NCBI GenBank assembly: GCA_945874895.1
Contig: CAMCIC010000001.1
Location: 124,001-188,000 of the forward strand
Reading direction: 5' to 3'
DNA: 64,000 nucleotides
DNA from: Akkermansia muciniphila
GTDB taxonomy: Bacteria; Verrucomicrobiota; Verrucomicrobiia; Verrucomicrobiales; Akkermansiaceae
The position numbers and the translations under genes were made by a program. Positions 1 to 64,000 of the stretch are shown here, piece after piece. Position 1 is the stretch's first letter. Each line of letters begins with the position of its first letter. The notes below the pieces were generated by a model, which was given only the letters and a program-made list of their open reading frames with translations, was not told the origin of the DNA and did no database searches.

Positions 1-235
1 CCATCCTGCGCACGCTTTGACGTTTGCGCACTGGTCACACTTCCGAGGGCGGAAACGCTCGCCACGGGGCGCACAGCGCAAGCATTGACCTCCCCCCACA
101 TAAGGAATCTTTTTCTTTCCCAAAAAACTGAGCGGGCTGCGTCTCGCGTAGAGTGTAAGTGCAACAAATTTTCAATAATGACGCAAAATCGCACAAATCG
201 AAAAATCACAAAAAAGGCGTTGACATAAGAACACG
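1..235. other. Left-edge segment without an assigned gene
   Basis: No complete gene can be supported here. One plus-strand frame is open from the window edge to a TGA at 86-88 and ends in a basic, His/Arg-rich stretch, so the tail of an upstream accessory gene is possible but unproven. From about 110 onward the DNA becomes AT-rich and reads as the upstream region of the small-gene operon that starts at 236. A TTGACA lies just before that start codon, too close to it to serve as that gene's own -35 box. Confidence 0.3.
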
Positions 236-499
236 ATGCTCAAAATCGAACGAATGAACGCGCAAGCACCATACCCTATTATGCAGGCATCAGTGGGCAA
301 AATCGCTATTTGTTACGGCATCGCAGAAAGCGCATTGCGTCAAATTGCCAAGCGTCATTCGTTAGACTACCACGACTTTTACCGAGCCGAGAAAGTAGCC
401 GCTGCGGTAGTCTCAGCACCTTACAATACCGCAACAAAACGCCTGCTATCGAATCCCGAAATCGTTAGAACCATTCAAAACAGAATCAACGCACTATGA
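236..499 (+). CDS. Small orphan protein of an accessory element (87 aa)
   Basis: The family is not recognised. The protein is basic and its middle (about residues 18-45) could form a short helix-turn-helix-like pair of helices, with VGKIAICYGIAESALRQIA as the candidate segment; a DNA-binding role is only a guess. The ATG at 236 is the longest start; Met-7 (254) is an alternative, and neither has a convincing Shine-Dalgarno site. The stop overlaps the next start in an ATGA arrangement at 496-499, so the first two genes are translationally coupled. Small size, tight packing and a position next to a truncated tRNA suggest a phage-like or integrative element. Confidence 0.6.
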   Translation: MLKIERMNAQAPYPIMQASVGKIAICYGIAESALRQIAKRHSLDYHDFYRAEKVAAAVVSAPYNTATKRLLSNPEIVRTIQNRINAL

Positions 500-954
500 G
501 CCACAACCGCACAAAAATTCTCGCCGCCATCGCTGAAGCGCAAGCCATTCAAGCCGGAACTGTCACCAATCGCACCAAGCCATCAGTGGTCGCGACCGCT
601 GGCAATAGCCTGTTCGGTAATACATCCGAACTCCGGGGCATTATCGCACAAATCCGCACCATCGAAGCCAGCAACCCCGCGCTGGCAAAATTTCCACAGC
701 CCAAGAAGCTCAACACTAACAATCCCTATTGCAAAAAAAAGGACGTTATCGAAGCAAGCGCACATCTCGCCAAGCTTCAGGGACAAGCACCACGCACGGC
801 ACCACGCACGGCACCCACAAGTCGCGCCACGGCACCCGTAGCCGCTCGTCCTGCTATCGCTCAGACTCTACGCGCAAAAATCAACAGTGAACCATCCGCC
901 GCCAAGCGTCAGGCATTGCGCCTTCAAAACTGGCAAAAACTTACCACCAAGTAA
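496..954 (+). CDS. Small orphan protein with Pro/Thr/Arg-rich C-terminus (152 aa)
   Basis: Unrecognised protein, second gene of the coupled three-gene set. The N-terminal 100 residues are Ala/Ile/Asn-rich and probably helical. The C-terminal third is low complexity and basic (APRTAPRTAPTSRATAP), encoded in part by a 12-bp tandem duplication at 789-812. There is no signal peptide or membrane segment. The next gene follows 3 bp after the stop. The composition resembles small structural or accessory proteins of phage-like elements, but no specific role can be assigned. Confidence 0.55.
   Translation: MSHNRTKILAAIAEAQAIQAGTVTNRTKPSVVATAGNSLFGNTSELRGIIAQIRTIEASNPALAKFPQPKKLNTNNPYCKKKDVIEASAHLAKLQGQAPRTAPRTAPTSRATAPVAARPAIAQTLRAKINSEPSAAKRQALRLQNWQKLTTK
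789..812 (+). repeat. 12-bp tandem repeat, two copies
   Basis: The unit ACCACGCACGGC occurs twice in tandem and a related CCACGGCACCC follows at about 827. The unit is a multiple of three, so it adds PRTA units in frame to the protein encoded at 496-954. It looks like a local slippage expansion inside a low-complexity coding stretch. Confidence 0.8.
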
Positions 955-957
955 CTC

Positions 958-1509
958 ATGAACGTTCATCTTAACACCGCGCCAATCATCGAAGGCTTTC
1001 AAACCTCGCCGCCTAGCTTCACGCCAAGCGAGCGCGAAACGATCACCGCAGCACTAGCACAACTCTCCGCGTTGAATCTCCGCGCGAAAAAAGCAAATGC
1101 CGAGGCGATCATCGAAGCATCACGCACCATTTGCGACCGTTACGCCGCAGGGAAAGCATCGCTGGATGAAATGCTAGGCTTGGCACAAATCAGCCAAGGC
1201 ATTTCCGATGAACTCGCGCGATCACTCGCCGCACGCGCATCGGAAGCAATCAACAGAGCCGAGCGTGCCATCCTGCGCGAACTGCAGCCGCTTGTCATTG
1301 CCGCACTCACACATCGCGCCGAGGAAATCCGCCTCGCTTGCAATCGCATCGAAAGCCGAGAGCAAGAAGATGCTGAAATCGCCGGCATCGATCATCAACC
1401 ATCTGAGCTACTCCGCAGGATGCAAAGCACTTTCCGAGCCGTTCAAGCCCGAGTCCGAGAACTCCGCGATGGGCAGTTACCGAGCCGCGCGGAAGCCCGA
1501 GATTTGTGA
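958..1509 (+). CDS. Coiled-coil-rich orphan protein (183 aa)
   Basis: Unrecognised. The sequence is almost entirely helical, with long Ala/Glu/Arg-rich stretches from about residue 25 to 175 that fit an extended helical bundle or coiled coil; the C-terminus is strongly charged. There is no signal peptide. It starts 3 bp after the preceding stop and is followed 35 bp later by a clear intrinsic terminator, so it is the last gene of this small operon. Phage scaffolding-type or replication-accessory proteins can look like this, but no diagnostic motif is visible. Confidence 0.6.
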   Translation: MNVHLNTAPIIEGFQTSPPSFTPSERETITAALAQLSALNLRAKKANAEAIIEASRTICDRYAAGKASLDEMLGLAQISQGISDELARSLAARASEAINRAERAILRELQPLVIAALTHRAEEIRLACNRIESREQEDAEIAGIDHQPSELLRRMQSTFRAVQARVRELRDGQLPSRAEARDL

Positions 1510-1543
1510 TGTTGAGAGATTACTTGTTTTTGCGAACGAGTTG

Positions 1544-1573
1544 GCCGTCCCTCGGGTGAGGGGCGGCTTTTTT
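1544..1573 (+). terminator. Intrinsic terminator of the accessory operon
   Basis: A 10-bp stem (GCCGTCCCTC with GAGGGGCGGC, one mismatched pair), a 4-nt loop and a run of six T. It lies 35 bp after the stop at 1509 and marks the end of the three-gene unit. The 190 bp between it and the tRNA fragment hold no supportable gene, only scattered GGATGCAT-like inverted words around 1628-1670. Confidence 0.85.
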
Positions 1574-1762
1574 GTTGCTCAGATTGGATCACAGGGACAC
1601 AGTCTCATGCTCCAACAGAAAAAAATGATGCATCCTCGCGTGCATCCCTGACCCTAAAAAAGGATGCATTTCGCCCTTTTTGCTGCGTTTTCGGCATTTA
1701 GAAAATCCGAAAAATCCTTTTAAAATCAACGATTTTCAACACTCCGCAAAACCATCTGATGC

Positions 1763-1802
<40 letters not shown>

Positions 1803-2176
1803 GTTGCAATGACTGGGCAATTGATGGATTGCCCGAAAATCCACCAACCTTTGTTTGATACCGCAGGGGAGAAATTTGAACGAGTCTTACGTGGGTTCAA
1901 CTCGTGGGAAATTTCCAGCATGCGGTCATCGACATCGGCTAAGGATGTTCCGTCCGACGGACTGTATTTGTCGCCTATGGTGAGAGGCAAGAAAATTCGG
2001 AAACACACGATCAGAAGATCCTGACGGGATGTGATTCATGGACATGATACTCTTTACAAAATCTTTACAGGAAACAGCGAAACTATTCCCACCCTGTGGA
2101 GTTTCATACAGTGTAGCGAACAGCCATCTGGTTACCGCTGACTCAATTCCATACGAACAATAAGAAATAACAAACC
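1803..2176. other. Non-coding spacer between tRNA fragment and EF-hand gene
   Basis: About 370 bp in which short open frames on both strands overlap one another without recognisable protein features. I read it as non-coding. The only notable structure is the paired TCTTTACA direct repeat at 2051-2069, 108 bp upstream of the EF-hand gene start. Confidence 0.5.
2051..2069 (+). promoter_or_regulatory. Direct-repeat box TCTTTACA-N3-TCTTTACA
   Basis: Two identical 8-mers start 11 bp apart, giving a 7+4 direct-repeat geometry like that bound by dimers of OmpR/PhoB-family response regulators. It sits 108 bp upstream of the EF-hand gene. A near-identical box in reverse orientation occurs at 13674-13692 upstream of the di-haem peroxidase gene. 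Function is inferred from geometry and recurrence only. Confidence 0.45.
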
Positions 2177-2572
2177 ATGAAAACAGCACCATTCATCATT
2201 GGCGTTTTGGCGATTGCCACTTCGCTTTCCTTCGCTCAAGACGCTCCCAAAGGTCCCAAAGGAGAGAAGCCTGGCAAAGAACATCCCAATCCCGAGGAGA
2301 TCTTCAAAAAGCTCGATGCCGATAGCAATGGCTCCGTGAGCCTCGTGGAATTCAAAGCAGGTCCACGTGCCCAAGCAAATCCTGAAAAAGCCGAAGAAAT
2401 GTTCAAGAAAATCGACAAAGACGGCAACAGCGAGTTGAGCCTTGAAGAATTCAAAGGCCATCGTCCACCCAAAAAAGACGGCGGTGGTAAGCGCGGCGGC
2501 AAGGGCGGAGCCGGCAAAGGCGATGCTCAAGGAGGAGCCGGTAAAGACGGTAAAGACGGCGCTCAGCAATAA
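2177..2572 (+). CDS. Exported EF-hand calcium-binding protein (131 aa)
   Basis: An N-terminal signal peptide (about residues 1-20, ending SFAQ) is followed by a Lys/Pro/Gly-rich linker and two EF-hand loops, DADSNGSVSLVEF and DKDGNSELSLEEF, about 36 residues apart. Both have acidic residues at loop positions 1, 3, 5 and 12, so both should bind calcium. The last 40 residues are a Gly/Lys-rich low-complexity tail that probably stays disordered or contacts an anionic surface. It is a single-gene unit with its own terminator. Small exported two-EF-hand proteins of this type are common in Verrucomicrobia and Planctomycetes; the partner is unknown. Confidence 0.85.
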   Translation: MKTAPFIIGVLAIATSLSFAQDAPKGPKGEKPGKEHPNPEEIFKKLDADSNGSVSLVEFKAGPRAQANPEKAEEMFKKIDKDGNSELSLEEFKGHRPPKKDGGGKRGGKGGAGKGDAQGGAGKDGKDGAQQ

Positions 2573-2600
2573 TCCATCCAAAGCCACTCCTACTCACACA

Positions 2601-2633
2601 AACACCACGATCCATCGGTCGTGGTGTTTTTTT
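2601..2633 (+). terminator. Intrinsic terminator after the EF-hand gene
   Basis: A perfect 10-bp stem AACACCACGA / TCGTGGTGTT with an 8-nt loop runs into a stretch of seven T. It lies 28 bp after the stop codon at 2572. Confidence 0.9.
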
Positions 2634-2747
2634 GTTTTCCCAAGCTCTGGAAATTCCCAAAGCGAAACATTCCTCAAAAATCACACTGGATCGAATCGAT
2701 CCCTGCGTTGGGTGCACTAGCGAGTTACTGTGCGCGAGAGTTTTTCC

Positions 2748-2823
2748 TGGAGCCGGTTGTCGGACTCGAACCAACGACCTGATCATTACAAATGAACTGC
2801 TCTACCAACTGAGCTAAACCGGC
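2748..2823 (-). tRNA. tRNA-Thr (TGT)
   Basis: On the minus strand the sequence folds as a complete cloverleaf: acceptor strand GCCGGTT pairs with AACCGGC, the D arm is GCTC...GAGC, the anticodon loop reads TTTGTAA (anticodon TGT), the T loop is GTTCGAGTC, the discriminator is T and CCA is encoded. Length is 76 nt including CCA. It lies just downstream of typA on the same strand. Confidence 0.95.
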
Positions 2824-2918
2824 TTTCTTAAGGAATCGCGTGAGCGGGACGGAGTTGTAAGCAACCGAACCCGCTGCGACAAGCTTTTTTTGAAAATTCT
2901 CGCACTGATTGATTCCGA

Positions 2919-4751
2919 TCAAACGCCACGGGGCGCACGACCTTTTTCGATGCGGCGGCGCTCGTTAGGATCGAGGATGCGTTTGCGCAGACGGATGTTC
3001 TGCGGGGTCGCTTCTACGAGTTCATCGGAATCGATGTATTCAATCGCACGCTCTAAGGAAAAACGCAGTGGCGGAGAGAGCTTAGAGGTCTTGTCCTTGC
3101 CGGAGGAGCGCATGTTATCGAGGTGTTTCTCTTTCACTGGATTCACAGGCAGATCGCCGACGCGAGGGTTTTCTCCGACCAGCATGCCGATGTAGATCGC
3201 ATCACCGGGGCCAACGAAAAGGGTGCCGCGATCTTCGAGCGCGGTGAGCGAGTAGTTAGTGGCTACTCCGTTGTCCATGGAAACGAGCGTACCCGTGGTG
3301 CGAGTGACAATTTCACCCGCATGCGGAGCGTATTCCTTGAACAAGTGCGACATGATTCCGTGACCGGAGGTGAGGTTCACCACTTCCGTTTCCAAACCGA
3401 TGATGCCACGAGTGGGGATCACAGCTTGGATCAATGTGCGCCCGCTCGCCTCGGTATCCATGTTTTCCATGATTCCTTTGCGGTTTACCAGTGACTTCAA
3501 AATGCCTTGTGTATAGTCGCCCGGCGCTTCGATGTAGAGGGTTTCGAAGGGCTCTAACAAATTACCATGATCATCGCGGCGATAGATCACCATCGGACGG
3601 GAGACGCAGACCTCAAAGCCCTCGCGGCGCATGGTTTCCACGATCACCGCAATCTGCATGGCGCCACGAGCGGAGACGAGGAAAACACCGGACGTGTCGG
3701 TATCTTCTACCTGAATGGAAATGTTCGTTTTCAACTCACGCATCAATCGATCGCGGATGGCTCGTGAAGTGACGTGCTTGCCTTCACGACCCGCCAAGGG
3801 ACCGTCATTGATGGAAAATTGCATCTGCACGGTGGGCGGATCGATCTCTACGAAGGGCAAGGGCTCTGCATCAGAGGTGCCGGAGAGGGTTTCACCGATG
3901 TCGATGTTCTCGATGCCAGCGGCGACACCGACGATGCCACCGGCACCGCAGCCTTCGGAGTCTTGGGTCGCGAGGCCAGAATAGGTAAAGGTTTTCATGA
4001 CCTTCGAGGCGACCTTGCTGCCATCCTTGCGAATCAGCCAGACATTGTCACCCTTTTTCACGGAACCACCGAGCACCTTGCCGACAGCCACACGACCGAC
4101 GTAGTCATCCCATTCGATGTTGGAAACGAGCATGGAGAATGGCGCGTTCGGATCGGCCTTGGGCTCGGGAATGTATTCAATGATCTTATCAAGGAGAGGA
4201 GCGCAGTCCTTGCGTTCGTCATCGGGGTGATTCATGAAATAGCCATCACGGGCGGATCCGTAGAGGAAAGGAGCGTTGAACTGCTCTTCCGTGGCATCGA
4301 GATCGAGGAAAAGCTCCAGCACCATGTCACGCACTTTCAGGGGTGTGGCAAGAGGGCGGTCGACTTTATTCACTACCACGATGGGTGTAAGGCCTTCTTG
4401 CAGAGCCTTGCGAAGCACGAAGCGAGTTTGGGCCTGTGGTCCACCGGAAGCATCCACTACCAGCAACACTCCGTCTACCATCTTCATCACTCGCTCTACC
4501 TCGGCACCGAAGTCGGCGTGGCCAGGTGTATCCACGATGTTCACGGTATGTCCTTTCCAGTGCACGGCGGTATTTTTCGCCTTGATGGTGATGCCTTTTT
4601 CCTTTTCCAGATCCATCGAATCCATGGCGCGCTCGGCAACGGCTTGGTTTTCGCGGTAAATGCCGCCGGCTTGGAGGAGCTGGTCGACGAGAGTGGTTTT
4701 GCCGTGGTCAACGTGGGCGATGATGGCAAGGTTGCGGATATTGATGGACAT
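2919..4751 (-). CDS. typA: GTP-binding protein TypA/BipA
   Basis: A translational GTPase of the EF-G superfamily that acts on the ribosome, with roles in 50S assembly and stress or cold adaptation in other bacteria. The G domain shows the P loop AHVDHGKTT (near residue 13), the DTPGHADF switch II motif and NKVD. It is followed by the beta-barrel domain, the EF-G-like domains and the TypA-specific C-terminal domain ending in a basic tail. At 610 aa it matches the family length. It starts with ATG and is transcribed away from the divergent dehydrogenase gene, with about 200 bp between the two starts. Confidence 0.97.
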
Positions 4752-4949
4752 AAAAAATGGGAGTCGAAGACAGAGGTAGAAGAAAAGGCGGGCGCCCTAT
4801 GAACTGATTTCCAGTCCGTGGCAAGGAAAAGTGCGACTTTTTTGGCAGCATTCGTGTCACATTTGCGGAAAAAAGCCGATTTGAAACACAGATTACGTCA
4901 TCCGAACGCTAAAATGAAAGATACGGAAGGGATACTCGTATCGGGGAAC

Positions 4950-7900
4950 ATGGTTCGTTTCCTATGCATTTCTGTCGTCGCCTTTGTTCTGGCTCTCGAA
5001 CATTCATCGCAAGCCGCAGGGCTGTCTTGGATCTGGAGTTCCAAAAACCCTGGTGGCAAAGATCAAGTCTGCTTCCGTCGAGATTTCGAAGTGCCTGCGC
5101 AAGTGGTTTCCGCGAACATTGCCTCATCGGCTGACAACTGGCACCGCGTGTGGATCAATGGGAAACTTTTGGGAGAGCATCGCGATTGGCAGCAAGTAGG
5201 CAAGTATGATATCAAAAAGCATCTCAAGCTCGGAGCGAAAAACGTGATCGCCGTGGAAGCTCGCAACGACGGAGGCATAGCTGGCATGGCCCTGCAATTG
5301 CAAATGGAGATGCCGAACAAGCGGGTCATTCGCATCAATACTGATGAGACCTGGAGTTTTTCTCCCAATGCCGCGGCAGGTTGGGAGTCGCCTGAATTCG
5401 ACAGCAAGTCCTGGAACCGTGTGGTAATCCTCGAAAAAATGGGGGGAGGTCCGTGGGGTGACCTCATCGCTGACACTCAGGCGAGCGCCGCTGGCGCGGA
5501 AGACATGACTGCTAAGTTCAAGGTCGCACCTGGATTCCGCCTCGAAAAACTCTACGATGTGCCAGCACCCCAAGGCAGCTGGGTCGCCATCACTCTCGCA
5601 GATCACGGCAATTTCATTTGTGCCGACCAATACGGCAAGTTGTTCTACGTGCGCGCTCCTGAAGCGGGCAAAGCCGATCAATCGACGCAGGTGAAGCCGC
5701 TCGATGCGGAAATCGGTGGAGCTCACGGACTGCTGTGGTTCCAGGGCGCTCTCTATGTTACGGTCAATGAGACCGTGGGTGGCACGGCTGGTGTGTATCG
5801 TCTCACGGATGAAAACAAGGACGGCACTTGGGAAAAATCTGAGTTGTTGAAGGAAATGAAAGGGAGAGGCGAGCACGGACCGCACTCATTGCTGCCCTCA
5901 CCCGATGGCAAGTGGATCTATTTTATCGCCGGCAATCATACCGACTTAGCGCCCATGGATGCATCGATGCCGCTCAACACTTGGCAGGAAGACCAATTGC
6001 TTCCGCGTCAACCAGATCCCGGTGGTCACGCCCGCGATCGCATGGCGCCCGGCGGTTGGATCGCTCGTTTCACTCCAGATGGCAAACACTGGGAACTGGT
6101 TAGCATGGGCTATCGCAACGCCTATGACATCGGCTTCAACCTCGAAGGGGAGCTTTTTTCCTACGATGCAGACATGGAGTGGGATCTGGGCACGCCATGG
6201 TATCGCCCTACCAGAATCAACCACGCCATCCCAGGCAGCGAGTTCGGCTGGCGCAATGGTTCTGGCAAATGGCCTGACTACTATGAAGACAGCCTCGGCA
6301 CGGTGGTCGATATCGGTCCCGGTTGCCCCACGGGTGTCGTTTCTGGCAAAGGTGCCAAGTTCCCTGAAAAATACCAACGCGCGATGTATGCCCTCGATTG
6401 GACTTTCGCTACGCTTTACTGCATTCACTTGCAAGCTGATGGCTCCGGCTACAAGGCAAGCACCGAGGAATTGGTCGCTGGAGAGGGTCTGCCACTTACC
6501 GATGCGATCATTGGTGCCGACGGGCACATGTATTTCACCACAGGAGGGCGCCGTACCAAATCCGCACTGTGGCGCGTGAGCTACGTCGGCAAGGAATCGA
6601 CAGCCCCCGCGGCTCCGCTCGCCTTGAGCAAGGAAGCCTTGCAACGCCGTGCACTGGGAGAAATCACCCTCAGCGGTGACGCGCGCCAACTGGATCAAGT
6701 CTGGCAGCAACTTGGCTCGGAAGATCGCACCATGCGCTACGCCGCGAGGATCGCTTTGGAAAAAATCCCGGCTGCCCAGTGGATCACTCGTCTCGGCAAG
6801 GAAGCGCAACCATGGCGCGTGCTTCATGCCAGCATGGCACTGGCGCGTCTCAACGCCAAAGATCATCGCGCCGCAGGACTCGCCGCACTGGATCGTCTCG
6901 ACTGGAGCAAGCTGAATGAGGCACAGCAAATCACATGGCTGCGTGTCGCAGGTCTATGGCCGCTGCGCACTGGTGACTTCAGTGCGGATGAGAGAAACAA
7001 GATTCTAGGCAAAATCGATGCCAAGTTTCCTGCGCAGAGCGACAACTTGAACCGCGAGTTATGCCGTCTGCTTAGCTACCTGCAAGCGCCGGGAATCGTC
7101 GCACGCACCTTGGATCAAATGGACCAGTCCAAACCACCGGTGATCCCCGACTGGGCGGAACTCGCCACTCGCAACGAACGCTACGGTAGCAACGTCAAGA
7201 AGCTGCTGGCCAAGTTCCCTCCCCTGCAGAATACATTCTACGCCTACTGCCTGCGTCAGGTAAAAGGCCCGTGGCAAAACGGCGAGCGTGAACGCTTTTT
7301 CTCCTGGCTGGGAGAAGCCGCCAAACGCAGCGGCGGCAATTCCTACATCGGATACCTCAACGCGATCCTCAGCGATACGCTGCAGAATGCGACCGAGGAT
7401 GAGCGTCAGCGCTTCGGCAAAGACAAACAACTGAAAAATGCCGACATGTTCGCCAATCTTCCTGAAATCAAAGGCCCAGGACGCAACTGGACCGTGGCTG
7501 ATGTGGAAAAAGTCGCCGCCGCTGGACTCGATGGTCGCAATCTCGAGAATGGCAAAAAAATGTTCCAAGCCTGCCTCTGTGCCGCCTGTCACGTAATAGG
7601 CAATGAGGGAGGAGTCGCTGGACCACAGCTCAACGCTCTGGGTGGCCGATTCTCCGCGCGCGACATCGCCGAAGCGATCATTGAACCCAGCAAGGTCGTA
7701 TCCGATCAATATGCCGTATCCACCATCGAGAAAAACGATGGATCCACTATCGTCGCGAAAGTGCTCGACGAAAAAGGTGGCAAACTCATCATCGCCTCGA
7801 ATCCTTTCGACATGCAACAAACCACGGAGGTGGTCAAAGCAGAGGTGAAATCCATCAAGCCTTCCACCACCTCTCCGATGCCACCAGCTCTGATCAACCG

Positions 7901-7955
7901 CCTCAACGAGGAGGAACTCAAAGACCTGCTGGCATATCTGTTAGGGAAGAAATAA
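4950..7955 (+). CDS. PVC-type membrane-bound dehydrogenase with C-terminal haem-binding domain
   Basis: About 1001 aa from the chosen ATG at 4950, which directly begins a signal peptide (MVRFLCISVVAFVLALEHSS); in-frame starts at 4913 and 4818 would put extra residues before it. After the signal come a beta-sandwich segment (about 25-180), a sorbosone-dehydrogenase-like beta-propeller (about 190-560), a helical HEAT-like stretch, and a C-terminal cytochrome c domain with CAACH near residue 875. This architecture is characteristic of Planctomycetes and Verrucomicrobia (TIGR02603-type haem domain). It probably oxidises a sugar or polyol in the periplasm and passes electrons to a c-type chain; the substrate is unknown. 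Confidence 0.88.
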   Translation: MVRFLCISVVAFVLALEHSSQAAGLSWIWSSKNPGGKDQVCFRRDFEVPAQVVSANIASSADNWHRVWINGKLLGEHRDWQQVGKYDIKKHLKLGAKNVIAVEARNDGGIAGMALQLQMEMPNKRVIRINTDETWSFSPNAAAGWESPEFDSKSWNRVVILEKMGGGPWGDLIADTQASAAGAEDMTAKFKVAPGFRLEKLYDVPAPQGSWVAITLADHGNFICADQYGKLFYVRAPEAGKADQSTQVKPLDAEIGGAHGLLWFQGALYVTVNETVGGTAGVYRLTDENKDGTWEKSELLKEMKGRGEHGPHSLLPSPDGKWIYFIAGNHTDLAPMDASMPLNTWQEDQLLPRQPDPGGHARDRMAPGGWIARFTPDGKHWELVSMGYRNAYDIGFNLEGELFSYDADMEWDLGTPWYRPTRINHAIPGSEFGWRNGSGKWPDYYEDSLGTVVDIGPGCPTGVVSGKGAKFPEKYQRAMYALDWTFATLYCIHLQADGSGYKASTEELVAGEGLPLTDAIIGADGHMYFTTGGRRTKSALWRVSYVGKESTAPAAPLALSKEALQRRALGEITLSGDARQLDQVWQQLGSEDRTMRYAARIALEKIPAAQWITRLGKEAQPWRVLHASMALARLNAKDHRAAGLAALDRLDWSKLNEAQQITWLRVAGLWPLRTGDFSADERNKILGKIDAKFPAQSDNLNRELCRLLSYLQAPGIVARTLDQMDQSKPPVIPDWAELATRNERYGSNVKKLLAKFPPLQNTFYAYCLRQVKGPWQNGERERFFSWLGEAAKRSGGNSYIGYLNAILSDTLQNATEDERQRFGKDKQLKNADMFANLPEIKGPGRNWTVADVEKVAAAGLDGRNLENGKKMFQACLCAACHVIGNEGGVAGPQLNALGGRFSARDIAEAIIEPSKVVSDQYAVSTIEKNDGSTIVAKVLDEKGGKLIIASNPFDMQQTTEVVKAEVKSIKPSTTSPMPPALINRLNEEELKDLLAYLLGKK

Positions 7956-7961
7956 AATCGC

Positions 7962-7979
7962 CGCAGGCTTCGGCCTGCG
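7962..7979. terminator. Hairpin between convergent genes
   Basis: A perfect 7-bp stem CGCAGGC / GCCTGCG closed by a TTCG tetraloop lies in the 40-bp gap between the dehydrogenase stop and the trmD stop. There is no T-run, so a terminating role is inferred only from its position between converging genes. Confidence 0.5.
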
Positions 7980-7995
7980 ACGAATATGCATGCCT

Positions 7996-8667
7996 CTACT
8001 TCAGCAGATCCGGACGATTTTTCCTGGTCCTGACCACGGCCTGTTCGCGCTGCCACTCCGCAATGAGCCTATGATTGCCGGAAAGCAATACATCCGGCAC
8101 TTTCAACCCACGAAACTCGGCAGGCTTGGTGTAGGCAGGTGCTTCCAATAAGTTCTCATCGGCGAAAGATTCTTCTTGGCTCGATCTCTCATCGCCCAGG
8201 GCACCCGGCAACAAACGCACCACCGCATCGCTCACCACGGCAGCCGCAATGGCTCCGTTTGTTAAAACGTAATCACCAATGCTGAGCTCCAGATCGATCA
8301 ATTCATCGATGACACGTTGGTCCACACCCTCGTAGTGGCCGCAGACGAAAAGCAGATGGGAACGCTGTGACATCTCACGTGCTAGCGCTTGTTTGAAGAC
8401 TTTTCCCTGTGGCGTCATCAGCACCACCAGAGTATCCTTTCCCCGCAGTTCCTCGATGGCCGCGAACAGAGGCTCAGGTTTCAAAAGCATGCCCGGTCCC
8501 CCTCCACACAAAGTGTCATCAGTCTTGTGATGCTTGTCCGTCGCCCAGTCGCGTAGTTGATGCGCCCGGATTTCCACCAACCCCGATGCCTGCGCGCGTT
8601 TGATGATGCTCTCGCTGAGCGGCGCGAGTGAGATCTCAGGAAATAGGGTGAGGATGTCGATTTTCAT
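7996..8667 (-). CDS. trmD: tRNA (guanine-N1)-methyltransferase TrmD, variant active site
   Basis: Methylates G37 of tRNAs next to the anticodon, using SAM in a trefoil-knot (SPOUT) fold. Starting at ATG 8667 gives 223 aa beginning MKIDILTLFPE, as usual for TrmD; a longer in-frame start at 8751 adds 28 atypical residues. CGGGPGM, CGHYEG, IGDYVL and VLLSGNH are conserved. Two positions deviate from E. coli TrmD: the knot motif LSGGELPA reads LTNGAIAA, and the residue aligned with catalytic Asp169 (E. coli TEDSF) is Glu (QEESF). The protein is intact and is probably the functional TrmD. It is also shorter at the C-terminus than the E. coli enzyme, ending just after the RT..RPDLL motif. Confidence 0.93.
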   Translation of the reverse strand: MKIDILTLFPEISLAPLSESIIKRAQASGLVEIRAHQLRDWATDKHHKTDDTLCGGGPGMLLKPEPLFAAIEELRGKDTLVVLMTPQGKVFKQALAREMSQRSHLLFVCGHYEGVDQRVIDELIDLELSIGDYVLTNGAIAAAVVSDAVVRLLPGALGDERSSQEESFADENLLEAPAYTKPAEFRGLKVPDVLLSGNHRLIAEWQREQAVVRTRKNRPDLLK

Positions 8668-8754
8668 GGAGAAGCGCCGATAGCTTAGTTGAATCAACAC
8701 GTCTGCGCAATGCCTGTAACGAGTCCTCTCACATGACAAAACAAAAATCACGCC

Positions 8755-10113
8755 ATGACAATTTCTCCTCGCATCGCACGTATGCCTCCCTCACGGTTCG
8801 CATATATCATGAAACTTCCCGCATCTTGGCCATTGCACATCATATGGCTGCTCGTCTCTCTTGCCGCATTTCTCACAGGTTCGAGGCAACGCCCGGCATT
8901 CGGAATCACTGGAGATTCGGGCACAAGGGCATCGACTTCCGTTTTTGCCTCGGAGTCATCGACATCATCTGACTCGCCATCCTCGCAACAACGACGCAGG
9001 AGCACGAACAACGTTTCGACTGAGGAAAAAACCAGTGCACTGGCCCTGCAGCTTGGCGCCAACCTGAACGTCAGCCTAGAGTCCTTGGCGATACTCGCAC
9101 TGCGCGACCCCAGTCATGTCACAAGGCGCCTAGCCTTCGCGCGATTGCTCGAATCGATGACCCCAGAGAATGCCCATCAAGTTCGGCAGCAAATGACGGA
9201 AATGGGAGCAGATCGAGAACAATGGAGAGACTTCCAATACAGCCTAGGGGCGATGGTGGGTAAGTCCGCGTTCGAGGACCCGGAAAACAACAAGCGCGAT
9301 GGCGCACTCGCCGAGATTTTATCCGGCTGGGCCGCCGCCCAACCGCAGCAGGCGCTGGCGATGTGGGAAAATTTACCGAAAGAACTCGAGGGCAAGCGAG
9401 ACGAACTCACGCGTGGTCTGATCGGCGGACTGGCCGACACAAATCGTCCGATGGCGACCGCGCTGATACTGCGCCTGCAAGACCAAGGCTACAAAGACAC
9501 ACCCCGACTGATGGAAATGGTAGCGACCGAGACGCTGCGCGCCGATGGCGCGGAAGCGGCATCGATCTGGTCCGATCAGTTGCCAGATGGCGCCATGAAA
9601 GGAGCGGCCATGAATCGCATCGCTGGAGAGTATGCCCGCAAAAATCCGGAGGCCGCCGCCCAATGGGTCACAAGGTATGCGGATCAGGACTTTGCGGCTT
9701 CTACGATCGAACGCGTCACCCGACCATGGACCGAGCAAAATCCTGCTGCTGCCGTTGGTTGGCTGGAGTCTCTACCCGCAGGGCGAGGACAAAACGTGGG
9801 TTTGCAAACTGCCTTCAACGATTGGGAGGACCGCGACCCTGCCGCCGCCACGAAGTATCTCTCTTCGATGCCGAACTCTCCACAACGCGATACCTCGATC
9901 AGCGGTTTCACCAGCGGCTACGCTTGGCAGAATCCACAAATGGCGATTCAGTGGGCCGGCAGCATTTCCGATCCAAAATTACGCCAACGTTCTCTGACTC
10001 AGGCCGGCCAAATTTTCTTCCGACAAAATCCATCCGAAGCGACGAAATGGTTGCAAGGCAGTGGTCTCGCTCCCGCGATTCAGATACAAATCATGAATCC
10101 TCCCCAGCGTTGA
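8755..10113 (+). CDS. Membrane-anchored helical-repeat protein (452 aa)
   Basis: An N-terminal hydrophobic helix (LHIIWLLVSLAAFLTGS, near residues 27-43) is followed by a Ser/Thr-rich linker and a long array of degenerate helical repeats carrying recurring words such as NPEAAAQWV, NPAAAVGWL, DPAAATKYL and NPSEATKWL. Such arrays are frequent in Verrucomicrobia and probably form a superhelical binding surface outside the membrane; no enzymatic motif is seen. The start could also be the ATG at 8809, which places the hydrophobic helix closer to the N-terminus. It lies divergent from trmD, 87 bp apart. Confidence 0.7.
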   Translation: MTISPRIARMPPSRFAYIMKLPASWPLHIIWLLVSLAAFLTGSRQRPAFGITGDSGTRASTSVFASESSTSSDSPSSQQRRRSTNNVSTEEKTSALALQLGANLNVSLESLAILALRDPSHVTRRLAFARLLESMTPENAHQVRQQMTEMGADREQWRDFQYSLGAMVGKSAFEDPENNKRDGALAEILSGWAAAQPQQALAMWENLPKELEGKRDELTRGLIGGLADTNRPMATALILRLQDQGYKDTPRLMEMVATETLRADGAEAASIWSDQLPDGAMKGAAMNRIAGEYARKNPEAAAQWVTRYADQDFAASTIERVTRPWTEQNPAAAVGWLESLPAGRGQNVGLQTAFNDWEDRDPAAATKYLSSMPNSPQRDTSISGFTSGYAWQNPQMAIQWAGSISDPKLRQRSLTQAGQIFFRQNPSEATKWLQGSGLAPAIQIQIMNPPQR

Positions 10114-10153
10114 TTGCATTTTGAGGAACAGGCAGTAGCTTGCTTCATCCCGC

Positions 10154-10783
10154 ATGCATACCATCACTGCCGACGACATCAGCGCCATGGACAAACTCGT
10201 CCGTGTGCAGTTCGCCACTTCCCTGCCCGGAGCCAAGCCGATTGCTCTGATTGGCACCATCGATCCCCAGGGCCAGACCAACCTCGCCCCATTTTCCAGC
10301 GTGGTGCATCTCGGGTCGAATCCTGCTTTGCTCGGCATGATCAGCCGACCCGATTTAGTGGAGCGCCACACCTTGTCGAACATCCTCGCAACAAAGTGCT
10401 GGACCATCAATCATCTGCATCCAGACATTCTTGATGCCGCGCATCAATGCTCGGCGCGCTATCCGCGTGAGGTTTCGGAATTTTCTGCTACGGGTCTCAC
10501 CGAACACTATGTCGATGGCTTCTCGGCACCATTCGTCGCGGAGTCGCGCTTGCGGATCGGCATGACGCTCGAACAAATCATCGACATCACCGCCAACGGC
10601 ACGCAGATGATCATCGGACGTGTGGCTCTGGTCCAGACCCGCGATGCGATGCACGGCGATGGTTCGCTCGATCTTCCCGCCATGGAATGCCTGGCTTCCA
10701 CCGCGCTCGATACCTACTTCACCCTGCAACCCGAAGCCCGCCTCGCTTATGCCAAGGCCGATCGCGCACCGCGTCGTCTCTAA
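10154..10783 (+). CDS. Flavin reductase-like FMN-binding split-barrel protein
   Basis: A 209-aa protein of the flavin reductase-like family: an N-terminal segment with KPIALIGTIDPQGQTNLAPF (near residues 27-46), the typical TNLAPFSSV stretch that contacts the flavin, then a conserved barrel containing TITAD-like and RHTLSNI segments. Members bind FMN or FAD and often reduce free flavin with NAD(P)H. No signal peptide. Its stop is separated from the start of the photolyase/cryptochrome homologue by a single base, so the two are almost certainly co-translated, which suggests that it supplies reduced flavin to that neighbour (inference). Confidence 0.8.
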   Translation: MHTITADDISAMDKLVRVQFATSLPGAKPIALIGTIDPQGQTNLAPFSSVVHLGSNPALLGMISRPDLVERHTLSNILATKCWTINHLHPDILDAAHQCSARYPREVSEFSATGLTEHYVDGFSAPFVAESRLRIGMTLEQIIDITANGTQMIIGRVALVQTRDAMHGDGSLDLPAMECLASTALDTYFTLQPEARLAYAKADRAPRRL

Positions 10784-10784
10784 C

Positions 10785-12266
10785 ATGGAAGTGACTCTCA
10801 TTTATCCGCACCAACTCTTCGCCGTAAATCCTGCGGTAGCATCGCAGAGGCATGCTTTCCTGATCGAAGATCCGCTGTTTTTCGGAAATGATGAACACTG
10901 GCCCTGTGCCATGCATCAGCAAAAGCTTTTGCTGCATCGCTTATCGATGGAAAGCTATGCGTACAAACTCGAAAGCGCGGATTTGCAGGTAACACACGTC
11001 AAAATGACCGATCCAGCGCCTACTCATAGCGCGAAGTTGTTAGAAAAATACCTGCCGAAAAACATCAAGACGCTGCATGTGGTGGATCCGGTTGATGAAA
11101 TTCTCCTCCGTCGGTTGAGACGATTTGCTGCCGAGCGAGGCATTGCGCTTCATCTCTACGATTCACCGAATTTCTTGAGCCCGCAAGAATTCCTGCACAC
11201 CGCACTGGCAGGGAAGAAAAAACCTTTCATGGCGCGGTTTTATGAGGCGCAGAGAAAGCGTATGAAAATATTATTGGATCAAAACGATGGACCCATCGGA
11301 GGTCATTGGTCGTTCGATGCCGAGAACCGAGCCAGATTACCGAAACACCATGTCGTGCCGCGTGAACCACACGCACATTCGCAGGAATGGCAGCAAGCCG
11401 CACGTGAAATCGCAGCCACATTCCCTGAAAATCCCGGCTGTCTATCGGATTTCCGCTGGCCTGTCACCCATGAGCAAGCGGAAGAGTGGTTGCAGCAATT
11501 CGTCATCGAACGCCTGTATGACTTCGGGATCTACGAGGATGCCATCGCCGTCGAATACACTTTTCTCTATCACTCCGCCATTACCCCCGCCCTGAACATC
11601 GGACTCCTGCATCCGCAACAAGTGATCGACGCCGTGATGGCGCATGCTGAACGCGTGCCGATCAATTCGTTAGAGGGATTTATCCGTCAAGTCATCGGCT
11701 GGCGCGAGTTCATGCGTGGCATCTATCAATTCCACGGCAACTCGATTCGCCGAAAAAACTTCTGGAACTTCACGCGGCGCATGCCTCGTTCCTGCTATGA
11801 CGGCACGACTGGCATAGCGCCTGTGGATCGCGTGATCCATCTTCTACTGCGCGAGGGCTATTGTCACCACATCGAACGGCTCATGGTGTTAGGAAATTTT
11901 TTCCTGCTCTGCCGCATTCACCCCGAAGATGTGTATCGCTGGTTCATGGAGATGTTTGTCGATTCCTACGATTGGGTCATGGTGCCCAATGTCTATGGCA
12001 TGTCGCAATTTGCCGATGGCGGGACTTTCACCACGAAGCCCTATCTTTCGGGATCGAACTATCTCAAAAAAATGTCCAACGAAGCAAGTGGCCCATGGTG
12101 CGAGATCTGGGACGGGTTGTTCTGGTCTTTCATTGACGAGCACTCTTCCTTTTTCCTGAAAAATCCGCGCCTATCGATGATGGTGCGCACATGGGAAAAA
12201 ATGAACGGAGACAAACGCGAAAATCACCTAAGGACAGCTCAGGATTTTTTGGAAAAGTTGATTTGA
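10785..12266 (+). CDS. Photolyase/cryptochrome homologue of the FeS-BCP (PhrB-like) group, lacking Fe-S cysteines
   Basis: A 493-aa protein with the Rossmann-like N-terminal domain (about 1-130) and the helical FAD-binding domain of deoxyribodipyrimidine photolyase-related proteins. Hallmarks include GFIRQVIGWREFMRG (298-312), HHIERLMVLGNF (361-372) and YGMSQFADGG (404-413). In PhrB-type proteins a loop with three cysteines follows KPYISGSNYI..MS and a fourth lies in a TGMxC motif; together they hold a 4Fe-4S cluster. Here the loop (431-447) is about ten residues shorter and has only Cys439, and TGMxC reads TGIAP. The cluster is therefore probably absent. Start ATG 10785 is one base after the flavin reductase-like gene. 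Confidence 0.88.
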   Translation: MEVTLIYPHQLFAVNPAVASQRHAFLIEDPLFFGNDEHWPCAMHQQKLLLHRLSMESYAYKLESADLQVTHVKMTDPAPTHSAKLLEKYLPKNIKTLHVVDPVDEILLRRLRRFAAERGIALHLYDSPNFLSPQEFLHTALAGKKKPFMARFYEAQRKRMKILLDQNDGPIGGHWSFDAENRARLPKHHVVPREPHAHSQEWQQAAREIAATFPENPGCLSDFRWPVTHEQAEEWLQQFVIERLYDFGIYEDAIAVEYTFLYHSAITPALNIGLLHPQQVIDAVMAHAERVPINSLEGFIRQVIGWREFMRGIYQFHGNSIRRKNFWNFTRRMPRSCYDGTTGIAPVDRVIHLLLREGYCHHIERLMVLGNFFLLCRIHPEDVYRWFMEMFVDSYDWVMVPNVYGMSQFADGGTFTTKPYLSGSNYLKKMSNEASGPWCEIWDGLFWSFIDEHSSFFLKNPRLSMMVRTWEKMNGDKRENHLRTAQDFLEKLI

Positions 12267-13577
12267 TCATTTCCACTCGATCGCGCCTATGTCCGGTTTT
12301 CTGCCGCGAAACGGGCGACCTGCATCAAGGCCCGCATCAATGAGGACGGAACTTGGCTTCGGTCGAAGAAAATCGATTTCAGGCAAATCTCCATTGGGTT
12401 GGCGTGGGCGCATCAGTTGCTTTTCATCGACGCTTTCCACCTCACGCTCTTTCACGAGCGACTTGAAATCGAAGGAGTTGTGGCTCACCTCACACTGGGT
12501 GCGATCGAGTTGATCGATCTCCTTGCTGCTACCCAGACCCAAGTTGTTTTTCAGCACATGCCCGTAACCCGGCACATCCGTGGCAGGATCGCGCAAGCGC
12601 CCGAGCATGTTGTAATTGCAACGATTCCGATAGGCACTGTTGTGAATGAAGTCGATACCACCGACCTGATGATTGGAGTAAAACCCGCCGGACTTGTTGC
12701 GTGCCGCGATACAGCCGATCACGCGATGCCGAGGAATCACCCTGGGCAAACGGTCGGCAGGAGTGTAGGCATAACCGCCAACCTTGAAGCCATTTCCATC
12801 GCCCAGCACCTCGAATTTCTTCCCAAAACCATTGTAAAATGCCCAGCAATTTTCTAACAAAACAGGCTCACTGGTATTGATAGAATCAAAGCCGTCATCG
12901 CTATTCAACCAAGCACGACAACCGCGAAACACGTTGTTCACGCTGCCCCGCGGCACGTGAAAGCCAAAGCCATCGACATTGCCACCGCGACCACCCTCGG
13001 ACGTGTTATCGTGATTCTGATAGGCATCGCAGTTCAAAACCAGATTGTTCGAGCCACGACCCAGCCAAAAACCGATTCCTTGTCCATCGCGCATGACGAG
13101 TCTCTCGAAGACATTGTCATTGCCGAGGTTTTCCACGTTGATCGATTGTGTGTGACCTTTGATCGTCACCTGAACGCCGACGAGCGAAATGCCGCGAAAA
13201 TGCAACCAAGATCCCCTCACACTGAAGGCATGGACGCGCAGGCCAGCAGGTCTTACTTGAGAAAAGTCCATGATGACTTCCTCGTTTTGATAGGCCTCAT
13301 AGCGGATCGGCTTCCCCTTCTCCCCACTCCGATCGAAAAGGCATACCAAAGCGCGCGAACTCTCTTTCTTGGCGATCTGCTCCTCGCTGACTTGGTAAAT
13401 TCCACCTCGAAGATAGACAAGGTCTCCTGGCTTGACTGATTTTTGCGCGCGCATCAGCGTGGCGAAGGGGCGTGCGAGAGATCCTTCATGGGCATCATTG
13501 CCATGAGGTGCCACAACAAAAATAGCAGCGGGCAAATGACTCACCCATGTGATGAAAAAGAACAAACGCAAAATCAT
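12267..13577 (-). CDS. Secreted right-handed beta-helix protein, polysaccharide lyase family 9-like
   Basis: A 436-aa protein with a signal peptide (about 1-17, ending LPAA) followed by the opening VAPHGNDAHEGSLARPFATL typical of secreted parallel beta-helix enzymes. Multiple rungs follow, and SDDGFDSINTSEP near residue 225 resembles the calcium-binding DDGFD segment of PL9 pectate lyases. It ends in a DIGAIEW motif often seen in such proteins. The likely role is beta-elimination of an acidic polysaccharide outside the cell, fitting the sulfatases elsewhere in the window. The stop abuts the convergent photolyase-homologue stop with no spacer. Confidence 0.8.
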   Translation of the reverse strand: MILRLFFFITWVSHLPAAIFVVAPHGNDAHEGSLARPFATLMRAQKSVKPGDLVYLRGGIYQVSEEQIAKKESSRALVCLFDRSGEKGKPIRYEAYQNEEVIMDFSQVRPAGLRVHAFSVRGSWLHFRGISLVGVQVTIKGHTQSINVENLGNDNVFERLVMRDGQGIGFWLGRGSNNLVLNCDAYQNHDNTSEGGRGGNVDGFGFHVPRGSVNNVFRGCRAWLNSDDGFDSINTSEPVLLENCWAFYNGFGKKFEVLGDGNGFKVGGYAYTPADRLPRVIPRHRVIGCIAARNKSGGFYSNHQVGGIDFIHNSAYRNRCNYNMLGRLRDPATDVPGYGHVLKNNLGLGSSKEIDQLDRTQCEVSHNSFDFKSLVKEREVESVDEKQLMRPRQPNGDLPEIDFLRPKPSSVLIDAGLDAGRPFRGRKPDIGAIEWK

Positions 13578-13673
13578 GGGTGTGATTTACCGTTTTGATT
13601 CGCATCATCTGTCATGGGTATCGAATCCATTCTGTCATCGGTAGCATTTGCGAATCGATGAAAGGCAAAAGAT

Positions 13674-13692
13674 TGTAAAGACAGTGTAAAAA
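13674..13692 (-). promoter_or_regulatory. Direct-repeat box TTTTTACA-N3-TCTTTACA (reverse orientation)
   Basis: Read on the minus strand this is two TTTACA-containing 8-mers starting 11 bp apart, matching the box at 2051-2069. It ends 62 bp upstream of the peroxidase ATG. Two CTGTCAT words at 13609 and 13632 lie further upstream. The same OmpR/PhoB-type geometry suggests a shared regulator; this is untested. Confidence 0.4.
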
Positions 13693-13753
13693 CTCTCGGC
13701 TCGCGCGAAATCATTTGCATGATGGTATTGCGTTACAAAAACATGCCCACATT

Positions 13754-15121
13754 ATGAAAACAAAAAACATGATCACCATCGGGCTCATGGCGGGAATTCA
13801 TTTTCTTGCCCATGCACAAGTCGGGACCACGAATACTCCAGGAGTGGTCGATTTGACAAAGCTCGCGAATTACGCCAGCCAATCGAAACCGGTTTACATC
13901 ACACGAACCAACACACCGGTGGCCAATCAGATCACGAACGCTGGTGCCACTCTGGGGCGGGTGATGTTTTACGACAAAAGACTTTCGCGCAACAGCGCGG
14001 TCAGCTGTTCTTCTTGTCATCAACAAGCCAATGCCTTTGGTGACACCGCACTGGCCAGCACCGGAGTGAGCGGCTCCACAGGCCGACACTCGATGCGGTT
14101 GGTCAATGCCGGATTTGCGACGGAAAGCAAATTCTTCTGGGACGAGAGAGCGGCAACTTTGGAAGCGCAAACCACGCAACCGGTGCGCGATCACGCCGAG
14201 ATGGGTTTCAGCGGAAGCAGCGGCGATCCAACCTTCGCGGATCTTGTGACGAGGCTTTCCGCGATTTCGGAATACCGCGTGTTATTTGCCATGACCTATG
14301 GTTCCGCTACGATCACGGAAACTCGCATTCAAAACGCTTTGGCCCAGTTCGTTCGCAGCATTCAGTCATTTGACTCGAAGTATGATGCCGGTCGTGCCCA
14401 AGCCTCCGACAATCAACCATTCCCCAACTTCACACCACAGGAAAATGCTGGTAAGGCGCTGTTTATCAATCCTCCTGGACCAGGCGGTGGAGCTGGTTGC
14501 GCAGGATGTCACGTGCCGCCGGAATTTTCCATCGATCCGAACAGCCGGAACAACGGCGTGACTGGATCGATCGGCGGAGGAACCGATCTCACCAACACCC
14601 GATCGCCCAGCCTGCGCGACATGGTCGGACCTAACGGAAAATCGAACGGTCCGCTCATGCATCACGGCGGTCAGGCCACGATCGCAGATTTGATCAATCA
14701 CTACAATTTGATCCCGGGAGACAACACCAATCTCGATCCTCGGTTGCGCCGTCCGGGAGGAGCGTTGCAAAACCTGAACCTGACTCAACAGCAAAAAGAC
14801 CAACTTGCCGCGTTTCTGCGCACGCTGACGGGCAGCAACGTCTACACTGACGTGAAGTGGTCGAGCCCCTTCACTGCGAGCAACCAGTTGACTCTCATCA
14901 TCCTTCCTGAAAGCGCCGTCAAGATGACTCGAAACCCGAACAACACTCTCACGTTGCAATGCCAAGCGGCCGCCGGTCTGAACTATCGCATGGAAAGTTC
15001 GACCAATCTCAAAGACTGGGTCCTCATGGAGCAGGTCGCATCAGGCCCCACAGGGGTCATTGAGAAAACCGTGCCCATCGCCAGCAATGCCACGTTTTAT
15101 CGATTCACCTACACGCCGTAA
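13754..15121 (+). CDS. Di-haem cytochrome c peroxidase family protein (MauG/CcpA-like)
   Basis: About 455 aa from ATG 13754, which directly opens a signal peptide (MKTKNMITIGLMAGIHFLAHA); a frame start at 13715 is less likely. Two haem c sites are visible: CSSCH at 85-89 and CAGCH at 249-253, in the spacing of bacterial di-haem peroxidases. The segment LMHHGGQATIADLINHYN fits the second-haem region. These periplasmic enzymes reduce hydrogen peroxide or oxidise protein partners. A C-terminal extension of about 75 residues (YRMESSTNLKDWVL) resembles a beta-sandwich module common at the ends of verrucomicrobial secreted proteins. It is monocistronic, ended by a strong terminator. Confidence 0.9.
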   Translation: MKTKNMITIGLMAGIHFLAHAQVGTTNTPGVVDLTKLANYASQSKPVYITRTNTPVANQITNAGATLGRVMFYDKRLSRNSAVSCSSCHQQANAFGDTALASTGVSGSTGRHSMRLVNAGFATESKFFWDERAATLEAQTTQPVRDHAEMGFSGSSGDPTFADLVTRLSAISEYRVLFAMTYGSATITETRIQNALAQFVRSIQSFDSKYDAGRAQASDNQPFPNFTPQENAGKALFINPPGPGGGAGCAGCHVPPEFSIDPNSRNNGVTGSIGGGTDLTNTRSPSLRDMVGPNGKSNGPLMHHGGQATIADLINHYNLIPGDNTNLDPRLRRPGGALQNLNLTQQQKDQLAAFLRTLTGSNVYTDVKWSSPFTASNQLTLIILPESAVKMTRNPNNTLTLQCQAAAGLNYRMESSTNLKDWVLMEQVASGPTGVIEKTVPIASNATFYRFTYTP

Positions 15122-15143
15122 ATGTGAGACACCGCATTTCATC

Positions 15144-15178
15144 AAAAAACCCGGTTCGCCATGCGAACCGGGTTTTTT
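15144..15178. terminator. Bidirectional intrinsic terminator
   Basis: A 16-bp perfect inverted repeat (AAAAAACCCGGTTCGC with its complement) around a 3-nt loop. It has T-runs in both directions and lies between the peroxidase stop and the convergent TIGR04073 gene, so it can end both transcripts. Confidence 0.95.
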
Positions 15179-15199
15179 CGTAAACGCGCCAACCGGTGA

Positions 15200-15631
15200 T
15201 TACCAGGTTTGCGAGCGTGAGTGTGAGTAGTAGCTATCAAAGCCAAGCTCAGGGGGGAACTCCGAAAGACCCTGAGAAGGAGACATTTCAATGCGACCGT
15301 CTTGACCGCAATTTTCATATGGCTGCTTGTACGTGCCACGATAGGTAGGGCAGGTAAAGGTCACCAGCTCATAGAAACCGTAACCAAGACGACGAAGCGC
15401 GCGGTTGGTGCCATCAACCGCACCATAGGCAGTCCCTCCCTTACGTCCGTAGGTATCAGTTTTGCGGACAACGCTCTCGGGGATTTCGACAAAGCCATAC
15501 ATGATATTCGACAGGGCACGACCCAACTTGCGGGTAGGCGTGTAGTCGGCACCTGGAGGAGCTTGGATATCAGCGGAAACCAGTCCCGTGAGGGCGATCA
15601 GAGTGGAGGCAAGAAGCGTAAGTTTTTTCAT
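15200..15631 (-). CDS. Exosortase system-associated protein, TIGR04073 family
   Basis: A 143-aa protein with a signal peptide (MKKLTLLASTLIALTGLVSA). The mature part contains the characteristic RKLGRALSNIMYGFVEIPE (about 34-52), then GTAYGAVDGTNRALRRLGYG and a C-terminal segment with two cysteines. This small family occurs in genomes that carry exosortase/PEP-CTERM systems; its biochemical role is unknown. The PEP-CTERM protein at 53954-54868 shows that such a system operates here, though no exosortase gene is in the window. Confidence 0.85.
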   Translation of the reverse strand: MKKLTLLASTLIALTGLVSADIQAPPGADYTPTRKLGRALSNIMYGFVEIPESVVRKTDTYGRKGGTAYGAVDGTNRALRRLGYGFYELVTFTCPTYRGTYKQPYENCGQDGRIEMSPSQGLSEFPPELGFDSYYSHSRSQTW

Positions 15632-15741
15632 GCTGGGAAGGAGTGTAGGGTGCGGAGGTCGGAGTTGGCAACCGCAAAATGAAAAAAAACGCGCTTTTTT
15701 GGCGGTCTCTGCGCAAGCGCCGCAGACCGCCTACTTGGCCA

Positions 15742-16938
15742 TCAGAGAAGATACTTGCTCGCTTGCTCGACGTCTTTGTCTCCGCGTCCGGAGAGATTGG
15801 CAATGATGATATCGGTTTTTGGCAACAGCGGCGCGATCTTGTGAACGTAAGCCATGGCGTGAGAACTTTCCAAAGCAGGCAAAATCCCCTCGGTGGTCGC
15901 GAGAGTTTTGAAAGCAGCCAGAGCCTCGGTGTCAGTCGCGTAGGTATATTCTACCCGTCCGATGCTTTGCAAGTACGCGTGTTCTGGGCCAATCGCGGCG
16001 TAGTCAAGACCTGCACTGACAGAGTGGGTCAGTTCAATTTGGCCGTCATCATTTGCCAGCAACCACGTTTTCGTGCCTTGGAGCACGCCGAGCTTGCCAC
16101 CTTGGAAACGGGCAGCGTGGCGTTCCGGTAAAATGCCATCTCCGCCTGCCTCGACTCCGACCATGCGCACATCTGCATCGTTCAAAAATGGGTGAAAAAG
16201 CCCCATTGCATTCGATCCACCGCCGACACAGGCTACAAGCATGCTGGGCAGTCGACCTTCCTTCTCGAGAATCTGCTGGCGCGCCTCGATGCCGATCACG
16301 CGATGGAAATCGCGCACCATCATGGGAAACGGGTGGGAACCGAGAGCGGAGCCGATGATGTAATGTGTGTTATCTACCGTGGCGACCCAATCGCGCATGG
16401 CTTCATTGACCGCTTCTTTCAGGGTTGCCTGACCGGCGGTGACGGGCACGACTTTGGCGCCCATCAAGCGCATACGAGCGACATTGAGAGCCTGTCGCTC
16501 CATATCCACCGCGCCCATGTAGACCACACATTCCATGCCAAAACGAGCGCAGACGGTGGCAGTGGCGACGCCGTGCTGGCCTGCTCCGGTTTCGGCAATG
16601 ATGCGGGTTTTACCCAGACGTTTGGCGAGCAGGATTTGCCCGAGCGCGTTGTTGATTTTGTGAGCGCCGGTATGAAGGAGATCTTCGCGTTTGAGATAAA
16701 TTTTTGCTCCGCCCAGATTCTCCGTCCAACGCTGTGCATAATAAAGCGGGGTGGGACGGCCGACATAATTGTGAAGCAATTGGTCGAGCTCCAACTGAAA
16801 CGCCGGATCCTGACGTGCTTTTTCGTAAGCCTGAGCCAGATCCTGCAAGGGCGTCATCAGGGTTTCTGGAACAAACATGCCACCGAAGGGGCCGAAATGA
16901 CCGGTGGCATCAGGAACAGTCGGGAGCAAGTCAGGCAT
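15742..16938 (-). CDS. trpB: Tryptophan synthase beta chain
   Basis: Condenses indole with L-serine to tryptophan, using pyridoxal phosphate. The 398-aa protein has the conserved start [15 protein letters not shown], the PLP lysine in HKINNALGQ (near residue 92), the ETGAGQHG loop and the phosphate-binding GGGSNAMG. It is full length. No trpA lies beside it, so the tryptophan genes are dispersed in this genome, or at least trpB is separated here. A hairpin occupies its leader at 16963-16996. Confidence 0.97.
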
Positions 16939-16962
16939 CGCGTTGACAATGAAACAGATTCC

Positions 16963-16996
16963 CTCGCCTTGTCAAAAGCGATTTTGCCTTGGCGAG
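16963..16996 (-). promoter_or_regulatory. Hairpin in the trpB leader
   Basis: A two-part inverted repeat about 25 nt upstream of the trpB start: outer stem CTCGCC/GGCGAG, a 4x4 internal loop, inner stem CAAAA/TTTTG and a 4-nt loop. It could be a leader structure affecting trpB expression or a bidirectional hairpin shared with the divergent gene. No Trp-rich leader peptide or T-box features are seen. Confidence 0.3.
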
Positions 16997-17027
16997 CAAG
17001 CATTCTCGCATTTTCCTTGAACTAGCC

Positions 17028-17522
17028 ATGATCCTGTGCGAGTCAAAACACATGGCTGCACGCTCCACTCATTCTCCGGGTCACGTGTTCGCGCCGACCA
17101 CCTGGATCGGCACGATGTCACTGGCATGGGTCGTGGGCATGGACACCCTAGGCTACTGGGAATCGCTCAACGCTTATGCGACCGCTTGGACATCGCGACT
17201 AGGAGAGGGCATGCGCGACCTCCCAGCCTGGATGATCCTCCTGGCGACCATCTTTCTGGCTTATCTACTGCCCTTCCTCATGTTATCTACATCGCATGGA
17301 TGGCGGCGTCTCATTTTGTGGATCAGCATGACACTTCTCACGGCCGCTTGGCTTCCGGTTTTAGCCTTGGCAGGTTGGAAATTTTCACCCGCCATGCCTA
17401 TCATCACGCTTGTGTGGAGTGGCATCTGTGCATTCATCTACGCCCAAAGGCATCCGCTGCCGTGCGAGATGCCAGCGGTTTCATCCTCTGTGATTGAGCC
17501 AAGTTCTGCCGCTGAAATCTAA
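17028..17522 (+). CDS. Small integral membrane protein of unknown function (164 aa)
   Basis: Unrecognised. It has three clear hydrophobic helices, about residues 60-80 (WMILLATIFLAYLLPFLML), 90-115 and 120-140, after a moderately polar N-terminal region. The ATG at 17028 is chosen; 16989 and 17052 are alternatives in the same frame. Its stop lies 5 bp before recR, so the two genes are likely co-transcribed, but no functional link is evident. Confidence 0.6.
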   Translation: MILCESKHMAARSTHSPGHVFAPTTWIGTMSLAWVVGMDTLGYWESLNAYATAWTSRLGEGMRDLPAWMILLATIFLAYLLPFLMLSTSHGWRRLILWISMTLLTAAWLPVLALAGWKFSPAMPIITLVWSGICAFIYAQRHPLPCEMPAVSSSVIEPSSAAEI

Positions 17523-17527
17523 ATTCC

Positions 17528-18136
17528 ATGGCCCGAGTCGAATATCCCACCGCAGTGCAAGAACTGGTTGCCGAACTCAAGCGTCTGCCAGGCGTGGGTC
17601 CGCGCAGTGCGGAGCGCATGGCTGTCTGGCTACTGCAGAGCAAACGTGCCGAGCCCCTGTCCTTAGCGAGAGCACTGGAGCGAGCAGAACAAGAGCTCTG
17701 TCTTTGCGATCGCTGCGGATTTTTCGCAACTGCAGATGCATGTCTGGCCTGCGATGAATCCAAACGCGATGGCTCGGTGATTTGTGTGGTCGAGCAACCG
17801 ACCGACGTGCTGCCCATGGAGAGGTCGGGATCGTTCCGCGGGGTGTATCATTGCCTCGGGGGTCGACTCTCCCCACTGGATCATGTGACACCGGATGATT
17901 TGCGCATCGAGCCCTTGATGCGTCGAGCGAGAGCAGGAGTAGAAATCATACTGGCTCTGGGTTCGGACGTGGAAGGCGAAACCACAGCCCATTACCTCGC
18001 TGGTGAACTGCGGGGGCGTGGTTGCCGCATCACGCGCATTGCCCAAGGCTTACCCGCGGGTGGTGGATTGGAGCATGCCGATGAACTGACATTGATGCGT
18101 GCGATGCAGGGTCGTCGTGAATGGAACGAAAGCTAA
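17528..18136 (+). CDS. recR: Recombination mediator protein RecR
   Basis: Part of the RecFOR pathway, which loads RecA onto gapped DNA. The 202-aa protein has the helix-hairpin-helix LPGVGPRSAERMAVWLL (20-36), a four-cysteine zinc site (Cys60, Cys63, Cys72, Cys75), the TOPRIM domain starting CVVEQPTDV, and the C-terminal Walker-B-like ITRIAQGLPAGGGLEHAD. Length is normal. In many bacteria recR follows dnaX-ybaB; here that pair is about 30 kb away on the other strand. Confidence 0.97.
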   Translation: MARVEYPTAVQELVAELKRLPGVGPRSAERMAVWLLQSKRAEPLSLARALERAEQELCLCDRCGFFATADACLACDESKRDGSVICVVEQPTDVLPMERSGSFRGVYHCLGGRLSPLDHVTPDDLRIEPLMRRARAGVEIILALGSDVEGETTAHYLAGELRGRGCRITRIAQGLPAGGGLEHADELTLMRAMQGRREWNES

Positions 18137-18143
18137 GCAGGCC

Positions 18144-19079
18144 ATGAAATCAAATCGAAAAAGCGGAGACCCCGCAAGCAACCGCAAAGGCGGCATCCCT
18201 TTTTGGGAAAAAATGCAACCGAAAAAGCCCGAGCGTGCGATCAAAAAAGAAGCTGCGTCCGCACCCAAAACACCTCGCATTTCTTCAGCCATCAAATCGG
18301 CGCAATCGACCGAAAAAGGCTGGGATCAAGTCGCAGAATGGTATGAGGGATTGGTGGGAAATGAAGGATCGGATTACCACAAGCATGTGATCGTGCCAGC
18401 CTTGATGAATCGTCTCGGCGATCTCAAAGGAAAGCGAATGATCGATATTTGCTGTGGTCAGGGATTTTTAGGGAAAATGCTTCGTCATGCGGGCGCAGCA
18501 CGCGTGCAGGGAATCGATGCCAGTCCGCAATTGATCGCAGCCGCGCGCCAACGCCATGCCGACGATGCGCAGCAACACTATCAGGTGGCCGATGCCTGCC
18601 AACCCGGCGCTTGGGCCGATGGCTCGTATGACCTCGCCATTTGCCTGATGGCAGTGCATGATGTGCCAGACCTTCGCGGTTTGTTTCAGAACATCGGCCG
18701 CTGCCTCTCGCCTCATGGTCGGGCCCTGCTGGTGTTCATGCATCCTTGCTTTCGCTTTCCTCAACACACGCATTGGGGCTGGGATGCCGAAAAGCAGATA
18801 CAGTATCGTCGCATCGATCGCTATGGCAGCGAGCACACGATTCACATCACCACACACCCTGGACGCAAGAACAGCCAACAGACGAAATTCTACCATCGCC
18901 CACTGCCATCGTATATCAACGCACTCGCTGCTGCGGGCATGGCGATCACAGGCTGCGATGAACTTTTCACGCATCGCCGGTCGCAGGTAGGACCGCGCAG
19001 CAGAGCGGAACATTTCGCCGCTGAAGAATTCCCCATGTTTTTGCTTTGGGAATTGCGGCTTTGCCCTGCGCTTCAATAA
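18144..19079 (+). CDS. Class I SAM-dependent methyltransferase
   Basis: About 311 aa from ATG 18144, 7 bp after the recR stop. A basic, Lys/Pro-rich N-terminal extension of about 55 residues precedes the methyltransferase domain, whose SAM motif I reads IDICCGQGFLGKML (near residue 100) and is followed by VQGIDASPQLI and YDLAICLMAVHDV. The substrate is unknown; the fold is shared with small-molecule (UbiE/COQ5-like) methyltransferases. The stop overlaps the stop of the convergent Nudix-type gene by a few bases. Confidence 0.8.
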   Translation: MKSNRKSGDPASNRKGGIPFWEKMQPKKPERAIKKEAASAPKTPRISSAIKSAQSTEKGWDQVAEWYEGLVGNEGSDYHKHVIVPALMNRLGDLKGKRMIDICCGQGFLGKMLRHAGAARVQGIDASPQLIAAARQRHADDAQQHYQVADACQPGAWADGSYDLAICLMAVHDVPDLRGLFQNIGRCLSPHGRALLVFMHPCFRFPQHTHWGWDAEKQIQYRRIDRYGSEHTIHITTHPGRKNSQQTKFYHRPLPSYINALAAAGMAITGCDELFTHRRSQVGPRSRAEHFAAEEFPMFLLWELRLCPALQ

Positions 19080-19696
19080 GAGTGAGCGCAAAGGTGCTCG
19101 ATGCAATGCTGCGACCAAGTCTCCAATCGATCAAAATGCTGGAGGCGCAATTCTTCCAAAGAACTGAACTGCAGGTCGGTCAACGCATCTTCACGAGACG
19201 CCACATCTTCGCTATCAAGATCAACGAGATGAACCACGCCGAGGTGGACTTGACCCACAGGATTGGAGTCATCATTGAGCAACGCGATGATACGACTCGT
19301 GCGTTTGCTGCCAATCACAAGTTCTTCATCGAGCTCACGCGAAACGGCCGCGAAGTAGGCTTCGGGGCCCACACGACCTTCGCCCGTATCCACAGGGTTG
19401 ATGTGACCACCGACACCGACGGAAATTTTCGCGTGCAATCGGCTCTCCCCACCTGCCTTACCTCGGGTGTAATGAAGGATGCGATCACCACAACGGAACA
19501 GGCAATAGGGAATCAATTGCTTGTGTGAGGGATCTTCCTCGGCAGCGGCACGATCCATGAAAAAATGCTCCGCGGGATCGAGCAAGCGCTCCATGAAGCG
19601 ATCCGTCTGCTCCGTGAGGATGCCATGAAACATACCCAACTCCTCGAGCAAAGCCCGACGCACGACCAAAACTTCCTCACCTGCGTATTTCGACAT
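19073..19696 (-). CDS. Nudix-type hydrolase (predicted phosphoesterase)
   Basis: A 207-aa protein from ATG 19696, which begins MSKYAGEEVLVVRRALLEEL; an in-frame start at 19888 adds 64 uncharacteristic residues. The C-terminal half has a Nudix-like box: GVGGHINPVD, a spacer, then AVSRELDEELVIG, giving the REx2EE core (RELDEE) that binds the metal. Related proteins act on nucleotide-type diphosphates; the substrate here is unknown. It is transcribed divergently from the giant uvrA, 131 bp apart. Confidence 0.75.
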   Translation of the reverse strand: MSKYAGEEVLVVRRALLEELGMFHGILTEQTDRFMERLLDPAEHFFMDRAAAEEDPSHKQLIPYCLFRCGDRILHYTRGKAGGESRLHAKISVGVGGHINPVDTGEGRVGPEAYFAAVSRELDEELVIGSKRTSRIIALLNDDSNPVGQVHLGVVHLVDLDSEDVASREDALTDLQFSSLEELRLQHFDRLETWSQHCIEHLCAHSY

Positions 19697-19827
19697 ATCG
19701 ATGGTTGGCACGGGGTTAGATGCACCGCGCACTGGACGCGAAACTAGGCAAAGATCTCCCCATCGGCAAGCGGCATTTGTCCAATGTTTCCACTGGAAAA
19801 TTTCTGCTTCGCGCGTAGCTTCGAGCC

Positions 19828-22800
19828 GTGCCCAAAAAACCGACATCACCCCGAGACGCCCATGCCGTAATCCGCATCCGTGGCGCACGTCAGCACAACC
19901 TGAAAGGCCTAGATCTCGATGTCGCGCACGGACAGTTGACCGTGGTCACCGGGCCCTCGGGTTCGGGAAAATCGTCTCTGGCTTTCCACACTCTTTACGC
20001 CGAAGGTCAGCGGCGCTATGTGGAAACTTTTTCGCCTTATGTGCGTCAGTTCTTCGATCGCATGGACAAACCTGACGTCGATCTCATCGATGGCATACTT
20101 CCCGCCATTGCGATTGAACAAAAAAACCAAGTGCGCACGACGCGATCGACGGTGGGCACGCTGACGGAGATCAATGATTATCTGAAAGTCTATTTCTCCC
20201 GTATCAGCCAAGGCTATGACCCAAAAACGGGAGAGGAAATACGGCCCGATAGTCCGGAATCAGCACTCGCGTGGTTACAATCGGAACGCCTCGATCAAGC
20301 GATGCTCCTCCTGTTTTCCGTTCGCGTCCCCGAATTGGCAACACCTGGCGATTTTTTTCCTTTGCTCAGTCAGCAAGGGTTTCTCCGCGTGCTGCTTTAC
20401 GGCACGGTTTATCGAACGGATGAACCATCTCAATGTCCGCATCAGAAACTGCCCGCACAAATGTGGGTGGTACAAGATCGCGTGACGGTGAAGACGAGTC
20501 AGCGCGCACGTTTGCTAGAGGCACTGGAAACCGCCGCACGTCATGGTCACGGTTCATTTGCCGTATGCAGCACAGATGCAGAAGCGCAGTCTTTACGGCA
20601 GTTCAGCAACGATTGGGTCAACCCGAACACGGGCTTCACGCTTTGCGAGCCGAGCGCAGGATTGTTTTCCTTCAACAGCCCGCGCGGCGCCTGCCCGAAA
20701 TGCCGTGGTTTTGGTCGTGTGATTGGCATCGATCTCACAAAAGCAGTGCCGGACGCTAGTCTAACGATTCGCCAAGGCGCTGTGAAGCCATTCCAAGGCG
20801 AACGCGGCGAAGAATGCCAGCGCGATTTACTGCGCTGTTGCAAAGCGCGAGGCATCAACATCCACACGCCTTGGGAAGAACTGAGTGAAGACGAGCAAGA
20901 GTGGATCAAATATGGTGAGGGCGGAGATCCGGATGAAGCCTGGCGCGATGGTCGCTGGTATGGCATCAAGGGCTTTTTTGATTGGCTCGAAGGCAAGGCC
21001 TACAAAATGCACGTGCGCGTGTTTCTTTCCCGATACCGATCTTACACCGAATGCCCGGTTTGTCGGGGCAAGCGCCTGCGTCCGGAGGCGCTATGCTTTC
21101 GCGTTCAGGGGAAATCATTGCCGGAAATTTGGCAAACTCCCGTCGACGCCTTGGCCGCTTGGTTTGCTGAACAACAGAGCAAAGACCCTTCTCTCGAATT
21201 GGTGAGAAAGGAAATTCACGCACGCTTGCAATACCTCGTCGATGTAGGACTGAGCTATCTCACGCTCGACCGCCAAACGCGCACGCTTTCGGGCGGCGAA
21301 ATGGCACGCGTAAATCTCACGACCTGCCTAGGCGCCTCACTCACGAATACCTTGTTTGTTTTGGACGAACCCACGGTGGGCTTACACGCGCGCGACATCG
21401 AACGCTTGGTCGGAGTCATGCATCGTCTGCGCGATAAAGGCAATACCTTGGTCATCGTCGAACACGAGGAATCCGTCATGACCTCGGCGGATCAAATCAT
21501 CGATCTGGGTCCTGCCGCCGGTGAATGGGGCGGATCTCTCGTCTATCAAGGGCCCGCCATCAATCCGAAACAACAGGAAGGCACGGTTCCCTGGCTGGAT
21601 GGTCGCAAGCGCATTCCACTGCCGAAAAAACGTCGCAAGCCTGGCAAACCTTGTTTGCAGATCAGAGGAGCGACGCGGCACAATCTGAAGAAACTCGATG
21701 TGGACATTCCCCTAGGTTTGTTGGTTTGTCTGAGTGGTGTTTCAGGCTCGGGGAAATCAACTCTGGCGCATGATGTCTTGTTCGCCAACCTCGCCAAAAA
21801 AATGGGGCAGGATCCCGGCGATGAGCGCGAGGCGGCACCACTACAGAGTCTATCAGGCTCGCAATGGCTGAAGGAAGCATTGCTGGTCGACCAGTCACCA
21901 CTGGCGCGCACTCCACGTTCCACACCGGCGGTGCAGTGCGGTGCGTTTGACTTGATCCGTCAATTGTTGTGCGAGACGGAGTCGGCCAAGTCCGCCGGCT
22001 TGCAGCCGGGATTTTTCTCTTTCAACTCGGGACAAGGTCGCTGTGATCGTTGTGCGGGCGCGGGCTACGAGCAGGTGGAAATGCAGTTTCTGAGCGACAT
22101 CCAAGTCACCTGCCCTGATTGCTCAGGCCGACGCTATCGTCCATCAGCACTGGAATATACTTTGCTCGATCTGAGCATCGCCGATTGGCTGGATCTCACG
22201 GTCAGCACGGCTCTCAGGAGTCTGAAGAGCTTGACAATCGATGGTTCTAAAAAAACGTCTCGTGTTGCGCAGAAAGCCATCGATCTGCTCCATCCTCTTG
22301 AGCGTGTGGGTCTTGGCTATCTGCGTCTCGGACAACCACTCAATACTCTTAGTGGTGGCGAGTCACAGCGTTTGAAATTGTCATCCCTTCTCAGTGAAAG
22401 TCCGGAAGGGGGGCGTTTGCTGATTCTGGATGAACCAACCACGGGGTTGCATGTATCAGATGTTGCCACCTTATTGCTGGTGTTCCAACAACTCGTCGAT
22501 GCCGGCAATACGGTCTTGGTGATCGAACATCATCTCGATGTGATTGCTGCGGCAGATTGGGTCATCGACCTGGGGCCCAGCGGTGGCAACGATGGCGGAA
22601 AAATTGTTGCCAGTGGCACTCCGGAAGAGGTTGCCAAGACTGATGGCGAGACCGCGCGTTTTTTGCACGAAAAATTGTACGGCAAGAAAAACTCCAAGGT
22701 CAAGGAATCGCGGCGCATGATGGTCAAAGCGCCAGAAGAAATCGCCTTGCATGGAGCGCGACACCACAATTTGAAAAACATTTCGCTCAACATTCCACGC

Positions 22801-25335
22801 GATCAATTTGTGGTGATTTCTGGATTGAGTGGTTCGGGGAAATCGACCTTGGCTTTCGACATTTTGTTTGCGGAAGGTCAACGTCGGTTCCTTGATTCGA
22901 TGTCCGCCTATGCACGGCAGTTCGCAGATCAATTGGAAAAACCGGAGCTCGATCATCTCGGCGGATTGCCACCCACAGTGGCGATTGAACAGAGAATCTC
23001 CCAAGGCGGTAGCAAGTCCACTGTGGCGACGATCACGGAGGTATGGAATTTCATCCGCTTGCTGTATGCCAAGCTCGGCATACGTCATTGCTGCGGTCAG
23101 CCGGTCCAAAAGCAATCGCTGGCAGCCATGGAACAAAGCCTGCGCCGATTGCTGAAAGAGGGGCCGATTCGTTTGTTCGCCCCCTTGATTCGCGGTCGCA
23201 AGGGCTATCACACGGAGGTCGCCACATGGGCTCTTCAACATGGCTACGAGACCTTGCTGGTCGATCGTCAACTCATCGCAGCCGATGAGTTTCGTCCGCT
23301 CGAACGATTCAAGGAGCACGACATCGACGCAATGATCGCTGCCTTTTCCTCAGCGACAAAATCGTTGGGCGAGAAGCTCGAAGAAGCCCTGCGCGTGGGC
23401 AAAGGAAGTTTGCGAGTGTTGACGGCGAAGAATCAGTTTCACGTCATGTCCGCCTCACAATCGTGCCTGACTTGCGGGACATCGTATGAGGATCTCGATC
23501 CTCGCCATTTTTCCTTCAACTCACCTCACGGCTGGTGTGGCGAATGTCGGGGTTACGGAATGGTTCCAAAAAAACGTCACAATCTCGATATAACACGCTT
23601 CGATTCGTTACTAGCTGCGGAAGTGGATGAGGAGCGCTCCATGGAGCGGATGGACGCCGAGGATTTGGTGCTGTGTCCTCAGTGTCTGGGGCACCGACTG
23701 CGCGATGATTCCGCCCGCGTTCAGGTGGCGGCGATGGAAATCGGCGCGTTGGCACGGTTGCCGATTCATCGGGCGGCGGAACATTTTTCGCAGCTGAAAT
23801 TTCCCGAGCATCGCCAGCAATTGATCGCGCGCGACATCATTCCGGAAATCCATCAACGACTCGAATTTCTGAGCAAAGTGGGGCTGGGGTATCTGCAATT
23901 GGATCGCTCGGCTCGTACGCTTTCCGGCGGCGAGAGCCAGCGCATTCGCCTCGCGGCGCAGTTGGGATCGAACCTGCGTGGCGTGCTTTACGTGCTGGAT
24001 GAACCGACCATCGGCTTGCACCCGCGCGACAATGCAGCCTTATTAGAAACGCTCATTGCATTGCGCGACCGCGGCAATTCGCTGGTGGTGGTGGAGCACG
24101 ATGAGGATACCATTGCCGCGGCTGATTGTTTGATCGACCTCGGCCCTGGCGCTGGTCGTTTGGGCGGGCAAGTGGTCTATCAAGGGAAACCTCCGCAACT
24201 CGGGAAAAAGAAACACAGTGCCCAGCAAATCGCGGCCTCACCGACTTTGCGCGCGATGTCGATGGCACTCACACATCCCAAGCCTGAGCAGCGTCGCACG
24301 CTCACGAGTAAACCAAAGTGGCTGGAGTTGAGTGGTTGTCATGCGAACAATCTGAAAAATATCGACGTCGCGATCCCGCTCGGCTGTCTTACGGTATTGA
24401 CCGGCGTTTCCGGATCCGGCAAGTCGTCCTTCATGCACGGATGCCTCGCACCTGCGGCGCGGGATGGTGGCAAAAGCAAAAAGAGCAGCCCATTCACCAA
24501 GGCGAGGGGCTTCGATGCGGTGGAAGCGGTTTACGAAGTCGATCAATCACCGATTGGCAAAACATCGCGATCGTGCCCAGCGACCTACGTGGGGATTTTT
24601 GATGAAATTCGCAAGGTGTTTGCGCAACTTCCCGAAGCGCGCGCCCGTGGCTACGATGCCTCGCGTTTTTCGTTCAATACCGATGGCGGACGCTGCGAGG
24701 AATGCAAGGGCAATGGCCGCATCAAGCTGGAAATGGATTTCCTCCCCGCGACATGGGTTCCTTGCGATGTGTGCCAGGGAAAACGCTACAACGCACCGAC
24801 GCGGGAGGTTCTTTACCGTGATCAATCGATCGCTGATGTGTTAGCGATGTCGATCGAACAGGCCGCGAGTTTTTTCGAAACCCACAGCAAGCTCGCCGAG
24901 CCACTGCGTTTGTTGAACGAAACAGGCTTGGGATATCTCACGCTCGGTCAAGCATCGCCCACGCTTTCCGGCGGGGAGGCCCAGCGCATCAAATTGGTCA
25001 GTGAAATCGCCCGAGGTCGATCGCTGCGCAAGCGCATGGCTCAGCTCAAACACAGCATAGGCAATCTCTATCTGATCGAAGAGCCCACGGTAGGACTGCA
25101 TCTCGAAGACGTGCGACGTTTGATTGATGTGCTGCATCGCTTGGTCAACGAAGGGCATACCGTGGTGGTGATCGAGCACCACATGGCCATCGCGGCAGAA
25201 GCCGATTGGATCATCGACATCGGCCCCGAAGCCGGTGATGCGGGTGGTTCCATCGTAGCTCAAGGCACGCCCGAGCAAGTTGCCAAATCCAAAACCTCAC
25301 GCACCTCACCCTTCCTTGCGACGCAGTTGGGGTGA
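19828..25335 (+). CDS. uvrA: Giant double UvrA-type excinuclease ATPase (1835 aa)
   Basis: A head-to-tail fusion of two UvrA-like halves (about residues 1-965 and 966-1835). Four ABC ATPase cores are present: Walker A near residues 42, 640, 1001 and 1528, each with GSGKS, and four signature motifs LSGGE near 486, 841, 1366 and 1713. Zinc-finger CxxC pairs occur in both halves. Walker B reads VLDEPT, ILDEPT and VLDEPT in ATPases 1-3 but LIEEPT in ATPase 4. UvrA recognises DNA lesions and loads UvrB; canonical UvrA is about 940 aa and works as a dimer, so this polypeptide may be a covalent pseudodimer. It starts with GTG. A standard uvrA may also exist elsewhere. Confidence 0.93.
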   Translation: MPKKPTSPRDAHAVIRIRGARQHNLKGLDLDVAHGQLTVVTGPSGSGKSSLAFHTLYAEGQRRYVETFSPYVRQFFDRMDKPDVDLIDGILPAIAIEQKNQVRTTRSTVGTLTEINDYLKVYFSRISQGYDPKTGEEIRPDSPESALAWLQSERLDQAMLLLFSVRVPELATPGDFFPLLSQQGFLRVLLYGTVYRTDEPSQCPHQKLPAQMWVVQDRVTVKTSQRARLLEALETAARHGHGSFAVCSTDAEAQSLRQFSNDWVNPNTGFTLCEPSAGLFSFNSPRGACPKCRGFGRVIGIDLTKAVPDASLTIRQGAVKPFQGERGEECQRDLLRCCKARGINIHTPWEELSEDEQEWIKYGEGGDPDEAWRDGRWYGIKGFFDWLEGKAYKMHVRVFLSRYRSYTECPVCRGKRLRPEALCFRVQGKSLPEIWQTPVDALAAWFAEQQSKDPSLELVRKEIHARLQYLVDVGLSYLTLDRQTRTLSGGEMARVNLTTCLGASLTNTLFVLDEPTVGLHARDIERLVGVMHRLRDKGNTLVIVEHEESVMTSADQIIDLGPAAGEWGGSLVYQGPAINPKQQEGTVPWLDGRKRIPLPKKRRKPGKPCLQIRGATRHNLKKLDVDIPLGLLVCLSGVSGSGKSTLAHDVLFANLAKKMGQDPGDEREAAPLQSLSGSQWLKEALLVDQSPLARTPRSTPAVQCGAFDLIRQLLCETESAKSAGLQPGFFSFNSGQGRCDRCAGAGYEQVEMQFLSDIQVTCPDCSGRRYRPSALEYTLLDLSIADWLDLTVSTALRSLKSLTIDGSKKTSRVAQKAIDLLHPLERVGLGYLRLGQPLNTLSGGESQRLKLSSLLSESPEGGRLLILDEPTTGLHVSDVATLLLVFQQLVDAGNTVLVIEHHLDVIAAADWVIDLGPSGGNDGGKIVASGTPEEVAKTDGETARFLHEKLYGKKNSKVKESRRMMVKAPEEIALHGARHHNLKNISLNIPRDQFVVISGLSGSGKSTLAFDILFAEGQRRFLDSMSAYARQFADQLEKPELDHLGGLPPTVAIEQRISQGGSKSTVATITEVWNFIRLLYAKLGIRHCCGQPVQKQSLAAMEQSLRRLLKEGPIRLFAPLIRGRKGYHTEVATWALQHGYETLLVDRQLIAADEFRPLERFKEHDIDAMIAAFSSATKSLGEKLEEALRVGKGSLRVLTAKNQFHVMSASQSCLTCGTSYEDLDPRHFSFNSPHGWCGECRGYGMVPKKRHNLDITRFDSLLAAEVDEERSMERMDAEDLVLCPQCLGHRLRDDSARVQVAAMEIGALARLPIHRAAEHFSQLKFPEHRQQLIARDIIPEIHQRLEFLSKVGLGYLQLDRSARTLSGGESQRIRLAAQLGSNLRGVLYVLDEPTIGLHPRDNAALLETLIALRDRGNSLVVVEHDEDTIAAADCLIDLGPGAGRLGGQVVYQGKPPQLGKKKHSAQQIAASPTLRAMSMALTHPKPEQRRTLTSKPKWLELSGCHANNLKNIDVAIPLGCLTVLTGVSGSGKSSFMHGCLAPAARDGGKSKKSSPFTKARGFDAVEAVYEVDQSPIGKTSRSCPATYVGIFDEIRKVFAQLPEARARGYDASRFSFNTDGGRCEECKGNGRIKLEMDFLPATWVPCDVCQGKRYNAPTREVLYRDQSIADVLAMSIEQAASFFETHSKLAEPLRLLNETGLGYLTLGQASPTLSGGEAQRIKLVSEIARGRSLRKRMAQLKHSIGNLYLIEEPTVGLHLEDVRRLIDVLHRLVNEGHTVVVIEHHMAIAAEADWIIDIGPEAGDAGGSIVAQGTPEQVAKSKTSRTSPFLATQLG

Positions 25336-25454
25336 GGCTTTGGTGAACTGGGCTTCAGCTCATCAATGCCAATCCATGACCAAAAGATCTTATGGATAGT
25401 GGTATAGCTGGGCACTTAGAGCTCATGCATTTACTTTTTTAAGAAACGCAAATC

Positions 25455-26000
25455 TCAATCTTTTTTGCTATTTTTTTTCTTAAGTAATTCACCCAGATTT
25501 GCTGATGGCAGTTCGACATAGTCGGCAGCCTCTTCCATGACCACTGCTTCCTTTGCCGTCGGGGCTAGTTTTGCAGCTTCACGCAACATAGGGCCTGCCG
25601 AGGCATCGCCAAGGACAATCATCCCATTCACTGCGGCCTCGCGAATTTCTGCTTCAGGATGTACGAGATAGCCGCGGATCGCAGGTAGTTGCGCCGGATC
25701 GTAAGTGATGGAAGCTTCGTGAATTTTTTCAAGAATCGTTTGTTTGGACTCCGCGTTAGACGTAGAGTCTATCGCTAGCTTTTCGGCAGCGGATGACAAA
25801 GGTTCCGATTTATTCGAGGAGCCGAAATGATCTTGGCCAGTAGTTGTCGATGAAGTTTGTCGCGGTGGGACGAGCTCTCTCGAATTAGAGCCAGTCTCGT
25901 CCATCATAGATGGACGAGTGTTCATGAACCAAATGAGGCTCCCTATTGCGACCACTAGGACTGCAATCCCGAGTCGTTGATTAATGGGTGTTAATTTCAT
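25455..26000 (-). CDS. Membrane-anchored HEAT-repeat-like protein (181 aa)
   Basis: An N-terminal membrane helix (LGIAVLVVAIGSLIWFM, about 10-26) is followed by a Ser/Thr/Asn-rich linker and a C-terminal helical segment of one to two HEAT-like repeats (IRGYLVHPEAEIREAAVNGMI). The tail is Lys-rich. No enzyme motif is visible; the anchored repeat domain may bind a protein partner at the cell surface. It is convergent with the giant uvrA and its upstream region faces the AT-rich 26240 gene. Confidence 0.6.
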   Translation of the reverse strand: MKLTPINQRLGIAVLVVAIGSLIWFMNTRPSMMDETGSNSRELVPPRQTSSTTTGQDHFGSSNKSEPLSSAAEKLAIDSTSNAESKQTILEKIHEASITYDPAQLPAIRGYLVHPEAEIREAAVNGMIVLGDASAGPMLREAAKLAPTAKEAVVMEEAADYVELPSANLGELLKKKNSKKD

Positions 26001-26239
26001 CGGGGAAATCCAAACCTTATTGCGACGTTTTTCACAAGCTTTGAATGCGTGAATGTAAAGGTAGTGTTGCCATTCTGATCACAACGCTAGGGAAGGATTT
26101 TGCGAAAACGAAAAAATCATCAAATTTTTTAAAAAAAGGGCTTGACGCTAAGAGCAAATTACAATAGCAAATGCTGCATTGACAAAATTTCTTTTAAGAA
26201 AAACTTGCTCAATTACCAACACGAAAAAACATTATTGTT

Positions 26240-27073
26240 ATGAAAACACTTACTAAGTTTACTTCAGCAAGTCTCCTGCTTGCCGCTCTGTCTAACACAT
26301 CCTTTGCCGATTACATTCAATTGTCAGATCGTTCGTTCACGCTAGCGTTGACGTTGAAGACCGCTGCTCCCGGACTGAAGTTGAAAGACGCAGATACCGG
26401 TGAGACTTACCAAGCTTTTGAAAATGAAGAGGAAGTTTATGACGGTAACGACAACCTTACCAAAGAGATTTACAGATATTCTTCCGTTACGAAAAACTCC
26501 AAATATGGCAACAAAGAGATCGTTCAAGCAGCCTATGAAAACGGTCTTTTGCCCGATGACAAGATTTCCGGATGGGCGGTCATTGTCACCGAGGACGAGG
26601 AACAACCTAGAATTCAGTTGAAGAAAAAGATAGACGGCGAGGACACATACATCGATTCAGGCATAACTCTCGGGACAGATGGGACGATACAAGACATCGC
26701 AGAAAGTTATAATGATACTACATCCTATTCATACAAATTTGATGCTGAAATCGAGCAATACGAGCAGACCTCTGTTGTTAACACGATTACAGGAAGCTAC
26801 GTAGAAGAAGGGAAAATCAGCTTGGGAGTGACGGATGTAGAGATTTCAGGAGCATACGCCAGCGGTGGCAAGGTAATGTCTTACTATCCTCGCTACGAGG
26901 ATGAGAATGGCAAAATGGTTGAGGATAAGTCGGAAGCTGATTACGAGTATATTCCTTCAGTCGCAAAAATTTCGGGCTTGATTGGGACCTTTGAATCAGA
27001 AGAAGGATATTTTACTGTAATCACTGGCACAGCAACTGTAGGTGCTGGAAAAGGTACGATTATTAGAGAGTAA
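26240..27073 (+). CDS. Exported protein of unknown function in an AT-rich patch (277 aa)
   Basis: Unrecognised. A signal peptide (MKTLTKFTSASLLLAALSNTSFA) leads into an acidic, Tyr/Asp/Glu/Thr-rich mature protein predicted to be mostly beta-strand; no PEP-CTERM sorting signal and no cysteines are present. The gene and its 240-bp upstream region are visibly richer in A and T than the surroundings (for example GAA, AAA, TAT and ATT codons), which suggests recent acquisition. The upstream region contains TTGACG and TTGACA words but no convincing -10 partner at the right spacing. A strong terminator follows at 27172. Confidence 0.65.
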   Translation: MKTLTKFTSASLLLAALSNTSFADYIQLSDRSFTLALTLKTAAPGLKLKDADTGETYQAFENEEEVYDGNDNLTKEIYRYSSVTKNSKYGNKEIVQAAYENGLLPDDKISGWAVIVTEDEEQPRIQLKKKIDGEDTYIDSGITLGTDGTIQDIAESYNDTTSYSYKFDAEIEQYEQTSVVNTITGSYVEEGKISLGVTDVEISGAYASGGKVMSYYPRYEDENGKMVEDKSEADYEYIPSVAKISGLIGTFESEEGYFTVITGTATVGAGKGTIIRE

Positions 27074-27171
27074 AAAATACTCGGATTGTTGCTGCTAACC
27101 GTCTGGTATTATGGCAGCTATTTCTCTCATATAAAAAACGACTTAAGACACACAAAGGGCAACAGCCTGCT

Positions 27172-27212
27172 AAAACCCCGAGACTTTGTTTAAGCAAAGT
27201 CTCGGGGTTTTT
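27172..27212. terminator. Intrinsic terminator
   Basis: A long perfect stem AACCCCGAGACTTTG with its complement, a 6-nt loop and A/T runs on both sides. It ends the AT-rich exported-protein gene about 100 bp after its stop and insulates panC. Confidence 0.95.
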
Positions 27213-27319
27213 CGATATGATCTCATCGTGGCACAACAAATAGTTCCTAGCGAGCGTTTCCATGGGCAGTCGCTGATTTTTCCCTCGTCGCCCATGCAGC
27301 CCCGTGATAGCAGTCTGGT

Positions 27320-28171
27320 GTGATTGTAGAATCCGTTACTTCCTCCCTGCTGGAAAAAATTGCAACGATGGCTCGGCCGCTGTGTCTCGTGCCGACGATG
27401 GGAGCATTGCATGAGGGGCATCTCGCATTGATTCGTGCGGCGCGGGAAAAGGTCGGAGCGAGCGGGACGGTGGCGGTATCCATTTTTGTGAATCCGATGC
27501 AATTCGATCGCAAAGATGATTTGGAAAAATACCCTCGTCCTCTCGATCGTGATTTGGCGGCCTGTGAGGCGGCGGGAGCAGATCTGGTGTTTGCACCCGA
27601 TCCTGGGCAGATGTATGCGGCAGATCATAGTGTGACGATTTCGGAAAACCGGCTATCAACCACGCTGTGTGGTGCCGCAAGGCCGGGTCATTTTACGGGG
27701 GTTTGCACGGTGGTCATGAAATTGTTCCTGCTATTCCGTGCGGAGTTTGCCATTTTCGGAAAAAAGGATTTTCAACAACTCGCGATCATTCGCCGGATGG
27801 TGCGGGATCTGCACGTGCCCATCGAAATCATCGGTCATTCCACGGTGCGGGAAAGCGATGGCCTGGCCATGTCATCGCGAAATGTCAGACTGACTCCTGA
27901 GCAGCGCGCAGCAGCGCCATCGCTTTATCGGGCGCTCAGCGCCGCGGCGGGTTTGCTCAAATTGGGCGAGCGACAGGCGGGACCTGTGCTCGACGCAGCC
28001 AAGCACTACCTTGCGCAGACGATGACATTTCGTATCGATTACGTGGCACTTGTCGATGCGGAAACCTTGGAACCCGTGGCCGTCATTCGCAGGCCTGCCC
28101 TGCTAGCACTGGCAGGTTTTTTTGGCGATGTGCGTCTGATCGACCACATCGAGCTGCATGCGGATTTCTGA
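27320..28171 (+). CDS. panC: Pantothenate synthetase
   Basis: Ligates pantoate and beta-alanine with ATP to form pantothenate, the coenzyme A precursor. The 283-aa protein has VPTMGALHEGHLALI (ATP-binding PTMGxLHxGH), SIFVNPMQF, FGKKDFQQL and the SSRNVRL motif. It starts with GTG at 27320; ATG at 27368 is a shorter alternative that would cut just before the catalytic motif. No panB or panD is adjacent. Confidence 0.96.
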   Translation: MIVESVTSSLLEKIATMARPLCLVPTMGALHEGHLALIRAAREKVGASGTVAVSIFVNPMQFDRKDDLEKYPRPLDRDLAACEAAGADLVFAPDPGQMYAADHSVTISENRLSTTLCGAARPGHFTGVCTVVMKLFLLFRAEFAIFGKKDFQQLAIIRRMVRDLHVPIEIIGHSTVRESDGLAMSSRNVRLTPEQRAAAPSLYRALSAAAGLLKLGERQAGPVLDAAKHYLAQTMTFRIDYVALVDAETLEPVAVIRRPALLALAGFFGDVRLIDHIELHADF

Positions 28172-28254
28172 TCATGTTTCGTCTTGAAAAGCCCTCGAAC
28201 CTCCCGTAATGCTTTCATAAGAAACGACACAACAACTGATTCCATCCGTTTTTC

Positions 28255-30360
28255 ATGGAAGTAACCTCACAAAGCTCCCCACTGCAATGCCATGACATCT
28301 CGGTAACACCGCGTGCCATTGTCAGCATCGATCTCCTCGGTCGGGTGACGAGCTGGAACCGTGAAGCGCAGGCCGTCTTTGGATGGAGCGCAGCGGAAGC
28401 CATGGAACAAAACATCGAGGATACGATCTTGCCATTCCGGTATCGACGAATCTACCGGCGCCTTCTGCGTGGAATCCGCGAGCACCGCTCTTTTTCTTGG
28501 TTCAATCGCTGCGTGAAAATGACGGTATTGCGGCGCGACTCGCGAGAATTTCCGATCGAACTGACATTCGCAACCATCGCGGCGGACGGTGAGATACAGT
28601 TGCTAGTGAGCATGTGTGATCCTGGCATCCTTGATCATGCACAAAAAAATCTACAGAGGACCAGCGACATGCTGGCAGCCGTAGGAAATCTTCAGTCCGA
28701 GTATATCACGAAAGCCAAAGAAACCACGTCGCAAATTTTCGAGGACCTGCTGCAACTTTTGTTAGATTTTACCGAGAGCGAATATGGTTTTGTGGCCGAA
28801 GTTCTTCATGATGAACAGGGTGCGCCCTATATGAAAACCCATGCGATCACCGATATCTCATGGAACGAGGAGATGCGGGCTTTTTACGAAAAGCACAAAG
28901 CGGCTGGGCTCGAATTCCGCAATCTGAAGACGCTTTTCGGCGAGGCGCTGGTCACGAAGCAACCCGTTATTTCGAACCAGCCTGCTGTTGACCCGCGCCG
29001 CGGAGGGCTCCCTCCAGGGCACCCTCCTTTGCATGCCTATCTGGGTATACCGATATGGAAAGCGGACGAAATGATCGCCATGGTCGGTGTTGCGAACAGG
29101 TCAGGCGGCTATCACATGGATTTGGTCAGGGAAATCGAACCCCTTTTATCCACATACGCGACGATCATCCGCGGTTTTCAGGTCGAGAAAGAGCAGCAGG
29201 CGTATCGGGAGAAAATCGAATCCCTGAATGCGGATCTCGAGCAGAGAGCGCATCAGTTGGCCATGGCACTGGAGACCAACATTCGTGTCGAGCGCGAAAG
29301 ACTCGAGGCACTGCGGGAACATTCGGCCACCTTGGAGCGGCGAGTTGCTGAGCGAACCGCAGAGCTCGAACATTCCAAGCAGCAATTTCAGGACCTTTTC
29401 GAATTCGCACCGGACGCTCTCGTTTTGACGGATGATGCGGGAATCATCCAACTTTCCAACAGCACTGCTGAACGAATCTTTCATTGGAGCAGGGAGGAAC
29501 TGCAGGGGCAGTCGATCGAGATTCTCATCACTCCGGAACTGCAAGAAGAATACTGGCAAGCCAGGAGCACGGTCATAAAAACTGGGCAAAAAATCACTCT
29601 CAGAGGCAGGAGAAAAAACGGTCAGGAATTTCCTCTCGAACTGAGCATCAGCCCAGTGGAAATGTCAGGCAGCCGCTGGATTGTGAAAGCGATGCGGGAT
29701 GTCTCGGAGAGAACCCATCTAGAGCAGGAATTGGTCCGCATTAGCTCGCGCGAACAGGAACGTCTGGCACACGAACTGCACGACCATTTGGGAGCCTATC
29801 TGGCTGGGATCGCCTTGCGTTTCAAGACGCTATCCCAACTGCTCAATCAACGCTCCGTTCCTGAAGCAGAAATCGCTCAAGGGATGGTGAGTCAGGTCAA
29901 TGATGCCATCAATCAGGTCCGCAATTTTGCCCGCCTGCTAGCTCCGGTAGATCTTGAAACGGGAGGGCTCTCGGTCGGTTTGACACAACTCTCCCGTGAG
30001 ATGACATCGGTGTTCCACATCGAATGCAAAGCCCACATCACCGGCGATCTTCCTGTGTTGAGTCGCGATCAAAGCTTGCACCTCTATCGAATCGCGCAGG
30101 AGGCCACGAGAAACGCCATCCATCACGGCAAATCGAAATCTGTGGACATTCGACTTAAGATAGAGGTGGATCGCTTGATCCTTTCGATCACCAATGATGG
30201 CAAACCATGGGTGCCCGACTTCCAGCAAACCCAGGGCATGGGTTTGCGCATCATGCGGCACAGGGCGCTGAGTCTGGGTGGCCAACTGACCATACAGGGA
30301 TCGGAACAAGGACAAACCTCCGTTTCCTGCCGCATCCCGCTCTTCCGGCAAAATTCCTAA
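28255..30360 (+). CDS. PAS-GAF-PAS sensor histidine kinase (NarL-partner type)
   Basis: A 701-aa soluble sensor. Domain order: PAS (about 18-120), GAF (about 155-310, with a HPPLHAYLGIPI core), coiled coil (about 315-375), second PAS (about 380-490), HisKA_3 dimerisation domain with the ELHDHLG box (His509 the likely phosphoacceptor), and a C-terminal HATPase with NAIHHGKS and GMGLRIMRHRA. No membrane segments, so it senses a cytoplasmic signal such as redox state or a small ligand. The response regulator starts 17 bp downstream, giving a two-gene system. Confidence 0.92.
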   Translation: MEVTSQSSPLQCHDISVTPRAIVSIDLLGRVTSWNREAQAVFGWSAAEAMEQNIEDTILPFRYRRIYRRLLRGIREHRSFSWFNRCVKMTVLRRDSREFPIELTFATIAADGEIQLLVSMCDPGILDHAQKNLQRTSDMLAAVGNLQSEYITKAKETTSQIFEDLLQLLLDFTESEYGFVAEVLHDEQGAPYMKTHAITDISWNEEMRAFYEKHKAAGLEFRNLKTLFGEALVTKQPVISNQPAVDPRRGGLPPGHPPLHAYLGIPIWKADEMIAMVGVANRSGGYHMDLVREIEPLLSTYATIIRGFQVEKEQQAYREKIESLNADLEQRAHQLAMALETNIRVERERLEALREHSATLERRVAERTAELEHSKQQFQDLFEFAPDALVLTDDAGIIQLSNSTAERIFHWSREELQGQSIEILITPELQEEYWQARSTVIKTGQKITLRGRRKNGQEFPLELSISPVEMSGSRWIVKAMRDVSERTHLEQELVRISSREQERLAHELHDHLGAYLAGIALRFKTLSQLLNQRSVPEAEIAQGMVSQVNDAINQVRNFARLLAPVDLETGGLSVGLTQLSREMTSVFHIECKAHITGDLPVLSRDQSLHLYRIAQEATRNAIHHGKSKSVDIRLKIEVDRLILSITNDGKPWVPDFQQTQGMGLRIMRHRALSLGGQLTIQGSEQGQTSVSCRIPLFRQNS

Positions 30361-30377
30361 CCGGCCATGATTTTCCG

Positions 30378-31031
30378 ATGAACAAAATCCGCATCCTGAT
30401 CGTAGAAGATCATCATTTTTTTCGAAGCGGTCTGTCCCAGTGGCTCAACCAGCAAAAAGGGATCGTGTGCTGTGGCGAAGCATCATCGGTGCAGGAGGCG
30501 CGACTGGCAGTCGAACAACTTCTGCCCGATGTGATTTTGATGGACTTGCGTCTGGGTGACGGTGAGGGACTGGATCTGATCTCCGAAATCAGTCAAAATC
30601 ACCCCTCCATTCGAATCATTGCCCTATCACAATTCGATGAGGACATCTTCGCTCACCGAGCTCTACAAGCGGGAGCCCGTGGCTATCTCATGAAGTCTGA
30701 AGCTACCGAATCGGTGATGACGGCCATTCACCAAGTGATGTCTGGCGGGATTCATCTGAGTGCTCGTATGGAAGCCCAACTGCTTCGCAATATTTTCCCG
30801 GACCCTGCCTCACGCGACCCGAACCTGGCGCGTCTGTCCAATCGAGAATTGCAAGTCTTCCAACTATTGGGAGCGGGCATGACCACGGCCGAAATCGGCC
30901 AACATCTCAAACTGAGTCACAAGACGATCGAAACATACCGTGAGCACTTAAAACAAAAACTTCATCTTCCTGACGCCACTTCGCTGGTGCGCGCCGCAAA
31001 ATTGTGGGTAGAGGCGGGCAAATGGGACTGA
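30378..31031 (+). CDS. NarL/FixJ-family response regulator
   Basis: 217 aa from ATG 30378. The receiver domain has the acidic pair in VEDHH (Glu10/Asp11), the phosphoacceptor Asp56 in VILMDLRLG and the GYLMKSEA lysine. The C-terminal LuxR-type helix-turn-helix runs from LSNRELQVFQLL to TIETYREHLKQKL. It is the obvious partner of the kinase encoded immediately upstream; DNA targets are unknown. The TTTACA boxes elsewhere in the window have direct-repeat OmpR-like geometry and are less likely to be its sites. Confidence 0.92.
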   Translation: MNKIRILIVEDHHFFRSGLSQWLNQQKGIVCCGEASSVQEARLAVEQLLPDVILMDLRLGDGEGLDLISEISQNHPSIRIIALSQFDEDIFAHRALQAGARGYLMKSEATESVMTAIHQVMSGGIHLSARMEAQLLRNIFPDPASRDPNLARLSNRELQVFQLLGAGMTTAEIGQHLKLSHKTIETYREHLKQKLHLPDATSLVRAAKLWVEAGKWD

Positions 31032-31210
31032 TCCGAACCAAACCTCGCGACCCTAGCGCCCATCCATCCGTTCCCACCCACACATAAGGGCGATCCCTCA
31101 ATCATTTTCAGTAAATCCCCCCTATGGCGCTAGCGCTGTTTCGTGATAATCTGCGTTGTTTCACCAAAGCGTGCACGTTAGCAAACTGGCTGCACTATGG
31201 AGAAGGCTCC

Positions 31211-31300
31211 AATGGCCAAGTGGAAATCGTTAGAGTATCCTGGGGGGGAGATCTACACACCACTTGGCCATTTGAGTTTTTTTCAAATGCCACTTGGCCA
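31211..31300. repeat. Inverted/direct repeat cluster CCACTTGGCCA
   Basis: In the 320-bp gap between the response regulator and hisS, AATGGCCAAGTGG (31211-31223) is the exact reverse complement of CCACTTGGCCATT (31260-31272). An 11-base copy CCACTTGGCCA recurs in direct orientation at 31290-31300, 30 bp later. Between the last two copies lies a small hairpin, ATTTGA/TCAAAT around a T-run. The set could be a stem-loop RNA, an operator cluster or the remnant of a small mobile repeat. Confidence 0.6.
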
Positions 31301-31351
31301 ACGAGTTAGGGTGACAGGTTGTTGCCCACCCCATGATGCGGATCCTTCAGA

Positions 31352-32647
31352 TCAGGCGAGGAGAGGACCATCTGGTTGACGAAGGCGCTGAAGAATCTCC
31401 TCCACGATGCCATCTGCGGCCAGCATCACATCGCTGCGTGAGGACAGGATCTTGCACTTGCATTGGCTTGGATCACTGCCGACGACCACAGCAAAGCGCG
31501 CCCCTGCGATCTCCGCGCGCTGCATTTGCTTGGGATATTTCATCGGCAACATCGGAAAATCGACGGCAATGCCCGCCGTGCGCAAATCGGTCACCAATCG
31601 TAACGCGTCATGACGGCGACTCTCGTCGTCGACCACCACATACACATCACAGCCCGCCTGGTGGCGCTGCAACCACCCTTCCATCTGCATCAACGCGTGA
31701 GGTGTTTCCTCGATCAGATGACGAATGACGTAATCACCCATCGCAAATCCCGTGGCCGGCAAGTCGACCTTGCCATCGGAAATGGTGGAGACAAGACTAT
31801 CGTATCTGCCGCCGCCAGCAACAGCACGCATCGACGCCTTAGAGTCGAAGACCTCGAAGACCAGTCCCGTGTAGTAAGCGAGGCCACGCACAATCGACAA
31901 ATCCCAACGCACAAAATCGCCCAGCCCACGAGCTGTTAGATCCGCGAGAAGAACCCGATAGGCATGCGAAGCGTTATCGGGATTTGCGATGAATTCCTTC
32001 ACCTCCTCAAGCGAGGCGCCCAGTGCGGAAAGTTTTTCGTTCAAAGCTTCCGGGCGATCGCGCTCCAACTTGTCGACAATCTGCAACAACGCGGACAATT
32101 GATCGGCATTCCATCCTCGCCCTGCGGCAAAGTCCGCCCAGGCTTGACGATCCGAGACGCGAACTTGGTAGTCGTCTTTTTCAAAACCAAAAGCGCGCAT
32201 GGCATCGATGGCCACCGCCAGCAATTCGGCATCCGCTTGTGCTGCACTCTCACCGAGAATGTCCACATTGAATTGGAAAAACTCGCGACCGCGGCCTTTC
32301 TGAGGTTTTTCGTAACGAAAGCACTGCCCAATCTCGAACCATTTGAGTGGCTTGGGAAAATCGCGTTGATGATCCGCGGCGAGTCTTGCCAGCGAAGCTG
32401 TGACTTCTGGGCGCAGAGTGACGTCACGTCCCCCTTGGTCATCAAAACGAAACAATTGCGTGGAGAGCTCACCACCCGATTTTTTCAGATACAATCCTGT
32501 ATCTTCGAGCAATGGCGTTTCGTATTCCACAAATCCGTGCCTGCGCGCGGTGGCACGCCATGTTTCCTGCAGGTACTGGCGCACTGCAAAATCTCGGGGC
32601 AAAAAATCACGGAAGCCGGGAAGGGATTGAAATGATGATACAGCCAT
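31352..32647 (-). CDS. hisS: Histidine--tRNA ligase
   Basis: Class II aminoacyl-tRNA synthetase charging tRNA-His. From ATG 32647 it has 431 aa; in-frame ATGs at 32662 and 32686 are possible. Motif 1 lies around LPGFRDFLPRD and EYETPLLEDTGLY, motif 2 is FRYEKPQKGRGREFFQFNVD, and the histidine-specific GLAYYTGLVFEVF and GGGRYDSL follow. The C-terminal anticodon-binding domain (from about residue 330) is complete. Confidence 0.96.
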   Translation of the reverse strand: MAVSSFQSLPGFRDFLPRDFAVRQYLQETWRATARRHGFVEYETPLLEDTGLYLKKSGGELSTQLFRFDDQGGRDVTLRPEVTASLARLAADHQRDFPKPLKWFEIGQCFRYEKPQKGRGREFFQFNVDILGESAAQADAELLAVAIDAMRAFGFEKDDYQVRVSDRQAWADFAAGRGWNADQLSALLQIVDKLERDRPEALNEKLSALGASLEEVKEFIANPDNASHAYRVLLADLTARGLGDFVRWDLSIVRGLAYYTGLVFEVFDSKASMRAVAGGGRYDSLVSTISDGKVDLPATGFAMGDYVIRHLIEETPHALMQMEGWLQRHQAGCDVYVVVDDESRRHDALRLVTDLRTAGIAVDFPMLPMKYPKQMQRAEIAGARFAVVVGSDPSQCKCKILSSRSDVMLAADGIVEEILQRLRQPDGPLLA

Positions 32648-32796
32648 GGACTTGCTCAACATGCACGGATCAGCCTGTAGAGGCAAGCCCCTTGTATCCC
32701 AATGCCTTTGGTTGGCATCCGCGCGGCAGCATCACGACCGATGGCCGCTTTCTTTTTTCTCCTTTACGCATCTGAAGCAAATCCTAGCATGAAACC

Positions 32797-35469
32797 ATGA
32801 TGCTAGCCCGCATAGTCGCGATTTTTTATGTATCTTTCTCCATGGTCAGGGCGGAATCACCCCCACTCCGGGATCTGCCTCGCCGCACGGAATCCATCCG
32901 TGTCGTCGAAGACGAAGTCGCAGCACGACTGCAAACATCCATCGCTCGTTGGGAAAAAGAGGGCGCGGTGGTGGATTTGATTGGCGCCATCCACATCGCT
33001 GACAAAAATTATTACGATACCCTCAATCAGATCTTCCCCCAGTATGACAGTGTGCTGTTCGAAATGGTAGGTGGTGACAAACTCGCTGAGAAAGCGAGTC
33101 CCGCCGCGACAGCCACCTCCGATGACAAATCACGTCTCTCCAGTTTGCGCGATGTCTATCGCATGGTTGCCACCTTTCTCGGACTGAGCGGCCAATCGGA
33201 GTGCATCGATTACTCCGCGAAAAACTTCGTCCACGCCGACCTCAGCATGGAGGAGTTCGAGGAAAAACAAAAACAGCGCAACGAATCGCTACTGGGATTC
33301 GCCCTCAAGGCCGGTGCTCAAGGTGAAGCATCCGCTTCTCGCCAGCCTGATGCCAACCGATTGATGGCGGCGATGCTAACGGGAAATCGCAACATGTTGA
33401 AGCTCGAGCTGATTCATACCCTCGGACAAGGAGATGACCAGATTTCCCTGTTTGCTGGCGAAACCGTCATCATCACCGACCGCAATGCGAGATGTCTCGA
33501 AGTGATGGAGCATGAAATCAAGGTGGATCGTAAAAAACTAGGAATATTTTACGGATCAGCGCACTTTCCCGATATGGAAAAAAGCCTTTTGGCGCGTGGA
33601 TGGAAACGCACAGAAGAGCGGTGGCTGACCGCATGGAACATCAGCAAGAGCAGCAAGAAGAATCCCATGCAGCCCTTTGGCACTGGGTTTCCGAATCTCG
33701 ATGCACCGGCCGTAGGTGAGTGGTGGAAACGCCCGAAGGCGGTAGGCAAGAACGAGTGGTGGAACGAGGTGATTCTTGATGTGCCACGCGACCAAACGGT
33801 TGCCTTCGCGCTCTACACCAGTGACCGCGGAGTTCTCAAGATGACCGCGCAATTGGTGCCCTTGCTGCCGGAAGAATCGCGTGAAACGCGGCTCGAAATC
33901 CTACAGGCTGACGGCTCATGGAAAGAGATCGCCAAAAGTCCTGTGATGGAACCGGGCTGGACTTCGCATTTCCGCATCGAAGGATGGGACCATACCAAGA
34001 CCGTGGCCTATCGCGTACGACATGGCGATCGATCGATGTTTGAAGGAAGCATTCGCAAAGACCCGCGGGATAAGCCAACCATTATGGTCGCATCTCTATC
34101 CTGCAACTCGAATCAAAACCGCGGGCCGCGCACAGACATGATCGCAAATCTTCGCCAACAGGACCCAGACCTTTTGTTCTTCGCCGGCGACCAAAGTTAC
34201 GACCATGAGCAACACACAGCAGCCTGGCTGCTGTGGGGCAAGCAATTCCGTGAGATCATCAAGGATCGGCCGACCATCACCATCCCCGACGACCATGATA
34301 TCGGCCAAGGGAATTTTTGGGGACAGGGCGGCATTGTGGCAAAAACCGCAGCGGGTCACGATGGTGGCTATTTTTACCCTGCTTCCTATGTGAAAATGGT
34401 AGAACGCTGCCAGACTTGGCATTTACCAGATGCGTTCGACCCGTCCCCCATCGCGCAGGGCATCGGCGTTTACTATACCAACCTGAGAGTGGGGGGCATT
34501 GATTTCGCTATCATCGAGGACCGGAAATTCAAAAGTGGACCCTCTGGCAAAATCCCACTGATGGGACCGCGCCCCGATCACATCAATGATCCGAAGTATG
34601 ACCGCAAGTCAGTGGATCTTCCCGGTCTCCAATTGTTAGGCGATCGCCAACTCGCCTTTCTCCGCCAGTGGAGCGGCGATTGGCGTGACGCTCGCATGAA
34701 ATGCGTGCTCTCACAAACCGCGTTTTGCGGTGCGGTTCACTTGCACGGCGGTCCTAATCATCGCCTCCTCGCTGATCTGGACAGCAATGCATGGCCGCAG
34801 AGCGGACGCAATGCCGCACTCGAAGAATTGAGACGCTGCCGCGCCGTTCACTTATGCGGCGACCAGCATCTCGGTGTGGTCGTGCAACACGGCATTCAAA
34901 CACATCGCGATGGTCCTTATGGTTTTACGAGTCCTGCGATTTACAATAACTATTATGGTCGTTGGTGGAATCCTGAAAATCAGACGGTAGGGTCTCATCC
35001 TGTGCCGGACAGTCCGCTGCCTTGGACAGGCGACTACGAGGACGGTCTGGGCAATCCCATCACCATGCTGGCCTACGCAAACCCCGGCACCATGGGGGGA
35101 GCGGAAAATCACGACAACAAGCGCGGCGATGGCTATGGACTGGTGCATTTTGACAAAAAAAACTCAACCATCACTTTCGAGGCATGGCCCTACGAGGGTC
35201 GTGTGAGCCAAGGACTCAAGCCCTACCCCGGTTGGCCCATCACGATTGCCGTCTCTGACAATGATGGGCGCAAACCGTTGAGGAAGATACCCGTGCCTGC
35301 GATCATCCGGAACATGAAGGATCCGGTCCTATCCCTTGTGGACGATGCAACGGGACTCCCTGTCTACACCCAGCGCTTCGTCAGTGTCCCCGACGAGCTG
35401 CCCGTCTATCAGGAAGGAAATTTTTCTCTTCGCTACGGAAAAGATCGTGCGACCGAAAAGGCACCGTGA
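32797..35469 (+). CDS. Fusion of TraB/Tiki-like domain and PhoD-like metallophosphatase
   Basis: An 890-aa exported protein. After a signal peptide (about 1-19), residues 55-285 show TraB/GumN/Tiki-superfamily features: VVDLIGAIHIADKNYY with His66, YDSVLFEMVG, and YGSAHFPDMEKSLLARGW near 250. From about residue 425 a PhoD-type metallophosphatase follows: ASLSCNSNQNRG, LFFAGDQSYDHEQH, IPDDHDIGQGNFWGQGG and CGDQHLGVV supply the expected Asp, Asn and His metal ligands. PhoD enzymes cleave phosphodiesters with calcium and iron; Tiki-like domains are metalloproteases or of unknown activity. The order of domains in one open frame is clear; their joint role is not known. Confidence 0.85.
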   Translation: MMLARIVAIFYVSFSMVRAESPPLRDLPRRTESIRVVEDEVAARLQTSIARWEKEGAVVDLIGAIHIADKNYYDTLNQIFPQYDSVLFEMVGGDKLAEKASPAATATSDDKSRLSSLRDVYRMVATFLGLSGQSECIDYSAKNFVHADLSMEEFEEKQKQRNESLLGFALKAGAQGEASASRQPDANRLMAAMLTGNRNMLKLELIHTLGQGDDQISLFAGETVIITDRNARCLEVMEHEIKVDRKKLGIFYGSAHFPDMEKSLLARGWKRTEERWLTAWNISKSSKKNPMQPFGTGFPNLDAPAVGEWWKRPKAVGKNEWWNEVILDVPRDQTVAFALYTSDRGVLKMTAQLVPLLPEESRETRLEILQADGSWKEIAKSPVMEPGWTSHFRIEGWDHTKTVAYRVRHGDRSMFEGSIRKDPRDKPTIMVASLSCNSNQNRGPRTDMIANLRQQDPDLLFFAGDQSYDHEQHTAAWLLWGKQFREIIKDRPTITIPDDHDIGQGNFWGQGGIVAKTAAGHDGGYFYPASYVKMVERCQTWHLPDAFDPSPIAQGIGVYYTNLRVGGIDFAIIEDRKFKSGPSGKIPLMGPRPDHINDPKYDRKSVDLPGLQLLGDRQLAFLRQWSGDWRDARMKCVLSQTAFCGAVHLHGGPNHRLLADLDSNAWPQSGRNAALEELRRCRAVHLCGDQHLGVVVQHGIQTHRDGPYGFTSPAIYNNYYGRWWNPENQTVGSHPVPDSPLPWTGDYEDGLGNPITMLAYANPGTMGGAENHDNKRGDGYGLVHFDKKNSTITFEAWPYEGRVSQGLKPYPGWPITIAVSDNDGRKPLRKIPVPAIIRNMKDPVLSLVDDATGLPVYTQRFVSVPDELPVYQEGNFSLRYGKDRATEKAP

Positions 35470-35565
35470 TCGATAGCCGCTCTGACGTCTGCCAAATGTG
35501 TTGAAAAAATGATCTTGGAACAAACGGACTGAGATGATAGGACAAAGGTAATCTTTATCTTTCCC

Positions 35566-35973
35566 ATGAAGCCTGTTCCCTCCGTCGCCGTCATTGGCAT
35601 TACGCTGGCACTCAGTTCCTGCGGGCTCTACGGTTCTCTGGGAGCCGTTCGCAAACACGTGCCGAAAATGCCAAAAATCGCGATGCCATCGATGCCGAAA
35701 GTGCCTTTGCCTTCGATGCCCAAACTCCAACGGGGCGACGTCGCACGCTTCTCTCTCGCCGACCTTTTTCCCTCACGCGTGCCGATTGTGCAAGTGCGGG
35801 AAAAGGATTTGCGAGAAATCCCTCTCGGCAGAGACAAAGCTCTGGCCTATCAAAAACAGGGAGCGTTTTTCCCCTCATGGTTCGGTGGCCCAGTCGATTT
35901 CAAAGAGCCCAGTCTGCCTACCGGCGCGCTTGATAATCCGGAGTTCGGACTTTTGCCACCCAAGCCAGAATAG
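35566..35973 (+). CDS. Small lipoprotein with MPK repeats (135 aa)
   Basis: The N-terminus is a lipoprotein signal ending LSSCG, with Cys at about residue 19. It is followed by a short array of Met-Pro-Lys units (KMPKIAMPSMPKVPLPSMPK, about 34-53) and a Pro-rich C-terminus. The repeat region should be an extended, flexible spacer. No family is recognised. It is convergent with the hydrolase gene, 6 bp apart. Confidence 0.65.
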   Translation: MKPVPSVAVIGITLALSSCGLYGSLGAVRKHVPKMPKIAMPSMPKVPLPSMPKLQRGDVARFSLADLFPSRVPIVQVREKDLREIPLGRDKALAYQKQGAFFPSWFGGPVDFKEPSLPTGALDNPEFGLLPPKPE

Positions 35974-35979
35974 GGATTC

Positions 35980-36708
35980 TCACGCTCCTGCGTAGCGACT
36001 CAACCAGGCATCGATTTCCGCAACGAGAAGTGGGTAGGTGGATTCATCAAAAGAATGCCCCGAGCCCTCGATCATCAAGAGTTTTTTCGGATCAGGCGCC
36101 CGCGAAAAGGCGGCCTCGCTATCAGCGGGAAAAACCACATCGTCGGCCGAACCATGGACGAGCAACCACGGCACCTCCATCGCGGCTGCAGCTTCGAGCG
36201 TAGATTCATGCTGGTGAAGATCATCCACATAAGCTTGAGACAAAGGGCAGGCCTCCTCATCCCACATGCATCCCTGTCCTGGTATCACATCGCCAAATTC
36301 GCGTTCACAGAATTCACGAGTATACACCATGCCGGCAAGGGTGATGAGGACCCGCATCCGCTCATCGCGCACGGCCGTGAAAACGCCCACAGCGCCCCCC
36401 ATGCTGTGACCACAGTATGCCACGCGCGTCGTTTCAGGAATGGCATCGAACACACTTTGCAAGTCGGCCACTTCCTTGCTGATGGTCGCATCCTCGAACC
36501 GACCTTGCGAGCCGCCATTCCCACTGAAAGAAAGGCGCAAGCAGGGCCACCCCCGAGCGGCGAGTCCCTCGGCGATCGCAAGGAGCAAAGGTCTGTCCTT
36601 GTTTCCTGTGACACCGTGACCGAGGACCACAAGATGATCCAATTTTTCTCCAGGATGAAAAGCGACATCTAGCTGCTCGCCCTGAGCATTGGTAATGGGA
36701 AGTTTCAT
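35980..36708 (-). CDS. Alpha/beta-fold hydrolase
   Basis: A 242-aa cytoplasmic serine hydrolase. The nucleophile elbow is GHSMGG with Ser102; VVLGHGVTGNKD precedes it (oxyanion region), VHGSADDVV supplies the acid and GSGHSFDE the histidine. The closest general type is the YqkD/BAAT-like small hydrolase group; the substrate is unknown. Its start overlaps the stop of the upstream dehydrogenase gene by 4 bp (ATGA), so the two are co-translated. Confidence 0.85.
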   Translation of the reverse strand: MKLPITNAQGEQLDVAFHPGEKLDHLVVLGHGVTGNKDRPLLLAIAEGLAARGWPCLRLSFSGNGGSQGRFEDATISKEVADLQSVFDAIPETTRVAYCGHSMGGAVGVFTAVRDERMRVLITLAGMVYTREFCEREFGDVIPGQGCMWDEEACPLSQAYVDDLHQHESTLEAAAAMEVPWLLVHGSADDVVFPADSEAAFSRAPDPKKLLMIEGSGHSFDESTYPLLVAEIDAWLSRYAGA

Positions 36709-37607
36709 AAAGAATGTTCGATCGTTGTGCGTCCGGGAAATGTTAGTTCAGCAATGGCCGACTTGTCGAGTTCACCCAAGCCATGGGCGACCATCGAATC
36801 GTATTGCGCTTGGGTAGCTCGTGACAAAGGCACCTTCACACCCGCCTCTGAGGCGAGGGCATTGGCAATGCCGCTGTCCTTGGCCGCATGTGCTGCGCTA
36901 AAAAAGCAGTCATGCTCGCGGGCGATCATATCATCGCCATCCGTCACCAAGACCCGCGAGTTGGCTCCGGTCTGCGAAAAAATTTCTTTCAACATTGCCA
37001 GATCCAATCCCAAGGCAGCACCCAGACCCAGACCTTCCGCCAATCCTGCGGTGTTGATGTTCATCACCATATTGACCAGTGCCTTCACTTGCGCGGCTTT
37101 GCCCGTAGGGCCGACGTAACGCAGCGCAGTAGAGAGATCGTGAAGGAGGGGCTCAACCGCGAGGTAGTCGCTCTCCTTTCCCCCAATCATCAGGTATAAA
37201 GTGCCTTCGCGTGCCTGCGTGATGCTCGATGCCATACAGGCTTCCAGCGCGGCCGCGCCGACCTTTTCGCAAGCCGCAGCGACTTCTTGGTGCAACTGTG
37301 GGCTGATCGTCGCGCAGTTGAGGAACAACCGACCATCCGCACCTGTGAGCAGACTGTCACCCGATGGAGAGAAAATCGCGCGCATCGCGGCATCGTCCGT
37401 CACCACGGTCAGAATCACCTCCGCTGCTGCCGTCAGTTCAGCCAAGGTTGGAGCTACGCGACAACCGAGTTCGGCAGCCAACGATTCCGCGAGATGACGA
37501 TGTCGATCATACACCATCGTAACCGCATATCCCTGATCCTTGAGGCGGCGAGCCATGTTTGCCCCCATGCGTCCCACACCCACAAAACCGATCGTTTTTT
37601 CTTTCAT
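36705..37607 (-). CDS. NAD(P)-dependent beta-hydroxyacid dehydrogenase (3-hydroxyisobutyrate dehydrogenase family)
   Basis: A 300-aa protein with an N-terminal Rossmann fold (FVGVGRMGANMARRL, near residue 8) and the all-helical C-terminal domain. The family lysine lies in GKAAQVKALVNMVMNIN. Family members oxidise 3-hydroxyisobutyrate, tartronate semialdehyde or related beta-hydroxyacids, or reduce succinic semialdehyde; the substrate is not deducible here. It is the first gene of a two-gene operon with the overlapping hydrolase gene. Confidence 0.88.
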   Translation of the reverse strand: MKEKTIGFVGVGRMGANMARRLKDQGYAVTMVYDRHRHLAESLAAELGCRVAPTLAELTAAAEVILTVVTDDAAMRAIFSPSGDSLLTGADGRLFLNCATISPQLHQEVAAACEKVGAAALEACMASSITQAREGTLYLMIGGKESDYLAVEPLLHDLSTALRYVGPTGKAAQVKALVNMVMNINTAGLAEGLGLGAALGLDLAMLKEIFSQTGANSRVLVTDGDDMIAREHDCFFSAAHAAKDSGIANALASEAGVKVPLSRATQAQYDSMVAHGLGELDKSAIAELTFPGRTTIEHSL

Positions 37608-37800
37608 TTCGCACGCGCAACCTGTGGCAGCCGAGAAAATTTGTCAACCTCGCGCAAAAGATCAAATCCGAACCATTTCTTCCACTCCAAAAATTTTTTC
37701 GCGTCCTGTTCATTTTCTGAAATACCTGCCCGCGCTCCAGCGTTTGAAAAGATGCTCGATTGCTTTTTCCGCGTCCTGCACGAACTTCAATACCACACTC

Positions 37801-39132
37801 ATGAAACCCAAATGCCCTGGAAATCCTCTGGAACGTTACTCCTCTCGGCGTGAGTTTTTCTACGTCGGACTCCTAGGCGGGCTCGGCCTCACCTTGCCAG
37901 GTTTCCTGCAACGTCAGGCCATGGGCGCGCAAAAGTTTTATGAAACCAAGGAAGGAGTCGCCAAGAGCGTGATTCACATTTTCCTACCCGGCGGTTTGGC
38001 TCACCAAGAGTCCTTTGATCCAAAGCCACTCGCCCCCTCCGAGTACCGTGGGCCTTTTGGCGCGATCGATACGAAAATCCCGGGCATTCAGTTCGGGCAA
38101 TTCATGAAACACACGGCACAGGTGGCGGATAAGATGACCATCATCCGCTCCATGACGCACGGCGAGGCCGCTCACGAGCGCGGCACGCACAACATGTTCA
38201 CGGGCTATCGACCCTCTCCTGCCGTCGAATACCCCTCGATCGGATCCGTGATTTCACACGAACTCGGAACGCGCAACAACCTGCCGCCCTACGTTTGCAT
38301 CCCCCAAGTGCCCAATGAATACGCTAACTCCGGCTATCTCAGCTCAGCCTTCGGACCTTTCGCCCTCGGTGCAGATCCGGCACAAGGAGGCTTCAAGGTG
38401 CGCGATCTCAATCTGCCCGATGGCGTAAGCGACGAGCGATTCCATCGCCGCCAGCAGTTGCTTTACACCGTCGATCAACATTTCCGCAGCTTGGAGAAAT
38501 CAGACGAAATCGACTCGATGGACGCCTTCTACCAGCATGCCTACAAGCTGATATCTTCGCATCAGGCGCGGGAGGCTTTCCATCTCGAAGCAGAGCCCGC
38601 CAACCTGCGTGATCGCTACGGCCGCACACAGGCAGGACAACGCATGATTCTGGCGCGTCGTTTGGTCGAAGCTGGTGTGCGCTTCGTATCGCTCACTGCC
38701 GGTGGTTGGGATCACCACGACAACATCAAGGGTGGTATCGAAAGCAATCTACCGCCTACCGATCAAGCCATTGCCGCACTGCTCACCGATCTCGATGAGC
38801 GTGGCTTACTGGACAGCACGCTGGTGATGGTCACATCGGAGTTCGGCCGCACACCCAAGATCAATCCGACGGGTGGTCGCGATCACTGGCCGCGCGTTTT
38901 TTCCACCATGCTGGCCGGCGGCGGCGTGAAACGTGGCATGGTCTACGGCAGCTCTGATGCTCTTGGCGGTGAACCGGAGAATGATCCCGTCACCGTGGCC
39001 GACCTCGCCACCACCATCTATCACCAAATTGGTATCAATGCGGACAAAGAACTCATGGCACCTGGGAATCGTCCGATCGAAATTTGCGAAAACGGTCGGG
39101 TTCTCGATGAGATCCTAGCCAAAAAAGCCTAA
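37801..39132 (+). CDS. DUF1501 family protein with Tat-like signal
   Basis: 443 aa from ATG 37801; the open frame extends upstream, but this start places a twin-arginine-like signal (SRREFFYVGLLGGLGLTLP) at the N-terminus. The remainder has the family landmarks FLPGGLAHQESFDPKP, SMTHGEAAHERG and TSEFGRTPKIN. DUF1501 proteins are abundant in Planctomycetes and Verrucomicrobia and belong to the alkaline-phosphatase/sulfatase-like fold superfamily; their function is not established. A GTG-initiated PPC-domain gene follows 12 bp later. Confidence 0.9.
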   Translation: MKPKCPGNPLERYSSRREFFYVGLLGGLGLTLPGFLQRQAMGAQKFYETKEGVAKSVIHIFLPGGLAHQESFDPKPLAPSEYRGPFGAIDTKIPGIQFGQFMKHTAQVADKMTIIRSMTHGEAAHERGTHNMFTGYRPSPAVEYPSIGSVISHELGTRNNLPPYVCIPQVPNEYANSGYLSSAFGPFALGADPAQGGFKVRDLNLPDGVSDERFHRRQQLLYTVDQHFRSLEKSDEIDSMDAFYQHAYKLISSHQAREAFHLEAEPANLRDRYGRTQAGQRMILARRLVEAGVRFVSLTAGGWDHHDNIKGGIESNLPPTDQAIAALLTDLDERGLLDSTLVMVTSEFGRTPKINPTGGRDHWPRVFSTMLAGGGVKRGMVYGSSDALGGEPENDPVTVADLATTIYHQIGINADKELMAPGNRPIEICENGRVLDEILAKKA

Positions 39133-39144
39133 CTTATCGGCACC

Positions 39145-41577
39145 GTGAATCGCTGGCTTTTCATTCCCGCCTATTGGCTGTTCATCATCGCATCTGCATC
39201 GGGGTTTTCGCCAGAATTGAACACAGTCATGCCGCGTGGATGGCAGCGCGGTTCAGACGTGCTCATGCATTTTCATGGCGAACGCATCAGCGACACACAG
39301 GAGGTTCTTTGCTATCAACCAGGCATTTCCTTCCGCGATATCAAAGTGGTGGATCCCAAGCACATCACGGTGCTCGCGACCATCGCACCTGATGCGCCGC
39401 TGGGAGAGCATCCGCTGCGCCTCCGCACGGCAGGCGGAATTTCCGAAATGCGATTGTTTCTTGTGGGCCAATTCCCATGCATCGACGAAATCGAACCAAA
39501 CAACAAATTCGATCAGGCACAAAAAGTGGAAGGGAATACCACAGTCCATGGAATCGCCAAACTGGAGGATGAGGATTATTTCATCTGTCATCTGCAAAAA
39601 GGGCAACGCCTGACCGCAGAGGTGGAAGCCATACGCCTGGGCGAAGCGATGTTCGATGCCTACGTGGCGATCCTCGATCCCCAGCGCTTCGAGCTCAGTG
39701 CTCGAGATGATACCCCATTGCTGCGCACTGACTGCTATGCATCGATCGTAGCTCCCGCCGATGGCGATTACCGTGTGGTAGTTCGAGAAGCCGCCTACGA
39801 GGGCAGTGATGCCTGTCACTATCGTCTGCACATCTCCCACGCCCCTCGACCATCCGCGGTGTATCCTACAGGAGCCAAACCAGGCGAGACAGTGGAATTC
39901 ACCTTCATCGGCGACCCCTCGGGTCCGATCAAACAAACCATCACACTGCCCGCTTCTGGGCCCAATCCCTTTCCCGTCTTTGCCCAAGCCGATGGCCTCT
40001 CTTCACCCTCACCGAACTGGATCGCTCTCAGCCCCATGGACTATAGCCAGGAGGTGGAACCCAACGCGATGGGCAAGGAGGCCACACCCCTGCCGCCCAT
40101 CCCTTGCGCCGCTCATGGAGTCATCGGAGAAAATGGCGACGTTGATTGGTTCCGCTTTCGTGCGAAAAAAAATGACAACCTCGTGATCAAAGCGCGCGCG
40201 CTCGGGCTACGTTCACCACTCGATTCCGTCGTAAGCCTGCGCGACACTGCGGGCAAAAATCTCACAACCAATGACGACCAAGGAAATCTGGATAGTTCCC
40301 TGACCTGGACCTGCCCAGAGGACGGCGATTATTTCGTGAGAATCCAAGACAAGCTCCGCAAGGGGCAGCCTGATTACACCTATCGCATCGAGATCACACC
40401 CCGCAGCGCCACAATCAGTGCCGCACTTCCTACGGTGGAACGGGTTCAAACACAGAAGTGGAAAATGCTCACCGTGCCGCGCGGCAACCGCTACGCCAGT
40501 GTGGTGAATTTCACGAGGGAAAACGTAGGCTGCGTCCTCCAACTCGCCGCCGAATCCCTCCCCGCCGGCATGACATTGACCGCTCCCGCCGTTCCGAAAA
40601 ACGCCACATCTTTCCCCCTCCTCATCGAAGCATCGGCCGATGCGCCTCTCGCGGGCGGCCTTTACTCCATCGCGCTGAACGCCACCGGCGAGGGCGCTCC
40701 TACAGAACTGAAAGGAGCCTTGAAGGAACGCATCGAACACGTTGACATCAACAACCAAGGATCCTACCACGGCACATCCGTGGACAAAATCAGCATGGCG
40801 GTGATCGAAGAATCTCCCCTCCGCATCGATCTCGAACAGCCAGCCGTTCCCATTGTCAAAAACGGCATCTTGCCGCTGAAGATCAAAGCGCAGCGCGCGG
40901 CGGGCTTTGAGAATGAAGCGAAACTGCGTTTCCTTTGGAGCCCCACGGGCATTGGCGCTCCTGTCACCATCGATCTTCCCAAAGGCGCGAACGAAGCGGT
41001 TTATGAAATCAATGCCAGTGCCGATGCCGCCACCGGCCAATGGCCCATTGTGATTCTAGCAGAAGTCCCCACACCCAAGGGACCGTTGCTGGTATCCTCG
41101 AATTTCGTCACTCTCACCGTCGCTGAACCATTTCTCAGCATGAACATCGAACTCTGTGCGACCGAGCAGAATAAGCCCTCGCCCCTGCTCTGCAAGGTCG
41201 ATGTCACCACGCCCTTCGAAGGACAAGCCACGGCCGAACTCATGGGGTTGCCGCATGGCACCAAAGCCGCCCCCATGACTTTGAACAAAGATACCAAGGA
41301 GCTGTTATTCCAAGTGGAAGTAGCAGCCGATGCTACCATCGGCAAACACCAAAATCTTTTCTGCAAAGTCAACATTCCGCACAACGGGCAGACGGTTCTC
41401 CACCAGGTCGCCTACGGCGGTGTGCTGCGCATCGATGCCCCCACGGTAGCCGCCGCGCCTAAGCCCGCAGCTCCCGAGGCAAAGGCAGCACCTGCCGCGG
41501 CACCCGCTCCCGCCCCGCCCACGGCGAAACCTCTCAGTCGTCTCGAACAACTCCGTCAAAAACAACAGAATCCCTAA
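39145..41577 (+). CDS. Large secreted protein with PPC (pre-peptidase C-terminal) domains
   Basis: An 810-aa protein with a signal peptide (about 1-20), an N-terminal Ig-like segment, and two PPC-like beta-sandwich modules beginning IDEIEPNNKFDQAQ (about 113) and SQEVEPNAMGKEA (about 295). Further Ig-like regions follow, and the protein ends in an Ala/Pro/Lys-rich linker. Such proteins accompany DUF1501 or DUF1549 genes in this phylum; no catalytic centre is visible, so carbohydrate or protein binding is more likely. The GTG start at 39145 lies 12 bp after the DUF1501 stop and the thioredoxin-like gene follows 7 bp downstream, forming a three-gene operon. Confidence 0.82.
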   Translation: MNRWLFIPAYWLFIIASASGFSPELNTVMPRGWQRGSDVLMHFHGERISDTQEVLCYQPGISFRDIKVVDPKHITVLATIAPDAPLGEHPLRLRTAGGISEMRLFLVGQFPCIDEIEPNNKFDQAQKVEGNTTVHGIAKLEDEDYFICHLQKGQRLTAEVEAIRLGEAMFDAYVAILDPQRFELSARDDTPLLRTDCYASIVAPADGDYRVVVREAAYEGSDACHYRLHISHAPRPSAVYPTGAKPGETVEFTFIGDPSGPIKQTITLPASGPNPFPVFAQADGLSSPSPNWIALSPMDYSQEVEPNAMGKEATPLPPIPCAAHGVIGENGDVDWFRFRAKKNDNLVIKARALGLRSPLDSVVSLRDTAGKNLTTNDDQGNLDSSLTWTCPEDGDYFVRIQDKLRKGQPDYTYRIEITPRSATISAALPTVERVQTQKWKMLTVPRGNRYASVVNFTRENVGCVLQLAAESLPAGMTLTAPAVPKNATSFPLLIEASADAPLAGGLYSIALNATGEGAPTELKGALKERIEHVDINNQGSYHGTSVDKISMAVIEESPLRIDLEQPAVPIVKNGILPLKIKAQRAAGFENEAKLRFLWSPTGIGAPVTIDLPKGANEAVYEINASADAATGQWPIVILAEVPTPKGPLLVSSNFVTLTVAEPFLSMNIELCATEQNKPSPLLCKVDVTTPFEGQATAELMGLPHGTKAAPMTLNKDTKELLFQVEVAADATIGKHQNLFCKVNIPHNGQTVLHQVAYGGVLRIDAPTVAAAPKPAAPEAKAAPAAAPAPAPPTAKPLSRLEQLRQKQQNP

Positions 41578-41584
41578 TAACACC

Positions 41585-42028
41585 ATGAAGACCATCCTAC
41601 GCAGCGCCATTGCTCTCGCCCTCACTACCACCCTGACATTCGCCAACGGCTGGATGACCGATTGGGAAGCCGCCAAGGCCAAGGCCAAAGCCGAGAACAA
41701 ACCCATCCTCATCAACTTCACCGGCACCGACTGGTGCGGATGGTGCATCAAGATCGAAAAAGAAGTCTTTTCCAAACAAGCCTTCAAGGACTATGCCGAA
41801 AAAAATCTCGTCTTGATGGAAGTGGATTTCCCTAAGAAAAAGGAACAAAGCCCTGAACTCAAAAAACAGAACAAGGCGCTCGACAAGGAATTCGCGATCG
41901 AGGGTTATCCGACGGTGTATCTGCTCAATGCCGAAGGCAAAAAAATCAGTGAGGAAATCGGCTACCGCGAAGGCGGCCCTGAGGCCTACACCAAGCACTT
42001 GCAGGAGCTGATCGAAAAAACCAAATAA
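41585..42028 (+). CDS. Exported thioredoxin-family protein (CGWC)
   Basis: A 147-aa protein with a signal peptide (about 1-20) and a thioredoxin fold whose active site is CGWC (Cys51, Cys54) in TGTDWCGWC; the cis-proline lies in EGYPTVYLL. It resembles the DsbD-gamma/thioredoxin_7 group that handles disulfides outside the cytoplasm. As last gene of the DUF1501-PPC operon it could keep cysteines of the partner proteins in the right redox state; this is inference from context. Confidence 0.88.
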   Translation: MKTILRSAIALALTTTLTFANGWMTDWEAAKAKAKAENKPILINFTGTDWCGWCIKIEKEVFSKQAFKDYAEKNLVLMEVDFPKKKEQSPELKKQNKALDKEFAIEGYPTVYLLNAEGKKISEEIGYREGGPEAYTKHLQELIEKTK

Positions 42029-42087
42029 TTGCAAACGAACTCGTCCACTGACTGACATCGATACGCCCACCAGGAAATCGATGACAC

Positions 42088-42528
42088 TCAGCGCACCAAC
42101 TGTCTGAGCTGCGTCTGGAATGCCACGATATCGTCCTGGGTGGGGCGATAGCCCGAGGTATCCGGATCGAGTCCGAGACGACCGCTCTCATCGACATACC
42201 ACAAGGCCTTTTCGCCATCGCTGAATTGCACCTTGCCGCTAAACATCATACCGGGAATCACAATTTCGTCACGGCTCACGCGTACGGCACCGGCATCGGC
42301 ATCGAGGGTCGTCTCTGCGGTGGGCTCCTCTTTTTTGGGTTCCTCCTTCACCTCGGTTTTCAGCGTGATGCCGAGATCAAGAATGAGGAAACGCGTATCC
42401 ATGTAGGTCACACGGATCTGCCAGAGATCGTTCATGCGTTTTTGAATCTCTGCCATCTGCGCGCCTTCTTCGGCCCACTGACGGATGGTATTTTTCTGGT
42501 CGTCGCTTAGTTGGCTGGAGGAAAACAT
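42088..42528 (-). CDS. Conserved verrucomicrobial-type protein of unknown function (146 aa)
   Basis: Unrecognised. From ATG 42528 (a GTG at 42534 is possible) the N-terminal 60 residues are helical (QLSDDQKNTIRQWAEEGAQ, IQKRMNDLW) and look like a small helix-turn-helix or coiled-coil element. A Glu/Lys/Pro linker follows, then a beta-rich domain with PGMMFSGKVQFSDGEKALW and YVDESGRLGLDP. No signal peptide. It lies downstream of the pseudouridine synthase on the same strand. Confidence 0.6.
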   Translation of the reverse strand: MFSSSQLSDDQKNTIRQWAEEGAQMAEIQKRMNDLWQIRVTYMDTRFLILDLGITLKTEVKEEPKKEEPTAETTLDADAGAVRVSRDEIVIPGMMFSGKVQFSDGEKALWYVDESGRLGLDPDTSGYRPTQDDIVAFQTQLRQLVR

Positions 42529-42598
42529 CTCCACCCATCAAAGCGCAGCAACGAGGAATCACAAGCCGAATCCGCCGAATCCACGCCGAAATTTCTCA

Positions 42599-43165
42599 TC
42601 ACAGGCCCAGCAGACGGCGATCAGTGGCTGTCAGCTCTCTCCATTGCCCCTGCGGCAGACCATCTAACAGAAAATCACCGATCGCCACTCGAATGAGACG
42701 CAGTGTGGGAAATCCCACAGCGGCCGTCATACGCCGCACCTGACGGTTTTTGCCCTCGATCAAAACCAATTCGATCCATGAGGTAGGAATGCTGGCGCGA
42801 TGGCGGATCGGCGGCAGACGCGGCTGCAGAGCCGGTTCTTCTGTCAAGCGCCGGACTCTGGCTTTTGCTACCCTATGATCCTGAATCACCAGCGTGCCAG
42901 CACCGAGCTTGCGCAGCGCTTCGTCATCGACCTCGCCCTCGACCTGCACCCAGTAGCTACGCGGATGTTCATGGCGCGGATGCAGCAAACGATCGACAAG
43001 CGGTTTTTCATCACTCAACAGCAGAAGACCCTCGGAATCGCGATCGAGGCGACCGATGGGATAAACACCCTTCGGCAGGGAAAAATCCGCAAGGGTTCGA
43101 TGTTCGGGCAGTTCCCGAGTAAATTGCGAGAGCACGTCAAAGGGCTTATGAAAAGCGATCAGCAT
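42599..43165 (-). CDS. RsuA-family pseudouridine synthase (RluE-like)
   Basis: Isomerises a uridine in rRNA. From ATG 43165 it has 188 aa; a GTG 12 bp upstream is an alternative. The catalytic aspartate lies in YPIGRLDRDSEGLLLLS (Asp about 41), and EGKNRQVRRM and FPTLRLIRVAIG are the usual RsuA/RluB/E/F motifs. There is no N-terminal S4 domain, as in RluE. The gene follows terC closely on the same strand. Confidence 0.92.
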   Translation of the reverse strand: MLIAFHKPFDVLSQFTRELPEHRTLADFSLPKGVYPIGRLDRDSEGLLLLSDEKPLVDRLLHPRHEHPRSYWVQVEGEVDDEALRKLGAGTLVIQDHRVAKARVRRLTEEPALQPRLPPIRHRASIPTSWIELVLIEGKNRQVRRMTAAVGFPTLRLIRVAIGDFLLDGLPQGQWRELTATDRRLLGL

Positions 43166-43177
43166 GCCCCTACGCAC

Positions 43178-44221
43178 TTAGGATTCGGGCTCGGACTCCT
43201 TCGGCCAAATCAACGAAGCAACGACCGAAATGACCAGCGCGCACAATACGACTCCCAACGAAATGTTGACCAAGCTTTGCTGGAACTCATGATGGAGATA
43301 GCGCTGGACCAGCGAGTAGAACGCACCATCGGCTGGACCCTCATGCAACTTCATCACACCTGCCGCGACCAAGGGAAGTAGCATTTTTACGCCAATGAAA
43401 CTCAGAATGAAGGCGAGCCCCACCTTGAGGAAGTGGAAACGATCCGCAAGATCTGCCAAAAGAAAAAAGAAAGTCCGCAAACCAAGTATCGCAAAAATAT
43501 TCGATGTGTAGACGATGAATTTGTCCGTCGTGATCCCGAAAATTGCCGGAATGGAATCGACGGCAAACATCACATCGGACAGCTCGACCACGATGAGCAC
43601 CAAGAGCAGCAGGGTTCCGGTGCGTTTGCCGTCCTGAATCACCGTGAAGCGGCTGCCATCGTAGTGTTTCGAAATACGGATGAAACGCGTCACAAAGGTT
43701 ACCAATCGGCTATCTTCGGGATTGAATCCATCTTCATCGCTACCGAACATTTTCACCCCCGTCCACAGCAGGAAGGCGCCAAAAACATAGAGGATCCAGT
43801 GGAAACGCTCGACCAGCTCGGCGCCAGTGAAAATCATGATCATGCGCATCGCCAAGGCTCCCATGATCCCCCAGAACAACACGCGGTGCTGGTATTTTTT
43901 CGGCACCTTAAAGTAACCGAAGATAAGCAGGAAAACGAAGAGATTGTCCACCGAGAGCGATAGCTCGATCAGATAACCGGTGAGAAATTCCTTCGCCTTG
44001 AAAAATCCCATATCCGCACCATACGAATGCGTAACAGCTCCATAGACAAAGGCATTGAACAACAGTGCGAGCGAAATCCAAACGGAGCTCCAGATGAAGG
44101 TCTCGCGGCGCGAAGGCGCGTGATCACGACGATTCGCAATGCCGAGGTCTGCAAACAAGGCGAGCAATACGACGACAAAAAATGTCACCCAGCACCAGTA
44201 GGGGTAATTGATTTCCTTCAT
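43178..44221 (-). CDS. TerC/Alx-family integral membrane protein
   Basis: A 347-aa protein with about nine membrane helices and the family signatures GYLIELSLSVDNLFVFLLIF and VVELSDVMFAVDSIPAIFG, whose acidic residues sit within the membrane. TerC/Alx/MeeF-type proteins export manganese, often to metallate exported proteins. No yybP-ykoY (manganese) riboswitch is evident in the short 60-bp upstream gap. It is part of the minus-strand run and is followed directly by the pseudouridine synthase. Confidence 0.9.
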   Translation of the reverse strand: MKEINYPYWCWVTFFVVVLLALFADLGIANRRDHAPSRRETFIWSSVWISLALLFNAFVYGAVTHSYGADMGFFKAKEFLTGYLIELSLSVDNLFVFLLIFGYFKVPKKYQHRVLFWGIMGALAMRMIMIFTGAELVERFHWILYVFGAFLLWTGVKMFGSDEDGFNPEDSRLVTFVTRFIRISKHYDGSRFTVIQDGKRTGTLLLLVLIVVELSDVMFAVDSIPAIFGITTDKFIVYTSNIFAILGLRTFFFLLADLADRFHFLKVGLAFILSFIGVKMLLPLVAAGVMKLHEGPADGAFYSLVQRYLHHEFQQSLVNISLGVVLCALVISVVASLIWPKESEPES

Positions 44222-44281
44222 GAAAAAGCGACATGAATCAACGGCAAAAGAACAACGAGGTAAAGCACGAATCCACAGCGA

Positions 44282-44731
44282 TCATGAATTCTCGCTATCG
44301 CGACGCATTTCCTCCAGTGTCTCGGAAACATCCGTCAGTGAGTTCCACAATTCAGTCACCACATAGATCGGTGCATGAGCTCGCACCGCCAGGGCCATGC
44401 AGTCACTGGGGCGCGCATCGAGCTCGACCATTTTTCTCTCCTGCACTTCGTTTTCCATCTGGAAAATCGCACGGGCGTAATACACTTCCCCCTGCATGCG
44501 GATGATCATCACGCGCAGCAGTTTCGCCCCAAAGGAATCCAGGGTCATGAGAAACAAATCGTGGGTCAAGGGACGTTCTGGTTGTTGTCCTGCCAGCACC
44601 GCATTGATCGAGGCTCCGATCGCTGGATCGATAAAAAAGGAAATGACCTTATGCCCATCCCCCAGAAAAACCGCACATCCTGCCTGCGTTGGCATCAGGG
44701 CAATCGGTTCCACACGGGTCATGTCAGGCAT
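44282..44731 (-). CDS. Bifunctional nuclease family protein (DUF151)
   Basis: A 149-aa protein with the DUF151 core: an early FLGDGHKVISFFIDPAIG segment, RPLTHDLFLMTLDSFGA, and the acidic-loop region LDARPSDCMALAVRAHAPIYV. Members in plants and bacteria have been described as nucleases or as small globular proteins with metal sites. It sits upstream of terC with a 60-bp gap on the same strand. Confidence 0.85.
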   Translation of the reverse strand: MPDMTRVEPIALMPTQAGCAVFLGDGHKVISFFIDPAIGASINAVLAGQQPERPLTHDLFLMTLDSFGAKLLRVMIIRMQGEVYYARAIFQMENEVQERKMVELDARPSDCMALAVRAHAPIYVVTELWNSLTDVSETLEEMRRDSENS

Positions 44732-44937
44732 GTCCTCTGATAGCGCATGCCTACAGTCCGCACAAGCTCATTTCATGTGGAGATGAGGCATCATACCTCG
44801 TTTTTGCATCGCCCTTGGATCAGAAAAGTCACACGACACATCTGCGCGCGCGTGTGCCCTTTCGGGTCGCGAAGGCAAACGCGCCCCCAATGCAAGACTG
44901 AGTAGTCGAAAAGGGCGCACAGAGGCAGCCTCCAAAT

Positions 44938-46083
44938 TCAATCCACCAGATGCGCACCGCGGGAGGGGCGGGAACAAAAGATTTCCGGAACGATCCCTGT
45001 GGCTTGCTGATAGGACCGGCGCATAGTGGTCATGATGACATCAGTGCACTCACGTTTGCACAAAGTCACGGTGGATCCGCCAAATCCGCCACCGGTCATG
45101 CGGGCGCCGAACACTCCACCTGATATGCCGATCTCGCGAGCCAAGTTCACCATGATGTCCAACTCCTCGCAAGAAACCTCAAAGTCATCGCGCAGGGAAT
45201 CGTGCGAGGCATCCATGAGTTCTCCTAACAGAAGAAAATCATTTTGAGCCAATGCATGGGCCGCTTTTTGGGTGCGGGCGATCTCGGTAACGACGTGGCG
45301 CGCGCGGCGGTTGACGGGATCACCCAAATCATTCCAACGTGCTTTCACATCAGTCAAAGTGACATCCCTCCATGAGGGTTTACCTAACCATTTCAGAGCC
45401 TCTTCGGTGTGTTGGCGGCGCATGGCATACGCACCGTCCGACAATTGGTGATGCACCTTGGTGTTCGCAATGATCACGGCGAGATCGGGATTTTCGAACG
45501 GCACCAAGGTCACTTCGGCCGATCGGCAATCGATCATAACCAACCGATTTTCCTCGCCAAATGTGGAGGCAAACTGATCCATGATGCCGCAAGGAACCTG
45601 AGCAAAGTCATGTTCCGCTTTTTGACAGAGAAGTGCCTTCTGTTTTTTCGATAGAGAAATCCCTAACAATCCCTCCAACAATGTAGCCGTGGCGCATTCG
45701 AGGGCGGCGGACGACGATAGCCCCGCACCACCTGGAACCGAGGAAACGAAACATGCCTCAAAACCCGGAATGTCATATCCGAGTTGTTGAAATCCATCGA
45801 TGACACCTCGCACATAGTTCGCCCAATGCGGCTCGCCGATCTCTTGCGGCAAAGTGAGATCGATCGCGGCATCCGGCTGACCCTCGCTGCGCAAATGCGC
45901 TTCAGAACTGCCATTTTTCGCGGCGGCGATGACGATGGATCGATCAATCGCAAAAGGCATGACGAAACCATCGCAATAATCGATGTGTTCGCCGATGAGA
46001 TTCACGCGACCCGGAGCAACCGCAATGACGGTGGCGGGGCGGGATAGACCTTTGAGGGCGGCGTTAATGAGGTCACGGGGCAT
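44938..46083 (-). CDS. galK: Galactokinase
   Basis: Phosphorylates alpha-D-galactose at C1 with ATP (Leloir pathway). The 381-aa GHMP kinase has the substrate motif GRVNLIGEHIDYCDG (about 25-39), the glycine-rich SSVPGGAGLSSSAALE phosphate loop, the catalytic Asp in CGIMDQFASTFG, and the C-terminal GARMTGGGFGGSTV. All key residues are present. No galT or galE is adjacent; galactose could come from the polysaccharides targeted by the sulfatases. Confidence 0.96.
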   Translation of the reverse strand: MPRDLINAALKGLSRPATVIAVAPGRVNLIGEHIDYCDGFVMPFAIDRSIVIAAAKNGSSEAHLRSEGQPDAAIDLTLPQEIGEPHWANYVRGVIDGFQQLGYDIPGFEACFVSSVPGGAGLSSSAALECATATLLEGLLGISLSKKQKALLCQKAEHDFAQVPCGIMDQFASTFGEENRLVMIDCRSAEVTLVPFENPDLAVIIANTKVHHQLSDGAYAMRRQHTEEALKWLGKPSWRDVTLTDVKARWNDLGDPVNRRARHVVTEIARTQKAAHALAQNDFLLLGELMDASHDSLRDDFEVSCEELDIMVNLAREIGISGGVFGARMTGGGFGGSTVTLCKRECTDVIMTTMRRSYQQATGIVPEIFCSRPSRGAHLVD

Positions 46084-46102
46084 GACAGTAGGTGGCGAGT
46101 TG

Positions 46103-47086
46103 CTAGGTGGCGGGGGCGATTTTCTGCAGGAGGAGGGCGATGGGAAATGCGATCAAAGGACCCAAATGAAGCCAGAGGGAGGCATCCTCTCCGGTCATCA
46201 TGAACACAGCCAGCCCCATAGAAAGCAAGTAGACTGAGTCCACCCAAACGATCCCAGCGAGCAAACGTGCCACTTTTTGACCCACGGTGGCTTTGACGCC
46301 AATCACCCAGAGAGTCCAGCACAAGAAAGGCACCATACCGAACACACCTACCCATGTGCGTGATAGGGGGAATCCGAGATAATGACCGCCCACCCACGGC
46401 GCGATGTGCGTGAAGAGAGGCAATAGCAACAACAGAGCTGCCAACCACTTCGTGGAACCCAGTTGCCCAGGGCGGGATTCGAAACGAGCCAAAAGAGAAA
46501 TTCCAGCAATGTATGTCAGCATGCCCAGAAGCGGCAATACCATAAGTCCCGCGATGGCCAGTCCCTGCCAACCATGCCAACTTGTGAGCAAATCTCGAAG
46601 CATTCGAAAGCCGGATGACATGGCTCCCAAGCCCAGTGCATAGAGCCCCGCACGGCAGGCCCCCATGATCCAGATGGAAAAAGCTTGGCGCTTGTGCAAC
46701 AGCGTGTAGGCAATCACCAAACTAAGAATCATGGCGAAGGTGAAAAAAACGGTCCTGCTCACCCACCACGACAACGCCCCCCCCCCAAGGATCAGAGCAA
46801 TGGCAATCATCAGATACCATTCACGAGGAAACAAACCGGACGGAATCGCGCGTTCAGGACGATGCTCTTGATCCCATGCAACATCATACCAATCATTGAG
46901 AAAATTCCCCGCCACATAAAGACAACACGCTGCAATGATGGGAAAGATCGTTTGTTGATTCCAGTGCGGCGTATCCACATCAAAGAAGGTGGACGTCAGC
47001 AACATCCCCGTGAGAACATTGACCACCACACTCGGCACGTTTGCGATGCGAGCAGTGGCAAGAAGGGCTATGAAGCGGGATGACAT
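46103..47086 (-). CDS. UbiA-family prenyltransferase (EboC-like)
   Basis: About 327 aa from ATG 47086, preceded by an in-frame GTG at 47095. Eight or so membrane helices; the first aspartate-rich motif reads NDWYDVAWDQEHRPERAI (near residue 65), as in UbiA-type enzymes that bind prenyl diphosphate through magnesium. The second motif is less clear. The overall shape resembles EboC of ebo clusters, although no other ebo gene is next to it. It precedes galK by 19 bp. Confidence 0.8.
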   Translation of the reverse strand: MSSRFIALLATARIANVPSVVVNVLTGMLLTSTFFDVDTPHWNQQTIFPIIAACCLYVAGNFLNDWYDVAWDQEHRPERAIPSGLFPREWYLMIAIALILGGGALSWWVSRTVFFTFAMILSLVIAYTLLHKRQAFSIWIMGACRAGLYALGLGAMSSGFRMLRDLLTSWHGWQGLAIAGLMVLPLLGMLTYIAGISLLARFESRPGQLGSTKWLAALLLLLPLFTHIAPWVGGHYLGFPLSRTWVGVFGMVPFLCWTLWVIGVKATVGQKVARLLAGIVWVDSVYLLSMGLAVFMMTGEDASLWLHLGPLIAFPIALLLQKIAPAT

Positions 47087-47320
47087 GAAAAGCACTGTGT
47101 TGATCTTCGGAGGGGGAGCAAGCCTATTTCACGCAACTAGGAAAGGAGACATAGCCACTCCTCATGACCATCCATTTTTACTACTGATCATAAAATCTGC
47201 ATGGACGGCTAAGATGCCTCAGCGGTGCGGACCTATGACGGATCGAATGATGCGATGACCTGCAACTTGCTCAGATTCCGCGCATGGATCGGAGGCTTTA
47301 TGAGCGCGCAGCCGCACGTA

Positions 47321-47626
47321 TCACAATCCCGGAATCGGCAGGCCTCCCGTGTGTTTTTTCATTTCGGCTGCGGAAATTTCACGTCCTTGTGCGATCGCTT
47401 GCTGCACGCCCTTGAGAATCAGATCTTGCAGGAAATCGACGTCCGAGGGATCGACCACAGATGGATCGATGCGGATCGAAACCACATCGCCTGAGCATGT
47501 TGCGGTAACGACAACTTTTCCGTTGGCCACCGATGACTCGACGGTGCGCTGAGCGAGTTCTTCCTGAGCGGCGGCGAGACCCGCTTGCATTTTTTGCGCC
47601 TGTTGCATCAATTTGGCGATATTCAT
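47321..47626 (-). CDS. ybaB: YbaB/EbfC nucleoid-associated protein
   Basis: A 101-aa protein beginning MNIAKLMQQAQKMQAGLAA at ATG 47626, with VVVTATCSGDVVSIRIDPS and the Leu-rich C-terminal helix typical of the family, which forms DNA-binding dimers. It lies 13 bp downstream of dnaX on the same strand, the usual conserved pair. Confidence 0.95.
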   Translation of the reverse strand: MNIAKLMQQAQKMQAGLAAAQEELAQRTVESSVANGKVVVTATCSGDVVSIRIDPSVVDPSDVDFLQDLILKGVQQAIAQGREISAAEMKKHTGGLPIPGL

Positions 47627-47639
47627 GAATTCGTTGGAT

Positions 47640-49157
47640 TTAGGGTGTAACAATTTTTCCTGAGAAAATTTCGAGAGCCTTCTGGATGAGAGGGTCTTTG
47701 TGGAAATCATCCACCTCGCGAGCCGGCTCTTTCGCCACGGGAGCTGCGGCGGGCGCCTGGAGAACCGGTGCGGCAGGCGCGGGAGGTGGTGGCGGAAGGT
47801 CCGGCCGATCTTCGGCGGAATCGATCATCGCATCCAACGTGGCAAAGGGATCCAGTTGCTTGGGAGACGCAGCCTTTGGCAACGCAGGCGCCTCCACCGG
47901 CAAGGGTGCCTCAGGCTCTGCCATCGTTGCCACGGGAACGGGAATCGTATTCTCCACTACGGGCTGGGCGACTTCTGGACCACTGTTCACAAGGTTCCGC
48001 GCCGGGATCGACTCGGAGAACTGCCCAGCTGACGACGCCAGCACGTGAATGATATCAGAAATGCGCGCCTCACCCACTACTTGGATCGCCTTGATCACAC
48101 CCAACTCCAAGTGAAGCCGGCGGTTGTTCGCCCATTTCATACGCCCCTCGGTATCCGCGAGCACATCGATCACGGCCAACAATCGGTCAGGCTTGCAGGA
48201 CTTGGCTGAATCTAACAGCTTTTGCCAGATGTCTCGGGGGATTCCCTCGTTTGGAGCATGAGGATCCACCTTGGCGACGATGATGGCCCGCATGGCGCCG
48301 ATGAGTTCATGGAGGAGTTGCGAAACATCGCGGCCCGTGGAGGCTTCGCGTTGGATGATTTGCAAGGCTGCAGCGGTTTGTTTTTCGAAAATCGCCTCGC
48401 ACAGGGAGGCGATCGTTTCGCGGGACGTAAAGCCGAAGATATTCAGCACATCCGGTTCGGTGATTTGATTGCCACAAAACGCCACCAACTGATCGAGCAT
48501 CGACTGCGCATCGCGCATGCCCCCATCAGCCCCTTTCGCAATCGCCCAGGCCGCGGCCTGCTCCAGCACCACACCTTCTTGGGAAGCAATGTGTTGCAGG
48601 TGCTGAGCGATGATTTCCGTGGGGATGGGGCGCAAATCAAAGCGCTGGCAGCGAGAAAGGATGGTCGGTAAAATTTTATGCACCTCTGTGGTGGCGAAAA
48701 TGAACTTCACGTGCGGAGGCGGCTCTTCCAAGGTTTTCAGCAAGGCATTGAACGCCTGGTTGGTGAGCATGTGAACCTCATCGATGTAATAGATTTTGAA
48801 TTTCCCATGCATGGGCGCATAGTTCACCGATTCCCGCAAGGCTCTCACTTCATCGACACCGTTGTTCGAGGCACCGTCAATCTCCACAACGTCCAACGAG
48901 GTGCCCTCGGCGATTTGGATGCAGACGGGATCATTCGGGTCGAAATCCACCTTCGGGCCTCCCGGGCCGTTCAGAGCCTTGGCGAAAATGCGCGCGGTGG
49001 AGGTTTTTCCCGTGCCACGCGGCCCCACGAAGAGATATGCGTGAGCCAGACGGTTTTGTTCGATCGCGTTGCGCAGCGTGCGAACGACATGATCCTGTCC
49101 CAACACATCGGCAAAAGTGGCGGGACGGTATTTTCTGGCAAAAACCTGGTAACTCAC
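47640..49157 (-). CDS. dnaX: DNA polymerase III subunit gamma/tau
   Basis: Clamp-loader ATPase. The family-typical start SYQVFARKYRPATF is reached from a GTG at 49157 (505 aa); a start further upstream adds 31 atypical residues. Walker A is GPRGTGKTSTA, Walker B YYIDEVHML, sensor 1 FATTEVHKILPTILSRCQR. The zinc-binding cysteine cluster that usually lies between Walker A and the EIDGAS motif is reduced to a single Cys (DPVCIQI). The C-terminal tau-like region is Pro/Ala-rich and ends soon after, so the polymerase-binding part is short. No obvious slippery heptamer was found. Confidence 0.95.
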   Translation of the reverse strand: MSYQVFARKYRPATFADVLGQDHVVRTLRNAIEQNRLAHAYLFVGPRGTGKTSTARIFAKALNGPGGPKVDFDPNDPVCIQIAEGTSLDVVEIDGASNNGVDEVRALRESVNYAPMHGKFKIYYIDEVHMLTNQAFNALLKTLEEPPPHVKFIFATTEVHKILPTILSRCQRFDLRPIPTEIIAQHLQHIASQEGVVLEQAAAWAIAKGADGGMRDAQSMLDQLVAFCGNQITEPDVLNIFGFTSRETIASLCEAIFEKQTAAALQIIQREASTGRDVSQLLHELIGAMRAIIVAKVDPHAPNEGIPRDIWQKLLDSAKSCKPDRLLAVIDVLADTEGRMKWANNRRLHLELGVIKAIQVVGEARISDIIHVLASSAGQFSESIPARNLVNSGPEVAQPVVENTIPVPVATMAEPEAPLPVEAPALPKAASPKQLDPFATLDAMIDSAEDRPDLPPPPPAPAAPVLQAPAAAPVAKEPAREVDDFHKDPLIQKALEIFSGKIVTP

Positions 49158-49354
49158 GAGAGAAATACTAAAGCATGCGCGAGGATCGACAACAGGATTT
49201 ATCGTCGGGGGGCATTTTTCCGCGAATCCACCAAATCGACATCCCGTCACAAGAAATTTTCATTTTTGATGAATATTCGATTCTCCATAACAAAATTCAC
49301 CGTGCGCAGAAACTGGGCGAGACAAGCCGAAGGTGATGTGGTATACCGAGGGAG

Positions 49355-50014
49355 ATGAGCGACGCCCCGAAATCACCGGATGACGATGAAGCTTTGGCTT
49401 CCATCTGTGCCAAAACGCGCAAAAGCCTCATCGCACGCCTCGACAATTGGGAGGATCAAAAGACTTGGGACGAGTTTTATCAAACTTACTGGAAGTTGAT
49501 CTATGCCGTTGCGGTGAAAGCCGGTTTGCGCTCGGATGAAGCGTTCGACTGCGTCCAGGAGACCATCCTTTCCATCGCCAAGCAGAGCAAAAAGAAGCTC
49601 TATGACCCTGAGCAAGGTTCTTTCAAATCGTGGCTGATGAATATGACCCGCTGGCGCATCAACGACCAATTTCGCAAGCGGAAAAAAGACACTGCATCGG
49701 CCGGCGGAGAGTGGGATGACGAAAGGAAAACTGCAGTGATTGACCGTTTTGAGGATCCGAACGGCATGCAACTCGACCGCGTTTGGGACAACGAGTGGCG
49801 GCGGAACATGGCAGATGCAGCGCTTGCCCGCGTGAAGGCGCAGGTATCACCCAAGCAGTATCAAATTTTCGACTACTATGTCCTGCGCGAGTGGGATGCC
49901 ACCAAAGTGCAAAAACATTTGGGCGTGAGCATGGCACAAGTGTATCTCGCCAAACACCGCGTGGGCTCCGTATTGAAAAAAGAACTGGAAAAATTGCGTC
50001 ACGATGGCGATTAA
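49355..50014 (+). CDS. ECF-like RNA polymerase sigma factor
   Basis: A 219-aa two-domain sigma-70-family factor. Region 2 runs from DEFYQTYWKLIYAVAVKAG through CVQETILSIAKQ and FKSWLMNMTRWRINDQFRKR; region 4 is QIFDYYVLREWDATKVQKHL followed by VSMAQVYLAKHRV. In the helix that in most ECF sigmas carries an acidic DAED-like motif this protein reads DEAFDCVQE, so one of the charges is missing. No anti-sigma gene is adjacent; instead the gene overlaps by 11 bp with a membrane Ser/Thr kinase gene, which suggests kinase-linked control. Confidence 0.9.
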   Translation: MSDAPKSPDDDEALASICAKTRKSLIARLDNWEDQKTWDEFYQTYWKLIYAVAVKAGLRSDEAFDCVQETILSIAKQSKKKLYDPEQGSFKSWLMNMTRWRINDQFRKRKKDTASAGGEWDDERKTAVIDRFEDPNGMQLDRVWDNEWRRNMADAALARVKAQVSPKQYQIFDYYVLREWDATKVQKHLGVSMAQVYLAKHRVGSVLKKELEKLRHDGD

Positions 50015-52586
50015 GCAACGACCCGACCCCGTGATTCCGGACCATGAGGTGCTGCGCAAAATCGGCGGCGGCGCTTACGGAGAAATATGGCTCGCACGCG
50101 GAGTGACGGGAGCCATGCGGGCCGTCAAGGTTGTGTGGCGTGAAGACTTCGAGGATGAGCGGACCTTTGAACGCGAGTTCGAGGGCATTCTGCGTTTCGA
50201 GCCCATTTCCCGCGATCACCCGGGCTTGGTAAATGTCCTGCACGTAGGCCGGAGTCCAGACCGTCACTCGTTCTACTACTATGTCATGGAACTGGGTGAT
50301 GACATCCACCACGGCACGGAAATCAACCCGGTGGAATACGAACCGCGCACCCTGCGTGCGGACAGCAAAGACACCCGCGCCAAACAACTCCCCATCGCTG
50401 AATGCCTAGAAGTCGGTCTACGCCTCGCCGAGGCCCTAGAGCACCTTCACGAAAAAGGACTCGCCCACCGCGACGTCAAGCCCTCGAACGTGATTTTCGT
50501 GGGAGGAAAAGCGAAACTCGCGGATATAGGACTGGTCGCTGCACGCGGCCAGCGCACCTTTGTGGGTACTGAGGGCTTCGTGCCGCCTGAAGGTCCGGGT
50601 TCGGCCCAGGCAGATGTTTACTCTTTAGGCAAAGTTCTCTATGAAATCGCCACAGGCAAGGATCGACTGGACTTTCCCGAACTGCCTGATGAATTGCCCC
50701 ATGGCCCTGATCGCAAGCAGTGGCTGTCACTGAATCGTGTGATCTGCGATGTTTGCGAACCACAACTTTCCAAACGCAGCATCAAAACTGCGGCCGAGAT
50801 GGCCGATGCCCTGCGACGCATCCAGCGCGGCAAAAGAAGACGCAGTCGTGGCGCTGGCATTCTCACCACGCTCGCCATTCTGATCACGGGATTCAGTTTC
50901 TTGACATGGAAATTTCTCGAAAAAGAAGCCTTCGTCTCCTGGGTCAATCAATGGCTGAAGCGCCCCGGTCTGGGCGCATCGCAAGAGAAAAAAATGGGGC
51001 AAATCAAAATTGTGACCGAACCGGAGGGCGCAGCTGTCTTTGACGCCGAGGGCGTGTATATGGGAGAAACCCAGACCGCAGTTCTCTCCTATCCAGTGGG
51101 AGACGTGATCAAGTTTACCCTGCGCAAAAGCGGCTACCAGGAAATGAAAATCTCCCACCAAGTGACCGAGACCAAGGAGCCGGAACTCCTCGGCGGAACA
51201 CTGAAAATTTTCTCCCCTCCGATCCTAGGAGAACCGTGGGTCGATCATCTGGCCATCCGCTATCTACCAGAAAACAACCTTCACGTATCATGCGATCTTC
51301 TATCAGAAAAATCGTGGAAGCAATACGTGAACGCGGAAAAACGACCAGCTGATGTGGGCCATATCATCGAGATCAGCGAAAATGATAAGCCCGCGCGCGT
51401 CGTAATCACCAGCCCAGGAGAAGCCGAGCTTTTCTGCCGTTGGCACCAACGCGGTGCCATGCCCTCCTATCTCACCGCCGATCAAGAAATCCTACCACGT
51501 GTGGAATCATCCTTCGATCACCCCTCCCTCACCGCAGAACATCGCAAAAAAAACCTCAAGCCATTCCGCGTCATCGTGCGACAAGTCCCCTATGGCTCGA
51601 TCCAGGTTTTGGCCGAGCCTGATGGAGTCGAGGTCTATGTGAACGATGAATCGCGCGGACGCATTTTCGGATCAACCTTGATCGAAAAAATCCGGCCTGG
51701 TCCCGTGGATCTGATGTTTCTACTCGATGGCTACAAACCTCAGAATCAACAGCTCACCTTACAAAACGGCGAACGGCTCCAAGTCTCGGTCACACTTCAA
51801 GAGAACCAAGGAATGATTCCGGGCCGCCCGTGGAAAAATGCGCTCGGAATGAAATTCGTGCCCGTGGGCGAAGATTTGATGGTCTCTGCTTGGGAGACGA
51901 GGGTGTCCGATTACGCCGTCTTTCTTAAGGAAACCAAGCATCCCGCAGGACCAGTGCCTGACTTCGCCCAAGATGCCAATCATCCCGCCGTTTACATCAG
52001 CCGACCGGATGCGATTGCCTTTTGCGAATGGCTGACCCTACGCGAACGAAAAGACGAACGAATCCAGTTTTCCTACGAGTATCGATTGCCCACCGATGAG
52101 GAATGGTCAATGATGGCGGGCCTACAGAATGAAAAAGGCAATACACCAGGACAACGGGACGCCCAAGGATTGGAAGTTTGGCCATGGGGGAAAACCTGGC
52201 CACCCCCTCCCGGCACGGGAAATTTCGCGGATGACACGGCAGCGACAGAGGGAAACATCAATCCAGACCGAACCATCAGCGGATACAATGATGGCTTTGT
52301 CAAAACCGCACCCGTCGGTTCGTTCGCTCCCAATCTCTATGGCATTTACGACCTATCCGGCAACGTGCATGAATGGGTGTCAGATGACTATGATGCGCTG
52401 AAAATCCACGGCGTGGTCCGCGGCGGAGGTTGGAATACCTACCGCGAGGCTAACCTCTCCATCGCCTTCCGACACGTGCTGAAGCTTTCCAGTCGCCGCG
52501 ATAACATCTACGGCTTCCGCGTGGTGATCGCCAAAGTCAACAAAGACCCCGAAACCTCCCAACTCTCACCCACAACATCATGGTAG
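50004..52586 (+). CDS. Membrane Ser/Thr protein kinase with PEGA domains and SUMF1-fold ectodomain
   Basis: An 860-aa receptor-like kinase. Kinase domain (about 14-275): Gly loop IGGGAYGEIW (20-29), Lys42, HRDVKPSN (155-162), and DIG (174-176) in place of DFG. A single membrane helix follows at about 284-305. The outside part has PEGA modules (QIKIVTEPEGAAVF, SIQVLAEPDGVEVYVND) and ends with an SUMF1/formylglycine-type domain (LGMKFVPVGEDLM to VRGGGWNTY and FRVVIAK). The two catalytic cysteines expected after RGGSW are absent, so it cannot act as a standard formylglycine generator and is more likely a ligand-binding fold. It overlaps the sigma factor gene upstream and the OsmC gene downstream. 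Confidence 0.9.
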   Translation: MAIKQRPDPVIPDHEVLRKIGGGAYGEIWLARGVTGAMRAVKVVWREDFEDERTFEREFEGILRFEPISRDHPGLVNVLHVGRSPDRHSFYYYVMELGDDIHHGTEINPVEYEPRTLRADSKDTRAKQLPIAECLEVGLRLAEALEHLHEKGLAHRDVKPSNVIFVGGKAKLADIGLVAARGQRTFVGTEGFVPPEGPGSAQADVYSLGKVLYEIATGKDRLDFPELPDELPHGPDRKQWLSLNRVICDVCEPQLSKRSIKTAAEMADALRRIQRGKRRRSRGAGILTTLAILITGFSFLTWKFLEKEAFVSWVNQWLKRPGLGASQEKKMGQIKIVTEPEGAAVFDAEGVYMGETQTAVLSYPVGDVIKFTLRKSGYQEMKISHQVTETKEPELLGGTLKIFSPPILGEPWVDHLAIRYLPENNLHVSCDLLSEKSWKQYVNAEKRPADVGHIIEISENDKPARVVITSPGEAELFCRWHQRGAMPSYLTADQEILPRVESSFDHPSLTAEHRKKNLKPFRVIVRQVPYGSIQVLAEPDGVEVYVNDESRGRIFGSTLIEKIRPGPVDLMFLLDGYKPQNQQLTLQNGERLQVSVTLQENQGMIPGRPWKNALGMKFVPVGEDLMVSAWETRVSDYAVFLKETKHPAGPVPDFAQDANHPAVYISRPDAIAFCEWLTLRERKDERIQFSYEYRLPTDEEWSMMAGLQNEKGNTPGQRDAQGLEVWPWGKTWPPPPGTGNFADDTAATEGNINPDRTISGYNDGFVKTAPVGSFAPNLYGIYDLSGNVHEWVSDDYDALKIHGVVRGGGWNTYREANLSIAFRHVLKLSSRRDNIYGFRVVIAKVNKDPETSQLSPTTSW

Positions 52587-52990
52587 AAATCCGCATTGAT
52601 TACGAAGGTCAGCTCCACTGTTCCGCCTTGCACGTGCCCTCCGGCAACACTCTCGTCACGGATGCACCCGTCGACAACAACGGTCGAGGTGAAGCATTTT
52701 CTCCCACCGACCTGGTCGCCACTGCACTCGGGGCATGCATGGCCACAGTGATGGGAATTGTCGCCCAGCGGAAGGAAATCGATCTGGCCGGCATGAAGAT
52801 CGTCGTGCACAAACACATGAGCGCCGATGCCCCGCGCCGCATTGTCTCGCTGCCCGTGACCATCACCATGCCCATCGCCGCGGATCATCCGGCACTGCCT
52901 TTGTTGCAAGCTGCCATCCACGGCTGCCCAGTGCACAATAGCCTGCATCCCGACATTCAGGTAGACATCACTTGGACCTTTTTGTCCTGA
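52580..52990 (+). CDS. OsmC/Ohr family protein
   Basis: A 136-aa protein of the OsmC family, thiol-dependent peroxidases that reduce organic hydroperoxides. The peroxidatic Cys53 lies in LGACMATVMG, and the resolving Cys116 in IHGCPVHNSL. EAFSPTDLVATAL is the conserved lead-in. Its start overlaps the kinase gene stop by 7 bp, so it is part of the sigma/kinase operon and may be one of its stress-related outputs. Confidence 0.9.
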   Translation: MVEIRIDYEGQLHCSALHVPSGNTLVTDAPVDNNGRGEAFSPTDLVATALGACMATVMGIVAQRKEIDLAGMKIVVHKHMSADAPRRIVSLPVTITMPIAADHPALPLLQAAIHGCPVHNSLHPDIQVDITWTFLS

Positions 52991-53009
52991 ACCCACTCTC
53001 TCACAACTC

Positions 53010-53783
53010 GTGAATGACGGCCCGGAGGCGATCTTGGAATTTTCCGTGATCGATGAAAGTGATGACTACATCGTCATCGCCAAGCCCGCGCCCTTGATTG
53101 TGCATCCCTCGAATGGCCGCGTGGAGCCGACCTTGCTGTGTGGCCTGGAGCAGTTGCTCGCATTTGAAATGGCGAATGGCAAAAAGCCCGCGATCATCAC
53201 CCGTCTCGATCGCGAGACCAGCGGTCTCGTTCTCGTGGGGAAACACACGGATGCCGCGCGCGCCTTAGCGATGAGCTTGCAAAACCGCAAGGCGGAAAAA
53301 GGATACATCGCCATGGTACACGGACATCCGGAGTGGGAGAATATCGATGTGGATCAACCCATCATCCGCCAGGGTCTGGTGAAACCCAGCGCCATCTGGC
53401 TGAAGCGCACGGTGCATGCGCAGGGTCGACCCAGTTTCACCCGCTTCCGCTGCCTGCGGCGCTGGACGAACGAGTGCGGTGCCTTCAGTGAAATCGCCTG
53501 TGAGCCGCTCACCGGACGCACCCATCAAATCCGCGTCCACCTCGCGCATCTCGGGTTTCCCATCGTGGGCGATAAAATCTACGGCACCGAGGAATCGCGC
53601 TTTCTCCAATTCATCGAAACCGGCTGGACCGAGGAACTGCGCCGCGACCTCATTCTGCCCCGACAAGCCCTTCACGCCGCCACCCTAAAAATCCCCTGGC
53701 AAGGTAACTTGCGTGAATGGCACTGTCCCCTCACCCCCGACCTCGTGCATTTCAGCCAAAATGATGGGGTAAAAGGAGATTGA
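53010..53783 (+). CDS. RluA-family pseudouridine synthase
   Basis: A 257-aa pseudouridine synthase with the catalytic ITRLDRETSGLVL (Asp67), KGYIAMVHG, and EPLTGRTHQIRVHLAHLGFPIVGD. It modifies rRNA or tRNA; the site cannot be told from sequence. It starts with GTG, 19 bp after the OsmC stop. The last 47 codons and the first 34 bp downstream are duplicated 1.86 kb away at 55502-55677. Confidence 0.92.
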   Translation: MNDGPEAILEFSVIDESDDYIVIAKPAPLIVHPSNGRVEPTLLCGLEQLLAFEMANGKKPAIITRLDRETSGLVLVGKHTDAARALAMSLQNRKAEKGYIAMVHGHPEWENIDVDQPIIRQGLVKPSAIWLKRTVHAQGRPSFTRFRCLRRWTNECGAFSEIACEPLTGRTHQIRVHLAHLGFPIVGDKIYGTEESRFLQFIETGWTEELRRDLILPRQALHAATLKIPWQGNLREWHCPLTPDLVHFSQNDGVKGD

Positions 53784-53817
53784 TCTAACAGATAGAATGC
53801 GCGTTTCCAAGACCCGA
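53642..53817 (+). repeat. 176-bp direct repeat, copy A (3' end of the RluA-family gene)
   Basis: Matches 55502-55677 at a constant offset of 1860 bp with four mismatches (53667, 53777, 53802, 53815). It spans the last 47 codons of the synthase gene with its stop and 34 bp of downstream DNA. Sequence on both sides diverges abruptly. Copy A belongs to the intact gene. Confidence 0.95.
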
Positions 53818-53953
53818 ACACATTGATACGTCTCCGATTTGCCTTTATGTTTTCTGTATCCTGTAATTTCGAAGCGAAGATATCGGATCCCTAAATAAAA
53901 ATACCTGACTTGCAACAATACAGGCGGATGGTGCAAATGAAAACAAGGGATGT

Positions 53954-54868
53954 TCAAATTCTTCGGCGACGCATGAGTATCAATACTCCCAATACACCGA
54001 GGAGGGAGGTGCCAGGCTCTGGTATGGGATCTATACTTGCTAGGCGGAAGCCCATCGAATCAACCTCCCAAGTAACCAAGCTGTATGAAAGTGAAGTTTT
54101 TTCCATTTCATATTCTGGGTCATCCCACGATCCACCGCGCACTCCTTTTCCTAACCCATTGTCTCCATCATTCCATTCCCTGACGTTGCCTCCTTGGTCA
54201 TAAGTGCCATAGAAACTTGGGTTGTTTGAGTAGGAACCAACAGTAGTTACTCGACCAACGTAGTTTTCTCTCTCTCCCGTCGTAAAAAAGGGATCGTAGT
54301 TGGCTTGCAGAGTAGAAATGGAACCTAGGCTACCGATCGGATATAGGGCATAAGTCTGCGTATTTGGGTTGTAATATGCCGCCTTGTACCATTCGTTTTC
54401 GCTGGGTAAACGAATCAGGGCCCCTGCATTTGGATGAAAGATGCCGCTGGTGGCGCCGTTCAAAGTATAAGATCCTGTCTCCATACTACTTGTGCCTTGT
54501 CCGTTTGCCATCCAGTTTGAGAAGCGCGCAGCATCGAACCAAGACACGAATGCAACAGGCTCGTTCCCGTATCCTTCAGTGACAGAATAAGTGAAACTAC
54601 CAGAACTACCCTCGCGGTTAATGTACATACCGATGTGATAGAGTTCATAAGTATCATCTCCGGCTTTGGCATTCAGAAATTGAGCGTATTGGGCGTTGGT
54701 TACCTCATATTTGCCGATCTTGTAGGCATAATCAACCGCGCCGAAGCCGGTAGTATCTGCTGCATTTCCGGCATTACCGACTGAGATGTAGTCGACCGTG
54801 ACAGATGCTTCGGTGGAAGTTAATAATGCTGCAGTGGCTGCGAGGATAAGGAAACTTTGAATTTTCAT
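53954..54868 (-). CDS. PEP-CTERM protein with SUMF1-fold domain lacking catalytic cysteines
   Basis: A 304-aa exported protein. Signal peptide (about 1-21), then an SUMF1/formylglycine-type fold: VDYAYKIGKYEVTNAQYAQF, VAFVSWFDAARFSNW, RLPSENEWYKAAYY, GGNVREWN, KGVRGGSW and GFRLAS. The RGGSW is not followed by cysteines, so it is not a sulfatase maturase. The C-terminus is a PEP-CTERM sorting signal (PEPGTSLLGVLGVLILM with RRRR), meaning exosortase-dependent cell-surface sorting. The gene is richer in A/T than its neighbours and lies between two copies of a 176-bp duplication, a likely inserted unit. Confidence 0.9.
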   Translation of the reverse strand: MKIQSFLILAATAALLTSTEASVTVDYISVGNAGNAADTTGFGAVDYAYKIGKYEVTNAQYAQFLNAKAGDDTYELYHIGMYINREGSSGSFTYSVTEGYGNEPVAFVSWFDAARFSNWMANGQGTSSMETGSYTLNGATSGIFHPNAGALIRLPSENEWYKAAYYNPNTQTYALYPIGSLGSISTLQANYDPFFTTGERENYVGRVTTVGSYSNNPSFYGTYDQGGNVREWNDGDNGLGKGVRGGSWDDPEYEMEKTSLSYSLVTWEVDSMGFRLASIDPIPEPGTSLLGVLGVLILMRRRRI

Positions 54869-55007
54869 ATTTATTTGTTTGCTCTAATTCAATGTTTTAA
54901 ATTTAGTTTGCAAATTACAGATATTGCAAAATAAATGTGAGATCAAGACTAAAATTCTTCTTCCGTGTGATTTTTTCGTTACAACGTCTTTCTATAATAA
55001 CAATACT
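54869..55007. other. AT-rich upstream region of the PEP-CTERM gene
   Basis: About 140 bp of strongly AT-rich DNA with no open frame of note. It probably contains the promoter of the minus-strand PEP-CTERM gene; no clear -35/-10 pair can be singled out. Confidence 0.4.
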
Positions 55008-55183
55008 TCAATTCGGAGGCTTGAAGGCGCGCAGGCAAAGTCCAATCCATAGAACAAGCAAAGCGGCTACCTTCAGCGGAACAACCAGGTGCGCGCTGAG
55101 ATCCACGCGGCGGCGGTGCTTTTTGCGGCGGGAGTTGCGCCTGCCTCGGTAGCAGGTGGGCTAACCAGTTTCGGTGGGACCAT
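55008..55183 (-). pseudogene. Decayed small membrane-protein gene
   Basis: On the minus strand an ATG at 55183 overlaps the TGA of the decayed cytochrome (TGATG). An open frame then reads MVPPKLVSPPATEAGATPAA before a frameshift around 55105-55115. In the shifted frame it continues as VDLSAHLVVPLKVAALLVL plus a further hydrophobic stretch ending FKPPN and a TGA at 55008-55010. Restoring the frame gives about 59 residues with one C-terminal membrane helix. The overlap style suggests it was once co-translated with the cytochrome gene. Confidence 0.45.
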
Positions 55184-55501
55184 CAGGTCGCCACCGCAAA
55201 GATTGGCTTGCCGACCTCAATGCGCAACACAGCGACTTGTGCGGAAGTGACTGGGCTGGCTTGGTTTCCGAAATTGTTGCGAATGTAGGTCAACACCGCC
55301 GCGATCTGGTTATCATTCTGGTGGGCTTGCGGTGGCATCACAACCTAGTATTCGATGCCCTTGACCTTGATCGGCCCTTCAGTCCCCGTAGCTGGATGCG
55401 GATCAGGTTTTCCACAGGTCCTGTCACCCACTCCGATCCGGCGAGCGGTGGACCCACTTCGGGCGCACCGGCGCCATCGACAACGTGGCAGGCAATGCAA
55501 C
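55183..55501 (-). pseudogene. Decayed cytochrome c domain gene (PVC type)
   Basis: The minus strand first reads GCIACHVVDGAGAPEVGPPL (haem site CIACH) and GSEWVTGPVENLIRI, then LRGLKG. A frameshift near 55375 breaks it, and the next frame reads GPIKVKGIEY, an in-frame TAG (55345-55347), VVMPPQAHQNDNQIAAVLTY and FGNQASPVTSAQVAVLR. That is the normal order of the C-terminal cytochrome c domain of PVC dehydrogenases. The 5' part is missing: at 55501/55502 the sequence switches to the duplicated RluA gene tail. It is non-functional. Confidence 0.85.
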
Positions 55502-55677
55502 CCGCGACCTCATTCTGCCCCGACAATCCCTTCACGCCGCCACCCTAAAAATCCCCTGGCAAGGTAACTTGCGTGAATGGCACTGTCCCCTCACCCCCGA
55601 CCTCGTGCATTTCAGCCAAAATGATGGGGTAAAAGGCGATTGATCTAACAGATAGAATGCGGGTTTCCAAGACCTGA
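55502..55677 (+). repeat. 176-bp direct repeat, copy B (orphan RluA-gene tail)
   Basis: About 98% identical to 53642-53817. It would encode the last 47 codons of the pseudouridine synthase, ending in the same stop (55641-55643), but has no start or upstream part, so it is a gene fragment. It abuts the decayed cytochrome gene on its left and ends 11 bp before the stop of the sulfatase-GH99 gene. Confidence 0.95.
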
Positions 55678-55688
55678 CCCGATTTTTG

Positions 55689-58667
55689 CTATTCATGCTG
55701 AATGCTAGCTGAAGGGAGACCGAAAACTTCCTTGATGGCTTCAAGATAGCCCATGCCATGAATGGTGTCTGGCTCCAGATAGCTGCCTTCACCCCATTCG
55801 TTCCAAGAGTTGATGGTAATGATACGAGAGTTAGGCGGGCTCTTGATGGTGATTTGTTTCGCACGCTGCAGAGCATCGCGAAACCGCTGAGGTGTGTTGT
55901 TGACGATGACAGGCCCGAAGGGGTAGCCGTATTTGATATTTATCCAATCCGCTTCCTTCGGGCAACGCGGGGAGCTGTCCCAACCCATGGAGACATTCAC
56001 ATGATAGGGCACCGCAAGGGCGGAAGTGGGTTGTTCGAGTCCATTCCAGCCACTGCCTGCGGTCACCGCATCAAAATAGCCCTTCTCGGCGGTGGCGTAA
56101 TCTGTCTTGGGGAAGCCCGAAAGAGGAAAGTGGTGGATCCAAGTGTAAGTGGTCACACTATTGATGCTTAGCGACTTTACGATCGCGGGGCTTTCCCTAC
56201 CACCGAGACCGAAAAGGACTGCGTTGAGGTGCAGATCCGGTAAGCCAGCGGCCCGGACTTTGTCTCGGAAGCGAGCCAGTGCTAACGCTGCCTTGGAGCG
56301 GTCACCGCCGAAGACCTGAAGAAAAGTATTAAAATCATAGATGGAAAAATATGGTGAGCCATCAATCTTCCAGTAGCAGGGGTGTTTGAAATACTTCTCG
56401 ATCACATAGTCGGTCATGCGATCGAATGTCTCCGGTTTGACCACCCCTTTGGCATTGGGATACATATCATGGTTGCACCACATAATGGCAAACTCGAGCC
56501 GATCTTTGTTTGTGGCGCCCAGGTAGCCACTCTCCAGAGCGGTGTGTAGATATCGCGATCCATCCTGACTGTAATGCAGCGATTTCGCCGCACGGCTATC
56601 ATCGGCATCGTAGTAATACCAGTCAAAGATGAAAGCATCTAGGCCGTGGTCGGCAGCGGCAGCGATCTTGCGAGCCATGACGGTGGGATCCTGCTCGTTT
56701 TCATAGCCCCACATCGGCACCTTTGGCTGAGTGTGCCCCTCGAACCGAGGTCTTGCCACCTTGAGTGAATTCCATTCGGAGTGCGGTATCGGTCCCCAGT
56801 TCGGGAAGTAATAAGCGGCAAGCTGGCAACGGTCCGCTCTTAAGCCAGAGAAACGAGCTGTTGCCGCGTCGGCTCCTACCCAGGCTTTGATGACTTTACC
56901 TTTCGCGTCCTTGAGAACGAAGCGCGCGATGCGGACAAGGCCGGGTGCAGTGCCAGGATCGAACCGCAAGTGCATGAGGGCGGGAGTCACAGCAGGCAGA
57001 TTCACCGATTCATCACGCCATTCTGCAGCACTGTGCTGGTAGGAGAGCTTCACACTGTTTTGCGCGGAGAACTGCGGTTTTGCGCTGGTGCTCCAGAAGA
57101 TTTCGCCCGATCCTTTGCTCGTAGATTTGACCCTCAACTCAAGTGTGAAGGGTCCCGTGATGGCTGGAGGGATGCCGCTAAGGATGAGCTGCGGGTCGTT
57201 TGCGGTGCATTCCATACGAATCTCGGTCGGGAAGACTTTTGTCTTGGCATGAAGACCGTCCTGAATGTGGTCAGAAGCAGCCATAAGGGCCTTAGGCTCA
57301 GGAGTATCCAATCCGAAGGGTTCCTGATTTTGCGCATCCCACGCTTGGTATGCTTTCTTCAGCGAGGCGACACGCTCGCTCTGCTCAGCGGCAAGATTGC
57401 GAGTCTCGCCGATGTCGGTTGCAAGATGATAGAGAGAGAGAGGCTCGGTCCGGTTTTTCACAAGTTTCCAGTCGCCTTGGCGAATCGCCCAGCTATGCTT
57501 CGAGAGCTGAGCGGGGGGGAAACGGAAGCGCCAGTAAAGAGAGTCGTGAGGGGCCGTCACTTTTTCTCCTGTAAAAAAGGGCAAAAGGTTTGTGCCGTCG
57601 AGCTTCCAATCGGATGGTGCCACCACGCCCGCCGCCGCCAGCGCAGTCGGTAGAATGTCAAGGCTGATCACTGGTTGGTCGTAGGTTTTGCCCGCAGGGA
57701 TACGACCTTTCCATTGCACGATGAATGGAACGCGGATGCCCCCTTCCAGCAGATCGCCTTTCACGCCGCGGCAGGGATCGTTTTTCGAGGTGTTTTGACC
57801 ATATTCGAACGCAGCGTCCGGTTGCTGGCGCGGACTACCGGTCGCGCCACCGTTGTCGCTGAGAAAAAAAATGAGCGTGTTCTCCTCCAATTTTGTCTCG
57901 CGTAGTTTGGTGAGAACGCGGCCCACATTTTCATCTAACGAGGCCATCATGCCCAGCATGGTTCGTCGGTGTAGATCGGGGATGTGGGCAAACTGCGCCA
58001 GATGCTCGGGCTTAGACTCCATCGGCCAGTGCGGCGGCACAAGGGCGAGATAGAGGAAAAACGGAGCGTGCTGGTGCCGATCGATGAAGGCTACCGCCTC
58101 GCGTCCGAAGGCATCTGTCGAGTATTCTTTCTCCCTCAAAAGTTCGGCGCCGCGATACAGATGATCGATAACACCGGTCTTCTTGTCAGGGAACAGCACG
58201 CCTCCGTTCGAATGCCAGAAGGAATCGTCAAAGCCACGCTGATAGGGCTGCCGATTTTGGCCAGCGCCCAAATGCCATTTGCCCACCATTCCCGTCACGT
58301 ATCCTACCGCCTTTAGGCGATCCGCCATCGTCTTCTCACTGATTGGCAGACCGCCCAAATGGGCCTGGTCGTTCGTCTCGAAACCAAAGCGATTCTGATA
58401 GCGTCCCGTCATCAGGCCTGCCCGCGAAGGGCAGCACTGCGGTGCAGAGATGTATCCCGCAGTGCAGCGCATCCCGTTTACCGCCATCGAATCCATATGC
58501 GGAGAAACGATCTCCCTCGAACCCTGACATCCAAGGTCCGCGTATCCAAGATCATCCGCAAGGATAACGATAATGTTTGGCTTCCGAGCTTCGGCAGCTT
58601 GAAGCGCTGTCAGAGGATCGAACAATAAACCTGCGAAAAGAAGAATCAACCCCATGATCTTTTGCAT
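55689..58667 (-). CDS. Sulfatase fused to a GH99/WbsX-like glycosidase domain
   Basis: A 992-aa exported protein. Signal peptide (about 1-25); sulfatase domain (about 29-470) with VILADDLGYADLGC, the formylglycine motif C78-C-P-S-R82 followed by AGLMTGRY, GKWHLG and DNGG. A beta-sandwich linker (about 480-610) follows. From about 616 to 985 it resembles GH99-like WbsX proteins: AAYYFPNWGPI, HGLDAFIFDWYYYD and INSWNEWGEGSYLEPD, whose acidic residues are candidate catalysts. One polypeptide could thus remove sulfate and cut the glycan chain. Cys78 needs oxidation by a maturase not found in this window. It is read as monocistronic. Confidence 0.9.
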   Translation of the reverse strand: MQKIMGLILLFAGLLFDPLTALQAAEARKPNIIVILADDLGYADLGCQGSREIVSPHMDSMAVNGMRCTAGYISAPQCCPSRAGLMTGRYQNRFGFETNDQAHLGGLPISEKTMADRLKAVGYVTGMVGKWHLGAGQNRQPYQRGFDDSFWHSNGGVLFPDKKTGVIDHLYRGAELLREKEYSTDAFGREAVAFIDRHQHAPFFLYLALVPPHWPMESKPEHLAQFAHIPDLHRRTMLGMMASLDENVGRVLTKLRETKLEENTLIFFLSDNGGATGSPRQQPDAAFEYGQNTSKNDPCRGVKGDLLEGGIRVPFIVQWKGRIPAGKTYDQPVISLDILPTALAAAGVVAPSDWKLDGTNLLPFFTGEKVTAPHDSLYWRFRFPPAQLSKHSWAIRQGDWKLVKNRTEPLSLYHLATDIGETRNLAAEQSERVASLKKAYQAWDAQNQEPFGLDTPEPKALMAASDHIQDGLHAKTKVFPTEIRMECTANDPQLILSGIPPAITGPFTLELRVKSTSKGSGEIFWSTSAKPQFSAQNSVKLSYQHSAAEWRDESVNLPAVTPALMHLRFDPGTAPGLVRIARFVLKDAKGKVIKAWVGADAATARFSGLRADRCQLAAYYFPNWGPIPHSEWNSLKVARPRFEGHTQPKVPMWGYENEQDPTVMARKIAAAADHGLDAFIFDWYYYDADDSRAAKSLHYSQDGSRYLHTALESGYLGATNKDRLEFAIMWCNHDMYPNAKGVVKPETFDRMTDYVIEKYFKHPCYWKIDGSPYFSIYDFNTFLQVFGGDRSKAALALARFRDKVRAAGLPDLHLNAVLFGLGGRESPAIVKSLSINSVTTYTWIHHFPLSGFPKTDYATAEKGYFDAVTAGSGWNGLEQPTSALAVPYHVNVSMGWDSSPRCPKEADWINIKYGYPFGPVIVNNTPQRFRDALQRAKQITIKSPPNSRIITINSWNEWGEGSYLEPDTIHGMGYLEAIKEVFGLPSASIQHE

Positions 58668-59125
58668 GTAAGTATTTTTTCATATTTCGCCATCCATTTC
58701 AAGCCTTCCACACGCTCTTGATACAGCTTTATGTTTTTATTCATACCAGCAGGATACCCCATGGCCTGACGGTAAGCAATCCATGAAGTATGAAGAAATG
58801 GGGACCTTGGAAATTCGCATTTTTTGTTATAGAATCACGCAGCGTCATAACAAAAAACAACTTTAGCTATCTCTGCGTTTTGAAAAACGGGACCCGAGGT
58901 GGAATCTTTTCACGAGGATTGAAGCGGGCAGATACGCGATTGTTTCGGGCTTACCCCCTCATGAGATGCAAACGTCCTGTAATACGTCTTTTCATCAGGT
59001 TCGCAGGTCGTCCGTTGTGACGTTTGTGATTGTGACTCTGCAGATGTTGGCTCCTTGTTTTTCGCATGCGAGAACCGCAAGCCTCTGGTGTTGTATGGCT
59101 CGAAGGAGTCTGTGCCACGATTCTC
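58668..59125. other. Non-coding gap of 458 bp
   Basis: Short open frames on the plus strand (for example 58790-59020) lack recognisable protein character. One stretch near 59017-59075 reads like a signal peptide (VTFVIVTLQMLAPCFSHA) but runs into the antisense of sdaA and stops. It may be promoter DNA for the sulfatase-GH99 gene plus decayed sequence; no gene can be supported. Confidence 0.4.
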
Positions 59126-60673
59126 TCAATGACACGCGCAGGAACCGCAGCTCTTGCTTTTCAGCGAGGCGAGTTTGCGTTCAATCTCCAGCGAGGTGGG
59201 AGTGATGGCAAGCCCGCCCAAGGAGGTGCAGCGGTGTTCGCGAGGCATCATGGCAGAAACGTGTTTGGCGGCATCGATGACTTCATCAAGCGGAATCAGT
59301 GGGTCGAAATCGGCCAAGGCCATGTTTGCGCAGGACAGCGCGTTGCTGGCAGCCATGACGTTTTTACCGAGACAGGGTGCCTCGACGCGGTTGGCGATGG
59401 GATCGCAGATCAAGCCGAGCATCGACTGGAAAGACATCGATGCAGCGGCGATTGCCTGATCGCGAGTGCCCCCCGCCAGAGTCACCAAGGCCGCACCCGC
59501 CATGCAGGCGGCAGAACCGCCCTCGGCCTGACAACCACCCACTTCGGCCGCGAAGGTCCAACGTGTAGCAATGAACACGCCGATGAGCCCTGCGGCGAGC
59601 ATGGCCTTGGCCATTTCTTCTTCATCGAGATTCATCTCTTCCGCCATGGCGATGACCGCTCCTGGCAAGGCTGCGCAGGCACCGGCGGTGGGCGCGGCAA
59701 CGATCACCCCCATGGAGCTTTTTACCTCCATCAGCGCGGTGACGTAAAGCACGATGCGGTTGAGCGCACCACCATTGAGCAATCGATCCGCTTTCATCAA
59801 TTGAGCAAAACGTCCACTCTGGTGGTGCAGCACGCGATCCTCATAACTCGTGCCCGCGATGCCATTCGCAATGGACCGTCGTAAAATACGAACAATGTTT
59901 TTCATCCGATCGATGACTTCCACCTCGGTGAAATTGCCGCGTGCCATTTCGTAAGCGACGGCGAGCTTCCAGACCGGCGTTTTTTTGTTACCATCCCACT
60001 CCAGCATTTCCGCGCAGGAAGTGAAGGGAAGATTGATATCCTGACGCGAGGGCACGGGCAACACGGGCGCGAGACGTTTCACCATCGTGGCAACACCAGC
60101 CGGCACTTCGGGAAAATGATCACCGCGGACTTGCAGAAGTTTTTGCCCACCGGCGGAGTGGGAGATCACTTCCATGCCGTCGAAGGAGAGCTCCGTCGCA
60201 GGATCGACCCACAGCAAGGTCTCGTGGTAGCCTCCATCCATGTGCAGAGAAATGCCATCGATGCTATGCACTTCCATCATGCCTCCACCGGTGGAAATGG
60301 CGATGACCGAATGTTTCTCACGAGCATTCGTGAGTGTGAGGCGATAGGTATTCGGATGGGGATCACCAACATCGACCGTGACGATGTGCTGCAGCATACC
60401 GCTTTCTTCAAACGTCTGCATCGAATGCGGCAGGCGTTCGTCATCGGCCTCCCAGCCTAACAAACCGCCGAATAGACCCATATCGGAGCCTTGGCTGTCG
60501 TGCGTGGTCGGAAGCGAGCCTTCGCGATCGAACTCGATCAGCACGGAGGAAATTTCGCCATCCATCAGATCGCGAGCCAGGCGTCCAATGCGAAGCGCTG
60601 CGGCGCAATGGGAGCTCGAAGGCCCGCGCATCACGGGACCGATCACATCATTGAAGATCGAGACAGGATTCAT
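59126..60673 (-). CDS. sdaA: L-serine dehydratase, iron-sulfur dependent
   Basis: Deaminates L-serine to pyruvate and ammonia with a 4Fe-4S cluster. The 515-aa single-chain form has the N-terminal beta domain (SIFNDVIGPVMRGPSSSH) and the alpha domain with APTAGACAALPG, EVGGCQAEGGSAACMAG and CDPIANRVEAPC, which carry the cluster cysteines. The C-terminus ends SCGSCACH, with cysteines at 509, 512 and 514. In Legionella L-serine dehydratase a C-terminal Cys occupies the active-site iron as an autoinhibitory tail, and this ending may act likewise. Confidence 0.95.
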   Translation of the reverse strand: MNPVSIFNDVIGPVMRGPSSSHCAAALRIGRLARDLMDGEISSVLIEFDREGSLPTTHDSQGSDMGLFGGLLGWEADDERLPHSMQTFEESGMLQHIVTVDVGDPHPNTYRLTLTNAREKHSVIAISTGGGMMEVHSIDGISLHMDGGYHETLLWVDPATELSFDGMEVISHSAGGQKLLQVRGDHFPEVPAGVATMVKRLAPVLPVPSRQDINLPFTSCAEMLEWDGNKKTPVWKLAVAYEMARGNFTEVEVIDRMKNIVRILRRSIANGIAGTSYEDRVLHHQSGRFAQLMKADRLLNGGALNRIVLYVTALMEVKSSMGVIVAAPTAGACAALPGAVIAMAEEMNLDEEEMAKAMLAAGLIGVFIATRWTFAAEVGGCQAEGGSAACMAGAALVTLAGGTRDQAIAAASMSFQSMLGLICDPIANRVEAPCLGKNVMAASNALSCANMALADFDPLIPLDEVIDAAKHVSAMMPREHRCTSLGGLAITPTSLEIERKLASLKSKSCGSCACH

Positions 60674-60679
60674 GATTGT

Positions 60680-62575
60680 TCAGAGAGAGGGAGGAAATTC
60701 TTTCGCGGGATACATCAAGGGTTTTTCGCGATTCTCTAGGACGGCGGTGATGCGTTCGAGGATACGTTGTTGGTAAGCCGACGCACTGTTCGCACCTTTA
60801 CCGGATGGGAGATTTTTCAGTCGTTTTTCCATGACGGGCAAAAGCGGGCGGGCCTGCTCCCCCATGCGATCGAATACGTTTGCCGCCTGCAGCGCGGCAA
60901 ACGGAGCGCCATCCTGCAACAGGATGCGCTCCAGCACGGGCAGTGTGGCATCAACATGTCCGATTTTCGCCAATGCCTCAGCGGCTGCCACTTGCACGGC
61001 GAGGGACTCATCGGAAAGCCGTGCGCGCAGGATTGTTTCCGCACCCGCGGCTTTTGGGCCAAGCACCGTGCAACCTTGTGCCGCCCACCAGCGCACCGCT
61101 TCGTTTTCGTCATCGAGCGCCTTCAGGATAGCAGGAAGTTTCTCCGCATCGCGCGAGGAAGCGATCATCGCCATATCAAAAACACGGTCTAATGGAAACG
61201 CAGCCGCGCGACGCGAGGCATCGTAGCCTTCGTGCACCGAGCCCTCAGGCATGAAGCCATTGTCCACGATCTCCAAGCTATGCCGTTTCAAGGCAGTGCG
61301 CATGCGTTCGATGGTGGCACGGTGCGCGGGATCGTAGGCGAGATTTTTCACGTTGTCCGGATCCGATTCCATATCATAGAGCTCCTCGCTGGGCTTGCTG
61401 CCCCAGAACATCGAGGTGGCATCGGTCAATTTCCCCTGCTCCGCGAGTTTCGCCCACGACTGATAACCGCGCGCCTGAAACATATAATGCAACGGCTGCA
61501 CGTAGGGCAGGTCCGGTCGGAAATTGCGGATGTAGAGCCAGCGGCGGTCGGCGACCGAGCGCATGGTGTCGTAACGCTCGTCCATGCGGTCGCGGGTGCA
61601 GAACACAAATTCGTTAGGCTTCTCACGTGACTGACCAGCGAACGCCTTGCCCTGCATCACGGTGGTAGGTTTGACCCCTGCGAGCGACAACACCGTGGGA
61701 CCGAAGTCGGGAAAACAGACAGGATCCTTGATGCGTGTGCCCGGGGCAGCAGGAGCGAGGTGACGCCACTTCGGTGGGAAATAAACAATCAAAGGTACGT
61801 TCGTGCCGCTCTGTTGCAGGAAGCGTTTGCTGCGGGGCAGGACACCGCCGTTATCGGCGAAGTAAAACACAATCGTGTCCTCGGCGAGACCGGCTTTTTC
61901 CAGCTCATCGATTTTTTCTGCGATCATGCCATCCATCGCATGGATGTGATCGTGGTATCGGCCCCAGTCATCGCGCAGCTCCGGCGTGTCCGGTTGATAC
62001 GGTGGAATGCGCACCAGCGCGCGATCCATGGGCGGATCCGAAAGGTTCCGATCCTGCAGGGGAAATAGGCAACTCTCGTGAGTGACCTCATGATTGAACA
62101 CACTAAAGAAAGGTTGTTCCCGTTTGCCACGCTTCCGCCAATGAGCCTGATTGCCACTGGCATCCCACGTGTCCTTGATGGATACCGAGGCGTTGTAATC
62201 GGTCTTCGCATTGTTGGTGGTGTAATAGCCCGCCTCGCGCAGCAAGGCAGGAAAACCTCTCATCAACTGCGGGATGTTACCATGCGCGCGCATGTGGCCG
62301 GCTGGCCCCGAACTCACAGCAAAAGATCCCGTGATGAGCGCAAAACGCGAGGGCGCGCAGACAGGCTGAGCGAAGCAACGTTCATAGAGAATGCCTTCTT
62401 TGGCCAGTTTGTCGAGAGTGGGCGTGCGAGCGAGTTTGTCGCCATAGCAACCGAGAAACGTGTGATTGTCCTCGCTGGTGAGCCATAGGATGTTAGGCCG
62501 ATCTGCTTGCGCGCCAAACAAAAACGACGTGAGCCCGGCTAGAAAAACGACAACTGGTATCCAAAGTTTTTTCAT
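60680..62575 (-). CDS. Sulfatase with C-terminal HEAT-like repeats
   Basis: 631 aa from ATG 62575 (a TTG 6 bp upstream is possible). Signal peptide (about 1-24), then a type I sulfatase domain with ILWLTSEDNHTFLGCYG, the formylglycine motif C-A-P-S-R (Cys73), FFSVFNHEVTHES and FYFADNGG. The last 150 residues are HEAT-like helices (DDENEAVRWWAAQGCTVLG, LAVQVAAAEALAKIG). The substrate sulfate ester is unknown; this subgroup is expanded in marine and freshwater PVC bacteria. It is followed by sdaA on the same strand with a 6-bp gap. Confidence 0.92.
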   Translation of the reverse strand: MKKLWIPVVVFLAGLTSFLFGAQADRPNILWLTSEDNHTFLGCYGDKLARTPTLDKLAKEGILYERCFAQPVCAPSRFALITGSFAVSSGPAGHMRAHGNIPQLMRGFPALLREAGYYTTNNAKTDYNASVSIKDTWDASGNQAHWRKRGKREQPFFSVFNHEVTHESCLFPLQDRNLSDPPMDRALVRIPPYQPDTPELRDDWGRYHDHIHAMDGMIAEKIDELEKAGLAEDTIVFYFADNGGVLPRSKRFLQQSGTNVPLIVYFPPKWRHLAPAAPGTRIKDPVCFPDFGPTVLSLAGVKPTTVMQGKAFAGQSREKPNEFVFCTRDRMDERYDTMRSVADRRWLYIRNFRPDLPYVQPLHYMFQARGYQSWAKLAEQGKLTDATSMFWGSKPSEELYDMESDPDNVKNLAYDPAHRATIERMRTALKRHSLEIVDNGFMPEGSVHEGYDASRRAAAFPLDRVFDMAMIASSRDAEKLPAILKALDDENEAVRWWAAQGCTVLGPKAAGAETILRARLSDESLAVQVAAAEALAKIGHVDATLPVLERILLQDGAPFAALQAANVFDRMGEQARPLLPVMEKRLKNLPSGKGANSASAYQQRILERITAVLENREKPLMYPAKEFPPSL

Positions 62576-62590
62576 GATCAATGGTGAGAT

Positions 62591-64000
62591 TCATTCTCCC
62601 GCGCCCGAGTTCCGCAAATCCACACCCGCTGTGATTTCGGCAAACCGTTGACGCATCATCTGCAGGGTCTCTCGTTGGGTAGTGGCGAGGTTGGTCGTTT
62701 GTGCGAGGTCTTGGGCGAGATCGTAGAGCTGTTCCTTGGGCGCACCAGCTTTGACCTGTCCGCGTTCATCGACATCGCTGGTGACAGTCTTCATATCGCG
62801 ATAGGCCATGCTCCAGGGCTTTTCGGGTTCCGGCACGGTCTTCCCACCGGAGCCTTGCTGGGGCATGTAGATCCATTGTCGATGACGCAATGCCAGGCCG
62901 CGCGTGCCGTGGTGCATGCCCTCGGTTCGCTTGACCGGAGCGGAAACAGGATCGAGAAATGAGGATTTTTCCGAGGCACCATCGGGCGAAGCACCCGCAG
63001 GCAATGCCGCGCCCGCAAGATCGGTGAGTGTTGCGATGAGATCGACATGATGAAAATATTCTTTGCGCACGCTACCGCCTGGGATGCGTCCGATCCAGCG
63101 AGCCAGAACCGCTACCCGATGACCGCCTTCCCACACATCGGTCTTCTGACCTAACAACTCGCCGTTCGGTCTATGACCTTTACGCATGGCCTCGCCATGA
63201 TAGCGACCACCGTTGTCACTGGTGAAAACGAGGATGGTATCGCGGTCCTGCTTGTTTTTTTCCAGAGCATCGAGCACCACCCCCACGCAATGATCGAGTT
63301 GCTGGATGTAGTCGCCATATATGCCCGCCTTGCTTTTGCCGCGGAAGTCACTGCTGGGATTGATCGGGTTGTGCGGAGCCTGCCAAGCAAGATACAAGAA
63401 AAACGGCTGAGTCGTTTTTTTCGACGCAATAAATGAAACCGCTTCATCGGCGGAAATCATATCGATCTTTTCGTCCGGCCGCAATGCCATCGCCTTTTTC
63501 CCGCCGATCTGCTTGCCGTGCGCTCCAGTGCCGGGCGATTTGTCCACCTGTATCGGATCGTTCTTATCCCATCCAAGAATCACATGATCGCGCACAAACA
63601 CCAGTGGTGGCTCAGAGTGAGTACGTGGTGTTCCGAAAAACGAATCAAAGCCGAACTCCAGCGGTCCAGGTTTCAGTGGAGCGTTCCAATCGACCACGCG
63701 CTGGGTGCCGAAACCATTGTGCCACTTGCCGATCGCTGCGGTACGATAGCCAGCATCGCGAAACACCTGTGGCATCAGCACCTGACCGGCATCGAAGTTG
63801 CACGCGTATTCCATGGGCCGCTTCAATCGGTAGCCATAGCGCCCTGATAGAATGGTGTAGCGCGAAGGCATGCAGATGCCGCTGTAGGAGTGGGCATCGG
63901 TGAAACGCACCCCATCACGGGCAAGAGAATCGATGCGCGGCGTGGCGAGTTTCGTGGCTCCGTAGCACGACAGATCTTGATAGCCTAGATCATCGGCCAC
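62591..64000 (-). CDS. Arylsulfatase, 5' end beyond the window
   Basis: 469 residues are visible; the upstream start and signal peptide lie past position 64000. The sulfatase domain shows ADDLGYQDLSCYG at the edge, the formylglycine motif C-M-P-S-R followed by YTILSGRYG, GKWHNGFG, APHNPINP and FTSDNGGRYHGEAM. It resembles family S1 arylsulfatases of PVC bacteria. The next sulfatase starts 15 bp after its stop on the same strand, so the two form an operon that may continue into sdaA. Confidence 0.92.
   Translation of the reverse strand: MADDLGYQDLSCYGATKLATPRIDSLARDGVRFTDAHSYSGICMPSRYTILSGRYGYRLKRPMEYACNFDAGQVLMPQVFRDAGYRTAAIGKWHNGFGTQRVVDWNAPLKPGPLEFGFDSFFGTPRTHSEPPLVFVRDHVILGWDKNDPIQVDKSPGTGAHGKQIGGKKAMALRPDEKIDMISADEAVSFIASKKTTQPFFLYLAWQAPHNPINPSSDFRGKSKAGIYGDYIQQLDHCVGVVLDALEKNKQDRDTILVFTSDNGGRYHGEAMRKGHRPNGELLGQKTDVWEGGHRVAVLARWIGRIPGGSVRKEYFHHVDLIATLTDLAGAALPAGASPDGASEKSSFLDPVSAPVKRTEGMHHGTRGLALRHRQWIYMPQQGSGGKTVPEPEKPWSMAYRDMKTVTSDVDERGQVKAGAPKEQLYDLAQDLAQTTNLATTQRETLQMMRQRFAEITAGVDLRNSGAGE

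Follow-up and report, generated by a model that had tools for sequence, protein, structure and literature searches.

In a 64,000-nucleotide stretch of the Akkermansia muciniphila genome (contig CAMCIC010000001.1), here called the window, one gene very probably encodes a light-driven (6-4) photoproduct photolyase of the branch that lacks the Fe-S cluster, published as 'subgroup M'. The repair activity of the protein and its absence of iron are what we infer from the sequence, the clade, the conservation and the predicted fold, and the protein is an ordinary member of an already described clade, of which it is one more example. Among 110 prokaryotic (6-4) photolyases surveyed in 2022, the four cluster cysteines were present in all but subgroup M, which comprised 20 members from several lineages, including PromaPL of Prochlorococcus, with an incomplete electron chain and usually a methionine near FAD N5; the name FeS-BCP was proposed for the cluster-bearing members only (PMC9178010). 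Phr2 of marine Synechococcus is likewise described as a cluster-free protein of the PromaPL type (PMC9426592), and a 2015 study of PhrB counted 7% of the family without a Tyr460 homologue and without the cysteines (PMC4619345). In a 2025 paper, several orthologues without cysteines were taken to mean that some of these enzymes may do without the cluster in repair (PMC12082625). PromaPL itself, as described in papers that cite the original work, is a reported (6-4) photolyase without a cluster (PMC9178010; PMC9426592).

Family membership and the replaced cluster loop

The photolyase gene (Table 1) has an unbroken frame. Its product matches DPRP (PF04244, E 1.2e-48) and FAD_binding_7 in Pfam, so that the DPRP N-terminal domain and the photolyase FAD domain, by which the DPRP/PhrB family is defined, are both present. 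The solved relatives found by a sequence search of the PDB are Agrobacterium PhrB, Rhodobacter CryB and the Caulobacter, Synechococcus and Vibrio (6-4) photolyases, and the best of them are of the PhrB/CryB type without exception, which bears out the PhrB-class membership proposed in an initial annotation of this DNA. Identity to the solved or characterised-type Fe-S enzymes is about 30–31%. The PDB search gave eight distinct sequences of the family; these came from Fe-S-type enzymes, and no Fe-S-free member was seen among them. The window protein shares domain order, fold (TM ~0.9) and repair residues with the FeS-BCP enzymes (Agrobacterium PhrB, Rhodobacter CryB, and the Caulobacter and Vibrio (6-4) photolyases), but these differ in carrying a [4Fe-4S] cluster on four cysteines.

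Ligand columns were read from an alignment with an Agrobacterium PhrB whose residues carry AfPhrB numbers. None of the four [4Fe-4S] cysteines of the FeS-BCP subtype is present (0/4): the column of C350 holds Pro346, in agreement with the altered TGMxC position described earlier, the columns of C438 and C441 are gaps, and C454 aligns with Glu440. In PhrB, 31 residues run from Tyr430 to Tyr460, against only 21 from Tyr426 to Phe446 in the counterpart here; the loop is thus 10 residues shorter, with Cys439 as its sole cysteine, just as the initial annotation had it. Across the Fe-S-free clade this replaced region keeps Trp438 and Asp443 in 124/124 sequences and Trp442 in 123/124, and Gly343, Pro346 (121/124), Asp348 and Ser424 are also invariant or nearly so. 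As a suggestion from the sequences, the tryptophans may have a packing role.

Table 1. Positions of the photolyase gene, selected codons and neighbouring genes in the window
Feature	Position	Strand	Evidence or conservation
Flavin-reductase-like gene (PF01613)	10154..10783	+	E 1.8e-18; solved homologue 3fge, E 1.5e-51
Very probable Fe-S-free prokaryotic (6-4) photolyase, 493 aa	10785..12266	+	PF04244 and FAD_binding_7; PDB PhrB homologues; model vs 4DJA, TM 0.90; tree
Pro346 codon, column of PhrB Fe-S ligand C350	11820..11822	+	Pro in 121/124 Fe-S-free, Cys in 66/66 Fe-S-type
His362 codon; matches His366, which PhrB needs for repair (PMC4619345)	11868..11870	+	Kept in 123/124 and 66/66
Tyr420 codon; matches lesion-binding Tyr424 of PhrB	12042..12044	+	Kept in 124/124 and 66/66
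Shortened loop Tyr426-Phe446 (YLKKMSNEASGPWCEIWDGLF), replaces three-cysteine loop	12060..12122	+	21 vs 31 residues in PhrB
Pel9A-like beta-helix protein, adjoins photolyase	12267-13577	-	
Di-haem cytochrome c peroxidase (MauG-like), near photolyase	13715-15121	+	

Distribution and origin of the cluster-free type

Across 190 aligned homologues, all four ligand cysteines occur in 66 sequences, none in 124, and one to three in 0. The short loop is found in each of the best 80 relatives from a bacterial and archaeal genome collection (80/80), as is to be expected because these were found by similarity to the window protein. Less biased samples, drawn by Pfam family alone and not by such similarity, contain both types: the Fe-S-free share is 34/38 in the window's family, 5/19 across its phylum, 7/39 in the phylum of a cyanobacterial locus and 2/15 in the class of a Ruegeria locus. 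No genome with two whole genes of the DPRP/PhrB family was seen in these family-drawn samples.

When 129 representatives were placed in a tree computed without the cluster columns, a single branch (SH-aLRT 100) splits the Fe-S-free from the Fe-S types, and the window photolyase lies deep within the Fe-S-free side. The phylogeny with the four cysteine columns marked, which had been proposed as a check, thus puts the two types on opposite sides of one branch. Since this split is obtained with the cluster columns excluded, absence of the cluster is, on these sequences, an old and widespread trait of a multi-phylum clade and not a loss in the window gene. When the tree was rooted with three photolyases from the same genome, the outgroup branches were very long and the basal split was weakly supported, and it gave no direction of cluster gain or loss. 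The initial annotation had called the four ligands 'lost or moved'. Their absence stands (0/4 columns), but 'lost' is not confirmed, since the rooted tree gave no direction, and a moved site is unlikely given the cysteine co-occurrence described below.

Two Fe-S-type loci deserve mention. L103 (G059:C24), in the same genus as the window, has an Fe-S-type copy in place of the Fe-S-free one, across the main branch of the tree, which suggests replacement by transfer; with such a copy within its own genus, the two kinds would replace each other between genomes. L194 (G233:C27), in the phylum of the cyanobacterial locus, stands out by its very long branch and by a loop (CGSCAFDPKRDCP) that falls about five residues short of the usual length.

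Repair residues, predicted fold and rival readings

Every repair residue that we checked is near-invariant across the Fe-S-free clade. His366, Leu370, Met410, Tyr424 and Tyr430 of PhrB correspond to His362, Leu366, Met406, Tyr420 and Tyr426 in the window protein, and all are kept, as is the Mg2+ Asp pair of PhrB (Asp178 and Asp252). The Mg2+ role of this pair is named in the title of a 2019 FEBS J paper by Ma et al., which reportedly studied PromaPL. The roles of the repair residues in PhrB have been described (PMC4619345; PMC12082625). At the PhrB Glu403 position, near FAD N5, the window protein has Met399, and of the PhrB electron chain only Trp386 is left, with Tyr338, Phe387 and Phe391.

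An AlphaFold model built with 48 clade sequences has a mean pLDDT of 90.6, with lower values (54–59) in two blocks covering residues 401–420. It matches the PhrB structure 4DJA best (TM 0.90/0.88, rmsd 3.0), and the overlay on PhrB called for at the outset therefore gives a matching fold. Relative to the two closest relatives, dN is ~0.10 and dS ~1.0, giving a dN/dS of ~0.1, which denotes strong purifying selection. Because the repair residues are kept, the fold is that of PhrB and selection is strong, we take the protein to be a working (6-4) photolyase, as judged from sequence and model.

By analogy with PhrB, FADH- in the C-terminal helical domain would absorb light directly or via an antenna pigment and pass an electron to the lesion, with His362 as the proton donor, Tyr420 and Tyr426 holding the lesion, and Asp178 and Asp252 binding Mg2+. 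The C-terminal roof, held by [4Fe-4S] in PhrB, would here be closed by the shorter loop, with its signature W(x)3WDGL(F/Y)W, together with Pro346, so that the cluster, we propose, would not be needed for stability. A search of the protein's own genome for FO-synthase (CofH) gave no match above the cut-off, which makes 8-HDF a less likely antenna. Besides the window photolyase, this genome carries a class I-like photolyase, another gene of photolyase/cryptochrome-like type and a short protein with the FAD domain; with class I-like photolyase genes present separately, the (6-4) role would be left open to the window protein. At L208:1171-2460 (G000:C5), this genome encodes a 429-residue protein with the photolyase FAD domain, without the N-terminal photolyase domain and with a C-terminus of about 190 further residues to which Pfam assigns no domain; this may be a short photolyase-like protein.

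The initial annotation left two readings, an Fe-S-free repair enzyme or a repurposed photoreceptor. The former is favoured by the kept repair residues, the PhrB fold, the strong selection and a clade whose Prochlorococcus member is a reported cluster-free (6-4) photolyase. For the latter, in which a cryptochrome-like protein would keep its FAD and signal in place of repairing DNA, we found almost nothing: the electron chain is unlike that of PhrB, and relatives such as Rhodobacter CryB have regulatory roles besides repair (PMC9178010), but the tested repair residues are all kept and almost invariant in the clade, and the neighbours are flavin-reductase-like, lyase-like and housekeeping genes, with neither a signalling partner nor an output domain in the vicinity. 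We therefore consider a photoreceptor very unlikely. Judged by its substitutions, L135 (G014:C41, same family) would suit a non-repair photoreceptor better than the window protein does. This Fe-S-free homologue evolves fast and has an unbroken frame, and it carries Gln in the column of His366, Met for Leu370, Ile for Met410, Thr for Tyr430 and Ala for the second Mg2+ Asp.

Two further readings concern the cluster itself. Cys337, Cys360, Cys376 and Cys439 might bind a cluster or zinc elsewhere in the protein, and Cys360 (98/124) and Cys376 (112/124) are indeed typical of the Fe-S-free clade. Nevertheless, Cys360, Cys376 and Cys439 occur together in 50/124 sequences and all four in only 2/124, 26 clade members have only two or three cysteines in total, and Cys337 is almost private to the window photolyase and one other protein (2/124). 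No conserved alternative cysteine set was found across the 124 sequences, and we rejected a substitute metal site, which these co-occurrences make extremely improbable; with the full set in 2/124, the convergence of the four cysteines named earlier as contrary evidence is unlikely. Recent decay of an Fe-S enzyme in the window's lineage has a probability close to nil. Fe-S-type copies do exist in the same-genus genome (G059, L103) and in other genomes of the family, but they lie across the main branch and are thus replacements rather than recent ancestors; a dN/dS of ~0.1 speaks against decay, and the short loop is conserved throughout the Fe-S-free clade. Recent loss was rejected because the tree places the window protein within that clade, not nested among Fe-S sequences.

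Gene neighbourhood and relation to known enzymes

The flavin-reductase-like gene stops one base ahead of the photolyase start, and the two are likely to be in the same operon. Close relatives have the same pair, as do other members of the family and locus L068, and it recurs in several Verrucomicrobiota. In a profile search, a flavin-reductase-like gene stood beside 9/123 Fe-S-free loci versus 0/66 Fe-S loci, and on these counts we rejected a broad conservation of this neighbourhood. All nine loci belong to Verrucomicrobiota where they are named or grouped, and the pair is therefore a lineage-level feature. A short-chain-dehydrogenase-like ORF cluster is commoner and is found beside both the Fe-S and the Fe-S-free kinds (38 loci). 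That a dedicated, co-expressed flavin-reductase-like protein supplies reduced flavin or keeps the photolyase FAD reduced, making the two genes a photorepair unit, seems to us unlikely.

Like subgroup M (PromaPL), the window protein lacks the Fe-S cysteines, places a methionine at FAD N5 and has only part of the electron chain, and it belongs to a multi-phylum clade. In the tree, the Prochlorococcus-like cyanobacterial protein L196, which may be PromaPL, falls in the same Fe-S-free clade; unlike L196, to which it is about 47% identical, the window protein comes from Verrucomicrobiota and is preceded by a flavin-reductase-like gene.

What the [4Fe-4S] cluster does in prokaryotic (6-4) photolyases is not known (PMC12082625); PhrB variants mutated in the cluster cysteines either failed to express or came out insoluble (PMC4619345). 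The 190 sequences, with their all-or-none split, widen the published count of 20 Fe-S-free members. A large natural clade without the cluster offers a direct comparison for the role of the cluster, and the signature of Pro346, Trp438, Trp442 and Asp443 suggests what replaces it in holding the fold.
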